Assembly (NCBI GenBank): GCA_029570205.1
Contig: JAKQSI010000093.1
Location: 1-64,000 of the forward strand
Direction of reading: 5' to 3'
Length of the DNA stretch: 64,000 nucleotides
DNA from: Candidatus Omnitrophota bacterium
GTDB taxonomy: Bacteria > Hinthialibacterota > Hinthialibacteria > Hinthialibacterales > JAKPRU01
The notes beneath the pieces were generated by a model. It saw only the letters and a program-made list of their open reading frames with translations, had not been told where the DNA came from and made no database searches. This document shows positions 1 through 64,000 of the stretch, piece after piece (position 1 is the first letter of the stretch; each line of letters opens with the position of its first letter). Made by a program: the position numbers and the translations under genes.

Positions 1-81
1 GTCTCCCAAAGAGAGCAGCAGACAGACCTCGGCTCCGAGGGGTCGTTCAGGGACAAAAGGAGAAAGGGGAGGAGACTCCCG

Positions 82-249
82 CTACGGCGAAAACAGGGGG
101 ATGGCTTTCAGATTCGCATACGCTGCAGCAAAAAGAGCCTGCAACACCGGATGGCTTCGCAATGCCTCATGATCGTCCAGATCCTCATCCCCCAACCCGA
201 TCGCGTACACCCATCGAATAACGTTCCTGTACACTCTGTTTTCATAAGG
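82..249 (-). pseudogene. Transposase-like remnant (possibly IS1380 type)
   Basis: A minus-strand frame is open from a TGA at 252-250 to a TAG at 84-82 and encodes about 55 residues without a start codon. It contains the segment GLGDEDLDDHEALRSHPVL, which resembles the 'GYEDLNDHDxLRxDPxL' signature of IS1380-family transposases. The same frame stays open beyond the TAG to position 1. I read this as a decayed fragment of a larger gene running off the window edge. The family call rests on this one motif only. Confidence 0.3.
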
Positions 250-753
250 TCACCTTCCTGGCATACAATAAGTTCTTATCAAAACTCTATTTATGCCATA
301 AAAGGTGGCCTTTAAAAATGGCTCCCGTGAGAAATCCGGGTTAAAAGATAAAGTAAACCGGTACTTGTGTGGGTCAAGCGGAACCGCGAGAAGGTGCAGC
401 GGTGGCTCGTTGAGGATTTCGGCGACACGTTGATCGTCGAAGACGCTCAGGGGGGCGCAAAGAACAGGTCTATCGTTCTGAGTGCGAAATTGAGCCGAAA
501 AGACAAGTGATTTTGGGCTGAGTCGAGAGATTTGACAAATTGCTTTTGCATGGAGGCGCAAAATGGAAAGTTCTACTGCCGCATGCGGCAGCGAATTGGA
601 GCCGTTATGAACGAAACAGCATTACTTGAATTCGAAGAAGCTCCCATGGTTGAGCCTGGTACTCGTCAGTTGAAAGAGTATCAACTCACCTTTGAGGACC
701 GGATCTTTCTCCGGAGCCAGGCGGCTCTCTGCTGAGAGGTTATCCATAAGTGA
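250..753. other. Gene-poor stretch with short unrecognised open frames
   Basis: No convincing gene. Two short plus-strand frames are visible. One runs from GTG 367 to TGA 508-510 (47 residues, basic and hydrophilic). The other runs from ATG 607 to TGA at about 735 (about 42 residues, acidic). Neither matches a family I know and neither has a clear ribosome binding site. They could be gene remnants like those on either side. Confidence 0.35.
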
Positions 754-1002
754 AGGGGGTTCGAAGAACGGTTATGGGTATTTGACGTTGAAACCGGATC
801 TTTGGTAAGAACATTCTCCGGCCATTTGTCTGAGGTGACTTGCGTGGCGTTTTCACCGGACGGTCGCAGAGTCCTTACGGGAAGTGAGGATGACACTGTG
901 AAACTATGGGATATGCGCACAGGAGCGTTAATTCAGATCTTTGAACAGGCGTGGATTAGCGCCGTAGGACGCCAATGTTCCGGGCCGTTTGCTCCACGGT
1001 GA
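754..1002 (+). pseudogene. WD40-repeat gene fragment
   Basis: The open frame after a TGA at 751-753 encodes about 82 residues. It holds the end of one WD40 blade (LWVFDVETGSLVRTF), one full blade (SGHLSEVTCVAFSPDGRRV, then KLWDMRTG) and the first residues of a third, after which the sequence loses the repeat pattern. No ATG start or ribosome binding site is seen upstream; a TTG at 802 is the only start-like codon. WD40 proteins normally carry seven blades, so this is a leftover of a much longer beta-propeller gene. Confidence 0.7.
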
Positions 1003-1328
1003 ATAATTCCTCCGTGGCGCGTTTCACTCTTTGGGGAATGTCACAAGATTGCCCGGCGGTAGATCGTGTCTCCGTCGAGCCGTATCACAGTGAAACGGCA
1101 TTCCTGATCGCGGGTCTGTGAGCGAACCGGACCGCGGACGGACGTTCAGTGACCTTCCAGAGTGAACGGGTCTCTTCGGCGGGGAGATCGACCAAGGGGC
1201 TTGGGGCCGTCCGGTGGGGCCGGGTTTTTCCCTCTGGTGCTCACTCTATGCTCACTTTTCAACCACCGGGAGTCTGTCCAGCGTCAGCAATGTATTGTAA
1301 GTCTTGTATTTTCGGTCATTTAAGTTAA
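1003..1328. other. Intergenic, no gene seen
   Basis: About 325 bases between the WD40 fragment and the tRNA gene. I see no supported coding frame, terminator or repeat on either strand. The absence of a hairpin and T-run just downstream of the tRNA (minus direction) means its terminator was not identified. Confidence 0.5.
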
Positions 1329-1401
1329 AGCGGGAGACGGGTCTCGAACCCGCTACCCTCAGCTTGGAAGGCTGATGCTCTGCCAAATGAGCTACTCCCG
1401 C
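1329..1401 (-). tRNA. tRNA-Gly (anticodon TCC)
   Basis: The reverse complement folds as a complete cloverleaf. The acceptor stem is GCGGGAG/CTCCCGC with a T discriminator. The D arm is GCTC/GAGC. The anticodon stem is TCAGC/GCTGA around CTTCCAA, giving anticodon TCC. The T arm is GCGGG-TTCGAGA-CCCGT, with one G-T pair. CCA is not encoded. It reads glycine GGA/GGG codons. A good promoter lies 65-95 bases upstream. Confidence 0.97.
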
Positions 1402-1465
1402 GATAGCGTGAGGCCGACCGAACCGGATCGCGATACTATGTGAATGGAACCGGTTTTCGGGACGG

Positions 1466-1496
1466 TTTATACTAGAGCCACGCGGAATCCTGTCAA
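1466..1496 (-). promoter_or_regulatory. Sigma-70-type promoter for tRNA-Gly
   Basis: On the minus strand a perfect -35 TTGACA (1496-1491) is followed after 16 bases by TAGTAT (1474-1469), or after 19 bases by TATAAA (1471-1466). Transcription would start near 1460, about 60 bases before the tRNA. Position, strand and match quality fit a stable-RNA promoter. Confidence 0.65.
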
Positions 1497-1569
1497 CCGA
1501 AGGCCACTCCCGAAAACACTTCCTCCAGCGTGTCTCCACACTCCATCCGCAGAAACAGACCGCCTCGAA

Positions 1570-3447
1570 TCAGCCCAAGTTGATAACCAGGAACCCACCC
1601 TGGATCAGCGCACGAATGCAGATCGCCACCCCCAACAACGTAATCAACACGGCCGCCACAATCGGCATCCCCAACCGAAAGAACACCCTCGCACTGCCTT
1701 CCTTGCGCTTGAAATGTTCGTCAAACCAGCGAAAGAACCGGTCCAGAAGAGTCTTGCATAACACCATAGAGATCCCCACCGCAATCAACACCGCCGCCAA
1801 TCCCACACTGAAAGAGATAATCAACGTCACTCCCAGGGCCAGTTTTCCATATCCCGCCCCAATCAGAAAGACGATCACCGCCCCCAAACATGGAACCATG
1901 CCGCCGGTGATTCCCAAGACCAGCAAATCCCACCAACTCGCATCCGCCGAGATTTCATGCCGATGGTAATGACCTGACACCCCATGCTCGTGAGAATGAA
2001 CAGGCCCGTGATCCCCGCCCTCAGCGTGGACATGAGAATGTGTGTCCCCATCGTGATGATGATCTATGTCGATGACCGATGCCCCCGAAACCTCCGCCAC
2101 TGCCTTTGCAAGATAATAGGTTCGGACACGTTTTACAATCATTGGGATTCCGATACCGATAACCATCAGGCCGCTCGCGATCTGCAAGAAGACGGTGGCT
2201 TTAGGAGTCAAAACACCCGCCGTCAGAGTCATCGCGATAATCCCCACCGCCAGTACCACAAACACATGGCTCAGGGTTACAATGATCCCCAAATACACCG
2301 CCTGAACCAGCCCCCTCCACAGGTGTCCCTGGGTCCCCACAAGATACGCCGCAACAATGGTTTTTCCGTGCCCCGGCGATAAGGCATGTGCGGCCCCGTA
2401 CATCATGGACAGCCCGATCATTACCAGCAGCGCGGTCGGGCCGACATTCTCCCGGTGAATTAAATCCGAAAACTTCCTTTCCGCTTCGCCCAGTCTCTGG
2501 GTGGCGCCGGAGGTGTCCGGTACCGGCTGTGTCGCGCCCGTCGGAAGAGAAGCAACGGCTCCTTCCTTCGGAATCGGAGCCGCCTGGGGAGGCTTTACCG
2601 GACTGCTGGGCGGAACAACGGTAAGATCCCGCGCAAGTTTGATATGGAATATGTGGTAGTTTCCTTCGGAATCCGGGAGAAGAGGCTCCCTCGGAACCAG
2701 GTCGAAAGGCAGGTACGGATCGAGCGCGGAGAACTGTGTCGGCAGCGCGTGATACTCACCCACAGGATTCCCGGTCTTCTTGACTGTGAAACGAACATCC
2801 CGCGTATCTACAAAGAACCAGGATTGCTCGAAATCGGAAACCGGGCGCGTGATACCGGTTCCCGGGTCGGGCACAAATCCCACATCCGACACCGCATACT
2901 CCGGTGACCATAACAGGCGAACATAACACCTTCCGAATCGGTCGGCATAAGTCCAATTTTCGTAGTGAAACTCTTTCCCATCCGCTGTCGCCGGAAATGT
3001 TGCCTCAAGCCGCAGGATAAATTGAAGACAAGTTACACGCGCCACGCCCTGAGACATGCGTGGCGTGCACCCTTTCAGTTCAAAGGGTATTTTCTCCTCG
3101 CCGACGGTGAGATGATAATTCGGGATAATGGTCTCGACTAACGCATCCAGGTAAGGATTCAGCTCTGTCGGCGGGACAATACGATCTTCATTCGCGTCAA
3201 TAATAGAGAATTGTTCAAAAGACGGAACCTCGGCAAAATCTACCAACGCATGATGAACGATCTTGTCACCGACCAGTTCGAGTACCACGGCCTGATTGAG
3301 TGTGAAGTTCCCCATCGGATGTGCGGAGAGAAGGGAAGGGAAGAAAAGAACGTAGCCGGCACAGGAAATCAGTAATCCCGTGCCGGCTATTCGTGACAGG
3401 CAAATTGAGGAGAATGCAGGTCCTCTGGAATCACTCAATGGTCTCAT
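1570..3447 (-). CDS. NicO-family nickel/cobalt transporter with exported N-terminal domain
   Basis: A 625-residue membrane protein. A signal-like hydrophobic stretch (about 20-41) ends in LSA-HP. It is followed by a roughly 250-residue extracytoplasmic domain, a Pro-rich linker (about 278-315) and a C-terminal transporter domain with about six membrane segments. The NicO signature GAAHALSPGHGKT lies at about 351-363. A His-rich loop (DHHHDGDTHSHVH and more His to about 498) between membrane segments is typical of RcnA-type Ni/Co transporters and probably binds metal. In many bacteria the exported part and the NicO part are separate proteins; here they are one chain. It sits alone, with no urease or hydrogenase genes near, which favours metal export or homeostasis. 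The direction of transport is inference. Confidence 0.85.
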   Translation of the reverse strand: MRPLSDSRGPAFSSICLSRIAGTGLLISCAGYVLFFPSLLSAHPMGNFTLNQAVVLELVGDKIVHHALVDFAEVPSFEQFSIIDANEDRIVPPTELNPYLDALVETIIPNYHLTVGEEKIPFELKGCTPRMSQGVARVTCLQFILRLEATFPATADGKEFHYENWTYADRFGRCYVRLLWSPEYAVSDVGFVPDPGTGITRPVSDFEQSWFFVDTRDVRFTVKKTGNPVGEYHALPTQFSALDPYLPFDLVPREPLLPDSEGNYHIFHIKLARDLTVVPPSSPVKPPQAAPIPKEGAVASLPTGATQPVPDTSGATQRLGEAERKFSDLIHRENVGPTALLVMIGLSMMYGAAHALSPGHGKTIVAAYLVGTQGHLWRGLVQAVYLGIIVTLSHVFVVLAVGIIAMTLTAGVLTPKATVFLQIASGLMVIGIGIPMIVKRVRTYYLAKAVAEVSGASVIDIDHHHDGDTHSHVHAEGGDHGPVHSHEHGVSGHYHRHEISADASWWDLLVLGITGGMVPCLGAVIVFLIGAGYGKLALGVTLIISFSVGLAAVLIAVGISMVLCKTLLDRFFRWFDEHFKRKEGSARVFFRLGMPIVAAVLITLLGVAICIRALIQGGFLVINLG

Positions 3448-3527
3448 TCATATAACCAGCTAATCGACATAGTGCCAGAAACACATTTCATCCCATACAC
3501 ACCATGGCGGGTAGTAACCATCCATCC

Positions 3528-4985
3528 TCACGCATGGATGTATGTCTCCCACTCCAGGCCGGGAAGATCGCGGAGATCCTCTTCTTCCTCCATGGCAATG
3601 CGGATGTCCTTGAATCCACAGAACCGGCGAAGGTCCGAGTAATGATCTCCGTAAAAGACTACACGGTGCAACCCGCACGAGTAGTTGCTGAGAATCCTTT
3701 GTGCGTTCTTGACTTGAGTAACGACTTTTGTTTTGCAGCCGCGATCCGAGTCGGGACTGTCGATGATCGTGCCTGTCGAGTACAGCATAATGTTGTTGTT
3801 GATCAGCCGGGCCAGGGTCATCGGTTGACCTTTGCGCATTCTCACTTGCAGGGAGACGCTCTGCGAATCCTCGTGATGGCATCGGATGTCATACCGGCAC
3901 TGCTCGCCGTCGATCCCGTCCATCATAATCGGCGCAACACAGTGAGCGTGAATAATCGTATTGTTGGAAAGGTTGATTACCGGGTCGCTGATAAAACCGG
4001 GTTTGCCGGTCAGGTACAGAAAGATCAGGTGTGTAATGGTCGACTTGATATCCGCCTCGCAGACTCCCCCAAGTCCCATGCTCGATAGACGGGAGAATCC
4101 GAGACATGGGTACTCATATCCCTTCTGAACCAATCCCATACCCAGACAATTGATTGTAATCGCATCGGCTCCCTCCTGCGTCAGAAGATCTCTCATTGCC
4201 AAGTACATTTTCGAGGCGCCGAAAACCTGTTTTTCTGTCGGTTCGAGGATTTTTTCCGCTTCGCGAATCCAGCGTTCGGCATCCTCCTTTGCCTCGGCTT
4301 CGTTTACTTTGTCGTGTACCGCTTTCAGGTCATCCAGGTAGATGGTTTGGATAACCGTCCCGAATTTGCTCTGAATCCCCTCGGCATACGCGGGATCGAT
4401 TTCACTGCCCATGAGGTACAGTACTTTCGCTTCCTTCATGCGATGGACGGCACGGAGCGGCCGAACCGCCGCCGCCAGGTCGGTGAAATCGCTGCTCGGC
4501 AAGATGTCGATCTTCATCCCTTTCCGCTGCATTGGAGCAATAATGTGCCACTCATGTCCGGCGTAGGGTGTGGTGAACACCATTACCGGTACGTTGAGTT
4601 CCGTGAGTTTGTGCAGGTATCCACCGGTTCCGAGCGCCAGATGAATGGCCAGAACACCATCTACATCCTTGAATTTCTCCATCACTCCCGGCATCTGGTC
4701 TTGCGAATAAACCAGGCCACCCTCGACAAACTCGATATCCGCCAGCGCGGGGGCCAGCTTGCCGAACTCAGCCTCGAAGGTCCGAACCTCCTCGTTGAGA
4801 TCGAGAACCGTTTTCGGCCAGCCCGGGTACGGATTCCCCAAATAAACCTTCCCGACTTTTGTCTGGGTCTTGCCGCTCGGGATCGGTAGCGGGGACGCCA
4901 GGGCACTCGCTTCAACCGGACGCATCAGGTTCGCCAGGCAAATCGTCCCCATTGTGGTTGCTCCAAGAAACTCTCGCCTTCTCAT
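3528..4985 (-). CDS. Tat-exported L-fucose/arabinose isomerase-like protein
   Basis: 485 residues starting MRRREFLGATTMG, a twin-arginine-type signal followed by a hydrophobic stretch and an Ala-rich cleavage region near residue 28. The body looks like the L-fucose isomerase fold: substrate-handling segments (ATTEMPT-like LALGTGG, VFTTPYAGHEW), then a C-terminal domain with NLSNNTIIHAHCVAP and DGEQCRYDIRCHHED, where family members place sugar and metal ligands. Fucose isomerases are normally cytoplasmic, so export is odd and suggests a changed role, perhaps a binding protein or an isomerase of the outer compartment. The upstream ribosome site is AAAGGAGAT. It precedes the NicO gene on the same strand. 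Exact substrate unknown. Confidence 0.7.
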   Translation of the reverse strand: MRRREFLGATTMGTICLANLMRPVEASALASPLPIPSGKTQTKVGKVYLGNPYPGWPKTVLDLNEEVRTFEAEFGKLAPALADIEFVEGGLVYSQDQMPGVMEKFKDVDGVLAIHLALGTGGYLHKLTELNVPVMVFTTPYAGHEWHIIAPMQRKGMKIDILPSSDFTDLAAAVRPLRAVHRMKEAKVLYLMGSEIDPAYAEGIQSKFGTVIQTIYLDDLKAVHDKVNEAEAKEDAERWIREAEKILEPTEKQVFGASKMYLAMRDLLTQEGADAITINCLGMGLVQKGYEYPCLGFSRLSSMGLGGVCEADIKSTITHLIFLYLTGKPGFISDPVINLSNNTIIHAHCVAPIMMDGIDGEQCRYDIRCHHEDSQSVSLQVRMRKGQPMTLARLINNNIMLYSTGTIIDSPDSDRGCKTKVVTQVKNAQRILSNYSCGLHRVVFYGDHYSDLRRFCGFKDIRIAMEEEEDLRDLPGLEWETYIHA

Positions 4986-5154
4986 CTGGAAATCTCCTTT
5001 AGTTTGTTTTGTCGATTCGATTCTCGATCTCTGACATGATCCGGCAGCCGGATCGCACCGCTGCCGGGTCCGTCTCTGATTATATTCTTCCCATGCCGTT
5101 GCGATATCGGCCGCCAGGGGCTTCTCGGATAGACACTGCCTGGCGATTTGTCCG

Positions 5155-7749
5155 TCATCCCTTCGGCTTCAGGTCCATCACCACAGCCTTATAGACCCTC
5201 AATTCATCAAGAGTCAGGCTGACCTCCGCATCTCCGGTGGAAAAGTCAATCGGCCCTGATTGTTCTGTCGGAGTCACAACCCGCATCCCCGCAACTTCCT
5301 TTCCGGCAGGCAGCGGAACCGTGATCCTCAAGTCCCTGGAAACCACGGGTTCTCCCGAATGAGTCTGAACCGTCCAGATGGCATCATCGCCTTCCTTCAG
5401 CGGTTCATTCTGAAGAACCGGGATATGATAATTCACTGTGTGAACCACCAGCCGTTCGGGACGTCCGGGTTTCTCCGGAATCCGATACGGATGAATATAA
5501 ACACCCGGATCGGTCTCTTTCGGACACCAGCGCAGCTCTGTGGCAAATGCAGACTCCAGGTTCCCGATGAACTTTGGGCCAAGGTCAACCCCTTTTTCGA
5601 GGTCCTCTTTTCGTGCCGAATTCAGAAATTCGCTGGAAAGCGTAAATGCGTTTCCACGGTCTTCCATAAGACGAAACATATCCGACCGCCGTTCCGGAAC
5701 TTCCTCCCGTTTCAGCCGCAGGATCTTGCCTTTCCCATAAGCGACAGGTTGGAATCCGGTGGCCTTCGGGCAGACCTCCGCCAGCGGGTCTTTCTGGCAG
5801 GGACGCGCATACCGGTCCTCCGTGCCGAACGGTTCGACAATAACCAGGTTTCCGCCGTTCTTCGCATAGTCCAGAAAGATTTCAACCTGATCGGCATTAA
5901 GATAACGCATCATGGGAGCGATCAGAACTTGATATCGGGAGAGATCTCCGGATCCTTTTTCCTCTACAATATCGAAGGGGATCTGGGTCTCAGAGAAGAC
6001 TCGAGTCAGGGCATGGGTCATCTGAAGATGTTCCGGCCATTCGTAAAAGACCAGGTCGCTCCAGAACAGAACACCAACTTGCGCCCAGGACTCGCCGCCA
6101 TCCCACAGGTCGGCATTTGCCTTAAAAAAGGGTTTCCAGCGCCTTCGCGATTCCGGCGCACCAAGCCCGCCCTGAATGAGCGCCCCCCCGCCTCCGGCCG
6201 CTGCTTCCGCCTCAGCCAAATCCGCCGCGCCGTCTTCGGTAACTTTATACAGCAATGTCCCCGCCCGCGTTCCCGCGGCCATGGCCCATCGAAATCCGAA
6301 GATATTCGAAACAATCACTCCGCTTTCCAACATGCCGCATTGCGGCATCTCCTCCAGCATCTGCATGTCGGCCATGGGCGCCCACTGCATCATCCCGATC
6401 CCATCCACGCGACGTTTGTTCATTCCGTCCACTGTGGAAACCGGCCCCATATTCGCCACCGTATAGAAATCATCGCCCCGGCCCTTCTCGACAAAACCCA
6501 ATCGCCCGTTGCGCTTCAAACGGGCAAAATGATCTCCCATGCTCTGACACCACAGCCGTTGGGTCTCCACCCACAGAAACATGTCTTTCGGGCTCCCACA
6601 GCAGCGCCTCTTGATATCGGAAGAGCCAAATTTGTTCTTCAGCAACTCGCCCAATTCTTTGCTCTCCAGGTACTCGTGAAACTCATGTCGAAGCACGGTC
6701 TGAACAAAGGCCGCTTTTCGATCGGCATCAACCTGGTTGACCTGTGTGCCCCCGAAACTCTCCTTCAGGAACTTCTCGAAATCCTTCTCGGGCGGGTATT
6801 CCCCCAATGAGTCCTGCATATAACAGCGCAAAAGTCGCCAGTCTTCCTCCAAACTGACCTTCGCGGGATCGCTCTCGCCCAGAATGGCGTTCAGTTTCTT
6901 CTGGTCCCAAATCCCGGCGAGATGCGTCTTAAATGCTTCCGCTATGGTGCTTTCGAATTCCGCGTAGATATTCGACAGATTGATCTTCCGATGATCGTCA
7001 GTCCCGAAAATCTCACGAAGACCTTGCCGTCCGTATTTTTCCAGGAGATACATATCGAATTTCTCCTGACAATAGGGGCAGGTGCAGATCTGCGTGTTGA
7101 CATCGAAGAACATCCCGTCATAGCCGATCCGTCCGATTTCCCGAGCGCTGAGATTCACAAAGTCGATCCAGCCGGGATGATTCACACAGGGCGTATAGTG
7201 AAAAACATCCGGCGGTCCGCCGCCCAGCGGTTCCGGTCCTACCTGCTGCGACCAGAGACTGGGATCCGCTGCGGGCTTCGGCCCCAGTCCCATGGATCGA
7301 TACTCCTCCCATTGATCGTAAAAATGAAAGAAACCCGTGCGCGTCTCCGGATGTCCGAAAAAGGCCATCGTGAATACATACGGAATGATCCGCTCCACAC
7401 CGGCGGCCCGCATTTTTCTCAGAATCCCCTCTATTCGCTCATATTCCTGAGGAATTTCATAAAAATGAAGAATCCTGTCCGTAAATAACTCATGCCCGTA
7501 AGTCGGGCCAAGAGCGCCTTTGACCGGGATTTGATAGCCGAGGTGATACAGGTCCGGCGGACTATCCCGGAGACCGTTCAAAAAACTCGGGGTTTCCGGG
7601 TCGTTCAGGTAGCCGATACAGTACGTGTACGGAACCGTGGTTTTCGCCGGAATGCAGTAGCCGCGCACAGATACCGGCTCCGTGTTCACCGGCGAAACGC
7701 CAACAAAGAAAGCAACAAGGGTTAAAGAGAAAAATATCGTGTGACGCAT
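5155..7749 (-). CDS. Secreted glycoside-hydrolase-like protein (beta-galactosidase-type barrel)
   Basis: 864 residues from an ATG at 7749, chosen because GGAGGAAATACGG lies just upstream and a signal peptide (MRHTIFFSLTLVAFFVGVSP) begins there; the frame is open further upstream but only across the preceding gene. The N-terminal half looks like a TIM-barrel 'hypothetical glycosidase': YDGMFFDVN followed by CTCPYCQEKF, a pair seen in GH42/GHL-type enzymes. Around 590-680 comes a segment like the trimerisation/Rossmann domain of beta-galactosidases (SRYQVLIAPMMRYL, then GGNLVIVEPFG), and the C-terminus looks like a beta-sandwich. It begins 14 bases after the stop of the CehA-like gene, so the two are probably co-transcribed. 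Substrate not predictable. Confidence 0.7.
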   Translation of the reverse strand: MRHTIFFSLTLVAFFVGVSPVNTEPVSVRGYCIPAKTTVPYTYCIGYLNDPETPSFLNGLRDSPPDLYHLGYQIPVKGALGPTYGHELFTDRILHFYEIPQEYERIEGILRKMRAAGVERIIPYVFTMAFFGHPETRTGFFHFYDQWEEYRSMGLGPKPAADPSLWSQQVGPEPLGGGPPDVFHYTPCVNHPGWIDFVNLSAREIGRIGYDGMFFDVNTQICTCPYCQEKFDMYLLEKYGRQGLREIFGTDDHRKINLSNIYAEFESTIAEAFKTHLAGIWDQKKLNAILGESDPAKVSLEEDWRLLRCYMQDSLGEYPPEKDFEKFLKESFGGTQVNQVDADRKAAFVQTVLRHEFHEYLESKELGELLKNKFGSSDIKRRCCGSPKDMFLWVETQRLWCQSMGDHFARLKRNGRLGFVEKGRGDDFYTVANMGPVSTVDGMNKRRVDGIGMMQWAPMADMQMLEEMPQCGMLESGVIVSNIFGFRWAMAAGTRAGTLLYKVTEDGAADLAEAEAAAGGGGALIQGGLGAPESRRRWKPFFKANADLWDGGESWAQVGVLFWSDLVFYEWPEHLQMTHALTRVFSETQIPFDIVEEKGSGDLSRYQVLIAPMMRYLNADQVEIFLDYAKNGGNLVIVEPFGTEDRYARPCQKDPLAEVCPKATGFQPVAYGKGKILRLKREEVPERRSDMFRLMEDRGNAFTLSSEFLNSARKEDLEKGVDLGPKFIGNLESAFATELRWCPKETDPGVYIHPYRIPEKPGRPERLVVHTVNYHIPVLQNEPLKEGDDAIWTVQTHSGEPVVSRDLRITVPLPAGKEVAGMRVVTPTEQSGPIDFSTGDAEVSLTLDELRVYKAVVMDLKPKG

Positions 7750-7763
7750 CCGTATTTCCTCCA

Positions 7764-9305
7764 TCAATGTGTTTTGGCCAATTCCAAGTATATCTCTCGG
7801 GCCTTTCGGTAAGTGTCTATCACCTCCGTTTTTTCTTCGGAAGAAGCAAAAGCGTTCTCCGTAGTTTCCAGTTTTGCGATGAATTCGTCGATCCACCGGA
7901 CAAAATAATACGCCGATTCCGGGCGGATTGTCTTGCGTCCTTCCCCTTCCAGATAAATCGGGCTGGTGTGTGCGCAGGGAAGAAGCTCCTGTTCGTACCC
8001 GAAACATCGCGCGGCCAGCCAGGAGGCATCCCCCGGATCGACCGTGGCGCTGCACCAAATGGAACGATCGCTTCTCTGAGGAACATACGAGAAGATCACT
8101 TTGCCCGAAGCAACAATCTGCACTTCGGCAACCGGTTTGGTCGTAAGAATCTCGATGGAGATATTAGTCGCCTCTCCCTGTGGGAGATTGAGAGTGTCGC
8201 CGGGTTCACGGTCGTTGACTTTGAGAAACAGCATGGCCCCATTGGTGACGAAATTCTGTCCTTTCCTCAAATTGTTCAGCCACTCGTTGTATGTGAACGG
8301 TTGGTCCAGTTTCACATAGCATCGGTTGAATCCCACGGGATTTGGTAATACGCCGCTTGCCGAGCCTGCGGATGCCGGGATCTTGAACCCGCAATTCAAC
8401 AGGTGATACCAGATCCCGCAGATATATTCCCAGAATCCACGGGGGCCGGCCGGGTAGATCGGATCGCGTTCTCGCCCCCATACGCAATAATCCCAAATGG
8501 AAATCTCCGTTAGATGGTTGTTATTGATGCCGATGGAATCTGCCAGTCCGAACACGGCCACTATGGGCGATCCCCACCAGAACGGTTTCTCGATATCCAC
8601 CCAACCGCCCATCTCTTTCGCTTTTCGGCACAAACCGATATTCGTCGGATACCAGTACCGGTGCGGTGGCAGACGCAGCGGCTTCTTAAGATTGCACAAC
8701 AGCACGGCTCCAGCGCCCCGCTCATCTTCCGTGGAAAGGATGTCGTAGAGATGAGTTGCATCCGCCTGCCGGATTGTGGGTCCTTCGGGCGCTCCTCCCG
8801 CCCACTCGTCGTTTTCGTTCCACACGGTTTGTACTACGCCTGCATGGAGATCCTCCGCGAGCAGGAGGTCCTCCATTTGCGCAACCGGACGGTGAATGTG
8901 AAATTCGCCGGACCACCAGCCCCGCTGGGTCATATCGATCCATCGTTCCAATTCGATGGTTACCGTGTCATTCTTGGCAGGATTGAATAACCTCTGGGCG
9001 ACACGGTATTCCGGGCCTCGGGATACCTCGACAGTAAGATCGCCCGCATCGGCAGGGACTTCCAAGACAGCCTCGCCCCGGCAGACGAAAGACATGCGAT
9101 AGGATGGGGCATCCTTGGGCTTATACAGGAATCCTTCCATGTCCTCCACCTTCACTCGTGCCGGAACGAGACCCGTTCCGCCCTTTTCGACGATTCGCAG
9201 ACGAACTTGATTCATAATGGGAGGCATCGAATTCTTCTCCTGCACAGAGAGAATTTGGCTTGCGGAAAGCAGAATAAAACCGACACAAAACCATCCGAAT
9301 TTCAT
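7764..9305 (-). CDS. CehA/McbA-family metallohydrolase, secreted
   Basis: 513 residues from ATG 9305, preceded by AGGAGACGCAA and followed by a signal peptide (MKFGWFCVGFILLSASQ); the frame continues upstream without good signals. An N-terminal beta-sandwich (about 25-120) is followed by GWWSGEFHIHR, the start of a PHP-like metallohydrolase domain of the CehA/McbA type, in which the His pair binds metal. A second metal-site-like stretch is NNNHLTEISIWDYC. This family includes carbaryl hydrolase and many uncharacterised secreted phosphoesterase-like enzymes. It is first of a two-gene unit with the glycosidase-like gene downstream, which hints at work on a modified sugar or glycoside. Confidence 0.72.
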   Translation of the reverse strand: MKFGWFCVGFILLSASQILSVQEKNSMPPIMNQVRLRIVEKGGTGLVPARVKVEDMEGFLYKPKDAPSYRMSFVCRGEAVLEVPADAGDLTVEVSRGPEYRVAQRLFNPAKNDTVTIELERWIDMTQRGWWSGEFHIHRPVAQMEDLLLAEDLHAGVVQTVWNENDEWAGGAPEGPTIRQADATHLYDILSTEDERGAGAVLLCNLKKPLRLPPHRYWYPTNIGLCRKAKEMGGWVDIEKPFWWGSPIVAVFGLADSIGINNNHLTEISIWDYCVWGRERDPIYPAGPRGFWEYICGIWYHLLNCGFKIPASAGSASGVLPNPVGFNRCYVKLDQPFTYNEWLNNLRKGQNFVTNGAMLFLKVNDREPGDTLNLPQGEATNISIEILTTKPVAEVQIVASGKVIFSYVPQRSDRSIWCSATVDPGDASWLAARCFGYEQELLPCAHTSPIYLEGEGRKTIRPESAYYFVRWIDEFIAKLETTENAFASSEEKTEVIDTYRKAREIYLELAKTH

Positions 9306-9444
9306 TTGCGTCTCCTGATCGCTATAAAGAAGTCCTGCGGTTTCCGACCGAACGCCCGGAATTCGTATCGGGCGGCAGGACTGGAATGATGGAAATGTGT
9401 CTGGCACGATACCGCATACGTCGCTTTGAGGAAAGGACCCGAAA

Positions 9445-10659
9445 GTGAGTTCCCAATTTCGATTTTCAACCCTGGCTGTAGGATTCAGCGTGATCCTGGC
9501 GTTTGCGATCGGTTGTGGAAATAATCCGGACAAGGCTTATGAGCGTACTATGCGGGCATACGAGCAAAACGATTGGATCGGCGCTTCATTGTATGCCCAG
9601 GAGTTTATCAACCGTTTCCCGGACGATCCACGTGTTCGTCAAATGTATGATGTGCTGGTGAATTGCCACATGAACTTAAAAGAATGGGCCTTGGCGCGCG
9701 CTGTCTGCGAGGAAGTTGTGAAGCGTTTCCCGAATGAAAATGTGCGGTACGGTGCGGAATTAGCTCGCGGAGCAACTTTCCTGGGAGAAGGCAAATTCGA
9801 TGAGGGACTGGCCGCGTTCAGCCAGATTATCGATTCCACCGCCGGCATCGTTGTTCGGCTGCGCGCGATTGACTACAGCGCATCCGCTTACCAGATGAAG
9901 GCCTCTCAACCGAATGCCGCAACCGAAACCGAATGGGCCAACGCGATCTCCGCTTATGACCGCTGGCTGGCTCTTGCCTCCATCCCCGAAGCCGCCTCGG
10001 CAATCTCAGATATCACGCAAGCCTGCGCCGGTATTCTGACCCGTCGGGCGGAGGTGTGGCACCAGGCCGGCGATCTGCTGCGGTGCTCCCAGGCCTACGC
10101 AGAAATCGCCGATGCCACACCGTTCCCCGACCTGACTCGCTCCGAATGGTCGTACTACTCCGCCGAATACCTGAAAGCTCATATTCAAAAAGGAAATCCC
10201 GACGCGCCGATCAGCGATGCGGACCGGCAACAACTCATCGCCGCTTACACCAAGACGGTTGAGCAGTTTCCCGATACGGATTTTGGTATCTGGGCGCGGG
10301 TAGAACTCTGCAAACTGTACAAACCGATTGACCCGCAGAAGGCCGAATCCTATCTGACCCAGGCCGTTGAACGCTATCAGAAATATGTGGAACAATTTAA
10401 GGATACGACCGATCCGCACGAAAAAGATGTGCAACGGTTCTACAAAACCAAAATCGCCGATGCCTATTTCGCCGTCGAAGACCTGGATCGCGCCGAGAAA
10501 GCATTCCTCGATCTCAGGAACACGTTCGGCGACGACCAGAATGTGGTGCAATACTGCAATATGAAACTGAAGTTCATTGAGGATATTCGGAATCGGGTAT
10601 CCGGTTCCCCTGTGAGTGCAACAGCGGAACTCGAGGCCGCAACACCTGCCGGGCAATGA
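9445..10659 (+). CDS. TPR-rich lipoprotein
   Basis: 404 residues starting at GTG 9445 with GAGGAAAGGA upstream. The N-terminus is a lipoprotein signal: a hydrophobic run then AIGC with the lipobox Cys near residue 24, so it should be anchored in the envelope. The rest is helical repeats of TPR/YfiO style (AYEQNDWIGASLYAQEFINRFP, KEWALARAVCEEVVKRFP, EDLDRAEKAFLDL). Such proteins act as scaffolds in outer-membrane assembly or secretion. It is divergent from the CehA gene and convergent with the next gene, so it is its own transcription unit. A BamD-like role is possible but not shown. Confidence 0.7.
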   Translation: MSSQFRFSTLAVGFSVILAFAIGCGNNPDKAYERTMRAYEQNDWIGASLYAQEFINRFPDDPRVRQMYDVLVNCHMNLKEWALARAVCEEVVKRFPNENVRYGAELARGATFLGEGKFDEGLAAFSQIIDSTAGIVVRLRAIDYSASAYQMKASQPNAATETEWANAISAYDRWLALASIPEAASAISDITQACAGILTRRAEVWHQAGDLLRCSQAYAEIADATPFPDLTRSEWSYYSAEYLKAHIQKGNPDAPISDADRQQLIAAYTKTVEQFPDTDFGIWARVELCKLYKPIDPQKAESYLTQAVERYQKYVEQFKDTTDPHEKDVQRFYKTKIADAYFAVEDLDRAEKAFLDLRNTFGDDQNVVQYCNMKLKFIEDIRNRVSGSPVSATAELEAATPAGQ

Positions 10660-10663
10660 CAAT

Positions 10664-13501
10664 CTACTTGCCTGGAGAGTGAACCCAGTAGGGTGTCGCC
10701 ACTTCGGGATCCGGGTAAATGGCTGCATTGCCCACCGCATCGCAGGCTTCTAAAAAATACATCATCCCCTCCGGAGCCGACGGAATACGACCGGTGTAGA
10801 CATTCCCCTCACCTGCCAGGACCAGGACCTCCCAGGGACGACTCGAGGGAACAGCCTTATACCACAGGCGGACCTTTTCCACCTTCGAGAGATCGTTGAT
10901 ATCAAACCGAAGGATCAGGTTCCCATCCTCTTGCGAAACTTGGCCGGGAGAATGGACAACATGCGGCGGCGCGTTATCGTTCGTGACAAACAGCCGATAA
11001 TACCGTCCCCCCATCAAGGTGGGCGATTCCACATGATTTCCCGCAATCTCCGCCGAAAAGAAGTATTCGAGTAATCCCTCGGTCACAGAGTCTCCGGGAA
11101 TCTTGACGGCAAAGTAATTCGGCATCCGCACTTCCTGCGCATCCAGACTCTGTCCCTGTCCGGCGCTGTTCCGATAGCGGATTTTCACACCCCTCACCGG
11201 GATATTCGGCGGAAAACTCAGCTCCAGGGTCACGTCTTTGCCGGGCCGTGGATGATCGGGTCGCACATGGCCGAACGTCGGTCGCCAGCGACGACCTGTA
11301 CCGAGTTCGTTCCATTCCTTCTCTTCCTGGTCGATTATACGACGGTTCTCATCCGGCTCATTGATTTGATTCAGCCAATGGAACTGGGAGGTTTTCATCC
11401 GAAGCAGCTCCGGGAAAGCTTTGTATCTTCGGTCCGTGACCAGGGAAAGCGCTGCCCATTCTCGACTGGCTGATTGAACCCCTTCCTTGGCTGCCCACAG
11501 GTTCTGGTGGCTCCCAGTCAAACGATACATTCCGAGGTGGTATGCGCTTGTGGCCTTGGTGAGATGATAGGTACTCAGATGCCGCAGGGCTTCCACATCC
11601 AATTGCCAGGCCCGAATCTCCTTCCATCCTTTTCTCTCAAACGGAGTGGTGAGCGCATCGGCCGTTCCCATTTTCGGCGCGGGCCGCAGGGTCATCACCT
11701 GCTCCAACGTGCGTTGGGCCTTCGCCGCTTTTCCTGTCGCCTTCGCCAGAATCTCAAGTGGTGATTTCTTTCCGGTCGCGGTTCCTTCCACGCGAAGCGT
11801 GGCCAGTTCCAACAGGCTTTGGATTGTCGTTTCGTCCTGCGGCAGGGTCGATTGAAACTGCTCCGAAATGTTGACGGAGGTCTCCAATTCCGGGGCCGTG
11901 TTCCGACGATCCGGGCCGAGACAACTTGTGGCGTAAATCGCCGGAACAACCTGTGACATATCGATCAGCACCTGCAACATCGATCGCGCCGAGGCCGTGG
12001 GCAAAAACGAAAAATGCCTCTGAAAACGATGTTCCAGCGCTTCGCGCGGCAGGTCCGGCGAATAAGCCAGGCGTCCCCACATCAACCACCAGTACCAATC
12101 CCGCTCGAATGTCCAGGTCCAATACGACAAATCCTCGTAGGCCGTGTTGGTGTAGACATCCGTAAGAGGGCCATAAGCCCCGATCGGCTGAACGGTCATT
12201 CCGACCCCGTTCCCCAGGCGGCAGGATTCCACAACTCGACGTATGGCTTCCGGGTCCCCCCAGGGAAAAATCCGATGCTCCCCGGAAGCCCGAATCTCAT
12301 AGATCACATCGTAGTTCCGAGGCTGTGTCAGCAGATCGTCGTAGGTATACTGCTCCCAGCCGATGTACCGTCCGGCAGGAACCTGGTATGGCAATCCAAG
12401 AAAATCGCCGTTAAACTTGACCTCCACGGCTGTGGCATTGGTATACCCCCCCGCGAGAGCCGTGATGTCACCGCGTTTGAGCAGCCAACTCCGCATAATC
12501 AAAGGGATGCTGCCTTCCGCCCTCTCAATCGCCGGAAGCACATACCGTTGATAGAACAGCACCCCCCGTCCCGACTCGCCCACGCGGAATCCAGCGCCGC
12601 TCAGTTCGGGACAGGACTGCAAGAGTTTGTCCCACGCTTGCGTGGAATAGGCTCCCAATGTTTCCTCGGTCTCTTCTTGAGATGGGGCAGGATGACCGGG
12701 AATTCGCCACGATGCATCGTAAGAAACCAGGAACACCCGAATCCCGCGATTGTGGGCGAGTTCTATGATCCGGTTCAGCATCGCGGCGTTCTGCTCGGCC
12801 TGCAAAGCGCCCACTCCCACTTCGGGATACGCTTCGACATACGTGAAATACGGAAGAATGTTGTGCGATTGAGTGCTGATTAAATCGTACACACCGTGCA
12901 GATCCAGAACATTGAATCGGCTCCGTGCGAGCATATCCATCCAGCCTTGCCAAAAATCCTCCGAATAAAACCAGGACCATGGGTCGTCCAGGGCCTGACG
13001 TTGAATCAGAATCTGCGCGCCACGGACGCCAAGATACGGAATATGGACTCCATCCCGAACCGCCTGGTAGGGGGCCTGCTGCGTGCCCGCGCGGTCAATT
13101 TGCTCCGCCACTTCTTGCAGGCCGTACATCGCCCCTGCCGGGTCGGCTCCTGCAACCAGAACCTCGCTGCTTTCTCCCGCTTTGCGCACCCGGACCTCAA
13201 AACTCCCTGTCGATCCTACCGAGATAGACAGATTTTTGGCAAGCGGATGCTCCGGCAGAGTGGCGCAATTCAGCAGGTCTCCCACGGTTACACGGAACAC
13301 GCTGCCCCCCCCCGATGCCTGAAACATGTCGCGTACACGCACAACCAGACCCTTGTCGCGTAAAACTTCTTCCAGGTCCAGCACCCCGAAACGGATCGGT
13401 TCCGGCATTTGATCGTACAGATACAGGATCTCCGATTGCTCAACAGCGAAAACCGGGAAAGCCGTTATCCAGATCAAGGTCAGCAGCCCAAGGCGTTTCA
13501 T
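10664..13501 (-). CDS. Secreted large glycosidase-like protein (alpha-glucuronidase/hexosaminidase-type fold)
   Basis: 945 residues with signal peptide MKRLGLLTLIWITAFPVFA and ribosome site GGAGGATGCC. The first roughly 140 residues look like the small alpha/beta domain that precedes the barrel in GH20/GH67/GH84-type enzymes (AGADPAGAMYGLQEVAEQI). A long barrel region follows (SRFNVLDLHGVYDL, NRGIRVFLVSYDASW, EVKFNGDFLG), then a helical part and C-terminal Ig-like beta-sandwich segments (about 760-930). This layout fits an exo-acting enzyme on uronic-acid or amino-sugar residues. No neighbouring transporter tells the substrate. It follows murA on the same strand but a 159-base gap separates them. 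Confidence 0.62.
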   Translation of the reverse strand: MKRLGLLTLIWITAFPVFAVEQSEILYLYDQMPEPIRFGVLDLEEVLRDKGLVVRVRDMFQASGGGSVFRVTVGDLLNCATLPEHPLAKNLSISVGSTGSFEVRVRKAGESSEVLVAGADPAGAMYGLQEVAEQIDRAGTQQAPYQAVRDGVHIPYLGVRGAQILIQRQALDDPWSWFYSEDFWQGWMDMLARSRFNVLDLHGVYDLISTQSHNILPYFTYVEAYPEVGVGALQAEQNAAMLNRIIELAHNRGIRVFLVSYDASWRIPGHPAPSQEETEETLGAYSTQAWDKLLQSCPELSGAGFRVGESGRGVLFYQRYVLPAIERAEGSIPLIMRSWLLKRGDITALAGGYTNATAVEVKFNGDFLGLPYQVPAGRYIGWEQYTYDDLLTQPRNYDVIYEIRASGEHRIFPWGDPEAIRRVVESCRLGNGVGMTVQPIGAYGPLTDVYTNTAYEDLSYWTWTFERDWYWWLMWGRLAYSPDLPREALEHRFQRHFSFLPTASARSMLQVLIDMSQVVPAIYATSCLGPDRRNTAPELETSVNISEQFQSTLPQDETTIQSLLELATLRVEGTATGKKSPLEILAKATGKAAKAQRTLEQVMTLRPAPKMGTADALTTPFERKGWKEIRAWQLDVEALRHLSTYHLTKATSAYHLGMYRLTGSHQNLWAAKEGVQSASREWAALSLVTDRRYKAFPELLRMKTSQFHWLNQINEPDENRRIIDQEEKEWNELGTGRRWRPTFGHVRPDHPRPGKDVTLELSFPPNIPVRGVKIRYRNSAGQGQSLDAQEVRMPNYFAVKIPGDSVTEGLLEYFFSAEIAGNHVESPTLMGGRYYRLFVTNDNAPPHVVHSPGQVSQEDGNLILRFDINDLSKVEKVRLWYKAVPSSRPWEVLVLAGEGNVYTGRIPSAPEGMMYFLEACDAVGNAAIYPDPEVATPYWVHSPGK

Positions 13502-13660
13502 GGCATCCTCCGCTTATCCGCCTGTTGTGTTGCATTCCACAGGCCGGAAACCTGTGCCGGCCACCTGCTTCTCCCTCTCTCGCTGCGAGTGCCAATTGGT
13601 CCTATTTGTCCCATTCGTCCCATTCCCCACGGGAGAACGAAGAGATTTCTCCTCCCCGTT
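13502..13660. repeat. Intergenic inverted repeat of the CACAGG/CCTGTG family
   Basis: Between murA and the large glycosidase gene lies CACAGG-ccggaaa-CCTGTG near 13542-13560, with GGCC/GGCC extensions. The same kind of hairpin occurs at 17297, 25634 and 55590. It is followed by a C/T-rich stretch but no T-run, so it may be a repeat family rather than a classic terminator. Confidence 0.45.
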
Positions 13661-14947
13661 TCAATCATCCGCCCTCACAATGTTCGCTCCAAGCTGCCTC
13701 AGACGGTAATCCAGTTTCTCATAACCCCGGTCGATCTGTTCGATATTCTGGATTACGCTTTCCCCATCGGCACACAGGGCCGCTATCAACAGGGCCATAC
13801 CGGCTCGAATATCCGGGCTGGAGATAACACTTCCCCGCAGTTTGGTTGAGCCGATAATTACCGCCCGGTGCGGATCACAAAGAATGATATTCGCCCCCAT
13901 CCCGATCAAACGGTCCACAAAAAACAGACGGCTTTCATACATCTTCTCGAATACCATCACAGAGCCTTTAGTTTGAGTGGCAATTACTACGACGATACTG
14001 GTCAAGTCCGCAGGAAATCCGGGCCAGGGCGCATCATCGATTTTTACCAGACCGTTGAGAACATCAGGTCGCACTTCCAGGCTTTGACCGGGCGGAACAT
14101 GCAGTGCTCCATCCGTGCAGGTCACATCGATTCCGAGCCGTCCAAACTGGTACAGAATCATCCGCAAATCTTCATAGGGAACATCTCGAATCAGGAGGTC
14201 ACTGCCCGTTACGGCCGCCAGGCCGATTACACTGCCGATCTCGACATAGTCGGCGGCGATACGGTGGGTCCCGCCTTTCAGGTCCTCCACTCCGTTGATG
14301 GTGAGCATGTTCGATCCGATCCCGCTAATCTGCGCTCCAAGGGTATTCAGGAACCGGCAGAGCTGCTGCACACTCGGCTCGCAGGCCGCATTTCGAATGA
14401 TAGTCTGTCCTTCCGCCAGCGCAGCGGCCATCACCAGGTTCTCGGTCCCCGTCACACTGGCCTCGTCCATCAGGATATCGGCGCCTTTGAGACGTTGGCC
14501 GCACCAGAGATGAAACGAATCCGCCGAGGCGGAACAATGAACCCCCATCTGCTGAAATCCCAGCAGGTGCGAATCAATCCGCCGCCGTCCGATGCGATCT
14601 CCACCCGGTTGGGGAAATTGCGTTCGTCCGCAGCGGGCCAGGAGAGGAGCCGCGAGTGTGATGGAACCCCGAATGCCGCGGGCGACATCTTTCGGCAGGG
14701 AGGTCGCTCCGATATGTTGTGCCTTAACCTTTACCTCGTGCGGTCCGACATGTTCCACCGAGGCCCCGATCTCCTCGAGCAGCTGCAACATACTTCGCAC
14801 ATCGCCGATATCCGGCAGGTTCTCCAGGTGCACCTCTTCCCGCGTCAACAGGCACGCGCTCAATACCGGCAGCGCCTCATTTTTGTTCCCGGACGGAATA
14901 AACTCCCCGCCCAGCGGATTGCCGCCCTCGACAACGAAACGCGCCAT
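13661..14947 (-). CDS. murA: UDP-N-acetylglucosamine 1-carboxyvinyltransferase
   Basis: 428 residues, usual length. MurA transfers enolpyruvate from PEP to UDP-GlcNAc in the cytoplasm, the first committed step of peptidoglycan synthesis. ATG 14947 is chosen over an 18-codon Arg-rich extension because GGAGTGGTGAC precedes it. Lys22 sits in SGNKNEALP and the Asp of [14 protein letters not shown] matches the catalytic Asp305 of E. coli. The active-site loop reads [12 protein letters not shown], so the position of E. coli Cys115 is Asp117. That swap is known in Mycobacterium and Chlamydia and makes the enzyme insensitive to fosfomycin. It lies downstream of the GHMP kinase. Confidence 0.96.
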
Positions 14948-15077
14948 GTCACCACTCCTGTGTCGCCGACGCCTTCTCCGCAGACTGGAAACCTGTGCCA
15001 CCCATTTTTCTCCTTTGCCTCCAGGAGAGGATTCGGGTAAGGGAATGTCCGGGTAGCGCCAGCCTCCTGCCGGTGTT

Positions 15078-16076
15078 CTATTTGATGACCTTCGGGACGA
15101 TCACTTCCGCCCCGATTTCTTTGTACGCGTCTATCAACTTCTGCAACATTTCCGGCGTGCCGTCGTATGTACCGATCACCGCGCCGCCCGATCCCGCAAA
15201 CTTCGAACTGGCGCCGACGCGGCGCCCGGTATGCACAAGACGAAGGTCTGCCTGGCGCAACGGCACAATCGAGGCCCGCAAATCAAAATTCTCATTCATT
15301 AACTCCGAAAGCCGCTTAAAATTGCCCTCCGCCAACGCCTGCTTCGCCTCCACCGTAATCTCGGCAAAACGCTGCATCGCCCGCACCACGTCCGGATCGC
15401 CGCGACTGAACCGCTCGCGAAGATTGGTGTGCACAATCTCAGAGCCTTCCGAAAGATCCGTTTGATAGGCCACATAAAGCGGCGGCAGCTTCGTATGATC
15501 CAACTCTTCGTAGTATCCGTACCCCTGTCGCTGCATCAATTCACGGTTGAAATCCATGTAGACCAGTCCCTGGTATGTCTGGATCACCCGGTCCTGCAAT
15601 CCGGCAGCAATACCCAATTCATCCACCTCCGCGCTCAACACCAGATTCGGCTGAATATGCTTCGGAATCTCCACGCCGAAAAACTGGCGAAGCGCTCGGA
15701 TCGTCGCCGTGATAATCGCGCTCGATCCCGCAAGCCCGACACGCGCGGGGATGTTCGATTCGTATTCTAATGTAAAATTCCGGTCTGAGAGTTCGATGCC
15801 TTCCTGGTCGCAGTAATCCGCGAATCGCTTGATTGTGGCCATTATCAGCCGGACACCGCCGTAATAGCCGTTCTGGTTGATGCACTCCCGGAGCGCTTTC
15901 AAAGACCGATAAACCGGTGTGTCGATCGCGCTGGGTTTGATTTCGAGATTGGCGGATGGGTAGCAGAGAACGCGGGCACGAAAGTTCCCTACGATCAGCG
16001 AAATGGTCTTACCGTAATAGCCATCGGAAGGATTGCCCACCAGACCCGCACGCGCATAAGCGTATGTTTCTATCAT
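15078..16076 (-). CDS. GHMP kinase, glucuronokinase-like
   Basis: 332 residues. GHMP kinases phosphorylate small sugars or isoprenoid precursors with ATP. The ATP loop is [15 protein letters not shown] (about 110-124), the family's PxxxGLxSSA motif. The early [15 protein letters not shown] matches the substrate segment of glucuronokinase and related sugar-1-kinases, and a late [12 protein letters not shown] is the third GHMP motif. The glucuronokinase reading (glucuronate to glucuronate-1-phosphate) is the closest I recognise and fits the sugar-acid theme of the neighbourhood. Heptose or fucose kinase remains possible. It lies between the methyltransferase and murA on the same strand. Confidence 0.75.
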
Positions 16077-16228
16077 GTCGAACTCCTGGACATAAATCGA
16101 GCGGATGTAAAGTATTTCGGCGCCGACTCAGGATAAGACATGTTGCATTGGGATAGAAGTCCGGCACGGTCGCATTGCTACATCTTCGACACCGCCGGAA
16201 AAAGGAATGAAAGAATCAAGAGAATCCC

Positions 16229-17269
16229 TCAATCAAGCGAATCAGGGTTCAGATAATCAGGCAAATCATGGTTAGCCCCGCTCGCCCTCTCCATCCTTGG
16301 AGACGGGCTGGGGGGTAAGGACTTCTTATCCGCAAAACAAACAAGGGATTCCCCGCAATCCACCATTGTGCCGATACGATCCACCAGCCGAAATACCGCC
16401 TCCATGGGGTGACAGCGGAACGGATGAACCAGCGGAAACCACACCGGATGTCCGTGATGCACAGAAAAAATCCATTCCACGGAAAATCCCACCGCCTCCA
16501 GCGCGTACGCAAGCGACCGGGGAGAGAAATACAGAAGATGAACAGGCGGAGACAGCCGTCCGAATCGAGTCCGAAGGTCTTTTTTCATAAGAATCCGAAC
16601 GGCCGCTTGAGCCACGGGGCCGGCTACGCGGCGAATGAATCGCTCAATCCGGCTTCGTAAGCTTTCTGCGTTGTCCGTGTCCAGAACCAGGAAACCGCCC
16701 GGTTTCAGCAGGCGGAAAACACTTTCCAGAGTCTCCCGGGGTCGCGACAGATGCTCAATACAATGCTTCAGCCGTATAATGTCGAATCGGTCCGCACCCA
16801 GTTCCGCCGATTCGATCGCGCCGTGAAAAATGGTGACCCCTTCTACCGGCTGGGCGTGACTCACCGCCTCACGGGACACTTCAATTCCGAATGCCTGCCA
16901 TCCTGCTTTTGTAAAGGCTTCCAGGTATCGACCATCGCCGCATCCCACATCCAGAATGGACCCCTGCGTGATACCGGTGACACGCTCAATCGCTCGCCGC
17001 TGACGCTCCGATTCTTCCCGCATCTGCGCCGCTTTTTCCGCATCGAAGTATCCATGCCCGGCGTCGCCCCAATTGCTTTCGTAATACTCGCGATTGTAGA
17101 TTTCCTCGCAATCTTCCTGGGTCAGAACCGGGAATGGAGACACAAAAATCAGCGTGCATACCCGGCATCGCACCGCTTGATATTCCCGCCCGTCCCGCCC
17201 CAGAATGCTGTCGATTCTCCGAATATCCGTTGCGGCACAGATTGGGCATTTGTCCTGGATGAATTCCAT
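16229..17269 (-). CDS. SAM-dependent methyltransferase with N-terminal zinc ribbon
   Basis: 346 residues from ATG 17269; a GTG 33 bases earlier would lie inside the hairpin that ends the rpsA transcript, so the ATG with AGGGA upstream is preferred. The N-terminus has CPIC and CRVC pairs about 25 residues apart, a zinc ribbon typical of sugar C-methyltransferases. The SAM-binding motif is SILDVGCGDGRYL, followed by FDIIRLKHCIEHL and LKPGGFLVLDTDN. Such proteins often methylate nucleotide-linked sugars or lipid-linked glycans. It lies downstream of rpsA and upstream of the GHMP kinase. Confidence 0.8.
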   Translation of the reverse strand: MEFIQDKCPICAATDIRRIDSILGRDGREYQAVRCRVCTLIFVSPFPVLTQEDCEEIYNREYYESNWGDAGHGYFDAEKAAQMREESERQRRAIERVTGITQGSILDVGCGDGRYLEAFTKAGWQAFGIEVSREAVSHAQPVEGVTIFHGAIESAELGADRFDIIRLKHCIEHLSRPRETLESVFRLLKPGGFLVLDTDNAESLRSRIERFIRRVAGPVAQAAVRILMKKDLRTRFGRLSPPVHLLYFSPRSLAYALEAVGFSVEWIFSVHHGHPVWFPLVHPFRCHPMEAVFRLVDRIGTMVDCGESLVCFADKKSLPPSPSPRMERASGANHDLPDYLNPDSLD

Positions 17270-17296
17270 CCGATTGATCCCTGCCGGAAAAGAATC

Positions 17297-17324
17297 GGGC
17301 ACAGGCCCATCAGGACCTGTGCCC
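17297..17324 (-). terminator. Hairpin after rpsA, probable terminator
   Basis: Nine-base arms GGGCACAGG (17297-17305) and CCTGTGCCC (17316-17324) enclose a 10-base loop, 32 bases past the rpsA stop. On the minus strand it is followed by GATTCTTTTCC, a weak T-rich tail. It would end or attenuate the cmk-plsC-rpsA transcript before the methyltransferase gene. Its sequence belongs to the CACAGG/CCTGTG hairpin family seen elsewhere in the window. Confidence 0.55.
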
Positions 17325-17355
17325 GCTCAATTTCGTCTCTATGAGTAATGCCGGA

Positions 17356-19437
17356 TCATCCTTCCCGATTGTCCTCTTGGGATTCTTCCGGGGGCGTTTC
17401 CGTCTCCCCGGCGTTTCCGTTCCGGTTTTTCGCCGCCTCCTCCGCCTGACGCGACTGAAGCGCCTCATGGATCAGCGCGCCCAGGGAGTTCAAAGACTCG
17501 GTGGAATTGCTGAGATACTGTTCCACTTCGCGATGTTCCTGTTCCCGCTGGTATTCTTTCATGGAAAGGCTGATCTTTTTGTTATGCCGATCGAACTTCG
17601 TGATTTTCATCTTCACCCGGTCCCCGACTTTAGGCGCTTCGTCACCTTTCAAAAGGGTAGAGGCGTGAGCCAGTCCTTCCACTCCGGAGGCCAGTTCCAC
17701 AAAGGCCCCGAATTCGGTCAATTTGACCACCGTCACATCGACTACATCCCCCACCCGGTAACTCTCACGGGCCACATCCCAGGGATCTTGCTCCAGCTGT
17801 TTCAGTCCCAGGGAAATCCGTTGCTGCTCCGGGTCGATATCGAGTACCTTGCAGGTAACCTCCATGCCTTTTTTCAACAATTGCTTGGGGTGCTTGACTT
17901 TCTCTGTCCAGGAAAGGTCCGAAACATGGATCATCCCATCCACACCTTCCGGCAGGCGCACGAACGCGCCAAAGTCGGTCAGACCGGTCACCTGGCCTTT
18001 AATCACGGAACCGACCGGGTAATTCGCCTTGGCGATCGTCCACGGATCCGTCATCGCTCCCCGTATGCTGAGGGAAATCCGGCGATGCTCTGCGTCGATG
18101 GCAAGCACTTTCACACGCACTTCATCCCCCACCTTTAATTCCTCCGATGGGTGTCTCAAGCGGCGGGTCCAGGAAATCTCTGAAATATGGACTAATCCTT
18201 CTACCCCTTCTTCGAGCTCCACAAAAGCCCCGTATTTCGCCAGGCTGGTAACTTTCCCTGTCACTTTGCAGCCGGGGGGATAGTGGTTCGCCACGCTCAG
18301 CCACGGATCGGACTTCGACTGTTTCATGCCCAGCGAAATCCGTTCTCCATCAACCTTCAATACCGTCACATCCACTTCCTGCCCGACTTTCACTACATCG
18401 CCCGGATGTGCCACATGACTCCAAGACATGTCGTTGATGTGCAGAAGTCCGTCAATTCCTCCCAGGTCTACAAAGGCGCCGAAATCGGTCAGATTCTTCA
18501 CTCGTCCCTTGATCCAGCTTCCTTCCCGGACCCGGTTCATTGTATCTTCCCGAAGACGTTTGCGTTCCTCTTCAAGAAACGCCCGCTGAGACAAAACCAA
18601 GTCGCGACGGCCCCGCATCTCGATAATCTTGGCCTTGATCCGTTGCCCCAGCAGGGCCTGCTGCTGCTCCGGCGTCCTCGAATGAGGTCCCATCTGTGAA
18701 AAAGGGATAAATCCCCGCAATCCATCTACATCCACCTGGAATCCGCCTTTCAGAATCTCCTGAACAACGCATTCCACCGGTTCGCCCTTTTCAAAGGCTT
18801 GGCGGGTCACAGCTTTTGCGCGACGTTCCTTCGCTTTCAGCCGTGAGAGAACCGGGTGTCCTTCCTGGTTCTCTCGTTGCACAACCATCACATCCACTTC
18901 CATTCCGATGAAGACATTCTGGTCTTTCCCGTCCTGCAGAAACTCCTTCAGAGGGACAATCCCCTCTGATTTCGAGCCGATATCGACAACCACGTCTTCG
19001 GAACTGACCTTCAAAACACGCCCTTTGATAATCTCCCCGACTTCAAATGTGGGCATTGTGCTGTCGATCAGCTGATTCATTTCCTCTTTTTCTTGCTCGG
19101 TGAACCCCTCACGGTTTTCATCGATTCCATCCGTGTCGGAGTCCCTTAACTCAACCAGAGACATCACCCGCTCATCCTCGGTGGCTGTGTCCGGACAGTC
19201 ATCGTATGCCGGCCTGCTGGAGTCGCTGTCGCCATCTATCGCGCTGTCGGAGGTCTCTCCGGGACCGTGGGGAAATTCCCCGACACCGTATGTCGTGTGG
19301 GGGTCGAATTCTTGTTTCTGTAACGCTGGAACCGATTCTGCGGTTTCTGGGGTTCTCCCCTGAAGTTCCTCCTCCTGTGTGACAGGCTCCGGACTGAACA
19401 ATTCCGATACCTGCTCCAAATGTCTCTCGTCGCTCAT
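17356..19437 (-). CDS. rpsA: 30S ribosomal protein S1
   Basis: 693 residues. S1 helps the 30S subunit bind mRNA. Six S1 RNA-binding domains follow one another from about residue 128, with typical starts FEVGEIIKGRV, FEKGEPVECVV, VREGSWIKGRV, YPPGCKVTGKV, YPVGSVIKGQV and YRVGDVVDVTV. Repeats three to six carry the GAFV(D/E/R)L and EG(V)xGLxH signatures. The first roughly 125 residues are an acidic, low-complexity extension absent from E. coli S1 (557 residues). The gene overlaps plsC by four bases (ATGA) and is third in cmk-plsC-rpsA, an arrangement found in many bacteria. Confidence 0.95.
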   Translation of the reverse strand: MSDERHLEQVSELFSPEPVTQEEELQGRTPETAESVPALQKQEFDPHTTYGVGEFPHGPGETSDSAIDGDSDSSRPAYDDCPDTATEDERVMSLVELRDSDTDGIDENREGFTEQEKEEMNQLIDSTMPTFEVGEIIKGRVLKVSSEDVVVDIGSKSEGIVPLKEFLQDGKDQNVFIGMEVDVMVVQRENQEGHPVLSRLKAKERRAKAVTRQAFEKGEPVECVVQEILKGGFQVDVDGLRGFIPFSQMGPHSRTPEQQQALLGQRIKAKIIEMRGRRDLVLSQRAFLEEERKRLREDTMNRVREGSWIKGRVKNLTDFGAFVDLGGIDGLLHINDMSWSHVAHPGDVVKVGQEVDVTVLKVDGERISLGMKQSKSDPWLSVANHYPPGCKVTGKVTSLAKYGAFVELEEGVEGLVHISEISWTRRLRHPSEELKVGDEVRVKVLAIDAEHRRISLSIRGAMTDPWTIAKANYPVGSVIKGQVTGLTDFGAFVRLPEGVDGMIHVSDLSWTEKVKHPKQLLKKGMEVTCKVLDIDPEQQRISLGLKQLEQDPWDVARESYRVGDVVDVTVVKLTEFGAFVELASGVEGLAHASTLLKGDEAPKVGDRVKMKITKFDRHNKKISLSMKEYQREQEHREVEQYLSNSTESLNSLGALIHEALQSRQAEEAAKNRNGNAGETETPPEESQEDNREG

Positions 19438-20123
19438 ACTGCTTTACAGCCTCCGCCGTTGTAAGGACCTTGTATGACCGTGCCCTTACTTTGATTTGCT
19501 TTTTTTTCCAGCGCATGAAGGGCTTCCTCCAGGCGTCTGGTTATCTCTTCGTATGTCTCGCGTTCCCTCGGCCCCTCCCGGATGAGGTCCAGCCCCACGG
19601 GGGAGCCGAAATGAACACTGATTTTTACGGGGCGCGGGAAAATGCCGGTTCGAGGGAGAGCGTGAAAGGTTCCCGAAATGTACGTCGGGATGATCGTCGC
19701 CCGGCTTCGGCACGCCAAAAAACCGACTCCGGACTTCAACGGTCCTATGTTTCCGTCTCGACTGCGTGTTCCCTCCGGGAAGACCAATATGGTCTCACCG
19801 TGGCCTAACGCCTCCAACGCTGCCCTGAGAGATCCTGCATCTCCTTGTCCCCTTCGGATGGGAATCACCCCAATCCGCTTCAGCCACCAGCTCAGCAGCG
19901 GCACTCTCCACAGCTCCTCCTTCGCCAAAGGATGAATAGGACGTGGAGAAGCGGTTCCCACTGCAATCGGGTCCAGGTAACTGCAGTGGTTGGACGCCAG
20001 GATGCAAGGACCTTCTTCAGGGATCCCTTCCTGCCCACTAACGCCTAATCTGAAATATAGCCGAAATGCGCCTCCAATCAGAATTTTGTTGACTCGATAA
20101 AACCTTGTCATAGAACACGGCAT
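19434..20123 (-). CDS. plsC: 1-acyl-sn-glycerol-3-phosphate acyltransferase
   Basis: 229 residues. PlsC acylates lysophosphatidic acid to phosphatidic acid at the inner membrane. The catalytic NHxxxxD motif appears as NHCSYLD at about residue 46, and the phosphate-binding FPEGTRSRDG follows near 125. An N-terminal hydrophobic segment fits membrane association. The start at 20123 is an ATG; a second ATG four codons later is also possible. It is 6 bases after cmk and overlaps rpsA by four bases, so translation of the three is probably coupled. Confidence 0.93.
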   Translation of the reverse strand: MPCSMTRFYRVNKILIGGAFRLYFRLGVSGQEGIPEEGPCILASNHCSYLDPIAVGTASPRPIHPLAKEELWRVPLLSWWLKRIGVIPIRRGQGDAGSLRAALEALGHGETILVFPEGTRSRDGNIGPLKSGVGFLACRSRATIIPTYISGTFHALPRTGIFPRPVKISVHFGSPVGLDLIREGPRERETYEEITRRLEEALHALEKKANQSKGTVIQGPYNGGGCKAV

Positions 20124-20129
20124 AAATCG

Positions 20130-20837
20130 CTAAATCCTATCAGACCGTTCCTCAACTTGCAAGCGGCGTACAAGGCTTTCAATTCGGTCTACTACCTGTT
20201 CCGCAGACATCCCCGACGAATCGATCACCGTCGCCCCTTCCGCCATTCGCAAAGCCCCCACATCTCGAGTTCGGTCCCGTCGGTCCCGTTCCAGCAAATC
20301 CCGCAAAGTCTCGTCATAAGAAACCGCCACACCGGATGCCTGTAACTCCTCCGTTCGACGGCGCGCGCGTTCTTCCGCCGTGGCATCCAGGTACACCTTC
20401 ACCTCCGCATCCGGAAACACCACCGTCCCAATATCCCGTCCTTCCATTACCACACCGCCCTGCCGGCCCATTTCCCGCTGCATTTCCACAAGGCGGGAAC
20501 GAACACGCGGATTGTCCGCAATCGCCGACGTCGCTCGACTCACTTCCGGCAAACGTATCTCCGCGCTGATATCTTTGCCGTCACAACGAACACAGACCGT
20601 CGAACCCGCCCGCTCCAACTCGATTCGAGTCCGTTCCATCATAGCCCCTACCGCCTCTCGGTCCTCCAGGTCCAAACCCTCCCGAAGCGCTTTCCAGGCC
20701 GCCGCGCGGTACATGGCCCCCGTATCGATATACAAATATCCCAAACGCTCCGCCAAAAGACGCGCAACAGTACTCTTCCCGGAACCCACAGGCCCGTCAA
20801 TTGCCACGATGGGTGACCGTCGCTGTGCCATACTCAT
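20130..20837 (-). CDS. cmk: Cytidylate kinase
   Basis: 235 residues, usual length. It phosphorylates CMP and dCMP with ATP in the cytoplasm. The Walker A loop is DGPVGSGKSTVA, the NMP-binding part has YIDTGAMYRA, the RSR triad region is NPRVRSRL, and MEGRDIGTVVFPDA is diagnostic of Cmk. Two ATGs (20837 and 20831) are possible and neither has a Shine-Dalgarno site. The promoter's -10 box ends only about ten bases upstream, so the message may be nearly leaderless. First gene of cmk-plsC-rpsA. Confidence 0.95.
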   Translation of the reverse strand: MSMAQRRSPIVAIDGPVGSGKSTVARLLAERLGYLYIDTGAMYRAAAWKALREGLDLEDREAVGAMMERTRIELERAGSTVCVRCDGKDISAEIRLPEVSRATSAIADNPRVRSRLVEMQREMGRQGGVVMEGRDIGTVVFPDAEVKVYLDATAEERARRRTEELQASGVAVSYDETLRDLLERDRRDRTRDVGALRMAEGATVIDSSGMSAEQVVDRIESLVRRLQVEERSDRI

Positions 20838-20847
20838 TAACCGTCTG

Positions 20848-20856
20848 ATTATAGCA
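20848..20856 (-). promoter_or_regulatory. Extended -10 promoter for cmk-plsC-rpsA
   Basis: On the minus strand TGC-TATAAT gives a perfect -10 box with the TGn extension; a weak -35 (CTGAAC) lies 17 bases upstream. The predicted transcription start near 20841 is only about four bases before the first cmk ATG. Confidence 0.55.
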
Positions 20857-21038
20857 TAACCCGAAAATACGTTCAGTTATTATCCGGGCAAATTCTATCT
20901 GTGGAAGGTCCCTGCCGAACCATCCGAAACACATCTATCGTTTCACCGGGTGACTTTCATCGAACCGCTGTCCCGATTTGCGCTTTCCTCCCTGGGACAG
21001 AAGGAAGAAGGTACCGACGGAAAGGACGGATCCAAATC

Positions 21039-22289
21039 ATGGACCAAATGGAGTTCACCGACAAAGACCATCCGAAGGTGCGATACCTGGAAGTATCTCC
21101 TGTAGAAATCCAGGGACAACAAATGGCCTGTATTCAGGACCCGCTAAAATTAAATGAACATGCCATGATTATCAATCCGGCGACTTTCTTCCTGATGTCT
21201 CTAATGGACGGAACCAGGGATATCCTCGACATCCAGGCCGATTTTGCTCGACATACAGGACAGATTCTGTTTCGCAATGTCGTAGATGGATTGGTATCGC
21301 AGCTCGATGAAGCCTATCTGCTTGAAAATGAGCGGTTCCTGCATCGGATGAACGCAGTAAGAAACGAGTTCCTCCAGGAGCCGGTGCGCCCACCCCGTTA
21401 TGCTGGTATCTCTTATCCCGCCGACCCGGAAGAACTCGCCGCCACGTTGGAAAAAACCCTGAATGACTCCGAAGCCCCGTCTCTGGTCCCTCATTTGGAT
21501 AGACCCCCGCTCGGCCTTATCGCTCCCCATATCGATTTCAGCAGGGGGAAAGAAACCTATGCGGCCGCTTATGGCGCATTTCGTTCCTGGGTCGAAAAGG
21601 TCGATCTCTTTGTCATTCTGGGAACCTGCCATCGCGGGCTGGACCATGGATTCGCGCTCACCCGCAAAAACTATGAGACCCCGCTAGGCCCCGCGGAAAC
21701 CGACCGGGATTTTGTGGACCGCCTTTCCTCCAGGCTGTCCTCCAATGCCCTTGAGCAAGAATATGCGCACCGCGATGAGCATTCGATCGAGTTCCAGGCA
21801 GTTTGGCTCCGCCATATTCTCCCGCCAAATCGCCCGCTGAGAATTGTGCCGATCCTGTGCGGCGGGCTTCTGCACTGTATTCAGCGGGGAATCTCGCCTG
21901 AGAACGATCCGGAAACACACGAATTCTGCGAGGCTCTGGTCGATACAATTGCTGAGTCTGATGGAACAGTCTGTGTCATGGCCGGAGTTGACCTGGCTCA
22001 TGTCGGGCCACAGTTCGGTGGAACCGAACGTATGACACCGGCATTCCTGGCTCACCTGGAAAAGCGGGATCGGGCAACCCTGGAGTTCGTGGAACGGATC
22101 GACCCCGAAGGATTCTATCAAACCATCGCATCCGAGTCGGATGAGCGCCATATATGCGGATTCACCCCCATTTACGTCCTTCTCAAAACCACAAAGGCCC
22201 TGAAAGGAACTATTCTTCGCTATCAACAAACGGTGAATCCACAGACACAGTCCGTCGTCTCGTTTGCAGCCGCAATGCTGACCGGATAA
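21039..22289 (+). CDS. MEMO-family protein (AmmeMemoRadiSam system protein B) with N-terminal helix-turn-helix-like domain
   Basis: 416 residues from ATG 21039, preceded by AAGGACGG; 46 further codons are open upstream but look non-coding. Residues about 15-110 resemble the PqqD-like winged helix (MIINPATFFLMSLMDGTRDI). The MEMO domain follows, with GLIAPHIDFSRG, VILGTCHRGL, EHSIEFQAVWLRH and AGVDLAHVGPQFGG; its conserved His and Asp residues resemble the metal site of extradiol dioxygenases. MEMO proteins are usually encoded near AMMECR1 and a radical SAM protein, but neither is in this window. Biochemical role unknown. Convergent with the merR gene. Confidence 0.85.
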   Translation: MDQMEFTDKDHPKVRYLEVSPVEIQGQQMACIQDPLKLNEHAMIINPATFFLMSLMDGTRDILDIQADFARHTGQILFRNVVDGLVSQLDEAYLLENERFLHRMNAVRNEFLQEPVRPPRYAGISYPADPEELAATLEKTLNDSEAPSLVPHLDRPPLGLIAPHIDFSRGKETYAAAYGAFRSWVEKVDLFVILGTCHRGLDHGFALTRKNYETPLGPAETDRDFVDRLSSRLSSNALEQEYAHRDEHSIEFQAVWLRHILPPNRPLRIVPILCGGLLHCIQRGISPENDPETHEFCEALVDTIAESDGTVCVMAGVDLAHVGPQFGGTERMTPAFLAHLEKRDRATLEFVERIDPEGFYQTIASESDERHICGFTPIYVLLKTTKALKGTILRYQQTVNPQTQSVVSFAAAMLTG

Positions 22290-22298
22290 GCGGGAAAA

Positions 22299-22790
22299 TC
22301 AGGCCGCTTCCTCAGTGATCGCCTGAAGGGTGTTATCGATCATCTTCTTAAAATCGAACACCACCACCCCGAAATACTGCTGACCGGGGCTGGTCACAAG
22401 CGAGATCGCCTCCTGGTCATCCCCAAGCATAAAAAGGTCGCAGCCATCCGTCACAAAGAACAGATTATGCTCGAGCGGCTCGTCCAAGTGCTTGGGCATG
22501 TTCTTTCGAAGATACGCAATTCCTTTGCGCACACGCTGCATGGACAGACCCTGCTTGCGTAACTGCAAGAACCACCGAAGCAGTATTAAATCACTGAAAG
22601 AATAGAGCTTATGTCGTCCGCAGCCCTGCGCAGGACGAATGCTCGCTTTGATAAGTCCGGTTTTCTCGTAATAGTGGAGACGAACCGGGTCGATCTTAAT
22701 TCCATCCAATCGGTGGATCAATTCAATGATCTCGCCCGATTGAAAGGCCGTTTTGATTGGAGTGACCGGTGACGCCATTGATTTCTTCAT
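22299..22790 (-). CDS. MerR-family transcriptional regulator
   Basis: 163 residues from ATG 22790, picked over an upstream ATG because CAGGAGAGCG precedes it. The N-terminal winged helix-turn-helix has the MerR pattern: HYYEKTGLIKASIRPAQGCGRHKLYSFSDLI, i.e. YYE, GLI, R, Y-D/S-L (quoted in parts). A coiled segment (LRKQGLSMQRVRKGIAYLRKN, about 20 residues around 80-100) mediates dimers in this family. The C-terminal 60 residues have no metal-binding Cys cluster, so the signal is probably not a heavy metal. It follows the histidine kinase gene on the same strand. Confidence 0.85.
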   Translation of the reverse strand: MKKSMASPVTPIKTAFQSGEIIELIHRLDGIKIDPVRLHYYEKTGLIKASIRPAQGCGRHKLYSFSDLILLRWFLQLRKQGLSMQRVRKGIAYLRKNMPKHLDEPLEHNLFFVTDGCDLFMLGDDQEAISLVTSPGQQYFGVVVFDFKKMIDNTLQAITEEAA

Positions 22791-22941
22791 CGCTCTCCTG
22801 CAATTCCCTGTCGATAGGAAGAACATCACAACTTTCCAACGCAGTCTAGCACAACTGAAATCCGTCTGTCGATAGGATCCATGGAAAATATTCCACTAAA
22901 TTTTCAGCGAAAGCCGAACTGAAGCTGTTCACCACTCCCAT

Positions 22942-24537
22942 TTACACCGTAGAAGCCATGCGACGTGGCCGAGGTTCCGGAACCGGGACCTTGCCGACTT
23001 TGGATTCTTCCTGCAGCGGAAGAAGAATTTCGGCACGGGTTCCATGGGGGCTGAGGACATTCAGGGACAGTTTTCCTCCATGACGACGAATTACCCGATG
23101 CGACACCAGCAGCCCCAAACCTACCTGCCCCGGCTTGAACTCCGGCATCTGGAAAATATTATATTCACCCCGCGCAATCCGGGAATCGACACCTTTTCCC
23201 GTGTCCGTAATCGTAATCGCCACCATCGCAGGCTGAAAATGATCGCGCGTTCTTAACCGCTCTGTCGCAATTCGTAACACTCCACCCTGCGGCATAGCCT
23301 CCAGTGAGTTGATACACAGATTGATCAGGACTTGTTCGATTTCCGCGGTCTGGACCGACGCCGGAAGATCCTCCGACGAACAGGATTCCTCCACCGTAAT
23401 CCCGGGTACATCAAGGCGACGCATAAAATCGGTCACACGTTTCACCACAACGTTCAAATTCGCGGTGTCCGTCTCTTCCAACAATGATCTATAGAACAGA
23501 CGCAGATCGTCCGCCAGCATTCCGGATTGGCGAAGAGCCGTCTTGATGGATGTGGTCGCCCGGTTGGCTTCTTCCGCTGTGATCCGCTCCCCCTGCACCC
23601 ATCGAACCATGGTCCGGACGCCCCGCGTGGCGGCTGTGATTGTCTTCGCCGCGTGGTCCGCCAGATACCGGAGCGCTTGTGCGCGCTGCAACAGTAAAAT
23701 CTGCCTCTCCAAGGCAAAAAGATGGGTGGCATCCTCAAAGAAACAGTGAAATCCGTGGCTCTCCCCATTCATGTCAATCGGAACTACGGTTAACCGAACC
23801 GGATACAATGCACCGTCTTTTGCCCGAACTTGGGTGTCCAATCTTGCAGGCGAACCATCCGTTCCGAATAAACGGCTCGATCCGGGAATGTTCGGCTCCT
23901 CGAGGAAAAACCCGATCGGACGGCCCAGCGCCTCCGAAATGGTATATCCCAGGAACTTGGACCATGCCGCATTCGCGCCTGTCACATATTGGCTCATGTC
24001 CACCGAAATGGTGGGGACAGGGCAAGAGTTGATAATGCTCCGGTACGCCGCTTCCATCACCTTGCCGCGGTCGCGATGACCACCGAGTTGCTCCTTCATA
24101 GTGGACAATTCACCCTCGGTTCGGGTACACCGGGAAACAAGCATGAAGATGTTCGACAGAAACAACAGGCACGCGAGTAAAATCCCGACAATCGGCATAA
24201 ATTCGGCGAGAAAACCGCCTGTCGATTCACCGAATTTCGATAGGAAAAAACTGCGTGGGACAGCATAGATTCCCGCCGAAACCACCGCAAGAATCAGCGC
24301 ACCGAAAACCGGGATGAGAAGGGCGCGACGGCTCGGATTTCCACGAGTCACTACCCATAGCGCATGAAGCGCAATAACAAGACCTGCGATCAGAGCCAGA
24401 TCGCCGATCAGCGGATAACCGGAAACAAACAGAAGAATCAACCCCAGAAGAAAGAAAAATCCAACAGCAGACGGGATCAGCATCGCTTTCCGTCTCTCCA
24501 GAACCTCCCATTGATCCGGCGAAGGCAGCGGATTCAT
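22942..24537 (-). CDS. PAS-domain sensor histidine kinase, membrane-bound
   Basis: 531 residues from ATG 24537 (a TTG eight codons upstream is also possible). About four membrane segments fill residues 20-150. A PAS domain starts near 165 (AAYRSIINSCPVPTISVD). A helical dimerisation region follows, and then an HATPase domain with N-box NLCINSLEAMPQGG, G1 box ITDTGKGVD and G2 box GQVGLGLLVSHRVIRRHGG. The phospho-acceptor region lacks the usual H-E-x-x-N/T-P; the only candidate is LADHAAKTI, so phosphate acceptance is uncertain. No response regulator is adjacent. The moxR gene lies 53 bases upstream and merR downstream. Confidence 0.82.
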   Translation of the reverse strand: MNPLPSPDQWEVLERRKAMLIPSAVGFFFLLGLILLFVSGYPLIGDLALIAGLVIALHALWVVTRGNPSRRALLIPVFGALILAVVSAGIYAVPRSFFLSKFGESTGGFLAEFMPIVGILLACLLFLSNIFMLVSRCTRTEGELSTMKEQLGGHRDRGKVMEAAYRSIINSCPVPTISVDMSQYVTGANAAWSKFLGYTISEALGRPIGFFLEEPNIPGSSRLFGTDGSPARLDTQVRAKDGALYPVRLTVVPIDMNGESHGFHCFFEDATHLFALERQILLLQRAQALRYLADHAAKTITAATRGVRTMVRWVQGERITAEEANRATTSIKTALRQSGMLADDLRLFYRSLLEETDTANLNVVVKRVTDFMRRLDVPGITVEESCSSEDLPASVQTAEIEQVLINLCINSLEAMPQGGVLRIATERLRTRDHFQPAMVAITITDTGKGVDSRIARGEYNIFQMPEFKPGQVGLGLLVSHRVIRRHGGKLSLNVLSPHGTRAEILLPLQEESKVGKVPVPEPRPRRMASTV

Positions 24538-24590
24538 CGTCCATCCACAGCGGCTTGGCAAGGATACGGGACATTACCGCCGTTCGTGTG

Positions 24591-25607
24591 TTATTCTTTC
24601 ACCCATTCTTTCACATCCCGGATCACCCGATGCACGTCGATCCGGTCAGCCTCAGCCCGGAAATTCAAAATGATCCGGTGGCGCAAAACCGGCTCAGCCA
24701 CGGATCGGATATCTTCCTTGGACAGGCACGTTCGTCCGTCCAGAACAGCGCGCACTTTGCCGCCCAGAACCAGGTATTGCGAGGCCCTTGGCCCCGCCCC
24801 CCAGGAAACATACTGATTCACGCTTTCCGGCCGCTTCGATGCGCCATCCGTTCGGCTGGGTCTTGTCGCCGAAACAAAACGCACCGCGTAAGAGATCACA
24901 TCCTCCGAGGCCGGAACTTTTCGGATCAGATCCTGAACCCGCAAAACCTCTTCCCCAGTCATGACAATCTGCGGTTGCGCCATGTAAGCCGAGGTCGTAT
25001 TCTGCACGATCATAACCTCTTCCTGTTCAGACGGATAGTCGATATTCACCTGAAACATGAAGCGGTCCAGCTGGGCTTCCGGCAGGGGATAGGTTCCTTC
25101 CTGTTCAATGGGATTCTGGGTAGCCAGCACGAAAAACGGCCGCTGGAGGTTGTGATTAATCCCCCCGGCTGTCACCCGGTACTCCTGCATGGCCTCCAGG
25201 AGAGCCGCCTGTGTCTTCGGCGGAGTTCGATTGATCTCATCCGCCAGCACGATATTTGCAAACAGCGGTCCCGGGATGAAACGAAACTGACGTTCCCCGG
25301 TGCTTCGATTCTCCTCCAGCACCTCCGTGCCCGTGATATCGGACGGCATCAGGTCCGGCGTGAACTGAATTCGCTTGAAAGAAAGATCCAGGATTCTCGC
25401 CAGGGTCTGAATCAGCGTTGTCTTGGCCAATCCCGGCACACCCACCAGCAGCACATGGCCCCCGGCAAACAGGCTGATGAGCAGTTCTTCGATCACATGA
25501 GCCTGCCCCACTATCTGTTTGCAGATCTCCGTAATCAGCAGGTCCCGTCGTTGATGAATCTCCTGGAGCAGATCGTAGTCCGATATCGTCGCCGTTGTTT
25601 CGTTCAT
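24591..25607 (-). CDS. MoxR-family AAA+ ATPase
   Basis: 338 residues. MoxR ATPases act as chaperones that insert metals or mature von Willebrand-type proteins. The Walker A loop is GVPGLAKTTLI, Walker B is VLADEINRTPPKTQAALLEAMQE (given in part), sensor 1 is FVLATQNPIEQEGTYPLPEAQ, and the C-terminal lid has VSWGAGPRASQYL. Length is normal. The usual partners (DUF58, vWA proteins) are not downstream; a histidine kinase and a merR gene follow instead. Divergent from rplM. Confidence 0.93.
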   Translation of the reverse strand: MNETTATISDYDLLQEIHQRRDLLITEICKQIVGQAHVIEELLISLFAGGHVLLVGVPGLAKTTLIQTLARILDLSFKRIQFTPDLMPSDITGTEVLEENRSTGERQFRFIPGPLFANIVLADEINRTPPKTQAALLEAMQEYRVTAGGINHNLQRPFFVLATQNPIEQEGTYPLPEAQLDRFMFQVNIDYPSEQEEVMIVQNTTSAYMAQPQIVMTGEEVLRVQDLIRKVPASEDVISYAVRFVSATRPSRTDGASKRPESVNQYVSWGAGPRASQYLVLGGKVRAVLDGRTCLSKEDIRSVAEPVLRHRIILNFRAEADRIDVHRVIRDVKEWVKE

Positions 25608-25763
25608 AATGTCATTTCAAGGGAAAATTGGATTGGCACAGGCTCCCAGCCTGTCACCGACAGTTCACTTTATCCCCAGGCTGTGATTCGGTCAACAGAC
25701 CGGCTTGTGACGGTTGCCGGAGCGGGGGCTACCGCAGGGACCGAGCAAAACCGTTTACCAGTC
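25608..25763. repeat. Inverted repeat in the moxR-rplM gap
   Basis: About 25634-25653 reads GGCACAGGCT-ccc-AGCCTGTC, a near-perfect hairpin of the CACAGG/CCTGTG family. It lies just upstream of moxR and upstream of the rplM promoter, where neither gene needs a terminator, which suggests a mobile or structural repeat. Confidence 0.45.
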
Positions 25764-25793
25764 TTGAATTGTTGGGACATTCCTGGCTAGAAT
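25764..25793 (+). promoter_or_regulatory. Promoter for rplM-rpsI
   Basis: TTGAAT (25764-25769) and TAGAAT (25788-25793) are separated by 18 bases. A start near 25800 would leave an untranslated leader of about 80 bases before rplM. I see no clear L13 leader structure in it. Confidence 0.5.
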
Positions 25794-25881
25794 ACTTTTC
25801 TTATCCGGTTGGGGGATTTTTCTGTCCCGCGCCGGACCAATGGAACGTCGGATCATTCCGACCCTGAACAACGGGAAGATC

Positions 25882-26328
25882 ATGAAACAAAAATCCTATG
25901 TACCCAAGAAAGCCGATCTGGAAACCCCTGATTCCTGGTATCTGGTGGATGCCGACGGACAGGTGCTCGGTCGATTGGCCAGCCAGGTAGCCCAGATATT
26001 GCGCGGCAAACACAAACCCACTTTCACCCCGTTCCTGGACTGCGGCGATCACGTGGTTGTCGTCAACGCAGACAAAGTGGTTCTTTCCGGAAGAAAACCG
26101 CAACAGAAAATCTATTATCACCACAGCAATTATCCCAGCGGACTCCGAAGAACTCCTTACGAGGAGATGCTTCGAAAGCACCCGGAACGGGTGATTATCT
26201 TTGCGGTCCAGGGAATGCTGCCGAGAAACCGTCTCGGCAAGAAACTCTTGCGCAAACTCCGTGTGTATGCCGGACCGGGCCATCCTCACCAGGCCCAGAA
26301 TCCCCAATCCTTCGAACTGACCCGATAG
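25882..26328 (+). CDS. rplM: 50S ribosomal protein L13
   Basis: 148 residues from ATG 25882 with GGGAAG upstream; an in-frame ATG 14 codons earlier lacks a site and would add a non-family tail. The sequence has the L13 landmarks DADGQVLGRLASQVA, KHKPTFTPFLDCGDHVVVVNA (quoted in part), YYHHSNYPSGLR and GMLPRNRLGKKLL. It binds 23S rRNA early in 50S assembly. Followed after 15 bases by rpsI, the universal L13-S9 pair. Confidence 0.97.
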   Translation: MKQKSYVPKKADLETPDSWYLVDADGQVLGRLASQVAQILRGKHKPTFTPFLDCGDHVVVVNADKVVLSGRKPQQKIYYHHSNYPSGLRRTPYEEMLRKHPERVIIFAVQGMLPRNRLGKKLLRKLRVYAGPGHPHQAQNPQSFELTR

Positions 26329-26343
26329 GGAGAGGAAACCAGA

Positions 26344-26748
26344 ATGTCTGATGTTCGTGGAACGTATATCGCTTATGCAACCGGACGCCGCAAATCTTCC
26401 GTCGCTCGGGTTTATTTAAAACCCGGTTCCGGTGAGATCACTTGCAACGGACGCGCTCTCAAGGACTATTTCACCCGCCCAATCCATGAGGTCGTCATCA
26501 GCCAACCGCTTGAATTGACACAGCAGAAAGGGAAACTGGATGTCGTCGTCCGCCTCCATGGAGGAGGCTTGTCCGGCCAGGCTGGAGCAATCCGGCTGGG
26601 GATTGCCCGTGCCCTCTCGGAATTGGACCCGAAGCTGCGCAGACCTCTCAAGAAGGCCGGGTATCTCACTCGCGATGCCCGCGTGGTCGAACGCAAAAAG
26701 TACGGTCGCCCCGGCGCACGTAAACGCTTCCAGTTCTCCAAACGCTGA
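26344..26748 (+). CDS. rpsI: 30S ribosomal protein S9
   Basis: 134 residues. S9 sits in the head of the 30S subunit, with its C-terminal tail reaching the P-site tRNA. Visible landmarks are [34 protein letters not shown] and the basic tail [17 protein letters not shown]. The ribosome site is GAGAGGAAACC. A strong terminator follows 31 bases after the stop. Confidence 0.97.
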
Positions 26749-26779
26749 TTCGCGACCCCTTTTATCTTTTGTTTCCCCG

Positions 26780-26809
26780 ACAGGCCGGATAGTTTCCGGC
26801 CTGTTTTTA
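26780..26809 (+). terminator. Rho-independent terminator after rpsI
   Basis: Ten-base arms ACAGGCCGGA (26780-26789) and TCCGGCCTGT (26795-26804) around loop TAGTT, followed by a short T-run (TTTTATTC). This is a classic terminator and ends the rplM-rpsI transcript. The next 200 bases up to nfi hold no gene I can support. Confidence 0.88.
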
Positions 26810-27028
26810 TTCTATGATTCCGATCAGGCCGGTCTGATGTAAATGGACAGTCTTGACATCGATCATCACGGCGCCTGCGAGACCGGCGAGGATGGCAGGT
26901 CGGTCTTTGAGATGGTTTTTGCCGCTTTCCGGCCGGCAGCATCGGGCAAGAGAGTCGCGTTGCCATGCCGCTCGACCGATGCGCGGCGGACTGATCCCTG
27001 ACCGGCTTCCCGAAGCGGAAAACAGGCC

Positions 27029-27700
27029 ATGTCCCCCATCGACACAAAACCGTTGGTCACCTTGCAGGAACAACTGGCCGGATTGGTCTCGCTGAAAAAT
27101 CAGCTGCCTGCATGGAAAAAAATCCGAACCGTGGCAGGCTGCGATGTCTCTTGCCGAAAGCACGGAAAAACGGGATATGCCGCCATTGTTGTCCTTTCGT
27201 TCCCAGATTTGAAATACCTGGCCCGGCAGACCGCTGTGGGACCTCTGGAGTTCCCGTATATCCCCGGACTTTTGTCCTTCCGGGAACTGCCCCTCCTGCT
27301 GGAATGCTGGCAAAATCTGGAAGAGAAACCCGATGCAGTGATTTGCGACGCACAGGGATTTGCTCACCCGCGCGGGATGGGACTGGCCTCACATTTCGGT
27401 GTGGCAACCGGCGCCGTCACCGTCGGATGCGCAAAAACGCGATTGACAGGCGAGTTCGAGCAACCGGACACGGAACGGGGAAGTCGGTCCGATCTCGTCC
27501 TCAATAACAAAAAAATCGGGGAGGTGCTTCGGACACAAGACGGGATAAAACCTCTGTTTATCAGCCCCGGCCACCGGATCGACTTCCGCCACGCATCGGA
27601 ACTGATCCTTCGGGTCACCTCGATATTCCGTCTTCCGGAACCGATTCGGGCGGCACATCGCCTTGTGAATCAACTGCGAATGGAACACAATGACCGTTGA
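27029..27700 (+). CDS. nfi: Endonuclease V (deoxyinosine 3'-endonuclease)
   Basis: 223 residues, usual length. It cuts DNA one phosphodiester 3' to deoxyinosine and repairs deaminated bases. Visible signatures are VAGCDVS with the catalytic Asp, YIPGLLSFRELP with the substrate-wedge PYIP region and the Glu, and DAQGFAHPRGMGLASHFG with the third acidic residue and base pocket. The C-terminal SPGHRIDFRHA is also conserved. It lies 15 bases before yihY and may be co-transcribed with it. Confidence 0.95.
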   Translation: MSPIDTKPLVTLQEQLAGLVSLKNQLPAWKKIRTVAGCDVSCRKHGKTGYAAIVVLSFPDLKYLARQTAVGPLEFPYIPGLLSFRELPLLLECWQNLEEKPDAVICDAQGFAHPRGMGLASHFGVATGAVTVGCAKTRLTGEFEQPDTERGSRSDLVLNNKKIGEVLRTQDGIKPLFISPGHRIDFRHASELILRVTSIFRLPEPIRAAHRLVNQLRMEHNDR

Positions 27701-27715
27701 AAGGAGAATCGGATC

Positions 27716-29152
27716 ATGACTCTCCAGGAGCATCTCCAGGCTTTCGGTGAATGGTGGCAGCGAACACGATCCTTTCTTCGGCGTGGCCTTTGGGAGGATG
27801 AAAGCCCGGCGCCGGTCAAACCGGGCATTCGGGCATTCTTGCGGTTTATTGTCCTCGTATTCAGGGAGTTCAATCGGGACGATTGTCTCATGCGAGCCTC
27901 CGCTCTCACCTATATCTCTCTCCTTGCCATTGTGCCGATTCTGGCCATCATGTTCGCCGCGTCGCGTGGTTTCGGCTTGGATAACACAGACCAGTTGATT
28001 CAGAAACTGATCAGTTTGGGCCCGGCAGCGGAAAGCAGCGCCGGTGAATCCGCCGGGACTGTTATCCGGAACGGTTTCAGCGAATCCATCCAGGAGGCCG
28101 CTGGATTCATACAGGAAAGGGTGCAGAATATCGACTTCAAGGCCCTGGGAGTATTTGGTGTTTTGGGATCTCTTCTCACGGCTTTCCTGGCGATCGGAAG
28201 CGCGGAGGAAGCGTTCAACCGGATCTGGGGAGTCAGTCATGGTCGATCAATCTGGCGGCGATTCAGCGACTACCTGAGTGTGCTTATGCTCGGCCCTCTG
28301 CTGATTTACTTCTCCCTCCAGCAGAGCAGGGAAGTGGTCGGCCGCGTTGTGAAAAACGAATTCTTCAATGTGGAGATCCCGGCAAGTATCACAAATATCA
28401 GCCAGCCGATTCTGGCGCTGATTGCCGCTTCTCTGGCCTTCACATTCGTTTACATCTTTTTACCGAATACGCGCGTCAAGTTGCGGTATGCCCTGGCCGG
28501 CGGATTTCTTGGGGGAACGCTTTGGCAGTTTTCGCAATGGGTCTACGTGAAGTTTCAGGTCGGCGTCGCAAACTACAGCGCCCTGTATGGAACCTTATCG
28601 GCTCTCCCCATCTTTCTGGTGTGGATTTATCTGAGCTGGCTGATTCTTCTGTTTTGCGCAGAGGCAACCTTCTGCCTGGAGAATTACAAGCGACTGTCAC
28701 GGGAATTCCTCGATGTCAACCTCTCCATGAGAGATCGCGAATCCATCGCGTTGTGGATGACCGCCCGTGTCGCCGAATCCTACTACAGGAATTCTCCTCG
28801 CTGGAATGTTAAACGGTTCAGCGATGCCCTTCGGTTGCGCGATTCGGTTACCATGGAGGTTCTGCGACCTTTGCTGCAAAAAGAGATTCTCCTGGTCCTT
28901 GCAGATTCGGAACAATCCATCGTGCCGGGGCGAGACCCGTCTACCATTCGACTCTCCGAAATCCTGGATGCCATCGCGAAATTCGGCGATCAGATCCCGC
29001 CGGGAGGGGATGACTCACTCCTTCTCTCGGCAATCGACCACAGAAAACGGATGAAATATCTCGGCGAAAACCAGGCCGATACGACCGTGACCGAGTTTTT
29101 GCGGAGAACCTTCTCCGGAGGCGATGCCCGAGATCAGCGGGAGCCGGAATGA
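27716..29152 (+). CDS. yihY: YihY/BrkB-family inner-membrane protein
   Basis: 478 residues with AAGGAG upstream. The first roughly 310 residues form the YihY domain with six membrane segments: ASALTYISLLAIVPILAIM, VFGVLGSLLTAFLAIGSAEEAFN, YLSVLMLGPLLIYF and GGFLGGTLWQFSQW are family-like (quoted in parts). The last roughly 140 residues are a soluble winged-helix-like tail, common in long members. The family was once called RNase BN in error; its real function is unknown. Convergent with the YceI gene, whose end is four bases away. Confidence 0.9.
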   Translation: MTLQEHLQAFGEWWQRTRSFLRRGLWEDESPAPVKPGIRAFLRFIVLVFREFNRDDCLMRASALTYISLLAIVPILAIMFAASRGFGLDNTDQLIQKLISLGPAAESSAGESAGTVIRNGFSESIQEAAGFIQERVQNIDFKALGVFGVLGSLLTAFLAIGSAEEAFNRIWGVSHGRSIWRRFSDYLSVLMLGPLLIYFSLQQSREVVGRVVKNEFFNVEIPASITNISQPILALIAASLAFTFVYIFLPNTRVKLRYALAGGFLGGTLWQFSQWVYVKFQVGVANYSALYGTLSALPIFLVWIYLSWLILLFCAEATFCLENYKRLSREFLDVNLSMRDRESIALWMTARVAESYYRNSPRWNVKRFSDALRLRDSVTMEVLRPLLQKEILLVLADSEQSIVPGRDPSTIRLSEILDAIAKFGDQIPPGGDDSLLLSAIDHRKRMKYLGENQADTTVTEFLRRTFSGGDARDQREPE

Positions 29153-29156
29153 CCCG

Positions 29157-29906
29157 TCACAGCGATTCCGAATCGGAAGAACCTGTCGTCATATCAGGCG
29201 TCGCCGACTCGACGGTGGCTGATTCCATTGTCCCAGAACGAACCGATGGAGATGGAATCCGGTAACTCCAGAGAGGCGAGTCCGGCGAAACAATGCTTCC
29301 ACGCGCTAAAAGATGTGTGGTAATGACCGGCGTGGGACTGATCCGGGCCATCCAATGCGGTGGAATGACCATCCCGAAATCTCTTATATCGATCTCGAAC
29401 TCGCTGTCGATTCGCAGCCGCGCATCGGCATCTCCCAGATAGTGCGGAGGCATGTAACAAAGGGTTGCAGCAACCGAGATTTCATGGGTGATCCCACGGA
29501 TTTCAAGTACTCCCTTCGCTACCGCTTCCACCTCACGAGACACCCCAAACACAGTTTCATCGGATATCAATCGGTTGATCGTCAGACGCGCCAGCGGGTG
29601 ATACTCTGCGTTCAACCACTCCGGCGACCGGATGGTCTCATCCCGAACAGTGACCCCGGACCGAAACGAGCCTGTCTGGACCACCACTTCGCCCGATGCA
29701 GCCGAAATCAGCTGACTCGGCATTTTCAGAATTCCATTAACGGATCGTGTCCGGGCAATCAGCAACTCCGCCGGCGCATTCGACTCGAACACGACAATGT
29801 TCTCTTCCGGCTTCCAGCGATTGAAAACCACCCCCTGGGCCGAGACCGAGTTTGCAAGCATAAGCCATGCCGTTGCACAGATCAAACATTTCCAGAAATA
29901 TCGCAT
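29157..29906 (-). CDS. Secreted YceI-like protein
   Basis: 249 residues from ATG 29906 (a TTG five codons earlier is possible). A signal peptide ends near ANSVSAQG. The following 180 residues look like a YceI lipocalin-type beta-barrel: FESNAPAELLIARTRSVNG, then RDETIRSPEWLNAEYHPLA in the place of the family's RDxHLRSxDFFDxxxYP, then LEIRGITHEISV. YceI proteins bind isoprenoid or fatty chains in the periplasm. The last 45 residues are a Ser/Thr-rich tail of unknown use. It lies 25 bases after the esterase gene. Confidence 0.75.
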   Translation of the reverse strand: MRYFWKCLICATAWLMLANSVSAQGVVFNRWKPEENIVVFESNAPAELLIARTRSVNGILKMPSQLISAASGEVVVQTGSFRSGVTVRDETIRSPEWLNAEYHPLARLTINRLISDETVFGVSREVEAVAKGVLEIRGITHEISVAATLCYMPPHYLGDADARLRIDSEFEIDIRDFGMVIPPHWMARISPTPVITTHLLARGSIVSPDSPLWSYRIPSPSVRSGTMESATVESATPDMTTGSSDSESL

Positions 29907-29931
29907 TCGAGTCGAACCCAAAACGGATAGT

Positions 29932-31005
29932 TTATTTCCGGGTATCGCCTTTCAGGTGAAAATCCATCCACTCATAAGCGCGTTGCCGAACCGGATCGGG
30001 AAATCCGTGGCCGGAATTGTGCATAATGTTATCCACACAATTCCCTGCGCTGTATATCTTTTCATACACTTCGCGGACCCGATCCATGCACGGCACAACA
30101 CTTTTCGAATTCGGGAAAATCTCGTCATTGTACGCGGAGCAGTTGAGAAACGGCCGGGGCGCGATCAACGAAATCACCTCGTCGAAATCGAACGGTATTT
30201 TGCCGTCTTTGAGAAAGGGCCGCAGACGCGGTACAAAAACAAACCATTTTTCACGTGCCCAGCGAAACGGATTCGGATCATCCCGGATGGGAAGCGCTCC
30301 ACAGCTGGAAACAGCACACCGAATGCGTGAATCGTATGCCGCCAGGTAAACGCTCCCATATCCGCCATGGGAATGCCCGATTACCCCGATATGTTCTCGG
30401 TCGCACTCCGGGCGCGTGCAGAGATAATCGACGGCCCGCATGGATTCCCATACCATAATTCCCAACGCATTCCAATCCGGGTATTTCTTGTAAATCTCCT
30501 TTGTGTCAAAGGCCTCCAATCCCTGCCCGATCCGTTCCCCTGCCGTGATTCCGTCCGGCGCTAACACCACATACCCGCGCTCCACCAGGTGAAGTCCGAT
30601 CGACATGGATTCATTTCCGGTGAGTCCAACAACCTCCCCCTTTCCTTCCGTGACCGTTTGATGCAGCGCCACAACCGACGGAGCCGTTCCCTGAATCTCT
30701 TTGGGAATAAGCAAATACGCGGGAACCCGCTCGGTCGGGAGTGTGTTATAGGTCACTCGGATACGGCGATAGGTTCCCATGTCCTCTTCGCCTTCCACCT
30801 CGGCATCGAGGGGACAAACCTTTTCGGGAAACGGACCGAGAAAATCATCAAGAATCGCCCGAATCGCCGCCCGTTTCTGTTCCCACTGACCCACCGTGGT
30901 AATCGGTTCCTGATTCCCCGGCGGATTCAGTATCAGCAATGGATTTAATTCCTGCGCCCCCAGAGTGGACAACACAAACACACCGGCAAACAAAATCGGG
31001 CACAT
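29932..31005 (-). CDS. Secreted alpha/beta-hydrolase (acetyl-xylan or glucuronoyl esterase-like)
   Basis: 357 residues with AGGAGGACAG upstream and an N-terminal signal (ILFAGVFVLSTLGAQ). The nucleophile elbow is GVIGHSHGGYGS; the catalytic His lies in NSGHGFPDP near the C-terminus, and an acidic partner is likely in the NCSAYNDEIFPN region. The layout matches the long dienelactone-hydrolase/carbohydrate-esterase group, whose members remove acetyl or uronyl esters from plant polysaccharides. It precedes the YceI gene and is divergent from the amidohydrolase gene. Confidence 0.75.
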   Translation of the reverse strand: MCPILFAGVFVLSTLGAQELNPLLILNPPGNQEPITTVGQWEQKRAAIRAILDDFLGPFPEKVCPLDAEVEGEEDMGTYRRIRVTYNTLPTERVPAYLLIPKEIQGTAPSVVALHQTVTEGKGEVVGLTGNESMSIGLHLVERGYVVLAPDGITAGERIGQGLEAFDTKEIYKKYPDWNALGIMVWESMRAVDYLCTRPECDREHIGVIGHSHGGYGSVYLAAYDSRIRCAVSSCGALPIRDDPNPFRWAREKWFVFVPRLRPFLKDGKIPFDFDEVISLIAPRPFLNCSAYNDEIFPNSKSVVPCMDRVREVYEKIYSAGNCVDNIMHNSGHGFPDPVRQRAYEWMDFHLKGDTRK

Positions 31006-31359
31006 TATCTGTCCTCCTGACAGCAGAATCTTTGTCTATTGGTCTCCGTCCATCACACCACGCCGGCAGTCGGGGAAACAGCCTCCGCCGGCCATGTTAC
31101 CGACCGGGCGGCATTCGCGTTTCTCGGCATGGTCACCGGAGACCGGTGGATCGTGACCGTCGCATTGTAAATCATATTATCTGCAACCTTCTTGACAGCG
31201 ATCTCGGCATTGGGCTGCGGACGGATCGTGCCAGACTATTCGTTGCCGGTCCAGGTGAAGGCGCAGGAACCTTCGATATCGGGGGGTCTGACGCTCGACA
31301 GACGGATGGAGTTCGGGCTATGCTCATGGCGCAAGAAAACTCATCCCTGGAGAAACATG
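31006..31359. other. Divergent intergenic region
   Basis: 354 bases between the esterase (minus) and amidohydrolase (plus) starts, probably holding both promoters. A perfect TTGACA is present at about 31190 but no -10 box stands at the right distance. The amidohydrolase frame is open from 31192, but that part does not look like protein. No repeat or RNA structure was recognised. Confidence 0.4.
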
Positions 31360-32802
31360 ATGGAGACAGGCAGGCAGGAAATTAGCAGGCGCGCAACAAT
31401 CAAGGGAGCCGGTCTTTTCGGAGCGGCAGCGGTGTTGGGGGCAACCGGCACGGGAGCGGCTTCTCCCATCCCGTTCGGATCCACAAATACCTGGTCCGAG
31501 ATCGCCCGGAAAGTCGTTCAGACTCCGTTTGTCGATACACATGAGCATCTTCTCGAAGAGAAAACTCGTCTCAACGGGAAAAGTTCTCGCATCCAGGCTA
31601 ATGACTGGTCTTTTCTGCTCAGCCACTATCTTGACTCCGACCTGTTCTGCGCGGGAATGACCGAACAGGAAATGAACCGATTCAAGTCTGCCGAGACCGA
31701 TCCGATTGCCAAATGGAACATCCTGGAACCCTATTGGCCCGCAGTCCGAAACACCGGCTATGGTCAGGCGGTCTCCATTGCCTTCCAGCGACTTTATGAC
31801 GTGGATGAGCTGTCCGCCGAGACGGTGAGCAAAATCCAAAGCGCGTACGAGCAACTCATCCGGCCCGGATTCTATAAAAAAGTCCTTGTCGAAACGGCGA
31901 ACCTGGATTCCTGCCAGGTAAACTCTCTGGAAGGGAGCGCGTTCCAGGAGTCCGATCAGCCACTTCTGCTGATGCAGGATATCAGCTTTCTCGGAATGCA
32001 CATCGGACCGGAAATCGGCAACCTCAGCGGCCCCGCCGGAATCGACGTAAACGACCTGTCCGACTGGCACAAAGTCATTGACTGGTGGTTTGACAAGTAT
32101 GCCAAGTACGCCGTTGCGGTCAAATCTCAGGCCGCCTACGGGCGCGACATCGACTATGCGGATGTGCCCGCCGAACAGGCAGAACCCATTTTCAAGCGTA
32201 TCCTGAACGGCGAGAAACTCTCCAGGGAGGAAAGCAAACCCATGGAAGATCACCTTTTCTGGTATGCCGTCCGAAAAGCGACCGCCTGCAACCTGCCCGT
32301 GAAACTCCACACCGGGTATTACGCCGGGCACGGCGGAAGAATGCCGCTCTCACGCCTGATGAAAAATCCCGATTCCGCCGTAGATCTCTGCCGAATCGCG
32401 CCGGAAACCACATTCATTTTCATGCACATCGGCTATCCCTTCTACGAGGAGATGATCAGCGTCGCCAAGCATTATCCGAACGCTCACATCGACATGTGCT
32501 GGGCCTGGATTGTCAGCCCGTCTGCGAGCACGAACTTCCTGAAATCCTACCTGGGAGCGGCGCCGGCAAATAAAGTCCTGACATTTGGCGGCGACTACAT
32601 TCCGGTCGAGCCGGTGGTCGGTCATGCGGCAATCGCTCGTACAGGAGTGATCTGCGCGCTGGGTCAGCTGTGCGATGAGGGCTGGCTGGACCGGAAACGG
32701 GCGCTGGACCTGGTGGAACCGATCCTGTGCGGAAATGCACGACGCATTTTCCACCTGGATGAAAAGCGACGCTATCTCGAAAAGGTTCCCTGGAAAGCAT
32801 GA
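31360..32802 (+). CDS. Tat-exported amidohydrolase-superfamily protein (glucuronate-isomerase-like)
   Basis: 480 residues from ATG 31360 with CTGGAGAAAC upstream. The signal is SRRATIKGAGLFGAAAVLGA, a twin-arginine type. TPFVDTHEHLLEE carries the first His-x-His metal pair; KLHTGYYAGHGG, FIFMHIGYPFYEE and LTFGGDYIPVE supply the later His and Asp of the metal site. The arrangement resembles amidohydrolase_2 and uronate isomerase-type enzymes. As with the fucose-isomerase-like protein at 3528, export is unusual. It overlaps the PEGA membrane gene by four bases (ATGA). Substrate unknown. Confidence 0.75.
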   Translation: METGRQEISRRATIKGAGLFGAAAVLGATGTGAASPIPFGSTNTWSEIARKVVQTPFVDTHEHLLEEKTRLNGKSSRIQANDWSFLLSHYLDSDLFCAGMTEQEMNRFKSAETDPIAKWNILEPYWPAVRNTGYGQAVSIAFQRLYDVDELSAETVSKIQSAYEQLIRPGFYKKVLVETANLDSCQVNSLEGSAFQESDQPLLLMQDISFLGMHIGPEIGNLSGPAGIDVNDLSDWHKVIDWWFDKYAKYAVAVKSQAAYGRDIDYADVPAEQAEPIFKRILNGEKLSREESKPMEDHLFWYAVRKATACNLPVKLHTGYYAGHGGRMPLSRLMKNPDSAVDLCRIAPETTFIFMHIGYPFYEEMISVAKHYPNAHIDMCWAWIVSPSASTNFLKSYLGAAPANKVLTFGGDYIPVEPVVGHAAIARTGVICALGQLCDEGWLDRKRALDLVEPILCGNARRIFHLDEKRRYLEKVPWKA

Positions 32803-34349
32803 GGCTTTTTGGGACACATAGAAATGACAGGGCGGTTCGTGAGCAGCCCCGGCCCTGGACTGTTCTCCTGTCTCTGGCGCTCTCGCTTGCCGCGTTCTGG
32901 GTACTGTGGCAACTGCGCTCCTGGAATCTCTGGAACGGCGACGGGGAGTTTTGCTGCAAACAAACCGTCGGGCAAAGCACCTTCGCAATTACCTTATCGC
33001 GTTGTCCGCTTTCGCACCTGGAATACCGATACCTCTTTCGGATTCTGCGCCCGATCACGAATCTCTGGGTAGAGGATATCATCGCGCTTTCTTCCTGCAT
33101 GGCGGGTGTCGTCTACTTGTGGGCGACCGTTCTGCTTGCGCGACGTCTTTTCTCGCGAACAATCAACCGGGTTCTTCTGACAGCGTTCTGTTGTTCCTCC
33201 ATGGTTCTTCAGGTCTTCTGCGGACACATTGAGTTCTATCCCTGGACCTGCACCTTCATGATGATTTTTATTCTCTCAGGCTGGTTGTATCTAAACGGAA
33301 CATTTTCCATCTTCTGGCCGAGTTTCTTGCTGGTGCTGGCGACCGCGCTTCATTCCAGCGCGGTGTTCTACTTCCCCGGCATCCTGGCCCTGGAATGTTT
33401 CCGACAAGTGCGTGAATCGAAAAACCGGCCGCTTGTCGTGTTTCATTGTCTTCTCAGTCTCGGCCTCTTCGTCTGTGCGGCGCCGTTTCACCGTTACAGA
33501 GAGCAGTTCATCGCTTTCCTGTCGGTCTGTGCCATCCTCTGGATCGTTTGGGGAAAGGCCCCGGCGAAGATTCGGGAATGGCGACAGGGAATGGGGCCAT
33601 GGCTTCTGGCGCTCTCACCCTGGCTTCTCTACTTCTCAATCCGAACAGCGTTGGGATTCTACGCCGAACCGATCCTTCACCACATCGCCCCCGCCGGTGA
33701 GCCGTACGATCACGGTTCATTCCTGTATACGTTCTGGTCACGTGACCACTTGAAGGATAAATTGACTTTCCTTTGGTGGCTGGCGCCGTTTGCTATTCCG
33801 GTCGGTTTGCTCGTCTTGATCTCATTCGGTAAAGAATGCCTGAAAAACGGTTGGCTGGTTTTTCTGATTGTTCTCTCTGTGTGTGGGCTAATCTGGGGAA
33901 TCCTTTTCTATCCGCAGTTGCGGATTCGAGACTGGGACCTGTTTACCACAATAGCAATTCCTTTCAATCTTCTTGTGGGATATGGTGTACTGATTTTATG
34001 GAAACGAGGCCAGGTTTACCTGACATTTATGATACTGGCTCATCTGACTATCAGCATTCCGCTCATTATCGACAACGCGGATCTTCTCGTCGGACGGGGA
34101 TATGTCACACTGGAATGTGAAACACAGCCGGTGTCGGCAGAGGTGTATGTCCGGGGCTTGCCGATTGGATTTACCCCGCTGACAATGCAGAATATCCGGT
34201 CCGGCCGCGCGCGAATTGTACTCATCCCGCAAAGCCGGGACTACCTGTCTGTGCAGCGGCGATATAACCTGAAACCGGGAGAACACCTGCGGATCTCCGA
34301 AACATTACCCCCTCGCCCGCCGCGAACACCTGTGCAGAAACAGGAGTGA
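32799..34349 (+). CDS. Polytopic membrane protein with C-terminal PEGA domain
   Basis: 516 residues. About ten membrane segments occupy residues 20-430, in a pattern like lipid-linked glycosyltransferases of the PMT/ArnT type, but I cannot see the acidic DE pair these carry near the first loop. Residues about 435-500 form a PEGA-type beta-domain (LECETQPVSAEVYVRGLPIG, FTPLTM), usually surface-exposed. The Pro-rich C-terminus follows. It starts within the stop codon of the amidohydrolase gene, so translation is coupled. Function not assigned. Confidence 0.6.
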   Translation: MRLFGTHRNDRAVREQPRPWTVLLSLALSLAAFWVLWQLRSWNLWNGDGEFCCKQTVGQSTFAITLSRCPLSHLEYRYLFRILRPITNLWVEDIIALSSCMAGVVYLWATVLLARRLFSRTINRVLLTAFCCSSMVLQVFCGHIEFYPWTCTFMMIFILSGWLYLNGTFSIFWPSFLLVLATALHSSAVFYFPGILALECFRQVRESKNRPLVVFHCLLSLGLFVCAAPFHRYREQFIAFLSVCAILWIVWGKAPAKIREWRQGMGPWLLALSPWLLYFSIRTALGFYAEPILHHIAPAGEPYDHGSFLYTFWSRDHLKDKLTFLWWLAPFAIPVGLLVLISFGKECLKNGWLVFLIVLSVCGLIWGILFYPQLRIRDWDLFTTIAIPFNLLVGYGVLILWKRGQVYLTFMILAHLTISIPLIIDNADLLVGRGYVTLECETQPVSAEVYVRGLPIGFTPLTMQNIRSGRARIVLIPQSRDYLSVQRRYNLKPGEHLRISETLPPRPPRTPVQKQE

Positions 34350-34359
34350 ATAGACATCC

Positions 34360-35499
34360 ATGGCTCTAATTGATCTATGCAAGCATGAACAACGCTTAAA
34401 CGAATCCCGTCGTCGAGTCGAGACAGTCTCCCGTTTCGAGGAGGCGGATCGTGTACCGGTACAGATTACCGAGGCCGGTTCGTTTTACTGCTCCATGTTC
34501 GGAGTAGACATCCGCGACTACTATACCGATCTGGAAACACAAGTAGATGTTCAATCGCGTGGCTTGAAATGGCGTCTCGAAGAGTTGCAGGATGACCGTC
34601 CGGTAGCGAGCCTGTGTATGGATCTCGGTCCGGTCGGGGAGGCGATTGCTTTCGACTTGGATCTGGTGTTCCCGCCGGGGACCTCGCCGTGGATTATCCG
34701 TCCGCTCAAGACCCCGGAGGACATTCGCAAATGGACTCCCCCTGATCCGGCGACCAACCCGCGCATCGATTGGTTCTACCGCCGATTTGAGAAATTCCGA
34801 ACCATTGCGGAGAAAAAAGACATCGGTGTGCCGGTGGATCAGGCCTGCGCGGGAATCCATCCGCCTCTGTCTGCCGCGTGCGCGATTATGGACCCGGCAG
34901 ATTTTTATGTGTTGATGATAGAGGATCCACAGACCGCCGATCTGTTGCTCAAAAAATTATTCGATTTCTATTGCCGCCTGACCGATTGGCAGGATGAACG
35001 GCTGGGCACAAAAACCGTCCGCCTGGGGCTGTGTGATGATAATTCCTGCGCCATTTCCGATGACCTCTACCGGAAAATGGTCCTGCCGTACAACCTGGCG
35101 CTGTATGAACGTTACGGCACACAATACCGCCACCTTCACGCGGATGGTCCCAACGACCAGCATTTCAAAACATACTCCGAGATTATCCGGCTCGATGCCA
35201 TGGACATCGGCGGGTTCTCGGATTTGCGTGCCGCTGTCAGAGACATGAAAGGAAAGGTAGTGATTTACGGCGCGTTGAACAACCGGGATTTCTACGGACC
35301 GTTCAACGATCGTGCAAGAGCCATTGTTGATGACCAGCTGCAAACCGCCGGTCCGGGTGGCGGCTATGTCCTCGCCGTCGGCGGCGAAACCTACGCCGGT
35401 GTCCCCCCGCAGACCCTGATCGACCTGGTGCGATATGCAAAAGAGAGAGGAAGGTATCCGGTGCGTGAGGAGTTCGCTGAATCACCGGACACCATGTAG
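34360..35499 (+). CDS. Uroporphyrinogen decarboxylase (URO-D)-family protein
   Basis: 379 residues with CAGGAGTGAATAG upstream. The fold features of the URO-D/corrinoid methyltransferase family are visible: FEEADRVPVQITE at the N-terminus, DQACAGIHPPLSAAC, LYRKMVLPYNLALYERYG, HLHADGPNDQH and VIYGALNNRDFYGP. It lacks the YWLNR-type signature of true HemE, so haem synthesis is unlikely. Relatives act as methyltransferases on methylated compounds or sugars. It ends the plus-strand sugar group. Start ATG 34360 is the only good one. Confidence 0.75.
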   Translation: MALIDLCKHEQRLNESRRRVETVSRFEEADRVPVQITEAGSFYCSMFGVDIRDYYTDLETQVDVQSRGLKWRLEELQDDRPVASLCMDLGPVGEAIAFDLDLVFPPGTSPWIIRPLKTPEDIRKWTPPDPATNPRIDWFYRRFEKFRTIAEKKDIGVPVDQACAGIHPPLSAACAIMDPADFYVLMIEDPQTADLLLKKLFDFYCRLTDWQDERLGTKTVRLGLCDDNSCAISDDLYRKMVLPYNLALYERYGTQYRHLHADGPNDQHFKTYSEIIRLDAMDIGGFSDLRAAVRDMKGKVVIYGALNNRDFYGPFNDRARAIVDDQLQTAGPGGGYVLAVGGETYAGVPPQTLIDLVRYAKERGRYPVREEFAESPDTM

Positions 35500-35514
35500 G
35501 CAAAGAAGATCGAG

Positions 35515-35544
35515 TTGTTGAACATGGACGGATTGTGTTAGAAT
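35515..35544 (+). promoter_or_regulatory. Promoter for the toxin-antitoxin pair
   Basis: TTGTTG (35515-35520) and TAGAAT (35539-35544), spaced by 18 bases, precede the antitoxin ATG by about 30 bases. The -10 box equals that of the rplM promoter. I see no clear operator palindrome over it. Confidence 0.45.
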
Positions 35545-35573
35545 AGGGAGGTTACGGAAAGAGATGACGAAAA

Positions 35574-35786
35574 ATGAAACATTCAACGCTGGAAACCCCC
35601 GATATAGCGCTGGCTCTCGGCCAGTACCGAATGAGCGACGAAGCCATTCATGAACGCCTCGACAAATTGGCCGGATACTCCAAGGGCGCGACCCTCTCTC
35701 CCCAAGAACTGCGCGATGCTTTAGACAAGGAGCTGGGCGACAAGAGCCTCAGCGGAGAACTGCGGAAATTGCGCGACGAGGAATGA
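35574..35786 (+). CDS. Antitoxin-like small protein
   Basis: 70 residues, acidic and helical (MSDEAIHERLDKLAGYSKGA, LRDALDKELGDKSL). It does not show a clear DNA-binding motif. It is called an antitoxin because of size, composition and position: it ends seven bases before a PIN-domain toxin frame. The toxin gene carries an internal stop, so this half may be the surviving functional part. The family is not one I recognise by name. Confidence 0.6.
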   Translation: MKHSTLETPDIALALGQYRMSDEAIHERLDKLAGYSKGATLSPQELRDALDKELGDKSLSGELRKLRDEE

Positions 35787-35792
35787 TGCATC

Positions 35793-36287
35793 ATGCGATT
35801 GTATTACCTGGACACATCCGCGTTGTTGAAGAGATATAAGTCCGAACCCGGATCTGACAATATTTACGATCTGTTCGCATCTTGCGGATCTCTGCCAAAG
35901 AGGCTCTTGACAAGCCTTTTCACCATTGTTGAAATGACGTCCGTTTCCGACCGTTTCGCCAGGCAGAGGGTACTTTCGAAGACCTTCTAAGAAGAATTGC
36001 TCCGCACCTTTGCAACGGATGCGCGGGAATCCATTCATTTCGTATCCATGGTTGACAGCATTGTTCTTGCTGCAGCGGATTTTGTGCGAAGGTATTCTCT
36101 GCGACCGGGCGATGCCCTGCACCTTGCGGCCTTAGAGCGTGCCCGCGAATCGGTGAGCGGTTATGATCTCGATATTGTGTTTGTCGTATCGGACAACTCT
36201 CTTTGTCAAGCGGCAATCGAAGAAGGCTTCACTGTCGCCAATCCGCAAGATGCAACGAGAAAGGAGTGGAAGGAGTTTCTTGGATAA
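35793..36287 (+). pseudogene. PIN-domain (VapC-like) toxin gene interrupted by an in-frame TAA
   Basis: One frame from ATG 35793 to TAA 36285-36287 would give about 164 residues, but codon 66 is TAA (35988-35990). Both halves are clearly PIN: MRLYYLDTSALLKRY with the first Asp and an acidic residue in TIVEMTSV before the stop; then GDALHLAALERA and FVVSDNSLCQAA with the later Asp residues after it. GAGGAATG upstream is a good ribosome site. VapC-type proteins cleave RNA. The single nonsense change, with the rest intact, suggests recent inactivation, or read-through or re-initiation (no ATG just after the stop). Confidence 0.85.
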
Positions 36288-36413
36288 TCTCTTGCCCTCT
36301 GGATTCAGAATCGACACGGACAGTACAAAACCTTCTGCGAGAAATGGAAGGTGAGGGAGTTCTATTTGTTCGGATCGGTACTGCGGGACGACGGCGGCGG
36401 AAAGAAATCCTGA
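36288..36413 (+). pseudogene. MNT-type nucleotidyltransferase stub
   Basis: Immediately after the PIN stop, a 41-codon frame without a start ends in FCEKWKVREFYLFGSVLRDD. This matches the N-terminus of minimal nucleotidyltransferases (LFGSxxR before the catalytic DxD), partners in MNT-HEPN toxin-antitoxin pairs. It is cut off before the DxD and closed by TGA at 36411-36413. It is a remnant of a second toxin-antitoxin gene. Confidence 0.6.
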
Positions 36414-36477
36414 ATACCCGGAGGCTGATCTGTGCCGTCGCGTAAGAAGAACGATTTTGCGTAGTTGTGAGATACCT

Positions 36478-36630
36478 GACAATAAAGCGACAACGGCTCA
36501 AGCGGCGCCCGTTCTCGTCGTTGTGCCTGCGAAACGTTGTCCAAAATACCCGGCAACGACACGCTGCATTCTGCTATATTCCTAGTAATGACAGGTAGTT
36601 ACACGTTTTTGTTAAAGGAACTTCGAATTA
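36478..36630. repeat. Dispersed repeat, copy 1
   Basis: About 153 bases match 62911-63064 at roughly 79% identity (32 mismatches and one gap by my count). The best part is TCTAGTAATGACA to GTTAAAGGAACTTC at the right end. On the minus strand both copies keep an open frame beginning after a shared TAA, with differences that are often silent. See the repeat finding. Confidence 0.8.
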
Positions 36631-36736
36631 ATAATGACATTGGGTCAGCCGGGGGGTGACCGGTGAGAAAGCCCAAGCTGGAGCCGACGTGAAACCCGGG
36701 CAAAATGCGCCCATCCCGAACGCAACCCCCCTTGTA

Positions 36737-36759
36737 TTCCCCCCGAACTTCGGGGGGAA
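36737..36759. repeat. GC-rich palindrome, copy 1
   Basis: Perfect 11-base arms TTCCCCCCGAA and TTCGGGGGGAA around a single C. It is one of two within 70 bases; a third relative is at 46627. This looks like a small dispersed palindrome, not a terminator, since no T-run follows. Confidence 0.75.
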
Positions 36760-36801
36760 GAATCACTCCCCGGGAGTTCGGAAGAGATCACAGCCAAAAT
36801 T

Positions 36802-36824
36802 CCTCCCCCGAAGTTCGGGGGAGG
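36802..36824. repeat. GC-rich palindrome, copy 2
   Basis: Perfect 11-base arms CCTCCCCCGAA and TTCGGGGGAGG around a single G. It sits 20 bases from the end of the minus-strand gene at 36845 and could also act as that gene's 3' hairpin. Confidence 0.75.
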
Positions 36825-36844
36825 TGAGGTGGGGGTTGAGTCCA

Positions 36845-37135
36845 TCACCTGCCGGAAGAAACCAACAGGAATTTATCGCGGGCGCGGCGAATCCGCCGGA
36901 GATTCTCATCCACTTTCGACACCATGCGGGAGGAACTGGGACGATGGGGATTGCCCGTACAGCGCATACAGGTCAATGTGAACTGGGTGTAGATATTCAG
37001 AAGGGTCTCGCTACTCTCAATCTCCTCCCCCACATTTTGGGCAAGCCAGATCCGAAACCCGGACAGGGTCGGTTTCGACTCCCAGATCAGGCATTCGTGC
37101 CCTTCGAAAAACGGACACGACGGTTTGCAGGACAT
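36845..37135 (-). CDS. Small Cys-containing protein, unknown
   Basis: 96 residues from ATG 37135, fixed by a strong GAGGAGG seven bases upstream; the frame is open further but without signals. Cysteines at MSCKPSC, HEC and later TCMRC form two pairs spaced like a metal-binding ribbon, so zinc or iron-sulphur binding is likely. The C-terminal 30 residues are basic (ENLRRIRRARDKF). No signal peptide. It lies 170 bases downstream of the DUF115 gene on the same strand. I do not recognise the family. Confidence 0.65.
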   Translation of the reverse strand: MSCKPSCPFFEGHECLIWESKPTLSGFRIWLAQNVGEEIESSETLLNIYTQFTLTCMRCTGNPHRPSSSRMVSKVDENLRRIRRARDKFLLVSSGR

Positions 37136-37305
37136 GGACTTCCTCCTCTCCTGTCCCGGAACATACGTAAAACCCATGATATATGGGCGATTCAAAACTC
37201 CGAACCGGGATTTGCTCCGGGACCCTCAACATCGTCAATTCTTCTTCTCTTTTTTGGTTATCGGCAGGCGAAGGGATGATCCTGAACCCAAAGGGCAAAT
37301 TTCTT

Positions 37306-39093
37306 TTACATTCCATAGTCACAAATGGATTCGGAAATGGCTTTGCCGAGACGTTTGCGGGCAACAAGAACGCTCTCAAAAAATGCCTTCAGATCCGCCA
37401 GGCGGTCACCGGGGGAACTGGAAAAATGGCCTCTTGTCAGCGAAAGAGTTGCCTTGTACAAAGAAAGGCCGTACACGGTTTTCATCGCGCGATCCCGATG
37501 GAACTTCCAGAAGATTGACTCGATTTGAGACAGAGAGCCTGTATCCGGTGGAATCGGAAGTTTGTCAATTTGCCGGATCACCTCGGCTGCCAGAGATGCG
37601 CCATAATCCAGGGCATTCAGCTGTTTTTTCAGTAAATCTGTAATATCAAACGAGACCGCCCGGCATTCAATGCGAAATCGATCTGCCAGACGCTCACGCC
37701 GAACAACCGAACTCCCAAATAATCCCCTGATTTCACTCAGGTTATGATTCTCAGTTCCGTCGATATGCGCCCCATGGGAACCGGCGTTAATTACGGTCCT
37801 GCCGCAATTCCTCAAGCGCCGAGCGAACTCCCGGGCAAACAGCGCCAGAACCTGCGAAGAGGGTACTTGCCCCCCAGACTTGCCCGGCAACCACACCAGA
37901 GGTTCGCGAACACCGGGGTCTATCGGATTGCAGGGTATAAAATCCAGTTCCTGCTGATTTTCCATTACAGAGTCATGCCGCCGCGCCAGCGCAGCGCCGT
38001 GAACATGCGATTCCCCTCCTTGGGGATTGTATGCAAAATCACACCCCAACAGCACAATCGGGTCGCAACCCAAAGCCAACGCAATCTCCAAGGCAGCATG
38101 AGCAACCGAGAGAGGTTTTCTGGGCGCATCCTCAATCCCCTTAATGCTGTTAAGCCAGGCACATGTCGGGGACTCGCCTGGACTCAAGATGACCCGTGGA
38201 CCGGGCCACGTCCGGGGTATCTCGAAACAGGTTTCCGGATCGAATACGAGGATACAGTTCGGGTCCGGATCAGCCGCGTCGAAATGCCTCCGGTTAAGCG
38301 GTGTCGGATCGCATGTCGCCACAATGTCCGGTCGCAAACCGGCCCGTTGAAGAACCGGATAGGCGGTATCCACGGCAATCCGCAACGGTAACGGATATTG
38401 TTCAGACAGCTGCTCTAAATCCTTTGTCAGGGAAGGACCGCCGGAAACCAGCACAGCGGGAACCCTCGCAAGCATTCCGTCAAACTGTTTCAGGTCGGGA
38501 CAGGTCAATGTGAACCGTGCATTGCGCCAGATATTCTCCTGGATTTGCTCGCCCCATTCCGAAAGAAACCGCGCCTCGGCCTGCCCCCGCGCTAAAAGGG
38601 ATGTCAAAGTTTCTCTGGCCGCTGAAAAATATGTCGCATAGCGGTCTCGGAGGTCTTGCTCCTGCAAAAACACAGCCTTTGTCACCGCAATGTTCGGGAG
38701 GATCGAAAGCGCCACCTTCTCGATCCCATCCAGGTCCTCCCCCAAAACCATACGGAATGAGGGATTGCCCAGAATCTTCGATAAGTCCAGCGCTGTCAGG
38801 ACAGTATGAAAAAGGACAATGTCCGGCTCGATAAGCAGCATGGCGCTGATACGATCCCCCCATTCCAGGCACACCGCCACAGGCAGATAACCATCTTCGC
38901 ACCCCAACAGGATCGGAACACAGGGTCCTGAAGGATTCTGGGCACGAATCCGCTTCCGGAATTCCTCAAGAGGATTCTCCGGAAAAACAAAAGCAGCAGC
39001 CCGATTGGGATCGGATGGAACAGGCCAGCCGGAAGCGGTCCGTTCCACACGGTAATGCCTCTCAGGAGACAAATGCTCCAGGCAATCGACCAC
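37306..39093 (-). CDS. DUF115 (motility-accessory-factor/MptE-like) protein
   Basis: 595 residues from GTG 39093, the first usual start. The centre is DUF115: VPAVLVSGGPSLTKDLEQL, RIAVDTAYPVLQRAGLRPDIVATCDP and VLLGCDFAYNPQGGESHVHG (quoted in parts), as in Maf glycosyltransferases that move nonulosonic acids onto flagellin, and in MptE. Protein-like sequence continues upstream of the GTG as SNILQKNLEALAVGNPD, which matches typical family N-termini. A GGAGG at 39160-39156 sits in front of CTG 39150 and ATT 39147, so the true start may be a rare codon there. No flagellar genes are present; glycan transfer is inferred. Confidence 0.8.
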   Translation of the reverse strand: MVDCLEHLSPERHYRVERTASGWPVPSDPNRAAAFVFPENPLEEFRKRIRAQNPSGPCVPILLGCEDGYLPVAVCLEWGDRISAMLLIEPDIVLFHTVLTALDLSKILGNPSFRMVLGEDLDGIEKVALSILPNIAVTKAVFLQEQDLRDRYATYFSAARETLTSLLARGQAEARFLSEWGEQIQENIWRNARFTLTCPDLKQFDGMLARVPAVLVSGGPSLTKDLEQLSEQYPLPLRIAVDTAYPVLQRAGLRPDIVATCDPTPLNRRHFDAADPDPNCILVFDPETCFEIPRTWPGPRVILSPGESPTCAWLNSIKGIEDAPRKPLSVAHAALEIALALGCDPIVLLGCDFAYNPQGGESHVHGAALARRHDSVMENQQELDFIPCNPIDPGVREPLVWLPGKSGGQVPSSQVLALFAREFARRLRNCGRTVINAGSHGAHIDGTENHNLSEIRGLFGSSVVRRERLADRFRIECRAVSFDITDLLKKQLNALDYGASLAAEVIRQIDKLPIPPDTGSLSQIESIFWKFHRDRAMKTVYGLSLYKATLSLTRGHFSSSPGDRLADLKAFFESVLVARKRLGKAISESICDYGM

Positions 39094-39192
39094 ATCTGGA
39101 TTGCCGACCGCCAGGGCCTCCAGATTCTTCTGAAGTATGTTGGAAATCAGACTTGCCTCCGGATTTAACCGATTGCTCTCTCCGATCGGAAC

Positions 39193-41517
39193 TCAGGCAG
39201 CGTTACGAAAACTCCAGGTCTGACCGGCCTCTGTTTCAAGGGAAACAATCCCGGCGGAATCCATTTTGAGCGTCTGGTAGGAAGCCCCTGCGTCGCGGGA
39301 AGCCTCAATTTTCGGCCATGGGCTGAGCAGACGCAATGTCCCGCCATAAAGTGACCGAATTTGCAATGTCTCCACTTTGGGAGCAGAACCCTTCGCGCTC
39401 ACCAGAAATCCGCCCTGTGTCCGCAGGTCCTCAAATTGCGCTTCACATCCCGGCTTGACAGCCGGGAACACCCGGATGATATCGTTCACGCTTTGCAACA
39501 AGAGTTCGGTAACTGCCATACCGGCCCCGAACTGTTCCGTATAATGGCCGAATTCATTGAACTTCTGGCGCGATTCCATTCGGTTGAGTGTCATGGTCCC
39601 GTTTGGACGGGTGCGGGCTTCCACTTCCGTTTTGAGCCAGTCCTGCGTGCCGCCCATACTGAGGCGGGCACGGGAGATCGCCAGCATGAATGTAGCGTTG
39701 TTCCCGTTCCACTGCATCTTGTCGATGGTGCGCGCAAATAGCGCCTTTTCCGGTTCGGGAGACCACCAAGTCACGACATCGCATGGAAAAACCGGCGTGG
39801 CGGGAACCGAGATATTGTACTCGATCGGCGGCGCGCCTTCGACATCGACGACTATCGGGTCTTGATCGCCATAAGTCGGATAATCGGGAAGACGTTTCAG
39901 CGCCTGCTGAAACCGCTTCACCAGATCGCTATCCCGGCCCAGAATCCCCGCCGCCTCGATCGCCGCATTCAATGTGTACCGAATCATGGCGATATCGAAC
40001 GCACAGTTGTAATTGCGGTCGAGTTTCTTCGTCCATCCCCAGTGTTCCGGCGAAACAGAAGGCCCCAATCGGATTTTCTCATCCCCCTCACATTGTTCAA
40101 TAAACCCCGCATAAAAAACGGCAACTTCACGCAGTGGGGGATAGACCCTGCTCTCCAGTCGCTTCCGGTCCGGATCATATTTGTACCGCCACCAGAGCGG
40201 CTGGACACTGAATCCGTTCACTCCGAGGGTCATTCCCCAGACATGATGAATGTACTGCCGTCCGTTTCGGCTTTTGCACGATGTCGGGTCCGGCGGCTCA
40301 TACGCAAACAATACATGGGGATAATAGGCCCCCTCCAGCGAAAAAACCTTCTGAGAAAGCCATCTTCCCCGTGGCAGGTACTCGAATATCAGGCGGTCAT
40401 ACGGTTCCGCCAAGTCCGTCTGATTGGCGGGATAGACAGCCCAATAGGTCTGCTGGATGTTGTAGTTGGTATGGTAATCCCCATGCCAGGCAGGGGTGTC
40501 GTTGACCAGCCCGGCAAATAACCCTGTCGATTGCACTCCCGGTTTGCCGACACACCGCATGAAATACAAAGAGCGATACCAGGTTTGCTGCAGAAGGGAG
40601 TCATCCAGCGCAAGGCCGCTCCGCGACCAGAATCGTTCCCACTCCGCCTCATGCTTTTGAATCAATTCCTCTGTTTTTGCCCGCAGGGTTTCCTGGACCA
40701 AATCAACGGCGGCCTTCACCGGGTCGGAAGATTCCAGCGACGTAACAATCGCGACGGCTTGCCGATCGGATTTTGGGGAACGGCCCGCAGCGACTGCAAA
40801 TTCCATCCCCGGCCAATCCGGGTCGCCGGGAATGCTCTGCCGAATCCAAGCCACATCACCCTGACTGCTGTAGTCCGCTTTCGGGATGTCCGTCGACTCG
40901 ACGGGTTTCAAGGACAGCGCGGTGCGAGATTCGATTAGGAATACATTCCGGTCGGCGAGGGCACGGATCTTCACAGGAGGGATTTTCTCATCCGAGCGCC
41001 ATACAGTGGCCACGCCATGGAGCAAGTCCAACTCACCTCGCCCGACAGTTCCGCCACCTGAATCGATGGAAACTTGGGCGCATTGACGCGGGCACGGATA
41101 GGCTTTCGAATGATAGCTGTCTTCCTTATCCCATGTTTGACCTTCGGGAAGAACATAGTCCGAATTGTTATCCTTCATGGGGAACGCTGTTTCCGAAGCT
41201 CCCAGTTTCTTAATCAGGTCAAGCGTGGGGATCGGCGGATCATTTTCGGTAATCAGGCGAGCATCCCAGACATCATTTTTGGTCAGGTTCAGGATGATGT
41301 TGTTATCATTCGAATAAACCAGGGCGTTGATATCACCGTTCCCGATAATCAGCGCTTTGTTCAGAATGTCACCGATATCGTCCAAACGAATCGCGGCATT
41401 CTCCAGGGCATCGGAAAATGGGATCTCACTCTGTGCAGAAGACATAGCGCTCTGAAGAAGAAACAACAATAAAAACGGAATCGAGAGTCTCTTGCAAACT
41501 TTGTGGATGGTGTTCAT
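39193..41517 (-). CDS. Secreted GH95-like alpha-L-fucosidase/glycosidase
   Basis: 774 residues from ATG 41517, with GAAAGGTG upstream and a signal peptide (FLLLFLLQSAMSSAQS); a GTG six codons earlier is weaker. An N-terminal beta-rich domain (GNGDINALVYSNDNN) is followed by a linker and an (alpha/alpha)6 barrel with WHGDYHTNYNIQQTYWAVYPAN, the GH95/GH65-type segment in which conserved Asn and Asp residues activate water. ALIIGNGD and the later HYTEQFGAG also fit GH95. It follows dapL by 14 bases. With the fucose-isomerase-like protein at 3528 it suggests use of fucosylated glycans. Confidence 0.72.
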   Translation of the reverse strand: MNTIHKVCKRLSIPFLLLFLLQSAMSSAQSEIPFSDALENAAIRLDDIGDILNKALIIGNGDINALVYSNDNNIILNLTKNDVWDARLITENDPPIPTLDLIKKLGASETAFPMKDNNSDYVLPEGQTWDKEDSYHSKAYPCPRQCAQVSIDSGGGTVGRGELDLLHGVATVWRSDEKIPPVKIRALADRNVFLIESRTALSLKPVESTDIPKADYSSQGDVAWIRQSIPGDPDWPGMEFAVAAGRSPKSDRQAVAIVTSLESSDPVKAAVDLVQETLRAKTEELIQKHEAEWERFWSRSGLALDDSLLQQTWYRSLYFMRCVGKPGVQSTGLFAGLVNDTPAWHGDYHTNYNIQQTYWAVYPANQTDLAEPYDRLIFEYLPRGRWLSQKVFSLEGAYYPHVLFAYEPPDPTSCKSRNGRQYIHHVWGMTLGVNGFSVQPLWWRYKYDPDRKRLESRVYPPLREVAVFYAGFIEQCEGDEKIRLGPSVSPEHWGWTKKLDRNYNCAFDIAMIRYTLNAAIEAAGILGRDSDLVKRFQQALKRLPDYPTYGDQDPIVVDVEGAPPIEYNISVPATPVFPCDVVTWWSPEPEKALFARTIDKMQWNGNNATFMLAISRARLSMGGTQDWLKTEVEARTRPNGTMTLNRMESRQKFNEFGHYTEQFGAGMAVTELLLQSVNDIIRVFPAVKPGCEAQFEDLRTQGGFLVSAKGSAPKVETLQIRSLYGGTLRLLSPWPKIEASRDAGASYQTLKMDSAGIVSLETEAGQTWSFRNAA

Positions 41518-41531
41518 GGTTTTTGCACCTT

Positions 41532-42710
41532 TCACACATATTTTAGACCTGCTTTTTCAAAGCGATCCACGACCTCACACATTCGGTCTTCCTCGACGGT
41601 GAGCGCAATACGGACATAGCCTTCGCCGCCTTTTCCAAATCCCGCGCCCGGGGTAATCAAAACCCCGGCCTTTTGCAGCGCTTTTGCAGCAAATTCACCG
41701 GATGGTGTTCCCTGTTCCGGTACGGGGGTCCAGACGAAGAAGGTCGCCGGATTCTTGCGGGGCTTCCAGCCGAGACGCGCCAAACCCTGAAGAAGAACAT
41801 CGCGCCGCCTCTGGTACACCCGGCACATCTCGTGAGTAAAATCCATGCTGCCGGTAAGAGCCGCAATCGCGGCATATTGGATCGGTTCGAAAATCCCCAT
41901 GTCCAGGTTGGATTTCAGCTTGCCGAGCGCCCCGATCACGGCGGCGTTCCCCACCGCGAAAGCGCACCGCCAGCCGCTCATGTTGAACGTCTTCGACATG
42001 GAGTGAAACTCTATCCCTACCTCTTTGGCCCCCGGAGCCTCCAGGAAAGAAGGCTGACGGTTCCCATCGAACATCATCTCGGAATACGGCGCATCATGCG
42101 CCACGATGATCTCATATTTCTGCGCAAAAGCAACCACCTCTTTGAAATAATCCAGGGTGCAGATTGAGGCTGTCGGATTGCTGGGAAAGTTCAGAATCAT
42201 CAACTTGGCCCGCCTGCGAACCTCTTCCGGCACATCATTCAGATCGGGCAGAAAATCGTTGGATTCGAATAGCGGCATGAAATGGACTTCCCCACCCGCC
42301 GTGACAATCCCCGGCAAATAGGCCGGATAACACGGATCAGGAACCAGCACGGTCTCACCGGGATTAACCAACGCCGGCGGCAGTCCGCTCATACCGGCCT
42401 TGCTCCCGATGACGGACATGACCTCGGTGTCCGGGTCCAGGTCCACTCCATACCGGCTCTTATACCATTGCGCAACCGCTTTGCGGAAAGCCGGAAGCCC
42501 TTTGTAAGAAGGATAATGATGGGTGTCGGGATTCAGGACCGCCTCCCGCAGAGCCTCGACAATGTATTTCGGTGTGGGACGGTCCGGATCGCCCACAGAA
42601 AGGTCGATCACATCCACTCCCTTCGCCTCCTGTTCCACTTTCTGCTGGTCCAGCGCATCGAACAGGTATACAGGAAAATGTTTCAGTCGGTCGGCCGGTT
42701 TGATATTCAT
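41532..42710 (-). CDS. dapL: LL-diaminopimelate aminotransferase-type class I aminotransferase
   Basis: 392 residues. The PLP lysine lies in FHSMSKTFNMSGWR; DLSVGDPDRPTP, HHYPSYKGLPAFRKAV, PGETVLVPDPCYPAY and MILNFPSNPTA are class I aminotransferase features, and the overall pattern is that of DapL enzymes. DapL converts tetrahydrodipicolinate to LL-diaminopimelate in one step, skipping the succinyl or acetyl routes. Placement in lysA-cupin-dapL supports this over a general aspartate or alanine aminotransferase. It is the third gene of that group. Confidence 0.75.
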   Translation of the reverse strand: MNIKPADRLKHFPVYLFDALDQQKVEQEAKGVDVIDLSVGDPDRPTPKYIVEALREAVLNPDTHHYPSYKGLPAFRKAVAQWYKSRYGVDLDPDTEVMSVIGSKAGMSGLPPALVNPGETVLVPDPCYPAYLPGIVTAGGEVHFMPLFESNDFLPDLNDVPEEVRRRAKLMILNFPSNPTASICTLDYFKEVVAFAQKYEIIVAHDAPYSEMMFDGNRQPSFLEAPGAKEVGIEFHSMSKTFNMSGWRCAFAVGNAAVIGALGKLKSNLDMGIFEPIQYAAIAALTGSMDFTHEMCRVYQRRRDVLLQGLARLGWKPRKNPATFFVWTPVPEQGTPSGEFAAKALQKAGVLITPGAGFGKGGEGYVRIALTVEEDRMCEVVDRFEKAGLKYV

Positions 42711-42753
42711 TCAACTTGTCCCTTTCGGAAAAGACTCCGGTTGGAGGATAGGA

Positions 42754-43110
42754 TTATTCGCCTTCATTGTCCGGGATTCGGTCATCGGGCAAATAGGGAT
42801 ACTTGATAAACACCGCGATGCAATCTTCATCCGTGTCGTTGATGAGATTGTGATGCTCGTTCGGTTCGACTCGGAACGCATCGCCGGGCCGGACACGATG
42901 CTCCACGCCGTCAATGATAAACCTCGGCGTTCCCTGCAAGAAAAAGAAAGTTTCTTCCACAACATGATGAATATGTTTTCCGTGGTCCTTGGAGGATTGC
43001 CCGGGTTTCATCTTGACAATGCCCCATTCGACATGCGGCCCGCGCATGACATATTTTGCCCCGCTGTCCCCCATGGACCAGGCCAAATCTTCGGCGTTCC
43101 GGTACTCCAT
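42754..43110 (-). CDS. Cupin-domain protein
   Basis: 118 residues from ATG 43110 with GGAGGAATAGAG upstream. A single cupin barrel shows both motifs: GKHIHHVVEETFFFLQG (H-x-H and E as metal ligands) and PGDAFRVEPNEHHNLIN (G-D, P, H). Proteins of this type bind a divalent metal and act as small dioxygenases, isomerases or sensors. It lies four bases after lysA and 43 before dapL, so it is part of the lysine/diaminopimelate unit. No known step there needs a cupin, so its job is open. Confidence 0.8.
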   Translation of the reverse strand: MEYRNAEDLAWSMGDSGAKYVMRGPHVEWGIVKMKPGQSSKDHGKHIHHVVEETFFFLQGTPRFIIDGVEHRVRPGDAFRVEPNEHHNLINDTDEDCIAVFIKYPYLPDDRIPDNEGE

Positions 43111-43114
43111 TTCT

Positions 43115-44377
43115 CTATTCCTCCTCGATGTCCAATCTCCAGAGATCCTCAATCGATTCCCGTTTTCGAACCAGCCGGAACCGATCTCCTTCAATGAGGA
43201 CCTCTGCCGGGCGAGGCCTCCCATTGTACTGCGAGGCCATCGCCATTCCATACGCACCGGCGGACAGGATCGCCACGCGGTCCCCCGGCTCCAGCCGGGG
43301 AAGTTCTCCCTGCGAAACGAACGTATCACTCGTTTCGCAGATCGGACCGACCACATCGACAACCTCTGTCGGACCTTCATCCGCCCGCAGAGGAAGAATC
43401 TCATGCTCTGCGCCGTACATAGCCGGACGAATCAGATCGTTCATTCCCGCATCCAGAATCACGAAAGTTCGCTCTCCATTTACCTTTCGATAAAGCACAG
43501 TGGAAAGCAGAACTCCCGCATTTCCAACCAGCGAGCGGCCCGGTTCAAGAATCAGCGTTCCGTCAAAGTTGCCCAGGCATTCGCGCAGATGTTCGCCATA
43601 CCGCTGCGGACTGTCCGGGACTTCCTCGTGATATTGAATCCCGAGGCCACCCCCCAAATCCAGATAGGGAATCGGAATCCCGTCATCGATCAGCTGTTTG
43701 CGGAGACCCAGCATTAAAGTGCAAGCCTCCAAAAGCGGACCTGAATCCATCAGCGAGGAGCCGATATGACAGGCGATTCCGCGAATCTCCACGCCCGGCA
43801 TGTGCTGTGCCCTGCGATAATGATCGATCGCCTGGTCGGTGGGAATGCCGAACTTATTTTTGCTCAGACCGGTTGATATCTTCGGGTGGGTTTGAGGATT
43901 AATATTGGGGTTGATTCGAACAGCAATTCCGGCGCGCTTCCCCAGCCGCTGCGCAATCTCATCAACGCACTCCAGCTCCGCCGGAGATTCCAGGTTGAAC
44001 ATCAGGACCCCCGCTTCAATGCCTGCCTCGATTTCATCGCGGCGCTTGCCGACACCGGAGAAAACCATCTGCTCTGCGGGTATCCCCGCATGAAGAGCCG
44101 CTTTCATCTCCCCCACAGAGGTTAAATCCGCTCCGATACCCTCCCGCGCCATGATCCGCAGAATCGCCTGACACGGATTGGCTTTTACCGAATAACAGAT
44201 CCGATGCGGGACCGTCCCCAGACCCTTTCGGTAACCCGCAATCGCTTCCCGGACTGCTCCGGCGCTATAAACGTAAGTCGGGGTACCGAATCGGTCGGAG
44301 ATCTCATGCAGATCGACCGATTCCCCGTGCAAAACGCCGTTTCGATACGCATACGTGCCAAGCTGAATTCGACTCAT
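43115..44377 (-). CDS. lysA: Diaminopimelate decarboxylase
   Basis: 420 residues. LysA decarboxylates meso-diaminopimelate to lysine using PLP. The PLP lysine is in CYSVKANPCQAIL; the fold-III barrel has NPNINPQTHPKISTGLSKNKFG, the phosphate-binding LDLGGGLGIQY and EPGRSLVGNAG (quoted in parts), and PICETSDTF is the substrate Cys region from the other subunit. ATG 44377 is chosen because AAGGA is seven bases upstream; ATG 44383 would touch it. First gene of lysA-cupin-dapL. Confidence 0.95.
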   Translation of the reverse strand: MSRIQLGTYAYRNGVLHGESVDLHEISDRFGTPTYVYSAGAVREAIAGYRKGLGTVPHRICYSVKANPCQAILRIMAREGIGADLTSVGEMKAALHAGIPAEQMVFSGVGKRRDEIEAGIEAGVLMFNLESPAELECVDEIAQRLGKRAGIAVRINPNINPQTHPKISTGLSKNKFGIPTDQAIDHYRRAQHMPGVEIRGIACHIGSSLMDSGPLLEACTLMLGLRKQLIDDGIPIPYLDLGGGLGIQYHEEVPDSPQRYGEHLRECLGNFDGTLILEPGRSLVGNAGVLLSTVLYRKVNGERTFVILDAGMNDLIRPAMYGAEHEILPLRADEGPTEVVDVVGPICETSDTFVSQGELPRLEPGDRVAILSAGAYGMAMASQYNGRPRPAEVLIEGDRFRLVRKRESIEDLWRLDIEEE

Positions 44378-44483
44378 ATTCATTCCTTAAAATAAAATCC
44401 TGAAGACCGCCCTGCGCGGTTCAGAACAGATCATGGCCCTGGGAGATCGGTCGGAATATGGCCCGAAAGATCGGAACAATGAA

Positions 44484-45743
44484 TCAGCCGCCGAATCCGC
44501 CGTCAAGATCTTCCTCACCATGGAAGATGCGCTGAAGCCGCTTGAGACGGGCGCGATTCTTCTGGCTGCTCATGACACTCGCCGCTTTGGCCAGTGTTGA
44601 ACCCTCCCGCATGTTGCAATAGAAAAGAATCTCGTCGTCGTCCAGAGGAAGACCAAGCCGGGTCTTGAAACCAAGATAGTGATCCAACAGCTTGCTGCGC
44701 TCAAATGAGATATACGAACGTTCCATATTGCCGCTGATCCCCTCCGACCCGAAACAGGATTTGATATAGCGACTGAATGCAAAGTTCAACTTGGAGTATT
44801 CATAAAGCTGCATGGAAAAGCTCAGAGGAAGAACCGTGATGAACTGATTGAACTGGCGGTGGTAATCGAGCATTTGTTGAAGCGCCGTGGCCGGTTCCCA
44901 ATTCTCCACAAAAACCGTGACAGCCCGCTCCGTTACCAGAAGCGCCTGCGGGGAAGGCGCCCCCGGTTCCACTTTCAGATTGACCACTTGCGCGCGCTCA
45001 AAATAGGCAGCCAGCTCCCGGATCAGGTCCAGGATGATACAAAATCCCTCTCGCATGGATTCCATCAGCATTCGATACCGCTCTATCCCCAAGTCAAACC
45101 AGTTGTCGCACATCCGGTAAACGGCCTCCATGCAGGCATCCCAACGCGGCGTGTGTTCCTTCCGAAGAATCACCTTGGTGAGATCGAGAAGCCGGCGCAA
45201 CCGCTTCAGCCGCCAAAGCGCATCCCGTGTCCGGACCACCCGCATCACTTCCCAATTATGGAAATCCTCAAGAAATCCGGCGCTCAGAAGGTCTAAAACA
45301 CGGGAAATGTTAAAAAAACGGAGCTCGCTGGTTCCGGGTTGCTGGAGACGGATTTTGCGACCCATTACCCATTGAGGCTGAAGCAGACAGTCGATCTTAC
45401 TGAGATTCTCCAGCAGCTTGGCATCGAGCGAGAGATACTTTTCATCCAGGATGTTCCGCGTTCCAATCACCCGAATCACTTCATCAAATTTCAGGTTTGA
45501 TTCGTCCGCGGTGTCGTCATAAATAACAAGAAGTTTGAGCTGCGAAATGGAATGCCCGAAAGTAATCTCGTCCATGTAAATGGACTGAATCCCCGCCAGT
45601 CGGCGAGCTTCCCGCACCATATCCTCCATCAGGCTGCGATAGCCTTCTTTACTCACTCGAACCGGCTCCCCGGTGAAGGTGTACGAGTCCTTCCCCAGGT
45701 CCGCCAGGATATCCTTGCATGGATCGGCAACGGCTTGGCTCAC
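44484..45743 (-). CDS. Conserved-looking cytoplasmic protein of unknown function
   Basis: 419 residues starting at GTG 45743. I do not recognise a family. The sequence begins with an alpha/beta part (QSIYMDEITFGHSISQLKLLVIYDD), which by pattern could be a nucleotidyltransferase-like fold. A long basic helical region follows (ALWRLKRLRRLLDLTKVILRK), and the C-terminus ends in an Arg-rich helix and an acidic tail. There is no signal peptide or membrane segment. It lies 106 bases upstream of lysA on the same strand. Codon use looks like the neighbours and the frame is long, so it is a real gene. Confidence 0.7.
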   Translation of the reverse strand: MSQAVADPCKDILADLGKDSYTFTGEPVRVSKEGYRSLMEDMVREARRLAGIQSIYMDEITFGHSISQLKLLVIYDDTADESNLKFDEVIRVIGTRNILDEKYLSLDAKLLENLSKIDCLLQPQWVMGRKIRLQQPGTSELRFFNISRVLDLLSAGFLEDFHNWEVMRVVRTRDALWRLKRLRRLLDLTKVILRKEHTPRWDACMEAVYRMCDNWFDLGIERYRMLMESMREGFCIILDLIRELAAYFERAQVVNLKVEPGAPSPQALLVTERAVTVFVENWEPATALQQMLDYHRQFNQFITVLPLSFSMQLYEYSKLNFAFSRYIKSCFGSEGISGNMERSYISFERSKLLDHYLGFKTRLGLPLDDDEILFYCNMREGSTLAKAASVMSSQKNRARLKRLQRIFHGEEDLDGGFGG

Positions 45744-46025
45744 GAGTCCATCTCATTTTTTCCACAGTTTCGCGCGGGCGGATTGAAAAAACCAAGCCCC
45801 GGATATCGGGAGCAGTAACTACACCCCGGATCCGAAGGTCGTTTTGCCGCTTCTTCCGCACGTTTGTGGTTATAGCCTATTTGTCCGGTGGCTGCAAGAT
45901 CTGCACAGGGCCGCTTGATTCCGAATAATGCGGCAGATAGATTGATTCAATAGGACTTGCGCATGACCGCTCCGGCTGTGTTCGCAAAATCCCCGTCCGA
46001 TGTCTCAATCTCGGAGAACTGTCTG
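45744..46025. other. Divergent intergenic region
   Basis: About 280 bases between the 419-residue gene (minus) and the secreted protein (plus). In-frame codons upstream of ATG 46026 reach 45957 but lack a better start. No repeat or hairpin with a T-run was seen. Confidence 0.4.
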
Positions 46026-46595
46026 ATGAGTTCCACTCTGCTTCGCAGGTTCGCCCACAGGGTTTCATCTACTATCGGATTACTCTTTTTATGGAGTACG
46101 GTTGCCTTCTCGGAACCCTATCTGCAGGTCTCCGTGGATGAGATCGGATCGGCCTCGCCCATCCGCGCGCTGGCTGTCATGCCGGTACGTCTGGCAACAG
46201 CGGCCTATAATGCGATCCCCGAGAGCCTGCACAAGGACGCTCTGAAAGAAGGATTCGACCTGAAAGAAATCTCCCAGAAAATCGAGAAACTCCAGGTTGG
46301 GCAATCCACGACCTTTGAACAGCAAGGCATTACCGTCAAAGCCTCCAAACTCGAACGGGAACCGGAGGAACCAAAGCAGTCCAGTTATCTGGTGGTGAAG
46401 ATTGACAAAACGGAAATCGCCTGTCCTCTGGCCATTACAACCGGTGCAGTCAAGATTCTGACCTTCGTGTTCAAAGACCTTCAACCCGTGGCGAAACAAC
46501 TGGAAGTGGCGATTAACGAGGCTAAAAACGTGCCACCAAGCCGCTTGTTGTGGTGTACGGACCAGGAACGAACGCTGGAAGTCAGCTTGAAATAA
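46026..46595 (+). CDS. Secreted protein of unknown function
   Basis: 189 residues from ATG 46026 (CGGAGAAC upstream). A signal peptide ends near WSTVAFSEPYL. The mature part contains a helical middle (KEGFDLKEISQKIEKLQVGQ) and a beta-rich C-terminus (KQSSYLVVKIDKTEIACPL). Its two cysteines, one in IACPL and one in LLWCTDQ, could form a disulphide. I do not recognise a family. It precedes murB but a palindrome lies between, so co-transcription is doubtful. Confidence 0.6.
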   Translation: MSSTLLRRFAHRVSSTIGLLFLWSTVAFSEPYLQVSVDEIGSASPIRALAVMPVRLATAAYNAIPESLHKDALKEGFDLKEISQKIEKLQVGQSTTFEQQGITVKASKLEREPEEPKQSSYLVVKIDKTEIACPLAITTGAVKILTFVFKDLQPVAKQLEVAINEAKNVPPSRLLWCTDQERTLEVSLK

Positions 46596-46626
46596 CGGGA
46601 CTTTTGCTGGCGGGCACAGATTCTTC

Positions 46627-46643
46627 CCCCCGATCTTCGGGGG
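46627..46643. repeat. GC-rich palindrome, copy 3
   Basis: Arms CCCCCGA and TCGGGGG around TCT, with flanks CTT and AGG that recall the palindromes at 36737 and 36802. It follows the secreted-protein gene by 31 bases and precedes murB by 26. Confidence 0.65.
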
Positions 46644-46669
46644 AGGGATAAGAGTGCGATTCTCTCAAA

Positions 46670-47590
46670 ATGACCCTTCTCTCCGATCTTCGCGCAATTC
46701 CCGGTCTGGTTGTTCGCCCCGAGGTGCACCTGTCGGGATATACTACCTTCCGTATCGGGGGACCGGCTGAAATCCTGGCAGAAGCAAACAATGAGCATTC
46801 CCTGTTGCAAGTGGTCGAGTATTGTCGAAAAAAGGGATCTCCATGCCGGTTTATGGGAGGAGGCAGCAATCTGTTGGTCGCTGATGAGGGACTGGCGGGA
46901 GTGGTTCTGCTGAACAAAGTCCGTTTTGTGGAATGGAAAGAACCCTGCTCTGTCCGAGTAAGCGGAGGATTCCCGCTGGATGAGTTTGTCTCGCTTTTGG
47001 CTGAAAAAGGCTGGGCGGGACTGGATTTTGCCGCGGGAATTCCCGGCACCGTGGGTGGAGGATTGGCCGGCGGTGCAGGAGCATACGGCAACCTGCTGGG
47101 GGATTTTCTGGATTCAGCGCGCATTCTGGACGTTTATGGAAACATTCGGGAAACGGCGCCCTCCGCGTTGGGCATCGGATACCGCGAAAGCAAAACAAGA
47201 GACCGTGGCGACCTGATCCTCGACGCAACGTTTCATCGTCTTCAGCCCGCTCCTCCGGAGCAGGTTCAGGCGAAAATCCGGGAAATTAAATCCGAACGCG
47301 CCTCCAAACACCCCGGCTCGGACCTTCCGAGCGCAGGGTCTTTCTTCAAGAACCTGCCCCCATCCGAACCGGGAGGAAAGAGAATCCCGGCAGGGAAACT
47401 GCTTGATGAAGTTGGGGCAAAGGGCTTGCGTGTGGGCGATGCGGAAGTGTTTGAAAAACACGCCAACATTATCGTCAATCGCGGAAAGGCCACCGCGCGG
47501 GATGTCAATAATCTCGCCGATGAAATGGCAAAGCGGGTATATGATTGCTATGGCATTCAGCTGAATCGTGAGGTTCTTTATTGGTCGTAG
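46670..47590 (+). CDS. murB: UDP-N-acetylenolpyruvoylglucosamine reductase
   Basis: 306 residues, a type II MurB by length. It reduces the MurA product with NADPH and FAD to UDP-MurNAc in the cytoplasm. FAD-binding signatures are TTFRIGGPAEIL, GGGSNLLVADEG and AGIPGTVGGGLAGGAGAYG; the catalytic Ser lies in PSAGSFFKNLPP and the Glu in the C-terminal HANIIVNRGKATARD region. No clear Shine-Dalgarno site precedes ATG 46670. It ends 11 bases before engB. Confidence 0.95.
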   Translation: MTLLSDLRAIPGLVVRPEVHLSGYTTFRIGGPAEILAEANNEHSLLQVVEYCRKKGSPCRFMGGGSNLLVADEGLAGVVLLNKVRFVEWKEPCSVRVSGGFPLDEFVSLLAEKGWAGLDFAAGIPGTVGGGLAGGAGAYGNLLGDFLDSARILDVYGNIRETAPSALGIGYRESKTRDRGDLILDATFHRLQPAPPEQVQAKIREIKSERASKHPGSDLPSAGSFFKNLPPSEPGGKRIPAGKLLDEVGAKGLRVGDAEVFEKHANIIVNRGKATARDVNNLADEMAKRVYDCYGIQLNREVLYWS

Positions 47591-47601
47591 GAGGGACGGA
47601 T

Positions 47602-48231
47602 ATGGACAAAAAACCCCCCACTGTCGTTTCGGCCAAGTTCTTGACCAGCGCCGCCGCAATCAATCAATCCCCGAACCATGACCTGTTGGAAATCGCGATA
47701 ACCGGACGGTCCAATGTCGGCAAATCCAGTTTAATCAATGCGTTGTGTAACATCAAAAATCTGGCCAAAACCTCCAAAACTCCGGGGAAAACTCGCTTAA
47801 TCAACTTTTTCGAGATCAAGGTTCGCAACCCGGACTTTACGTTCTGCCTGGTTGACCTGCCGGGTTACGGATACGCTCGTGTCAGCAAAATGGAACAGGA
47901 ACGCTGGGGCAAGACCATCGAGTCTTTCCTGCTGAAACGGCGAAATCTGATCGCGGTGGGACAGCTGATCGATACCCGACATCCCCCTACACCGTTAGAT
48001 TACCAGATGCGCGAATGGCTGGTGCATAGTTCCCGCCCGGTGATCACCGTATTAACCAAAGCCGACAAGGTAAGTCGCCTTGCAGGAGAGAACATGCGCC
48101 GCACAGTGGCGGTAGAACTGCTCTCGCCGCACGATCCCGCGCCGGTGCTGTTTTCCTCCGTTAATCGGCAGGGTGTCGGTGAACTGCTTGAAATCATCGC
48201 CGGATTCGTGATTCCTGCCGAATCCGCCTGA
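47602..48231 (+). CDS. engB: Ribosome-biogenesis GTPase EngB/YsxC
   Basis: 209 residues from ATG 47602 with TAGGAGGGACG upstream; a TTG start seven codons earlier would overlap murB. The G1 loop is GRSNVGKSSLIN, G2 lies in SKTPGKTRLINFF, G3 is DLPGYGYARV, G4 is TKADK and G5 FSSVNRQGV. The family assists assembly of the 50S subunit and is essential in many bacteria. Confidence 0.95.
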   Translation: MDKKPPTVVSAKFLTSAAAINQSPNHDLLEIAITGRSNVGKSSLINALCNIKNLAKTSKTPGKTRLINFFEIKVRNPDFTFCLVDLPGYGYARVSKMEQERWGKTIESFLLKRRNLIAVGQLIDTRHPPTPLDYQMREWLVHSSRPVITVLTKADKVSRLAGENMRRTVAVELLSPHDPAPVLFSSVNRQGVGELLEIIAGFVIPAESA

Positions 48232-48391
48232 AAGGCCTGTTGTGAGGAGAGATGCGTGTTGATAAAGTAAAGGCGGGTCTGTGCCCCGATGATTTCCCTC
48301 CTTAAAATGGGGCAGGAGAGGATCGGGCTGATAAGTCCGATAGAATGAATCCGTTATGAACGAGTTCGCCGGTATAACTGGAATATAAGCC
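48232..48391. other. engB-secA gap
   Basis: 160 bases without a gene. A TAGAAT -10-like box is visible at about 48339 but no matching -35. It probably contains the secA promoter. Confidence 0.35.
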
Positions 48392-51031
48392 ATGGCTCTG
48401 ATATCGACCATACTTCGCAAAATCTTCGGGACCAAGCAGGAACGGGACATGCGTCGCTACGCCCCCATGGTGGCGGAGATCAACACACGCGAAACCGATT
48501 ACCAAAAAATGACCGATGCAGAATTGCGCGAGATGACCGACAAGTTTCGCGCAAGCCTCCAGCAGGGAGAAGAACTGAGAGAGATTTTGCCGGATGCATT
48601 TGCCGTGGTGCGCGAGACAGCGAAACGGCAGTTGAATATGCGTCATTTCGATGTCCAACTCGTAGGGGGTATGGTGCTGTTCGAGGGAAAAATCGCCGAA
48701 ATGGCAACCGGCGAGGGTAAGACCCTGGTCGCAACCTTGCCCGCCTACCTGCGTGCCCTTGAAGGCAAGGGTGTCCATATTGTCACTGTGAATGACTATC
48801 TGGCCCGACGTGACCGGGAGTGGATGGGCCCGATCTACGAGGCGCTCGGCCTGACCGTGGGGGTCATCCAGCACGACATGAGTTTCGACGAACGTCAGGC
48901 AGCCTACGCCTGCGACATCACTTACGGAACCAACAACGAGCTCGGATTCGACTACCTGCGCGACAATATGGCCATGCACAAATCGCATTGTGTCCAGCGC
49001 GAGCTGTATTATGGAATTGTCGATGAAGTAGACAGTATCCTGATTGACGAAGCCCGGACTCCACTGATTATCTCAGGTCCTTCCGAAGAATCCACCACCT
49101 TGTATGAGAAGGTGGACCGCGCCGTGCGCCGCCTCCAGCGTGATATCGACTATACGGTGGATGAAAAAGAGCGCACGGTAATGCTGACAGAGGATGGGCT
49201 TGTCCGGGTTCAGGACTTCATGGGGATGAACATGTTCGATGAGGAGAACCTCACGCTTCCTCATCATGTCAAACAAGCCCTGGTGGCGCATAGTCTCTAC
49301 CACCGGGATCAGGAATACATTGTCAAGGATGGCGAGGTGATTATCGTCGATGAGTTCACCGGCCGCCTCATGCCCGGACGACGGTACAGCGATGGCCTCC
49401 ACCAGGCCCTGGAAGCAAAAGAACGACTCCAAGTCAAACAGGAAAATCAAACGCTGGCCACCATCACCTTCCAGAATTTCTTCCGCATGTATGAAATCCT
49501 GGCGGGCATGACCGGAACGGCGGACACAGAGGCACAGGAGTTTCGCGAGATTTACGGGCTGGATGTAGTGGTTATCCCCACCAACCGGCCGCTGCGACGC
49601 ACAAATCATCCGGACCAGGTGTATCGGACAGAACGCGAAAAATACAACGCCATCATTGAGGAAATCGTTCAGATTCACAACGAGGGACGGCCGATTCTTG
49701 TTGGAACGACCTCGATCGAGAAATCGGAACGAATCTCCAAGATGCTCAAACCCAAGGGCATTAAGCATCAGGTGCTGAATGCCAAACACCACGAGAAGGA
49801 AGCGGAAATCGTGGCAGAAGCGGGCCAGATGAGCGCCGTGACGATTGCAACAAACATGGCCGGGCGCGGAACGGATATCAAACTGGGCGAAGGAGTGGCC
49901 GAGTTAGGGGGCCTTCACATCCTGGGCACAGAGCGACATGAGGCCCGTCGTATCGATAATCAGCTCCGGGGCCGCGCAGGCCGCCAGGGGGATCCAGGCT
50001 CCTCACGGTTCTTCCTGTCCCTTGAGGACGACCTGATGCGGATATTCGGCGGTGAACGCATCAAGAGGATTGCCGAGCGGTTCGGGATGCAGGAAGGCGA
50101 AGTCCTTGAGCATCGAATGGTAACCCGCGCCATTGAATCCGCCCAGAAAAAGGTCGAGGAACACAATTTCGATATCCGGAAGCATATTCTGAAATACGAC
50201 GATGTGATGAATCGCCAGCGGGAAGTGATTTACTCGCTGCGCAAAGATCTGCTGAACGGCGAAGACCCCAGCAAAGATCTCTGGTCGATGTGCGAATGGG
50301 TGATTGATTACATCGCCGGAAATTATGCGGCAGCACGGGAAAAAGAGGAAAACGCACAGAAAGATCTTCTTGCGTCGATTCAATTCCATTTCGGCCTGCA
50401 CCCCCCCGAAGGCACGTCGGCCGAGGAATGGCTGGCGCTGGATGGATCGGACGAGAGCCTCCAGGACCGTTTGAAAGAATTAGCGCGCGAAGCGTTCGAT
50501 GTAAAAGTCCGGGATTTAGGGGAAGATCTGGCCCAGCATGTTATGTCGCACATCATGCTGCAAACCGTGACATCGAAATGGAAAGACCATCTGCATACGA
50601 TGGATACCCTGCGGGAAGGTGTGGGACTGCGGGCCTACGGGCAAAAAGATCCGTTGATCGAATACCAGCAGGAGAGTTACACCCTGTTTGAGGAGATGTA
50701 CCGGAGCATTCAGCGGGATGTGGTCACCCTCTGGTTCCGTATACAGGTGAATCGAGAAGCCCCACCGGAAAAACCGCGTATCCCCGTTTCCGGCATTCGA
50801 CGTCGGAAATTAAGCCCTGCCGAACGAGCCGCATTGCGGAGCCGCTTGCAAAAACAGCCGGAGGAGGGAAAAGAGGGCGAAACGGCAACTGCAGAACAGC
50901 CCACCCGTCTCGCTCGAGCCTCCGAAACGAAAACAAAAGTAGGACGCAATGATCCCTGTCCCTGTGGCAGCGGCAAAAAATATAAAAAATGCTGCCTCGA
51001 AAAAGAACGGGCAGTCGCGACATCGCAATAA
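48392..51031 (+). CDS. secA: Protein translocase ATPase SecA
   Basis: 879 residues. SecA is the motor that drives preproteins through SecYEG. Walker A is MATGEGKTLVA near residue 106, Walker B DEVDSILIDEARTPLIISG near 210 (quoted in part), followed by the preprotein cross-linking domain, the second nucleotide domain with GRAGRQGDPGSSRFF, and the helical scaffold. The tail ends in CPCGSGKKYKKCC, the zinc-binding SEC-C motif that contacts SecB and lipids. The final residues are short and basic. Only this secA copy is in view; secG is at 60223. Confidence 0.97.
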   Translation: MALISTILRKIFGTKQERDMRRYAPMVAEINTRETDYQKMTDAELREMTDKFRASLQQGEELREILPDAFAVVRETAKRQLNMRHFDVQLVGGMVLFEGKIAEMATGEGKTLVATLPAYLRALEGKGVHIVTVNDYLARRDREWMGPIYEALGLTVGVIQHDMSFDERQAAYACDITYGTNNELGFDYLRDNMAMHKSHCVQRELYYGIVDEVDSILIDEARTPLIISGPSEESTTLYEKVDRAVRRLQRDIDYTVDEKERTVMLTEDGLVRVQDFMGMNMFDEENLTLPHHVKQALVAHSLYHRDQEYIVKDGEVIIVDEFTGRLMPGRRYSDGLHQALEAKERLQVKQENQTLATITFQNFFRMYEILAGMTGTADTEAQEFREIYGLDVVVIPTNRPLRRTNHPDQVYRTEREKYNAIIEEIVQIHNEGRPILVGTTSIEKSERISKMLKPKGIKHQVLNAKHHEKEAEIVAEAGQMSAVTIATNMAGRGTDIKLGEGVAELGGLHILGTERHEARRIDNQLRGRAGRQGDPGSSRFFLSLEDDLMRIFGGERIKRIAERFGMQEGEVLEHRMVTRAIESAQKKVEEHNFDIRKHILKYDDVMNRQREVIYSLRKDLLNGEDPSKDLWSMCEWVIDYIAGNYAAAREKEENAQKDLLASIQFHFGLHPPEGTSAEEWLALDGSDESLQDRLKELAREAFDVKVRDLGEDLAQHVMSHIMLQTVTSKWKDHLHTMDTLREGVGLRAYGQKDPLIEYQQESYTLFEEMYRSIQRDVVTLWFRIQVNREAPPEKPRIPVSGIRRRKLSPAERAALRSRLQKQPEEGKEGETATAEQPTRLARASETKTKVGRNDPCPCGSGKKYKKCCLEKERAVATSQ

Positions 51032-51464
51032 GTTTACTGCGCCTCCACCTGTGGTTCCTTGACAACATGCTACCTGCCCCACTTCCTCGTTGCCGACCGC
51101 GTTTTCCTGGGATTACAATCGCGGCGGATGGGAGATTTTCGTCTATTCGGTTCCGACAGGGAGAGGTTCATGTTCGCTGTCAGTAAAGCCAAATGGTTCT
51201 TGCCCTTACGACCGCACAAGGCTTACCTTATTGCCGAAAAGCAGGATTCCGCGACCGCCCCATGATTCCGAGCGCGGAAATACAGGCCCAGCGGGGACGT
51301 TTACAAGAGGGCACAGGATCAGCTGACTGCGGAAAGTAACGGCCGGAATGAAATTCGTGGGCAGAAGGGAACGGTGGAGCGGATTGAATTAAAGGGACTG
51401 AAAACGGTGTGAATAGGAGGAACACGTTGCGGAATGGTGTGATAATGCTTGTGGAGAATACGGC
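51032..51464. other. Intergenic region upstream of the HATPase cassette
   Basis: 433 bases. A plus-strand frame after a TGA at 51263-51265 encodes 48 residues without a start and ends at 51412. It is hydrophilic, reads like protein (GDVYKRAQDQLTAES, VERIELKGLK) and may be the end of a lost gene. Another short frame starts at ATG 51171. No terminator was found after secA. The cassette promoter should be in the last 100 bases, but I see no strong pair of boxes. Confidence 0.4.
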
Positions 51465-52262
51465 ATGAGAATCCTATTGGGACAAATTCGTCACAACCAG
51501 GAGGGCTTCGAGACCCTTGTGTCCCTATTTGCGCAAACGATGCATTGTTATTGGGAGAACATTGAGATTGACATGAGCGCAACAGATTGGTTTGATGCCG
51601 ACATGTGCGCGGCGTTGGGCGCGCTTCTTTACAGCCTTGGCCAGAATCTGAACACGGTTGCATTAACACGTGTTCCGGTCAGAGTTGAAAAGAGCCTATC
51701 AAAAAACGGTTTTCTTAGTCTGTACGGGCACAAGGAGATTCCGGATCGTTGGGGAACGACAATTCCCTATAAGCGTTTTGATGTCAAAGACGATCGTTAT
51801 TTCGCTCAATATTTGGAAACGGAATACATCTGCCGCTCGGAGATTTCCGTCATGTCGCCCGGACTGTTGAAAAGGTTCCGTGAAAGCATCTTTGAGATAT
51901 TCAGCAACGCCGTATTGCATTCGCAAACACTGATGGGTATTTTCAGTTGCGGACAGTTCTTTCCTACTCGGAATCGTCTTGATTTTTCCGTAGCAGACTT
52001 GGGGATCGGTATCTGCCGGAATGTGAGAGAAAATGCCGGGTTGGATCTCTCACCCGAAGATGCAATTATATGGGCAACCCAGGAGTGCAATACGACCAAA
52101 CGGGGGCCGATTCCTGGTGGACTGGGCTTAAAACTGCTCGGAGAATTCATCGACATGAACAGCGGTCGTATTCAGATTGTTTCGGACGCCGGGTACTGGC
52201 AACGGGAGGAAGGTAAAATCCATACCGCCCGATTGAGCCGACCTTTCCTGGTACGGTGGTGA
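51465..52262 (+). CDS. HATPase protein with STAS-like N-terminal domain
   Basis: 265 residues. Residues about 1-90 look STAS-like (IEIDMSATDWFDADMCAAL). Residues about 120-255 are a GHKL ATPase of the anti-sigma-factor/histidine-kinase type: N-box ESIFEIFSNAVLHS with Asn148, G1 box VADLGIGICRNV with Asp178, and G2 box GGLGLKLLGEFI near 218-229. There is no phospho-acceptor His domain and no membrane segment, so it resembles SpoIIAB/RsbW switch kinases more than sensor kinases. It is first of a cassette with a DUF4325 gene and a PIN gene. Base composition looks more AT-rich than secA. Partner-switch function is inference. Confidence 0.75.
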   Translation: MRILLGQIRHNQEGFETLVSLFAQTMHCYWENIEIDMSATDWFDADMCAALGALLYSLGQNLNTVALTRVPVRVEKSLSKNGFLSLYGHKEIPDRWGTTIPYKRFDVKDDRYFAQYLETEYICRSEISVMSPGLLKRFRESIFEIFSNAVLHSQTLMGIFSCGQFFPTRNRLDFSVADLGIGICRNVRENAGLDLSPEDAIIWATQECNTTKRGPIPGGLGLKLLGEFIDMNSGRIQIVSDAGYWQREEGKIHTARLSRPFLVRW

Positions 52263-52275
52263 GTACGGTGGTGAG
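52252..52275. repeat. Tandem duplication of 12 bases across the HATPase stop
   Basis: TACGGTGGTGAG occurs twice in direct succession (52252-52263 and 52264-52275). The first copy contains the TGA stop of the HATPase gene; the second repeats the same codons in the same frame. It looks like a recent slippage event. Confidence 0.85.
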
Positions 52276-52348
52276 TGTAGAAATCAATACGGCAGATACG
52301 CCGTCCTATACGCTGTCCTCCGAATTGTCAAAAGCCAATATGTTCTGA
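52271..52348 (+). CDS. Possible 25-residue micro-ORF between HATPase and DUF4325 genes
   Basis: GTG 52271 opens a frame ending at TGA 52346-52348, ten bases before the DUF4325 ATG. It would encode 25 residues rich in Ser/Thr (EINTADTPSYTLSSELSKAN). The frame is open upstream to at least 52250, so it might instead be a frame-shifted end of the HATPase. GGTGG ahead of the GTG is a weak ribosome site. Only its neat fit to the gap supports it. Confidence 0.25.
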   Translation: MSVEINTADTPSYTLSSELSKANMF

Positions 52349-52358
52349 GGTATTTGTT

Positions 52359-52724
52359 ATGGAACAGAAGATGGTGCTTTCATTGTATGAAATTGTCGGT
52401 GAACCGCTTTGTGTGGCCTCGGACGACGGGCAAAAGGTATATGACCGCCTGGAGGCTGTTCTAAAGAAAGGAGAAAATGTCACGCTTTCATTCCGAAACG
52501 TTACGACCTTGACTTCGGCGTTCTTGAATTCCGCAATAGGCCAGTTGTATGGTACATTCAGTGAGGAGCAATTGAGATCGCTTCTTGAGGTCCAAGACAT
52601 TCAGCAGGGCGATCTTGTGTTATTATCTCGCGTCGTTGAGACAGCCAAACAATACTTCAAAGATCCGAATAAATTCAATCGGGCAGTCCAGGAAACGCTG
52701 GGGGATGGAAATGACGGAGTATAG
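52359..52724 (+). CDS. STAS-like DUF4325 protein
   Basis: 121 residues. The pattern VTLSFRNVTTLTSAFLNSAIGQLYG (about residues 41-65, quoted in two parts in family descriptions) is the core of DUF4325, a STAS-like fold with the same layout as anti-sigma-factor antagonists such as SpoIIAA. The conserved region around SAFLNSA would face the ATPase partner. Ribosome site is TGAGG. It overlaps the PIN gene by 14 bases. Its role as the antagonist or substrate of the neighbouring HATPase is inferred from fold and position. Confidence 0.8.
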   Translation: MEQKMVLSLYEIVGEPLCVASDDGQKVYDRLEAVLKKGENVTLSFRNVTTLTSAFLNSAIGQLYGTFSEEQLRSLLEVQDIQQGDLVLLSRVVETAKQYFKDPNKFNRAVQETLGDGNDGV

Positions 52725-53250
52725 GCCGGAAGAAATTACAACGTGTAATTTTAGGGCTTCGGATTCATTGCTGTTGGATGCTAATGTTTGGCTGTTTGTC
52801 TACGGCCCGCATCAACCGGGAGATAGAAAAGTCGCTGTTTACTCGAATGCCCTCAAGAGAATGCTCGTTGCGGAAAGCCGCATCTATGTTGATGTATTGG
52901 TCGTTTCGGAATTCATCAACAGGTACGCCGGATTGAAATGGGAGATCGAACATGAGGTATTCCCCAGTTTCAAGGAATTCCGCAAGAGCAAGGAGTTCAA
53001 GCCTCTCGCTCAAGAAATTGCTGACGCCGTGAAACGGGCGCTGAGGCATTGTACGCGGATCGAGAGCGGTTTTGAATCTCCTGCGGTTGACTCTTTGATT
53101 GACGAGTATTCAATGGGCTGTTTCGATTTCAATGACCAGATTCTTACAGCCCTGTGCAAAGAGAAAGGTCTTAAATTGGTCACAGACGATGGGGATTTCC
53201 GTACACGGGAGATTCCTATTGTCACTGGAAACAGGCACTTGCTGGCTTAG
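52711..53250 (+). CDS. PIN-domain protein of the HATPase/DUF4325 cassette
   Basis: 179 residues from ATG 52711 (GGGGGA upstream); ATG 52705 is an alternative and the open frame before that lies inside DUF4325. PIN acidic residues are all present: Asp23 in LLLDANVWLF, Glu67 in VVSEFINRY, Asp139/Asp142 in CFDFNDQILTAL and Asp159/160 in VTDDGDF. Members cleave RNA, or more rarely DNA, with Mg. At 179 residues it is longer than typical VapC (about 130), with an insert of helices around 75-115. No VapB-like antitoxin is adjacent, so the STAS/HATPase pair may provide control. Confidence 0.82.
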   Translation: MTEYRPEEITTCNFRASDSLLLDANVWLFVYGPHQPGDRKVAVYSNALKRMLVAESRIYVDVLVVSEFINRYAGLKWEIEHEVFPSFKEFRKSKEFKPLAQEIADAVKRALRHCTRIESGFESPAVDSLIDEYSMGCFDFNDQILTALCKEKGLKLVTDDGDFRTREIPIVTGNRHLLA

Positions 53251-53351
53251 TTGCCGTGCCCAACCGCCCTGACCGCTATACTGAGAGGAAGATGCAGCAA
53301 TTTTCCGGCGTGTCCGATCGCGCTCCCAAGCGTCAATACAGGAGAAAGGCC

Positions 53352-54290
53352 ATGAAACAATTGATCGCGATCCTCACCTGCCTTGGCTGTCTTGCCGGAG
53401 CAGTGTATTCCGACGATGAACCGACGGATCTGTTCGGCAGATTTCTTCATGTCAAGGGCAAAGTAGAGATGGTAAAAAAAGGGGAGGTCGAACGTGCGCC
53501 GGTCAAACGCGGGGACCTGATCCGGTTTGGCGACAAAGTGTGGACCGGCGAGAACTCCCAGGCGACAATCATCACCTCCGGTAAAAAAATCATCAACCTC
53601 GTCGGAAACAGGGAGCTCGATACAACGGCGGACCAGCCGGAAGGTAAGATGGCCCCCTCCCTGCACATGGAAGGCTTGTTCGAAGAAAGCTTCTCCGAAG
53701 ACACACTGGTGGCCGTTGCCGGTATCCGCGTGGAGATGGAATACATCCTCTCTCCAAGAAACTCCGCTGTGAAAAGCGAAACCCCGGTGATCCGGCTGGC
53801 GGCCCTTCCCCCCGACCATTCCTGCCGAATTCAGATCACCGGAGGCGGGCTTCCCTCACCATACAAGGGGACAATCAAAACAAATGTCCTGGACCTGAGC
53901 AAGGTCCAACTCCGCAAACCACTGAAGCGGGACCAGACCTACTTCATCCAGGTAGAGGTCGTGGATGCGCAGGGGAAATTACGTGGAAAGGAACGCGATA
54001 TCTTTATGCACATCATCAGCGAGGAAGATTATGAAAAGATCTCGGCTATCGAGAAAGAAATCGCCCAATTCCAGAAAGAAGATCCCGAAAATCCCAGCTA
54101 CCCGCTGATTCTTGCCCTGGAATCCGAAGACCTCAGCTTGTATAGCGACGCGTTGGATATCTATGAAGAACTTCATACAAAGTTCCCCGACGATCCGTTT
54201 ATCGAGAGACAACTGGCCCATATCTACAACCAAACTAAGCGGATCACCGATCTGAAAAAACTGACCGTGGAGGAAGAGGAGGAGAAGTAG
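53352..54290 (+). CDS. Exported FecR-type protein
   Basis: 312 residues from ATG 53352 (GGAGAAAGGCC upstream). A signal peptide ends near GAVYSDDE. Residues about 25-130 look like a FecR domain (GKVEMVKKGEVERAPVKRGD, DKVWTGENSQATI). The middle is beta-rich, and the C-terminal 70 residues are helical with one TPR-like repeat and a Glu-rich tail. FecR domains outside iron signalling are common in envelope proteins of uncertain role. No sigma factor is adjacent. It is separated from the PIN gene by 101 bases. Confidence 0.7.
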   Translation: MKQLIAILTCLGCLAGAVYSDDEPTDLFGRFLHVKGKVEMVKKGEVERAPVKRGDLIRFGDKVWTGENSQATIITSGKKIINLVGNRELDTTADQPEGKMAPSLHMEGLFEESFSEDTLVAVAGIRVEMEYILSPRNSAVKSETPVIRLAALPPDHSCRIQITGGGLPSPYKGTIKTNVLDLSKVQLRKPLKRDQTYFIQVEVVDAQGKLRGKERDIFMHIISEEDYEKISAIEKEIAQFQKEDPENPSYPLILALESEDLSLYSDALDIYEELHTKFPDDPFIERQLAHIYNQTKRITDLKKLTVEEEEEK

Positions 54291-54386
54291 GAGAGTCTGC
54301 TCTGCCACATACCGGTTCTCCGTTCCTGCGTATTCATGAAGCGATATCCGTCTGGACGGGTACCGCAAGGCCATCGGCAAATCGAT

Positions 54387-54788
54387 CTACAAATCCCCCT
54401 CGAAAAACCGTGCAAGGGATGAATCTTCCCGTTTGATTTTCTCCATCAGCGCTTCATGTTTCCAAAGTCGCCGCATCGAACGATGCACCAGGCAGATCCC
54501 CAAAACCACCAATCCCAGACAGAGTGCCAGAAGAGGAATCGCCAGAAAGGTGTTCTCCAACAGATTGTAGTACCGTGAGGTGGCGATCAGCACCGTGATA
54601 ACCGACAACGGCAGTGTAAACACAGCAATGCCGGTCCGCAGCAGAGCCAGGCTGGTTCGCTTCTCGGAAAGAATCAGCTGCATCCGCATAATGTTCCGGC
54701 TTTCTCTGGCATCTATTCGCGGCAAATTGGTCCTCGATTCCGAAGCCTCAACACCGCCGGTACCCGTGGAATCGCGCGTTTTCGACAT
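54387..54788 (-). CDS. DUF202-like membrane protein
   Basis: 133 residues from ATG 54788 with GGGAGC upstream. After about 40 polar residues, SEKRTSLALLRTGIAVFTLP matches the DUF202/YidH signature (R-T-xLAxxRT), followed by two more membrane segments and a basic tail. Members are small inner-membrane proteins without known function. It lies on the minus strand, 117 bases after the HAD phosphatase gene. Confidence 0.75.
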   Translation of the reverse strand: MSKTRDSTGTGGVEASESRTNLPRIDARESRNIMRMQLILSEKRTSLALLRTGIAVFTLPLSVITVLIATSRYYNLLENTFLAIPLLALCLGLVVLGICLVHRSMRRLWKHEALMEKIKREDSSLARFFEGDL

Positions 54789-54905
54789 AGTAGATGCTCC
54801 CTTTGGAAACAACGTGCGACACCGATTATACTGTGTCTCTTTTCCTCGACCCACGGTCGGAAGATATCCCAACCGCAACTACCGGTGTGGATTTCGACCC
54901 GGGAA

Positions 54906-55544
54906 TCACCCCCCGGCAAACTCATGCTCAATAACATCGGCAAAAGTCTCGAAAGGATGAAAATCCCGCCCGACACTCTCCAAATAGCGATGAAGTTCCC
55001 CCTTTGCATAAACCACTTCCACCTTTCCTGCCGCACAGATATCCGACACCCCATCGCCAATGTAAACCCGTCTCAGCTCCAATTCCTCCAACCTGAGATG
55101 CTGACACTTGCAGTTCGCCATTTTGCGTTCGCACTCCGGCAGAAAGTGAGGGAAATCCCATCGGACCGTGCCGTCGGTCCATTCCATGTGGTTCGAAACA
55201 TAACGCAGACCGGAAACACCGGCCTTTTCGAGAAGCGGATCGATATAGAAATCATATCCGTCTGAAACGAGAAGGATCTCTCGACCCCGGTTCTGCGCCA
55301 ACTCGACAAACCGCGCGAACTCAGGATCGACCTCCACCGTGGAAATGAGTCCGAGAACGTCCTCTCTGTGTCCTTTCAGGCTCCGGAGCATCTTCGTATT
55401 GAACTCCCACGAACTGATACGATGCTCATCGTAGTCCCGGATCACCTGTTCCCAGTTTCCCCCGGCGAACCGGGAGACAATCGTATCCCAGACATCTACC
55501 ATGGAGACGGTATTGTCGAAATCCACAAAGTAAACGGTTTTCAT
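54906..55544 (-). CDS. HAD-family phosphatase (MtnX/phosphoserine-phosphatase-like)
   Basis: 212 residues from ATG 55544; the frame is open 40 codons upstream but without a start signal, and the motif-bearing part begins right here. HAD motif I is VDFDNTVSMVD (Asp8 nucleophile, Asp10 acid), motif II is LLVSDGYDFY, and motif IV is YIGDGVSDICAA. A helical cap lies between. Sequence order fits MtnX-type enzymes of methionine salvage and PSP-type phosphatases; no salvage genes are near. A four-helix cap suggests a small phosphate ester substrate. Confidence 0.8.
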   Translation of the reverse strand: MKTVYFVDFDNTVSMVDVWDTIVSRFAGGNWEQVIRDYDEHRISSWEFNTKMLRSLKGHREDVLGLISTVEVDPEFARFVELAQNRGREILLVSDGYDFYIDPLLEKAGVSGLRYVSNHMEWTDGTVRWDFPHFLPECERKMANCKCQHLRLEELELRRVYIGDGVSDICAAGKVEVVYAKGELHRYLESVGRDFHPFETFADVIEHEFAGG

Positions 55545-55589
55545 GGTTGTTATTGGAGATTTCACCCAGTCTGAGATTCCTTGTTCATC

Positions 55590-55609
55590 GACAGGCACGG
55601 AGGCCTGTC
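55590..55609. repeat. Intergenic hairpin, CAGGC family
   Basis: Arms GACAGGC (55590-55596) and GCCTGTC (55603-55609) enclose six bases. Another hairpin follows 10 bases later. Both lie between the HAD start and the GGDEF end, where only one terminator is expected. Confidence 0.55.
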
Positions 55610-55619
55610 CCACCAGTAG

Positions 55620-55639
55620 GCCAGGCGTCCCTGCCTGGC
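55620..55639. repeat. Intergenic hairpin after the GGDEF gene
   Basis: Arms GCCAGGC (55620-55626) and GCCTGGC (55633-55639) around GTCCCT. On the plus strand it is followed by AGCTACCTTTCTTTTTCC, so it could terminate transcription in the plus direction, where no gene ends nearby; a repeat is as likely. Confidence 0.45.
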
Positions 55640-55815
55640 AGCTACCTTTCTTTTTCCCAATCACCGGCCCTGCCGGAGGGAGGCTCGGGATGTCAAAAAG
55701 GTACAGTCATACAGACCAACTCTCTTGTTCTTTCGACCGGAGGGAGAAACCTCCCACCTTCGTTCCGAATGACAACACGGCAGAGCGTTGCTGCCGCACA
55801 GCGCCGGATTCAGAT

Positions 55816-56715
55816 TCAGGGAGAGGCAATCACGCGGTTGCCACCCTCGATACAGGCGCGAATCGTGCGCTCCATAAGCAAAAGAAGCAATTTATCGCCA
55901 CAACTCAGCTTTTCTTCAGGGTAAGTCACCACGCCGGCGCTGACGGAAATATGTTCCACCGCACCCGAGATGGGGTAATTCCGAACCTTCTCCCGAAATC
56001 CCTTTGCCCACTCCAGGGCCTTCTCTTTTGACGTGTCCGGCAACACAACTGCCATTCGGTTTGCGCTGAACCGTGCTCCGAGCGCATTGTGTGGAAGAGA
56101 TTCCTTGAGAAGTCCGGCCAATTCCATAATCAGGACATCCCCCCACATGTGCCCCTGCGCTTTGTTTACGGCATCGAATTGATCCAGATGGAAAAGGCAC
56201 AGAGAGAAAGGACGACGGGGATCCGCACGTTCCATTTCCAGATTCACCCGCTGTTCGAATACGGAAAACTGGTACAGGTGGGTCAGTCCGTCGATTTGCC
56301 GGCCGGCATGAAAAAAAGCGGCCATACGCTTCAGCTCATCCACACGAGATTTGAGCGTGAGCTGCAAATTGATTCGTGCGACCAACCGGCGGTTATCTAC
56401 ATTCCGGGGAAGCATATCTCGAACCCCAGCGGCAATGAACTCCTCCTCACGATTCAGTTCATCCGAGAGAAGGATTACGATGTTGTCTCGGGTAGGATCG
56501 CCCAACGAAAATCCCTGAACCAGGTCCCGAATATCCTCCAGGCGATCCAGTCCGTCCGCCAAAATCAAATCGGGGCTTTCTTCAAACAAGACAGGGAAAC
56601 TCTCTCTTTCGGGAGGCATGGTACGGACCTTCAGCCCGGCGGACTCCAACGCCTCTATGCCCGGCTTGAACCGTTCCGCGTCCTTTGTGAGAAAAACAAT
56701 TTGTTGTGTACCCAT
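55816..56715 (-). CDS. Receiver-like protein with degenerate GGDEF domain
   Basis: 299 residues. Residues 1-125 look like a response-regulator receiver (ESPDLILADGLDRLEDI, VILLSDELNREEEFIAAGVRDML). Residues about 140-295 are a GGDEF fold (GLTHLYQFSVFEQRV, HLDQFDAVNKAQGHMWGDVLI), but the catalytic loop reads FSANRMAVVLP instead of GGDEF, so it should not make cyclic di-GMP. It may bind GTP or a partner. It lies 58 bases downstream of thiL on the same strand. Confidence 0.82.
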   Translation of the reverse strand: MGTQQIVFLTKDAERFKPGIEALESAGLKVRTMPPERESFPVLFEESPDLILADGLDRLEDIRDLVQGFSLGDPTRDNIVILLSDELNREEEFIAAGVRDMLPRNVDNRRLVARINLQLTLKSRVDELKRMAAFFHAGRQIDGLTHLYQFSVFEQRVNLEMERADPRRPFSLCLFHLDQFDAVNKAQGHMWGDVLIMELAGLLKESLPHNALGARFSANRMAVVLPDTSKEKALEWAKGFREKVRNYPISGAVEHISVSAGVVTYPEEKLSCGDKLLLLLMERTIRACIEGGNRVIASP

Positions 56716-56773
56716 TTGTCAAAACTCTCCTGACGCAAGAACATACTCTCGGCCCGGAAACGGCAGTCAATCT

Positions 56774-57781
56774 CTATCGGAAATGATCGTAACCGCACGG
56801 CAGATCGGTAACGTCCAAGCCGGTTACACGGATCTCATTCCTGTTCCCACATATTTCCCCTATATGTGTTAAGGATACCTTGATCTGACGCGCGATCTCC
56901 AGAGCCGTCCCGATCTGATCGCCGGAAACGGTGAGCAGGATCTCATAGTCCTCCCCCCCCTGCCATGCCATCCGGCGGGAACCGGAACCGGCCCATTCAT
57001 CGAGCGCCGCACTCACAGGAAGCCTCTCGGCCCGAATCTCCGCGCTCACCCCCGAAGCGGCACAGAGATTCGATACAGAACGTGCCAGACCATCGCTGAT
57101 GTCGGTCATCGCAGTCGGAATCAATCCGGCCAGAAGCAGCTCTCGGGTCTCCGAGACACGCGGCCGCGGTCTGAGAAACCTTTGTACGAGGTAACCTGCT
57201 GTGGGATCATAAGATACGTTCCCTTTCGATTGGAGAACCGCAAGGCCGGCGGCTGCATCGCCCAATGTTCCGGTCACAAGGATTTGATCCCCTTCTCTTG
57301 CGCCTGCCATCGAGACCGGCATACCGGTCACCGGCTTGCCGAATACAAGGATGTCCAAGAAAAACACCGGCGAACGGACGGTATCGCCACCGAGGATGGG
57401 GCAGATCCACGGCTCGTCGAGCCTTCTCCAAAAACGGTACATGTGGAGGATCCAGTCAACCTCCATTTCCGGCGGAAGTCCCAAAGTCACCAGAGCGCCA
57501 ACCGGCTCCGCACCCTTGGCGGCCAGATCACTGACCGCCGAAGCCAGCGATTTCCAGGCCAGATCCTCCGGCTCCGTCCAATCTCGGCTGAAATGAATCC
57601 CTTCCACCATGGCATCGCACGATACAAGAAGCGCATCCTCCGGCCACGGAACTGCGGCACAATCGTCGCCGAAAGGCAACAGCAATGGCCCAGCCGTGTA
57701 ACCGCCGGGCAAAATAGCGTTAATCTCGGCCAACAGGCCGAATTCGCCCAAGTCCGCGACGGTCTTTTGTGAATCCGCCAT
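56774..57781 (-). CDS. thiL: Thiamine-monophosphate kinase
   Basis: 335 residues from ATG 57781 with GAGGAAC upstream; the open frame before it lacks signals. ThiL phosphorylates TMP to the cofactor TPP. Typical features are LPFGDDCAAVPW near 42, HFSRDWTEPEDLAWKSLAS, the metal-binding GGDTVRS, TGTLGDAAAGL and MTDISDGLARSVSNL, then QGGEDYEILLT. Divergent from gap. No other thiamine genes are in view. Confidence 0.95.
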   Translation of the reverse strand: MADSQKTVADLGEFGLLAEINAILPGGYTAGPLLLPFGDDCAAVPWPEDALLVSCDAMVEGIHFSRDWTEPEDLAWKSLASAVSDLAAKGAEPVGALVTLGLPPEMEVDWILHMYRFWRRLDEPWICPILGGDTVRSPVFFLDILVFGKPVTGMPVSMAGAREGDQILVTGTLGDAAAGLAVLQSKGNVSYDPTAGYLVQRFLRPRPRVSETRELLLAGLIPTAMTDISDGLARSVSNLCAASGVSAEIRAERLPVSAALDEWAGSGSRRMAWQGGEDYEILLTVSGDQIGTALEIARQIKVSLTHIGEICGNRNEIRVTGLDVTDLPCGYDHFR

Positions 57782-57978
57782 AAAATGTTCCTCAGGAACC
57801 GGGTTGGCACCGATCTTACAACTTTCGCGGTCCGACCGCATCCCGGCATCGAGCGTGAGGTAAGAGCAAGTAGTCTTGACCGGCTTTTGCCTTATGAAAC
57901 AATAATACTTTGCCTTTCTATAAGCAAAAGAACTCCCCGTGGCAACGGGGATCACCAAACCAGGGAGGATATCATTTC

Positions 57979-58989
57979 ATGTCTACAAAAATTGGAATCA
58001 ACGGATTTGGACGAATCGGACGGCTGGTGGCTCGAGCCGCCTTGGAACAGGGCAATATCGGCCTTGATCTCGTTGCCGTCAATGACCTGACAGATGCGGC
58101 AACGCTCGCGCATCTCTTCAAGTACGACTCCATCCACGGAAAATGGCCGGAGGCCGTCAAGGCCGAAGGCGACAGCATTTGTGTCGGCTCCAGGAAAATC
58201 AAAGTCCTGTCGCAGAAAGACCCGGCCCAGTTGCCTTGGAAAGACCTCGGCGTGGAAATCGTGATCGAATCAACCGGCAAATTCCTCGACAAGGAATCGG
58301 CAGCCAAACATCTCGCCGGTGGCGCAAAAAAGGTTATCATCAGCGCCCCCGGAAAGAATGTGGATGCAACGTTTGTCATGGGTGTCAATTGCAGGACATA
58401 CGATCCGAAAGCCCACAATATCGTGTCAAACGCTTCATGTACAACAAACTGCCTGGCTCCGGTGGTCAAAGTTTTGCAGAAATTTGAAGTGCTTCGTGGC
58501 CTGATGACTACGATTCACTCGTACACCAACGATCAGCCGGTCCTCGACTTCGTACACAAAGACTTGCGCCGCGCCCGCGCAGCCGCCGTCTCGATGATCC
58601 CGACCAAAACCGGCGCGGCAGCGGCCATCGGTCTTGTCATCCCCGAACTCATGGGCAAATTGGACGGGTACGCCATGCGTGTCCCGACCCCCAATGTGTC
58701 CGTGGTCGATTTGACCGTCAACATCGGAAAGGAAACGACAGCGGAAGAAATCAACAGCGCAATGAAAGCGGCTTCCGAAGGCGAACTGAAAGGCATTCTG
58801 GGCTACTCCGAAGATCCTTGCGTCTCTATCGACTTCAACCATTGCCCGCTTTCCTCCATTTTCGATCCGGGATATACGCGGGTCGTGACCGGAACGCTGG
58901 TCAAAGTTCTCTCATGGTATGACAACGAGTGGGGATACTCCAACCGGGTGATCGACTTGGCAAAACTGATGGCATCCAAGGGTCTATAA
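57979..58989 (+). CDS. gap: Glyceraldehyde-3-phosphate dehydrogenase
   Basis: 336 residues from ATG 57979 with AGGGAGGAT upstream. It oxidises glyceraldehyde-3-phosphate with NAD and phosphate in glycolysis. The Rossmann motif is INGFGRIGR, the active Cys is in SNASCTTNCLAP, the catalytic His in HSYTNDQ, and the C-terminus has SWYDNEWGYSNRV. It heads gap-pgk-secG; a TTGACC box is visible near 57876, but the spacing to any -10 is poor. Confidence 0.97.
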   Translation: MSTKIGINGFGRIGRLVARAALEQGNIGLDLVAVNDLTDAATLAHLFKYDSIHGKWPEAVKAEGDSICVGSRKIKVLSQKDPAQLPWKDLGVEIVIESTGKFLDKESAAKHLAGGAKKVIISAPGKNVDATFVMGVNCRTYDPKAHNIVSNASCTTNCLAPVVKVLQKFEVLRGLMTTIHSYTNDQPVLDFVHKDLRRARAAAVSMIPTKTGAAAAIGLVIPELMGKLDGYAMRVPTPNVSVVDLTVNIGKETTAEEINSAMKAASEGELKGILGYSEDPCVSIDFNHCPLSSIFDPGYTRVVTGTLVKVLSWYDNEWGYSNRVIDLAKLMASKGL

Positions 58990-59009
58990 GACAAGCGAGG
59001 GAAACCGAC

Positions 59010-60197
59010 ATGCAAAAGAAAACCGTTCGCGATGTCGATTTCAAAGGCAAGCGCGTTCTGATGCGTGCGGATTTCAACGTTCCTCTCAATGAGAACGGCG
59101 AGATCACGGACGATACACGCATCCGAGCCACTCTGCCCACAATCCAATACATCCTGGAGCACGGCGGCCGCCTGGCGATATGCTCGCATCTGGGCCGCCC
59201 GAAAGGCGCACCCGACCCAAAGTACTCACTCAAACCGGTAGCGAAACGGCTCTCGGAACTCCTGGGCCAGGAAGTCAAGATGCTGCCGGATTGCGTGGGC
59301 GATGAGGTTAAGAAGGCCGTATTCAGTCTGAAGGACGGCCAGGTTTGCCTTCTCGAAAACGTTCGTTTCCATCCTGGCGAGACGGAAAACGACCCTGAAC
59401 ATTCGAAAAAACTGGCCGAACTGGGTGAGATATTCGTAAACGACGCTTTCGGTTCGGCACACCGGGAACAGTGTTCCGTCAGCGGCGTGACCGAGTTCAT
59501 CAAAACCAGCGTGGCCGGATTCCTGATGGAAAAAGAAATTGAGTTTCTGGTTCAGGCCATCGAGAATCCGGATCGGCCGTTTCTGGCCATCATGGGCGGG
59601 GCCAAAATCAGTGGGAAAATCGACGTGATTCAGAACCTGCTGAGCAAAGTCGATGGAATCCTGATCGGCGGCGCAATGGCCTATACCCTGCTGAAAGCCA
59701 AAGGAATCCCGGTCGGGAAATCCCTGGTTGAGGACGACCGAATCGACATGGCAAAGGATGTTTTGAAAGCCGTCGAACAAAAAGGGATCAAGTTCATGCT
59801 TCCACTGGATCACCTGGTTGCGCCGGAAGTCAAAGAAGGCGCGCCGGTTCAGGTCACCCAGGGCGTGGAAATCCCGGATGACCGGTGCGGCGTGGACATC
59901 GGTCCCCAGACAATCGCGGCGTACCGGAAAGAGATCGCCGGCGCGAAAACAATCCTGTGGAATGGCCCGATGGGTGTGTTTGAGATCCCCGCCTTCGCTA
60001 AAGGAACAATGGCCATTGCCGAGGCCTTGGCGGAGTCCAAGGCAAAGACGATCATCGGCGGCGGTGACTCGGTTTCCGCAGTGAACAAGGCGGGTGTTGC
60101 GGACAAAATCACGCATATCAGTACCGGCGGCGGGGCCTCCCTGGAACTCCTGGAAGGAAAGCCCCTCCCCGGATTGGTCACTTTATCGGATAAATAG
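59010..60197 (+). CDS. pgk: Phosphoglycerate kinase
   Basis: 395 residues from ATG 59010 with GCGAGGGAAA upstream. It makes ATP from 1,3-bisphosphoglycerate. Seen are RADFNVPLNENGEITDDTRI (given in part), HLGRPKGAPDPKYSLKPVA, EPEHSKKLA-type segment and FVNDAFGSAHREQCSV in the N-domain, then MGGAKISGKIDVI and the nucleotide-binding GGGDSVSAVNKAG in the C-domain. It begins 20 bases after gap. Confidence 0.97.
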   Translation: MQKKTVRDVDFKGKRVLMRADFNVPLNENGEITDDTRIRATLPTIQYILEHGGRLAICSHLGRPKGAPDPKYSLKPVAKRLSELLGQEVKMLPDCVGDEVKKAVFSLKDGQVCLLENVRFHPGETENDPEHSKKLAELGEIFVNDAFGSAHREQCSVSGVTEFIKTSVAGFLMEKEIEFLVQAIENPDRPFLAIMGGAKISGKIDVIQNLLSKVDGILIGGAMAYTLLKAKGIPVGKSLVEDDRIDMAKDVLKAVEQKGIKFMLPLDHLVAPEVKEGAPVQVTQGVEIPDDRCGVDIGPQTIAAYRKEIAGAKTILWNGPMGVFEIPAFAKGTMAIAEALAESKAKTIIGGGDSVSAVNKAGVADKITHISTGGGASLELLEGKPLPGLVTLSDK

Positions 60198-60222
60198 GAA
60201 CCCGGAGGCATAGAGGTCCATT

Positions 60223-60618
60223 ATGGGCGTATTGACCGCATTGCTGACGCTGCTCTATATCGGGGTTTGCGTCGCTCTGATTTTTTTTATTCTGATTCAA
60301 TCCAGCAAAGGCTCCGGACTATCGGGCGCTTTCGGTTCGATCGGAGGGAGCGAAAGCCTGTTCGGCTCGTCGGGATCGTACACCCTCGTGGTGAAAATCT
60401 CGGTAGGGCTGGCTATGGCCTTCCTTCTGCTTTCCATCTCATTCAGTTTCCTGCCGAAGCACCAGAGTCACGGTATAGCGGGTAATGCCTCAAAATATAT
60501 TCCCGTTCAACAGGCTGTTGAGTCTTCCGCGGCCAAGGAAGAGGGATCGGCTTCGCAGCTTGGGGCGGGAATGCAGACCTCCGGAGATACTGCAAATCCG
60601 GAACCCGCAAAACCATAA
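60223..60618 (+). CDS. secG: Preprotein translocase subunit SecG
   Basis: 131 residues. The SecG core is an N-terminal membrane helix (LLTLLYIGVCVALIFFILIQ), then SSKGSGLSGAFG with the family's G-rich loop, and a second membrane helix. The last 50 residues are a Ser/Ala/Pro-rich tail not needed for function elsewhere. It starts 25 bases after pgk; gap-pgk-(tpiA)-secG order is common, and tpiA is missing here. Terminator follows. Confidence 0.93.
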   Translation: MGVLTALLTLLYIGVCVALIFFILIQSSKGSGLSGAFGSIGGSESLFGSSGSYTLVVKISVGLAMAFLLLSISFSFLPKHQSHGIAGNASKYIPVQQAVESSAAKEEGSASQLGAGMQTSGDTANPEPAKP

Positions 60619-60648
60619 TTTGTAAGGGAACCGCTTTTATCAAATGAC

Positions 60649-60682
60649 CGAGGGCGCAGGTTCGATCCTGCGCCCTCGCTTT
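60649..60682 (+). terminator. Strong terminator after secG
   Basis: Twelve-base arms CGAGGGCGCAGG (60649-60660) and CCTGCGCCCTCG (60667-60678) with loop TTCGAT, then CTTTTCGG. It closes the gap-pgk-secG transcript. Its inner part, GCAGG-TTCGATC-CTGC, looks exactly like a tRNA T-arm, but no cloverleaf can be built upstream. Confidence 0.85.
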
Positions 60683-60771
60683 TCGGCTTCTTTGGACTGT
60701 TTGAATGCTCTGCCCCAAAGGAAACGATGTGGCCGGCATTCCGGGATCCCGAAATCTCAGCAGAGATCGGC

Positions 60772-61074
60772 TCAGGAAAATCCCAAGCGAGACCACAGCC
60801 CGCCCTGTTCATGCTTCGGTGGAAGATCCGGCGGGGAATGCCGTTTCCCGTTCCTGGGATTCTGATGGAGAAACGGGACAGAATAATCGTTCTCAAGCGC
60901 TTCCCAATCAGGCTGGGCCCCGAGGACTTTCTTGGATTTCAGAACCGGCGGTGGGTCTTCAAGCTCTTTAGGTTTGTATTGCCTGTATTCATAGTCGAAA
61001 AAACATCGATAACAGACCACCGGTCCGGGAGTCGAACGGCCACAGAGAATGCAGGTATTCGAGTGCTGGGACAT
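60772..61074 (-). CDS. Small zinc-ribbon protein
   Basis: 100 residues with GAGGAGG eight bases before ATG 61074. Two CxxC pairs, CILCGR and VCYRCFFDY, 11-12 residues apart make a short zinc ribbon at the N-terminus. The remainder is Pro- and Lys-rich and probably disordered. No membrane segment. The strong ribosome site and convergent placement after the secG terminator support a real gene. Family not recognised. Confidence 0.65.
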   Translation of the reverse strand: MSQHSNTCILCGRSTPGPVVCYRCFFDYEYRQYKPKELEDPPPVLKSKKVLGAQPDWEALENDYSVPFLHQNPRNGKRHSPPDLPPKHEQGGLWSRLGFS

Positions 61075-61262
61075 GAGCCACGCCTCCTCAAAAAGACGGT
61101 TTTATCCCTCAACCGTCAACCGCATATCAAAAAGAAAAACAACCTATTTGCCTGGACATCCCGTCCAAACGCAAAGGTCTGCTAAACAATATATCGGACA
61201 AACAACCCGGGGACTTGAGCCGTTTCCCCCGGAATTTCCAAACCGCCCGCCAAAGGCCCCTT

Positions 61263-61284
61263 CTGGGGACAACCTGGGGACAAC
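61263..61284. repeat. Direct repeat CTGGGGACAAC x2
   Basis: Two exact adjacent 11-base units, followed by CTGTGAAAA. They end 35 bases upstream of the -35 box of the hsp20 promoter, a suitable place for an activator or repressor pair. TGGGGACAA also differs from a DnaA box (TGTGGATAA) at two or three positions, which I consider weak. Confidence 0.75.
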
Positions 61285-61319
61285 CTGTGAAAAATTTGTG
61301 ATGATTTCAAAAACAGGTA

Positions 61320-61347
61320 TTGACTAATGCCGTTGAAATGCTAAACT
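61320..61347 (+). promoter_or_regulatory. Promoter for the hsp20 pair
   Basis: TTGACT (61320-61325) and TAAACT (61342-61347) spaced by 16 bases. The start near 61354 gives a leader of about 70 bases to ATG 61425, with GGAGGGAGG as ribosome site. The box type is vegetative, not heat-shock sigma. Confidence 0.6.
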
Positions 61348-61424
61348 TAAAAATAACACCTGTGTAATTTCTGTTCTTCTTTAATGGCGAGGTTGGGGCA
61401 TCCCTACACACGGAGGGAGGCGAC

Positions 61425-61931
61425 ATGAACCTTCGCAGCCTTATTCCTTCGGATCGTCGATCCACCGGAACCGGGGATCAGAACGGTCATCGTACGATGG
61501 ACACCGGCATTCCGCCGGTCCTGGCCCTCACCGCAGAGATGCCCAGCAGCAATGTCTCCGAGCTGCTCGAGGCAAGATATTCCCCAAAGGTCGATGTATA
61601 CCAGAACCGCGATTTCTATATCGTCCGCCTGGACATCGCCGGAATGAAGGAGAATGAATTAAAAGTGGGAATCGAGAGTGGGTTCCTGACGATTTCGGGT
61701 CGCCGCGTTCCCGCGGACGGACTTCGGGATCTGGTTCGGAGTGAGATCATCTTCTCGGAGTTTGAACAGATGATTCACCTGACCGAGGACGTGTTTGTGG
61801 AGGGAATCGACGCCACCTATCGATATGGTGTGCTGGAGATCAAAATCCCGCGTCGCCATGCCGGCGGGGTTCGGAAAGTCGCGATCAATTCCGAAATAAC
61901 CAGTATGGCTGCGGGTGGAGGCCGGTCATGA
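61425..61931 (+). CDS. Small heat-shock protein, Hsp20 family (first of two)
   Basis: 168 residues. The alpha-crystallin domain covers about residues 50-150: PKVDVYQNRDFYIVRLDIAG, LKVGIESGFLTISGRR, FVEGIDATYRYGVLEIKIPR. The GVLEIKIPR strand matches the family's GVLxIxxPK. A 45-residue N-terminal arm and a short tail lacking the I-x-I motif flank it. Hsp20 proteins bind unfolding proteins as oligomers. Its last codons overlap the next hsp20 by four bases. Confidence 0.9.
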   Translation: MNLRSLIPSDRRSTGTGDQNGHRTMDTGIPPVLALTAEMPSSNVSELLEARYSPKVDVYQNRDFYIVRLDIAGMKENELKVGIESGFLTISGRRVPADGLRDLVRSEIIFSEFEQMIHLTEDVFVEGIDATYRYGVLEIKIPRRHAGGVRKVAINSEITSMAAGGGRS

Positions 61932-62338
61932 ATGAAATGCCCAAACGGCCGGAAGGCGCAAAAGTCAGCGTTGTCGCAAGCGCCAAAGAAACAAGCGGCG
62001 ACCCGGACAGCTACCAGGTTCCGCGTGTGGCCATCTCCGAGAAGAAAGACTTGATCCTTCTTCAACTGGAGATGCCGGGGGTCGGTCCCAGCGGTGTGGA
62101 ATTGAGCATTGATAAGGACCGCCTCACCGTGATTGGACGTCGCGAAGAGGAAGTCAACACGCTGGATCCCGTGTACCGAACAAGAAACCCCCTGCACTAC
62201 CGGCGACTCTTCTCGCTTGGCCGGGGGGTGGATGTGGATGGGATCACCGCTTCCCTGGAGAATGACGGGATGTTGTTGATCACGCTCCCCAAGCTGACTT
62301 CCGAGAGTGGGAAGTCTGTGGTGGTTCGTGCTGTCTGA
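61928..62338 (+). CDS. Small heat-shock protein, Hsp20 family (second of two)
   Basis: 136 residues starting at the ATGA overlap. Alpha-crystallin features are VPRVAISEKKDLILLQLEMP, VELSIDKDRLTVIGRRE, FSLGRGVDVDGITASLENDGMLLITLPK (quoted in part). Its N-terminal arm is short and no C-terminal I-x-I is seen. The two proteins differ clearly, so they are diverged paralogues likely to form mixed oligomers. A hairpin terminator follows. Confidence 0.9.
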   Translation: MNEMPKRPEGAKVSVVASAKETSGDPDSYQVPRVAISEKKDLILLQLEMPGVGPSGVELSIDKDRLTVIGRREEEVNTLDPVYRTRNPLHYRRLFSLGRGVDVDGITASLENDGMLLITLPKLTSESGKSVVVRAV

Positions 62339-62358
62339 ATGAACAAAAAATCGTAGAG

Positions 62359-62400
62359 ATAGCCCGGCGCCGGATGGTGACGGGCTATTGTTATTTGTAT
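62359..62400 (+). terminator. Hairpin after the hsp20 pair
   Basis: Arms ATAGCCCG (62359-62366) and CGGGCTAT (62381-62388) with a 14-base loop that contains a smaller GC stem, followed by TGTTATTTGTATTTG. Reasonable rho-independent terminator 20 bases past the stop. Confidence 0.65.
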
Positions 62401-62666
62401 TTGTGGATACAGAGGGCTTCAAATACTGCCGCAAAGCGGCATTCTGACATCTCGGATGGCCCTCAAAACGCAGGCCTGCAAAGTCCATAATTAGTCCGAA
62501 GTTCCGACGAATTTTTCATAAGATCGGTTACGTAAAGTCGGGATTATGAGCGGGTTCGGGGAGTTTTTGGAGCGGGAAAGGGCGCCCATGTGTATGATGG
62601 GATTCTATAAAGTTATTATGCGATATGTCTCGATATAGCATATTGCATCGGCATATAAATGTAGTC
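62401..62666. other. Intergenic, probable left part of an insertion-sequence remnant
   Basis: About 265 bases with no supported gene. The sequence becomes AT-rich after 62580, just upstream of the transposase remnant, and probably belongs to its original left end. I could not find a matching inverted repeat. Confidence 0.4.
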
Positions 62667-62909
62667 ATGTATATCGATACAGCGCCCAACCGGAACTCCC
62701 CACCCTGCATTCTCCTGCGCGAATTCTATCGTGTGGTAAAGAAAGTCATGAAATGAACCCTGGCCAACCTCGCGGATTGGCCGCCGGAACTGGTGGAGGG
62801 GTTTCGGGTGCTGCTGCGCGGGGGAACCGTGGTGGAGAATCCGGTGGAGAGTTTCGAGGTGGTGCGGGCGTACCCCACAGCTATGGGCGTTGGCGCCGAT
62901 TCTGTTTGA
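62667..62909 (+). pseudogene. IS1634-type transposase, N-terminal remnant
   Basis: One frame from ATG 62667 reads MYIDTAPNRNSPPCILLREF, then VVKKVMK, a TGA at 62754-62756, then TLANLADWPPELVEGFRVLLRGG, ending at TGA 62907-62909. IS1634-family transposases typically begin MYI-x-x-VPNRNSPPA-x-LLRESYRE and continue KRTLANLS-x-(L/W)PPE-x-(I/V)E-x-LR-x-LL-x-GG. Only about 80 of some 550 residues remain, with an internal stop. Copy 2 of the dispersed repeat begins two bases later, so the repeat may be part of the same dead element. Confidence 0.7.
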
Positions 62910-62910
62910 C

Positions 62911-63064
62911 GACAATGATGCAACAACAGCTCAAGCGGCACGCGTTTCCATCGCTGCGCTTGCGCAACGCTCTCCAATGTGTCCGGTAACGATATACTGA
63001 ATTTTGCTGTATTTCTAGTAATGACAAGTGGTTACACGTTTTTTGTTAAAGGAACTTCAGGTTA
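62911..63064. repeat. Dispersed repeat, copy 2
   Basis: About 154 bases matching 36478-36630 at roughly 79% identity. Its right end coincides with the stop codon (63064-63062) of the SDR gene, and its left end with the transposase remnant. The minus strand keeps an open frame shared with copy 1 (SLPDTLESVAQAQRWKRVPL here). Confidence 0.8.
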
Positions 63065-63946
63065 AGTTGGCGAGTATGAATACGACCGTCGAATCCCCTC
63101 ACGAACCGATAATGGACGAATCCCCAGACAGGATCGGATCTTGCCACTGTTCAGGGAAAGATCCCTCGGACGCGGGGCGATTGTAGGGGAAGAGTCAATA
63201 GAGATCGGCTCGACCAGATTCGGATCGAGTCCCGTTTCTTCGGCCAGAATCCAGCCGAATTCCGCACGGCTGAGTCGATCCGGCCCGCCGAGGTTGAATA
63301 TCTCCCGCGTCGGATGCCTCTCAATTGCTGTCTGCACGGCAATCGCCACATCGGAGACATGAAGCGGTGTTCGGAACTCGTCCATGAACAGCCTCGCGTG
63401 TATGCCCTGTTTCATTTGAGAGTAGATGCGGTCGCAGAAACAGAGACGATATTCCTTTCTGCCTCCATACAACAAAGCCATCCGAAGAATGATCCAATGT
63501 CCCTCAAAATGCCGAACTTCCTGTTCCGCCAGCAACTTGGTTCGGCCATACTCGTTGATCGGTCCAGGTGTGTCTGTCTCAAGAAACCATGATTTGGAAG
63601 CGTTGTAGACATGTTCCGTTGAAACATGGATCAGGTAGCATCCATGGGGCAGGGACTCGACAAGGTTGCGTGTGCCATCCCGGTTGATTCGTATGGCCTC
63701 GTCGGGGTGAGATTGAGCGCGTTCCGTATTGGCTTGTGCGGCGCAGTGGATGACCGCCGTGGGACTACAATTCACGATGACCTGCCGAACCGAATCCCGG
63801 CATGTCAGGTCCATCGATACCCATTTCATGCCGGGGATAGTTGGGCGCTCACTTCGATAAGTCCCGATAATTGAGCAAATTGGAGATAAGTTATAAGCCA
63901 AGTTCGCTCCCAGAAAGCCGCTTGCGCCTGTGATCAAGATTGCCAT
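63062..63946 (-). CDS. NAD(P)-dependent epimerase/reductase (RmlD/SDR family)
   Basis: 294 residues from ATG 63946 with TCTAAGGAAGAATT upstream. The N-terminal Rossmann motif is LITGASGFLGANLAY, the conserved VIHCAAQAN follows, the catalytic YxxxK is NEYGRTKLLAE, and NLGGPDRLSRAEF lies in the substrate part. The length and order fit dTDP-4-dehydrorhamnose reductase (RmlD) or a related nucleotide-sugar enzyme. No other rml genes are in the window, but the left-over 54 bases at the edge could precede more of the cluster. The stop lies exactly at the edge of repeat copy 2, so an insertion may have trimmed the 3' end. Confidence 0.82.
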   Translation of the reverse strand: MAILITGASGFLGANLAYNLSPICSIIGTYRSERPTIPGMKWVSMDLTCRDSVRQVIVNCSPTAVIHCAAQANTERAQSHPDEAIRINRDGTRNLVESLPHGCYLIHVSTEHVYNASKSWFLETDTPGPINEYGRTKLLAEQEVRHFEGHWIILRMALLYGGRKEYRLCFCDRIYSQMKQGIHARLFMDEFRTPLHVSDVAIAVQTAIERHPTREIFNLGGPDRLSRAEFGWILAEETGLDPNLVEPISIDSSPTIAPRPRDLSLNSGKIRSCLGIRPLSVREGIRRSYSYSPT

Positions 63947-64000
63947 AATTCTTCCTTAGAAATTCGAAAACTGCCACAAAACAGATCTGAACCGGAGTAT

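What the first reader, a model, noticed from the sequence alone, without database searches (positions are those of the whole stretch)
51465..53250. HATPase + DUF4325 (STAS-like) + PIN nuclease cassette: a possible partner-switching nuclease system
Three genes lie head to tail with tight or overlapping ends. Seen: a GHKL ATPase with a STAS-like N-terminus and complete N, G1 and G2 boxes; a stand-alone STAS-like DUF4325 protein; and a PIN protein with all acidic residues. Known: in SpoIIAB/SpoIIAA and RsbW/RsbV, a GHKL kinase and a STAS protein form a phosphorylation switch, and PIN domains are usually RNases held by an antitoxin. Inference: here the STAS/HATPase pair may take the antitoxin's place and release or hold the nuclease on a signal, as in stress response or phage defence. 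Lines I counted in this cassette have about 42-50% GC against about 55% in secA, which suggests transfer. It sits between secA and housekeeping genes with a gene remnant upstream.
Basis: partly seen in the sequence, partly recalled or inferred. Interest (0 to 1): 0.75.

Follow-up and report, generated by a model that had tools for sequence, protein, structure and literature searches.

The report
Decaying VapKSC anti-phage toxin switch
The three genes are a decaying copy of VapKSC, a recently published anti-phage toxin system in which a kinase releases an RNA-cutting toxin from its antitoxin; DNA scars show that this copy came from inside a restriction-modification operon, where most of its close relatives still sit.

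Summary
It is not a new system. The DUF4325 and PIN profiles match the two chains of PDB 9z7o, VapS (E 2e-29) and VapC (E 1e-34). These come from vapKSC, described in June 2026 (PMC13373217): kinase VapK phosphorylates antitoxin VapS and frees the PIN toxin VapC; the operon protects E. coli from a phage.

The window copy looks like a relict. A one-base frameshift removes the conserved last 29 residues of VapK; VapS and VapC are intact. A sister genome has lost all but the last 31 codons of vapC from the same site.

What I did not find in the paper: in 17 of 20 testable close relatives, vapK starts on the stop codon of a Type III methyltransferase gene (mod), or of a remnant of it; res follows in 12. 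Leftover mod tails and res heads suggest that accessory defence modules stack in the mod-res gap. The window keeps such a mod tail. VapS proteins without a kinase, some on phage contigs, mostly lack the phospho-acceptor Ser/Thr that 53 of 54 kinase-linked ones keep.

The parts
51170..51412 (+). remnant of a CHASE2 adenylate/guanylate cyclase gene with large internal deletions; intact (634 aa) in the sister genome
   Evidence: blastn and ORF comparison with sister contig L085; Pfam CHASE2 4e-44 and Guanylate_cyc 6e-25 in the sister
51431..51468 (+). remnant of the 3' end of a Type III methyltransferase (mod) gene, its stop overlapping the vapK start (ATGA)
   Evidence: best of 946 ATGA/GTGA sites in the window against a mod-tail weight matrix (0.8; next -16.9); the sister genome has a 17/19 match to the mod tail at the same site
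51465..52262 (+). vapK: STAS-like N-terminus plus GHKL kinase, frame broken at about 52244-52250
   Evidence: profile A1 1-261 in this frame; best solved-structure matches of a relative's model are SpoIIAB (Z 10.9)
52248..52348 (+). displaced conserved C-terminal codons of vapK (last GHKL strand and ...EINTADT.SY...F tail) in another frame
52251..52276 (+). 12-bp tandem duplication inside the displaced tail
52359..52724 (+). vapS: DUF4325 STAS-like antitoxin, Ser53 the likely phospho-acceptor
   Evidence: Pfam 1.3e-17; PDB 9z7o_A VapS E 7e-14 single sequence, 2e-29 profile; S/T at 53 in 53 of 54 kinase-linked copies
52705..53250 (+). vapC: PIN-domain nuclease toxin, overlapping the end of vapS by 20 nt (alternative start 52711)
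   Evidence: Pfam 1.2e-8; PDB 9z7o_C VapC E 1e-34 profile; acidic residues D25, E69, D141, D144, D162, D164 invariant in 21 relatives

Best explanation
The cassette is a degenerate chromosomal copy of VapKSC. In the working system VapS binds the VapC RNase and blocks it. A signal, thought to be single-stranded DNA from damage or phage infection, activates the SpoIIAB-like kinase VapK, which phosphorylates a Ser/Thr of VapS (Ser53 here). VapS then lets go of VapC, which stops growth. The window copy came out of a Type III restriction-modification operon (mod-vapK-vapS-vapC-res), of which only the last codons of mod remain. Its VapK has lost the last strand of the kinase domain and the conserved tail, so VapS probably stays unphosphorylated and VapC stays locked. 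Shown here: gene order, homology, conserved residues, the frameshift in this assembly, the mod tail, and partial loss in a sister genome. Shown by others for the Escherichia homologue: VapS-VapC complex, antitoxin action, effect of S48E, phage protection. Inferred: that this copy once worked the same way and is now inactive.
For: VapS and VapC profiles match both chains of PDB 9z7o. Same gene order in bacteria of many phyla, a Deinococcus plasmid and prophages. The kinase model's best solved-structure matches are SpoIIAB (Z 10.9, 135 residues, 2.8 A); the PIN model's are VapC toxins (Z 12.9). Ser/Thr at VapS position 53 in 53 of 54 kinase-linked copies. Continuous VapK C-terminus in relatives against a frameshift here. 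Mod tail at the vapK start in the window and the sister genome. Published mechanism.
Against: The frameshift rests on one draft assembly (131 contigs) and could be an error. Window VapC is only distantly similar to the Escherichia one by single sequence (E 0.005). Fused-chain AlphaFold2 did not establish an interface (pTM 0.78 and 0.67). The published ssDNA-sensing residue of VapK was not mapped here.
Confidence: 0.88

Rival explanations
1. The vapK frameshift is a sequencing or assembly error and the window holds a working stand-alone VapKSC system.
For: One-base difference in a draft metagenome-type assembly (131 contigs); the rest of VapK is about 60-75% identical to relatives and carries all nucleotide-binding motifs; VapS and VapC are intact.
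Against: A 12-bp duplication sits beside the frameshift; the upstream cyclase is also decayed; VapK is broken or absent with VapS and VapC intact in several other genomes (L003, L011, L014, L025, L058, L100); the sister genome has lost the cassette.
Confidence: 0.25
2. The cassette acts only as an addiction module that stabilises its DNA, not as defence.
For: Toxin-antitoxin pair, patchy distribution (14 of 386 genomes for VapS), presence on a plasmid and in prophages.
Against: A kinase-operated antitoxin is a signal switch rather than a stability switch; the Escherichia homologue protects against a phage and needs kinase, phospho-site and nuclease; most close relatives lie in restriction operons.
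Confidence: 0.08
3. The HATPase-STAS pair is a transcriptional regulator (CapK-CapS type) and the PIN gene is merely its downstream target.
For: CapK-CapS is the nearest regulatory relative.
Against: CapS carries a C-terminal winged helix; this VapS is 121 aa with no room for one; VapS and VapC genes overlap; VapS-VapC form a solved complex in the homologue.
Confidence: 0.03

Closest known systems
VapKSC of Escherichia sp. E4736 (PMC13373217; PDB 9z7o)
   Same: Three genes in the same order; STAS+GHKL kinase without N-terminal HTH; small STAS protein with conserved Ser/Thr and short C-terminal region; VapC-like PIN with conserved acidic residues.
   Different: Distant in sequence; the window subfamily is mostly embedded in Type III R-M operons; the window VapK is frameshifted.
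CapK-CapS (PMC13373217)
   Same: SpoIIAB-like kinase with STAS domain and a phosphorylated STAS partner.
   Different: CapS is a DNA-binding repressor with a winged helix and controls transcription; here the partner is a PIN toxin.
SpoIIAB/SpoIIAA and RsbW/RsbV
   Same: Fold of the kinase (SpoIIAB best structural match), N-box with E-x3-N, phosphorylated STAS partner.
   Different: Target there is a sigma factor, and the kinase itself binds it; here the STAS protein holds a nuclease.
VapBC toxin-antitoxin systems
   Same: PIN toxin of the VapC fold (Z up to 12.9).
   Different: Antitoxin is a STAS protein under kinase control instead of a DNA-binding VapB.
PrrC/EcoprrI (from general knowledge, not tested)
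   Same: A toxic RNase carried inside a restriction-modification locus.
   Different: PrrC is tied to a Type I system and held by the restriction complex; here Type III and a STAS antitoxin.

Membership tests
VapKSC | three-gene order kinase > STAS protein > PIN nuclease | tested here: met
VapKSC | kinase with N-terminal STAS-like and C-terminal GHKL domain, no HTH | tested here: met
   profile of the first ~85 residues weakly matches RsbS and other STAS chains (E 0.01-0.03), GHKL part matches SpoIIAB; no room for an HTH in 265 aa
VapKSC | VapS homology with conserved Ser/Thr phospho-acceptor | tested here: met
   9z7o_A E 2e-29; Ser53 in the window; S/T in 53 of 54 kinase-linked copies
VapKSC | VapC homology with catalytic acidic residues | tested here: met
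   9z7o_C E 1e-34; invariant acids
VapKSC | conserved aromatic residue for ssDNA in VapK (F54 of Escherichia VapK) | not tested
   Escherichia VapK sequence was not at hand to fix the equivalent position
VapKSC | VapC toxicity, VapS neutralisation, phage protection | not testable with these tools
   shown for the Escherichia homologue only
working VapKSC (as opposed to membership by descent) | intact vapK reading frame | tested here: not met
   frame broken after residue 261 of 290; assembly error not excluded
Type III R-M-embedded VapKSC branch | mod 3' end overlapping the vapK start | tested here: met
   only a remnant of the mod tail in the window; complete, partial or tail-only mod in 17 of 20 relatives
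Type III R-M-embedded VapKSC branch | mod and res genes present around the cassette | tested here: not met
   no Mod or Res match in the window or the rest of its 137-kb contig, so the window copy has left that context
CapK-CapS | CapS with C-terminal winged-helix DNA-binding domain | tested here: not met
   VapS is 121 aa, DUF4325 only

The most novel reading that the evidence does not exclude
A branch of VapKSC is a built-in second line of Type III restriction operons: it is translated together with mod, senses single-stranded DNA made by restriction or phage, and fires VapC when restriction is not enough. The mod-res gap is a docking slot in which defence modules stack by recombination, leaving res-head/mod-tail scars. 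Kinase-less VapS proteins in phages and in other Type III operons are non-phosphorylatable antitoxins that block VapC.
Probability: 0.35. Interest if true: 0.7.

Novelty: new member of a known kind. Interest (0 to 1): 0.45.

Why it matters
VapKSC has just been described, from one Escherichia operon, with signal sensing by VapK untested biochemically. A branch translationally tied to a Type III methyltransferase suggests how restriction and a suicide nuclease could be coordinated, and it gives isolate-borne operons (for example Nitrosomonas nitrosa Nm90, L012) to test it. The loss of the phospho-acceptor in kinase-less VapS is a natural test of the kinase-substrate model and points to possible phage counter-defence.

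Tried and rejected
PADLOC 2023, NCBIfam and Pfam alone gave no system. Literature search by DUF4325 gave nothing useful; the link came from the PDB sequence search. CapKS-type regulation rejected because VapS lacks a winged helix. Programmed frameshifting of vapK rejected: relatives read through in one frame. Interface test: in-frame natural fusions (stop codons read as Gly) of VapK-VapS and VapS-VapC from L017 gave high pLDDT (92.5, 90.4) but pTM 0.78 and 0.67, which separate domains could also give, so no interface is claimed. A first VapS-VapC alignment was misaligned and discarded. The S/T53 association is strong in raw counts (53 of 54 against 5 of 16, Fisher 2e-8), but the tree is too poorly resolved for a significant independent-pairs test (3 supported pairs). 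The STAS fold of VapS was not seen in the structure searches, which were filled by the other domain. Plasmid and phage record collections hold few close relatives.

Full report
Observation. The three ORFs exist at the stated places: an ATPase-like protein (51465-52262), a DUF4325 protein (52359-52724, Pfam E 1.3e-17) and a PIN protein (52705-53250, E 1.2e-8). The last two overlap by 20 nt. GC is 46-51% against about 53-58% in the flanks. The genome has one DUF4325 gene, and none was found in the 13 other genomes of its phylum.

The gene order is a conserved unit. A search of 84,980 genomes with the DUF4325 protein gave 32 loci. tblastn and profile searches place the ATPase directly upstream and the PIN gene directly downstream in most of them, over many phyla: Nitrosomonas, Zeta- and Deltaproteobacteria, Sumerlaeota, Latescibacterota, Poribacteria, Caldilineaceae, Bryobacterales, Planctomycetota, cyanobacteria. 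The same triple lies on Deinococcus gobiensis plasmid P5 (L035), in Streptococcus prophage Javan172, where the PIN gene is unannotated (L036), in an unannotated gut-phage contig (L037) and in about a dozen and a half IMG/VR contigs. A broad sample had the DUF4325 profile in only 14 of 386 genomes, which is the patchy pattern of a mobile module.

Identity. The DUF4325 profile matches PDB 9z7o chain A, 'Escherichia VapS' (E 2e-29), and the PIN profile matches chain C, 'Escherichia VapC' (E 1e-34; window VapS alone E 7e-14). The source paper (PMC13373217, EMBO J, June 2026) describes vapKSC: a CapK-like STAS+GHKL kinase VapK, an antitoxin VapS with an absolutely conserved Ser/Thr, and a VapC-like PIN toxin. 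In that work VapS and VapC form a 2:2 complex, VapS rescues VapC toxicity, S48E abolishes rescue and binding, and the operon gives about 2-log protection against phage Bas42, lost in VapC D28A, VapS S48A and VapK F54A. Of 289 instances, 36% lie near other immune genes. The authors could not test VapK biochemically. My own evidence agrees with that model. The predicted kinase of a relative matches SpoIIAB above every other GHKL protein (Z 10.9 against 8.5 or less). The PIN model matches VapC toxins (Z 12.9). Ser/Thr at VapS position 53 is present in 53 of 54 copies with a kinase gene.

State of the window copy. In relatives VapK has 290 residues and ends with ...PFPGTVVSVEINTADTxSYxLxSELxxxDIF, 8-12 nt before vapS. 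In the window the frame breaks after residue 261; the tail is present but in another frame and next to a 12-bp tandem duplication. The lost part holds the nearly invariant G263, T264, D274, Y278, E283 and F290. This may be decay or an assembly error. VapK is broken or absent with VapS and VapC intact in several other loci (L003, L011, L014, L025, L058, L100; L022 undetermined), VapC is broken with VapK and VapS intact in L016, L026 and L052, and I saw no locus with intact VapC and broken VapS. That fits VapS as the antitoxin, but the survey was mostly VapS-centred, so the absence is only suggestive.

History of the site. In a sister genome (same genus, L085) the same place holds an intact CHASE2 cyclase gene (Pfam 4e-44 and 6e-25), of which the window keeps fragments at 51170-51412. 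A DUF433-DUF5615 pair follows, and then the last 31 codons of vapC at 77% identity. The cassette was therefore at this site before the two species split, and the sister has lost nearly all of it.

Type III restriction context. In most close relatives the gene before vapK is a Type III methyltransferase (PADLOC MTase_III E 1e-114 and 3e-109 on two orphan-VapS loci of the same kind; Pfam N6_N4_Mtase on L002), and the gene after vapC, directly or after further modules, is the res subunit (PADLOC REase_III 6e-20; Pfam ResIII 4e-14). The mod stop overlaps the vapK start as GTGA or ATGA. Of 20 loci where the vapK start can be read, 17 have the mod gene or its tail abutting vapK (all except L005, L026, L032), and 12 have res sequence downstream. 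Divergent stand-alone copies (L035, L036, L095, L103) lack the tail. In the window the 45 bases before vapK are the best of 946 ATGA/GTGA sites against a mod-tail weight matrix (0.8; next -16.9), and the sister genome has a 17/19 match to the mod tail just after the cyclase stop. The window cassette thus most likely came out of a mod-vapKSC-res operon. No mod or res match remains in the window or the rest of its contig.

Scars. In L003 a 42-nt res head and a 69-nt mod tail (88% identical to the tail before vapK) lie between vapC and the real res. L006 has a second mod tail (85%) before a DUF488 protein (PADLOC candidate PDC-M19A). L013 and L017 have duplicated res heads. The simplest reading is that operons of the form mod-X-res fuse and lose the intervening res...mod, so that accessory modules pile up in the mod-res gap. 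Other modules in the same gap include an AAA_15 ATPase pair (PDC-M47A/B, also matching PD-T4-4_A) and HEC-01-like proteins. The paper's text has no mention of Type III systems; its supplementary tables were not available to me.

VapS without a kinase. In L018, L024, L027 and L030 a lone vapS sits between mod and res with other accessory genes. Lone vapS genes also lie on phage-like contigs L042, L043, L045, L047 and L051, and as the C-terminal part of a phage ATPase in L044; PHROG matches support phage origin for L043, L044 and L051. Among kinase-less copies only 5 of 16 keep Ser/Thr at position 53, while F55 and L63 stay invariant and G61 nearly so (Fisher 2e-8). The tree of this short protein is poorly resolved, so phylogenetic independence is not shown. 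A separate, distant DUF4325 family that is nearly core in another phylum keeps Ser/Thr (30 of 30) without a neighbouring kinase, so the rule is not universal.

Mechanism. For the working system I follow the published model: VapS holds VapC; activated VapK phosphorylates VapS; VapC is released. For this genome I infer that the switch is stuck with VapC held. For the embedded branch I propose, without test, that coupling to mod/res lets the nuclease act as a fallback when restriction produces or fails to clear single-stranded DNA.

Structure tests. Natural in-frame fusions from L017, with stop codons read as glycine, were folded. VapK-VapS had pLDDT 92.5 and pTM 0.78; VapS-VapC had pLDDT 90.4 and pTM 0.67. 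These do not establish interfaces.

Verdict. The window copy is a probably inactive member of it. What may be new is the Type III-embedded branch with its scars, and the kinase-less VapS proteins.

Noticed in passing
L085 (sister genome contig), minus strand 3350-3945: A DUF433-DUF5615 pair (DUF5615 is PIN-like by general knowledge; likely toxin-antitoxin) occupies the place of the cassette in the sister species, just before the 31-codon vapC remnant.
   Followed up: partly
L003 4902-5007, L006 4933-5007, L013 5436-5778, L017 1134-1405 and 2802-3073: Duplicated res heads and mod tails between accessory modules of Type III R-M operons, reading as recombination scars of module stacking.
   Followed up: partly
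L018, L024, L027, L030, L016, L021, L029: Other candidate defence modules (PDC-M47A/B close to PD-T4-4, PDC-M19A with DUF488, HEC-01-like, AriA-like AAA proteins) sit in the same mod-res gap.
   Followed up: partly
L042, L043, L044, L045, L047, L051: Lone VapS homologues on phage-like contigs, one fused to a phage ATPase (L044), mostly without the phospho-acceptor Ser/Thr; possible antitoxin decoys.
   Followed up: partly
L108-L141 (phylum of G318): A stand-alone DUF4325 protein is found in 52 of 77 genomes of one phylum with no VapK or VapC within 1.5 kb; in about half of the examined loci a TPR-like protein and a SpoU/TrmL-like methyltransferase lie beside it (naming by eye). Function unknown.
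   Followed up: partly
window 55603-55634 and L085 minus strand at about 4033-4069: A roughly 37-nt repeat-like sequence (GCCTGTCCCACCAGTRGGCC...) is shared between the sister's cassette site and another place in the window, where it also reads as part of a coding frame.
   Followed up: no
L036 6122-6649 (Streptococcus phage Javan172): The vapC gene is unannotated in the deposited record, which lists only a 39-aa ORF there.
   Followed up: yes
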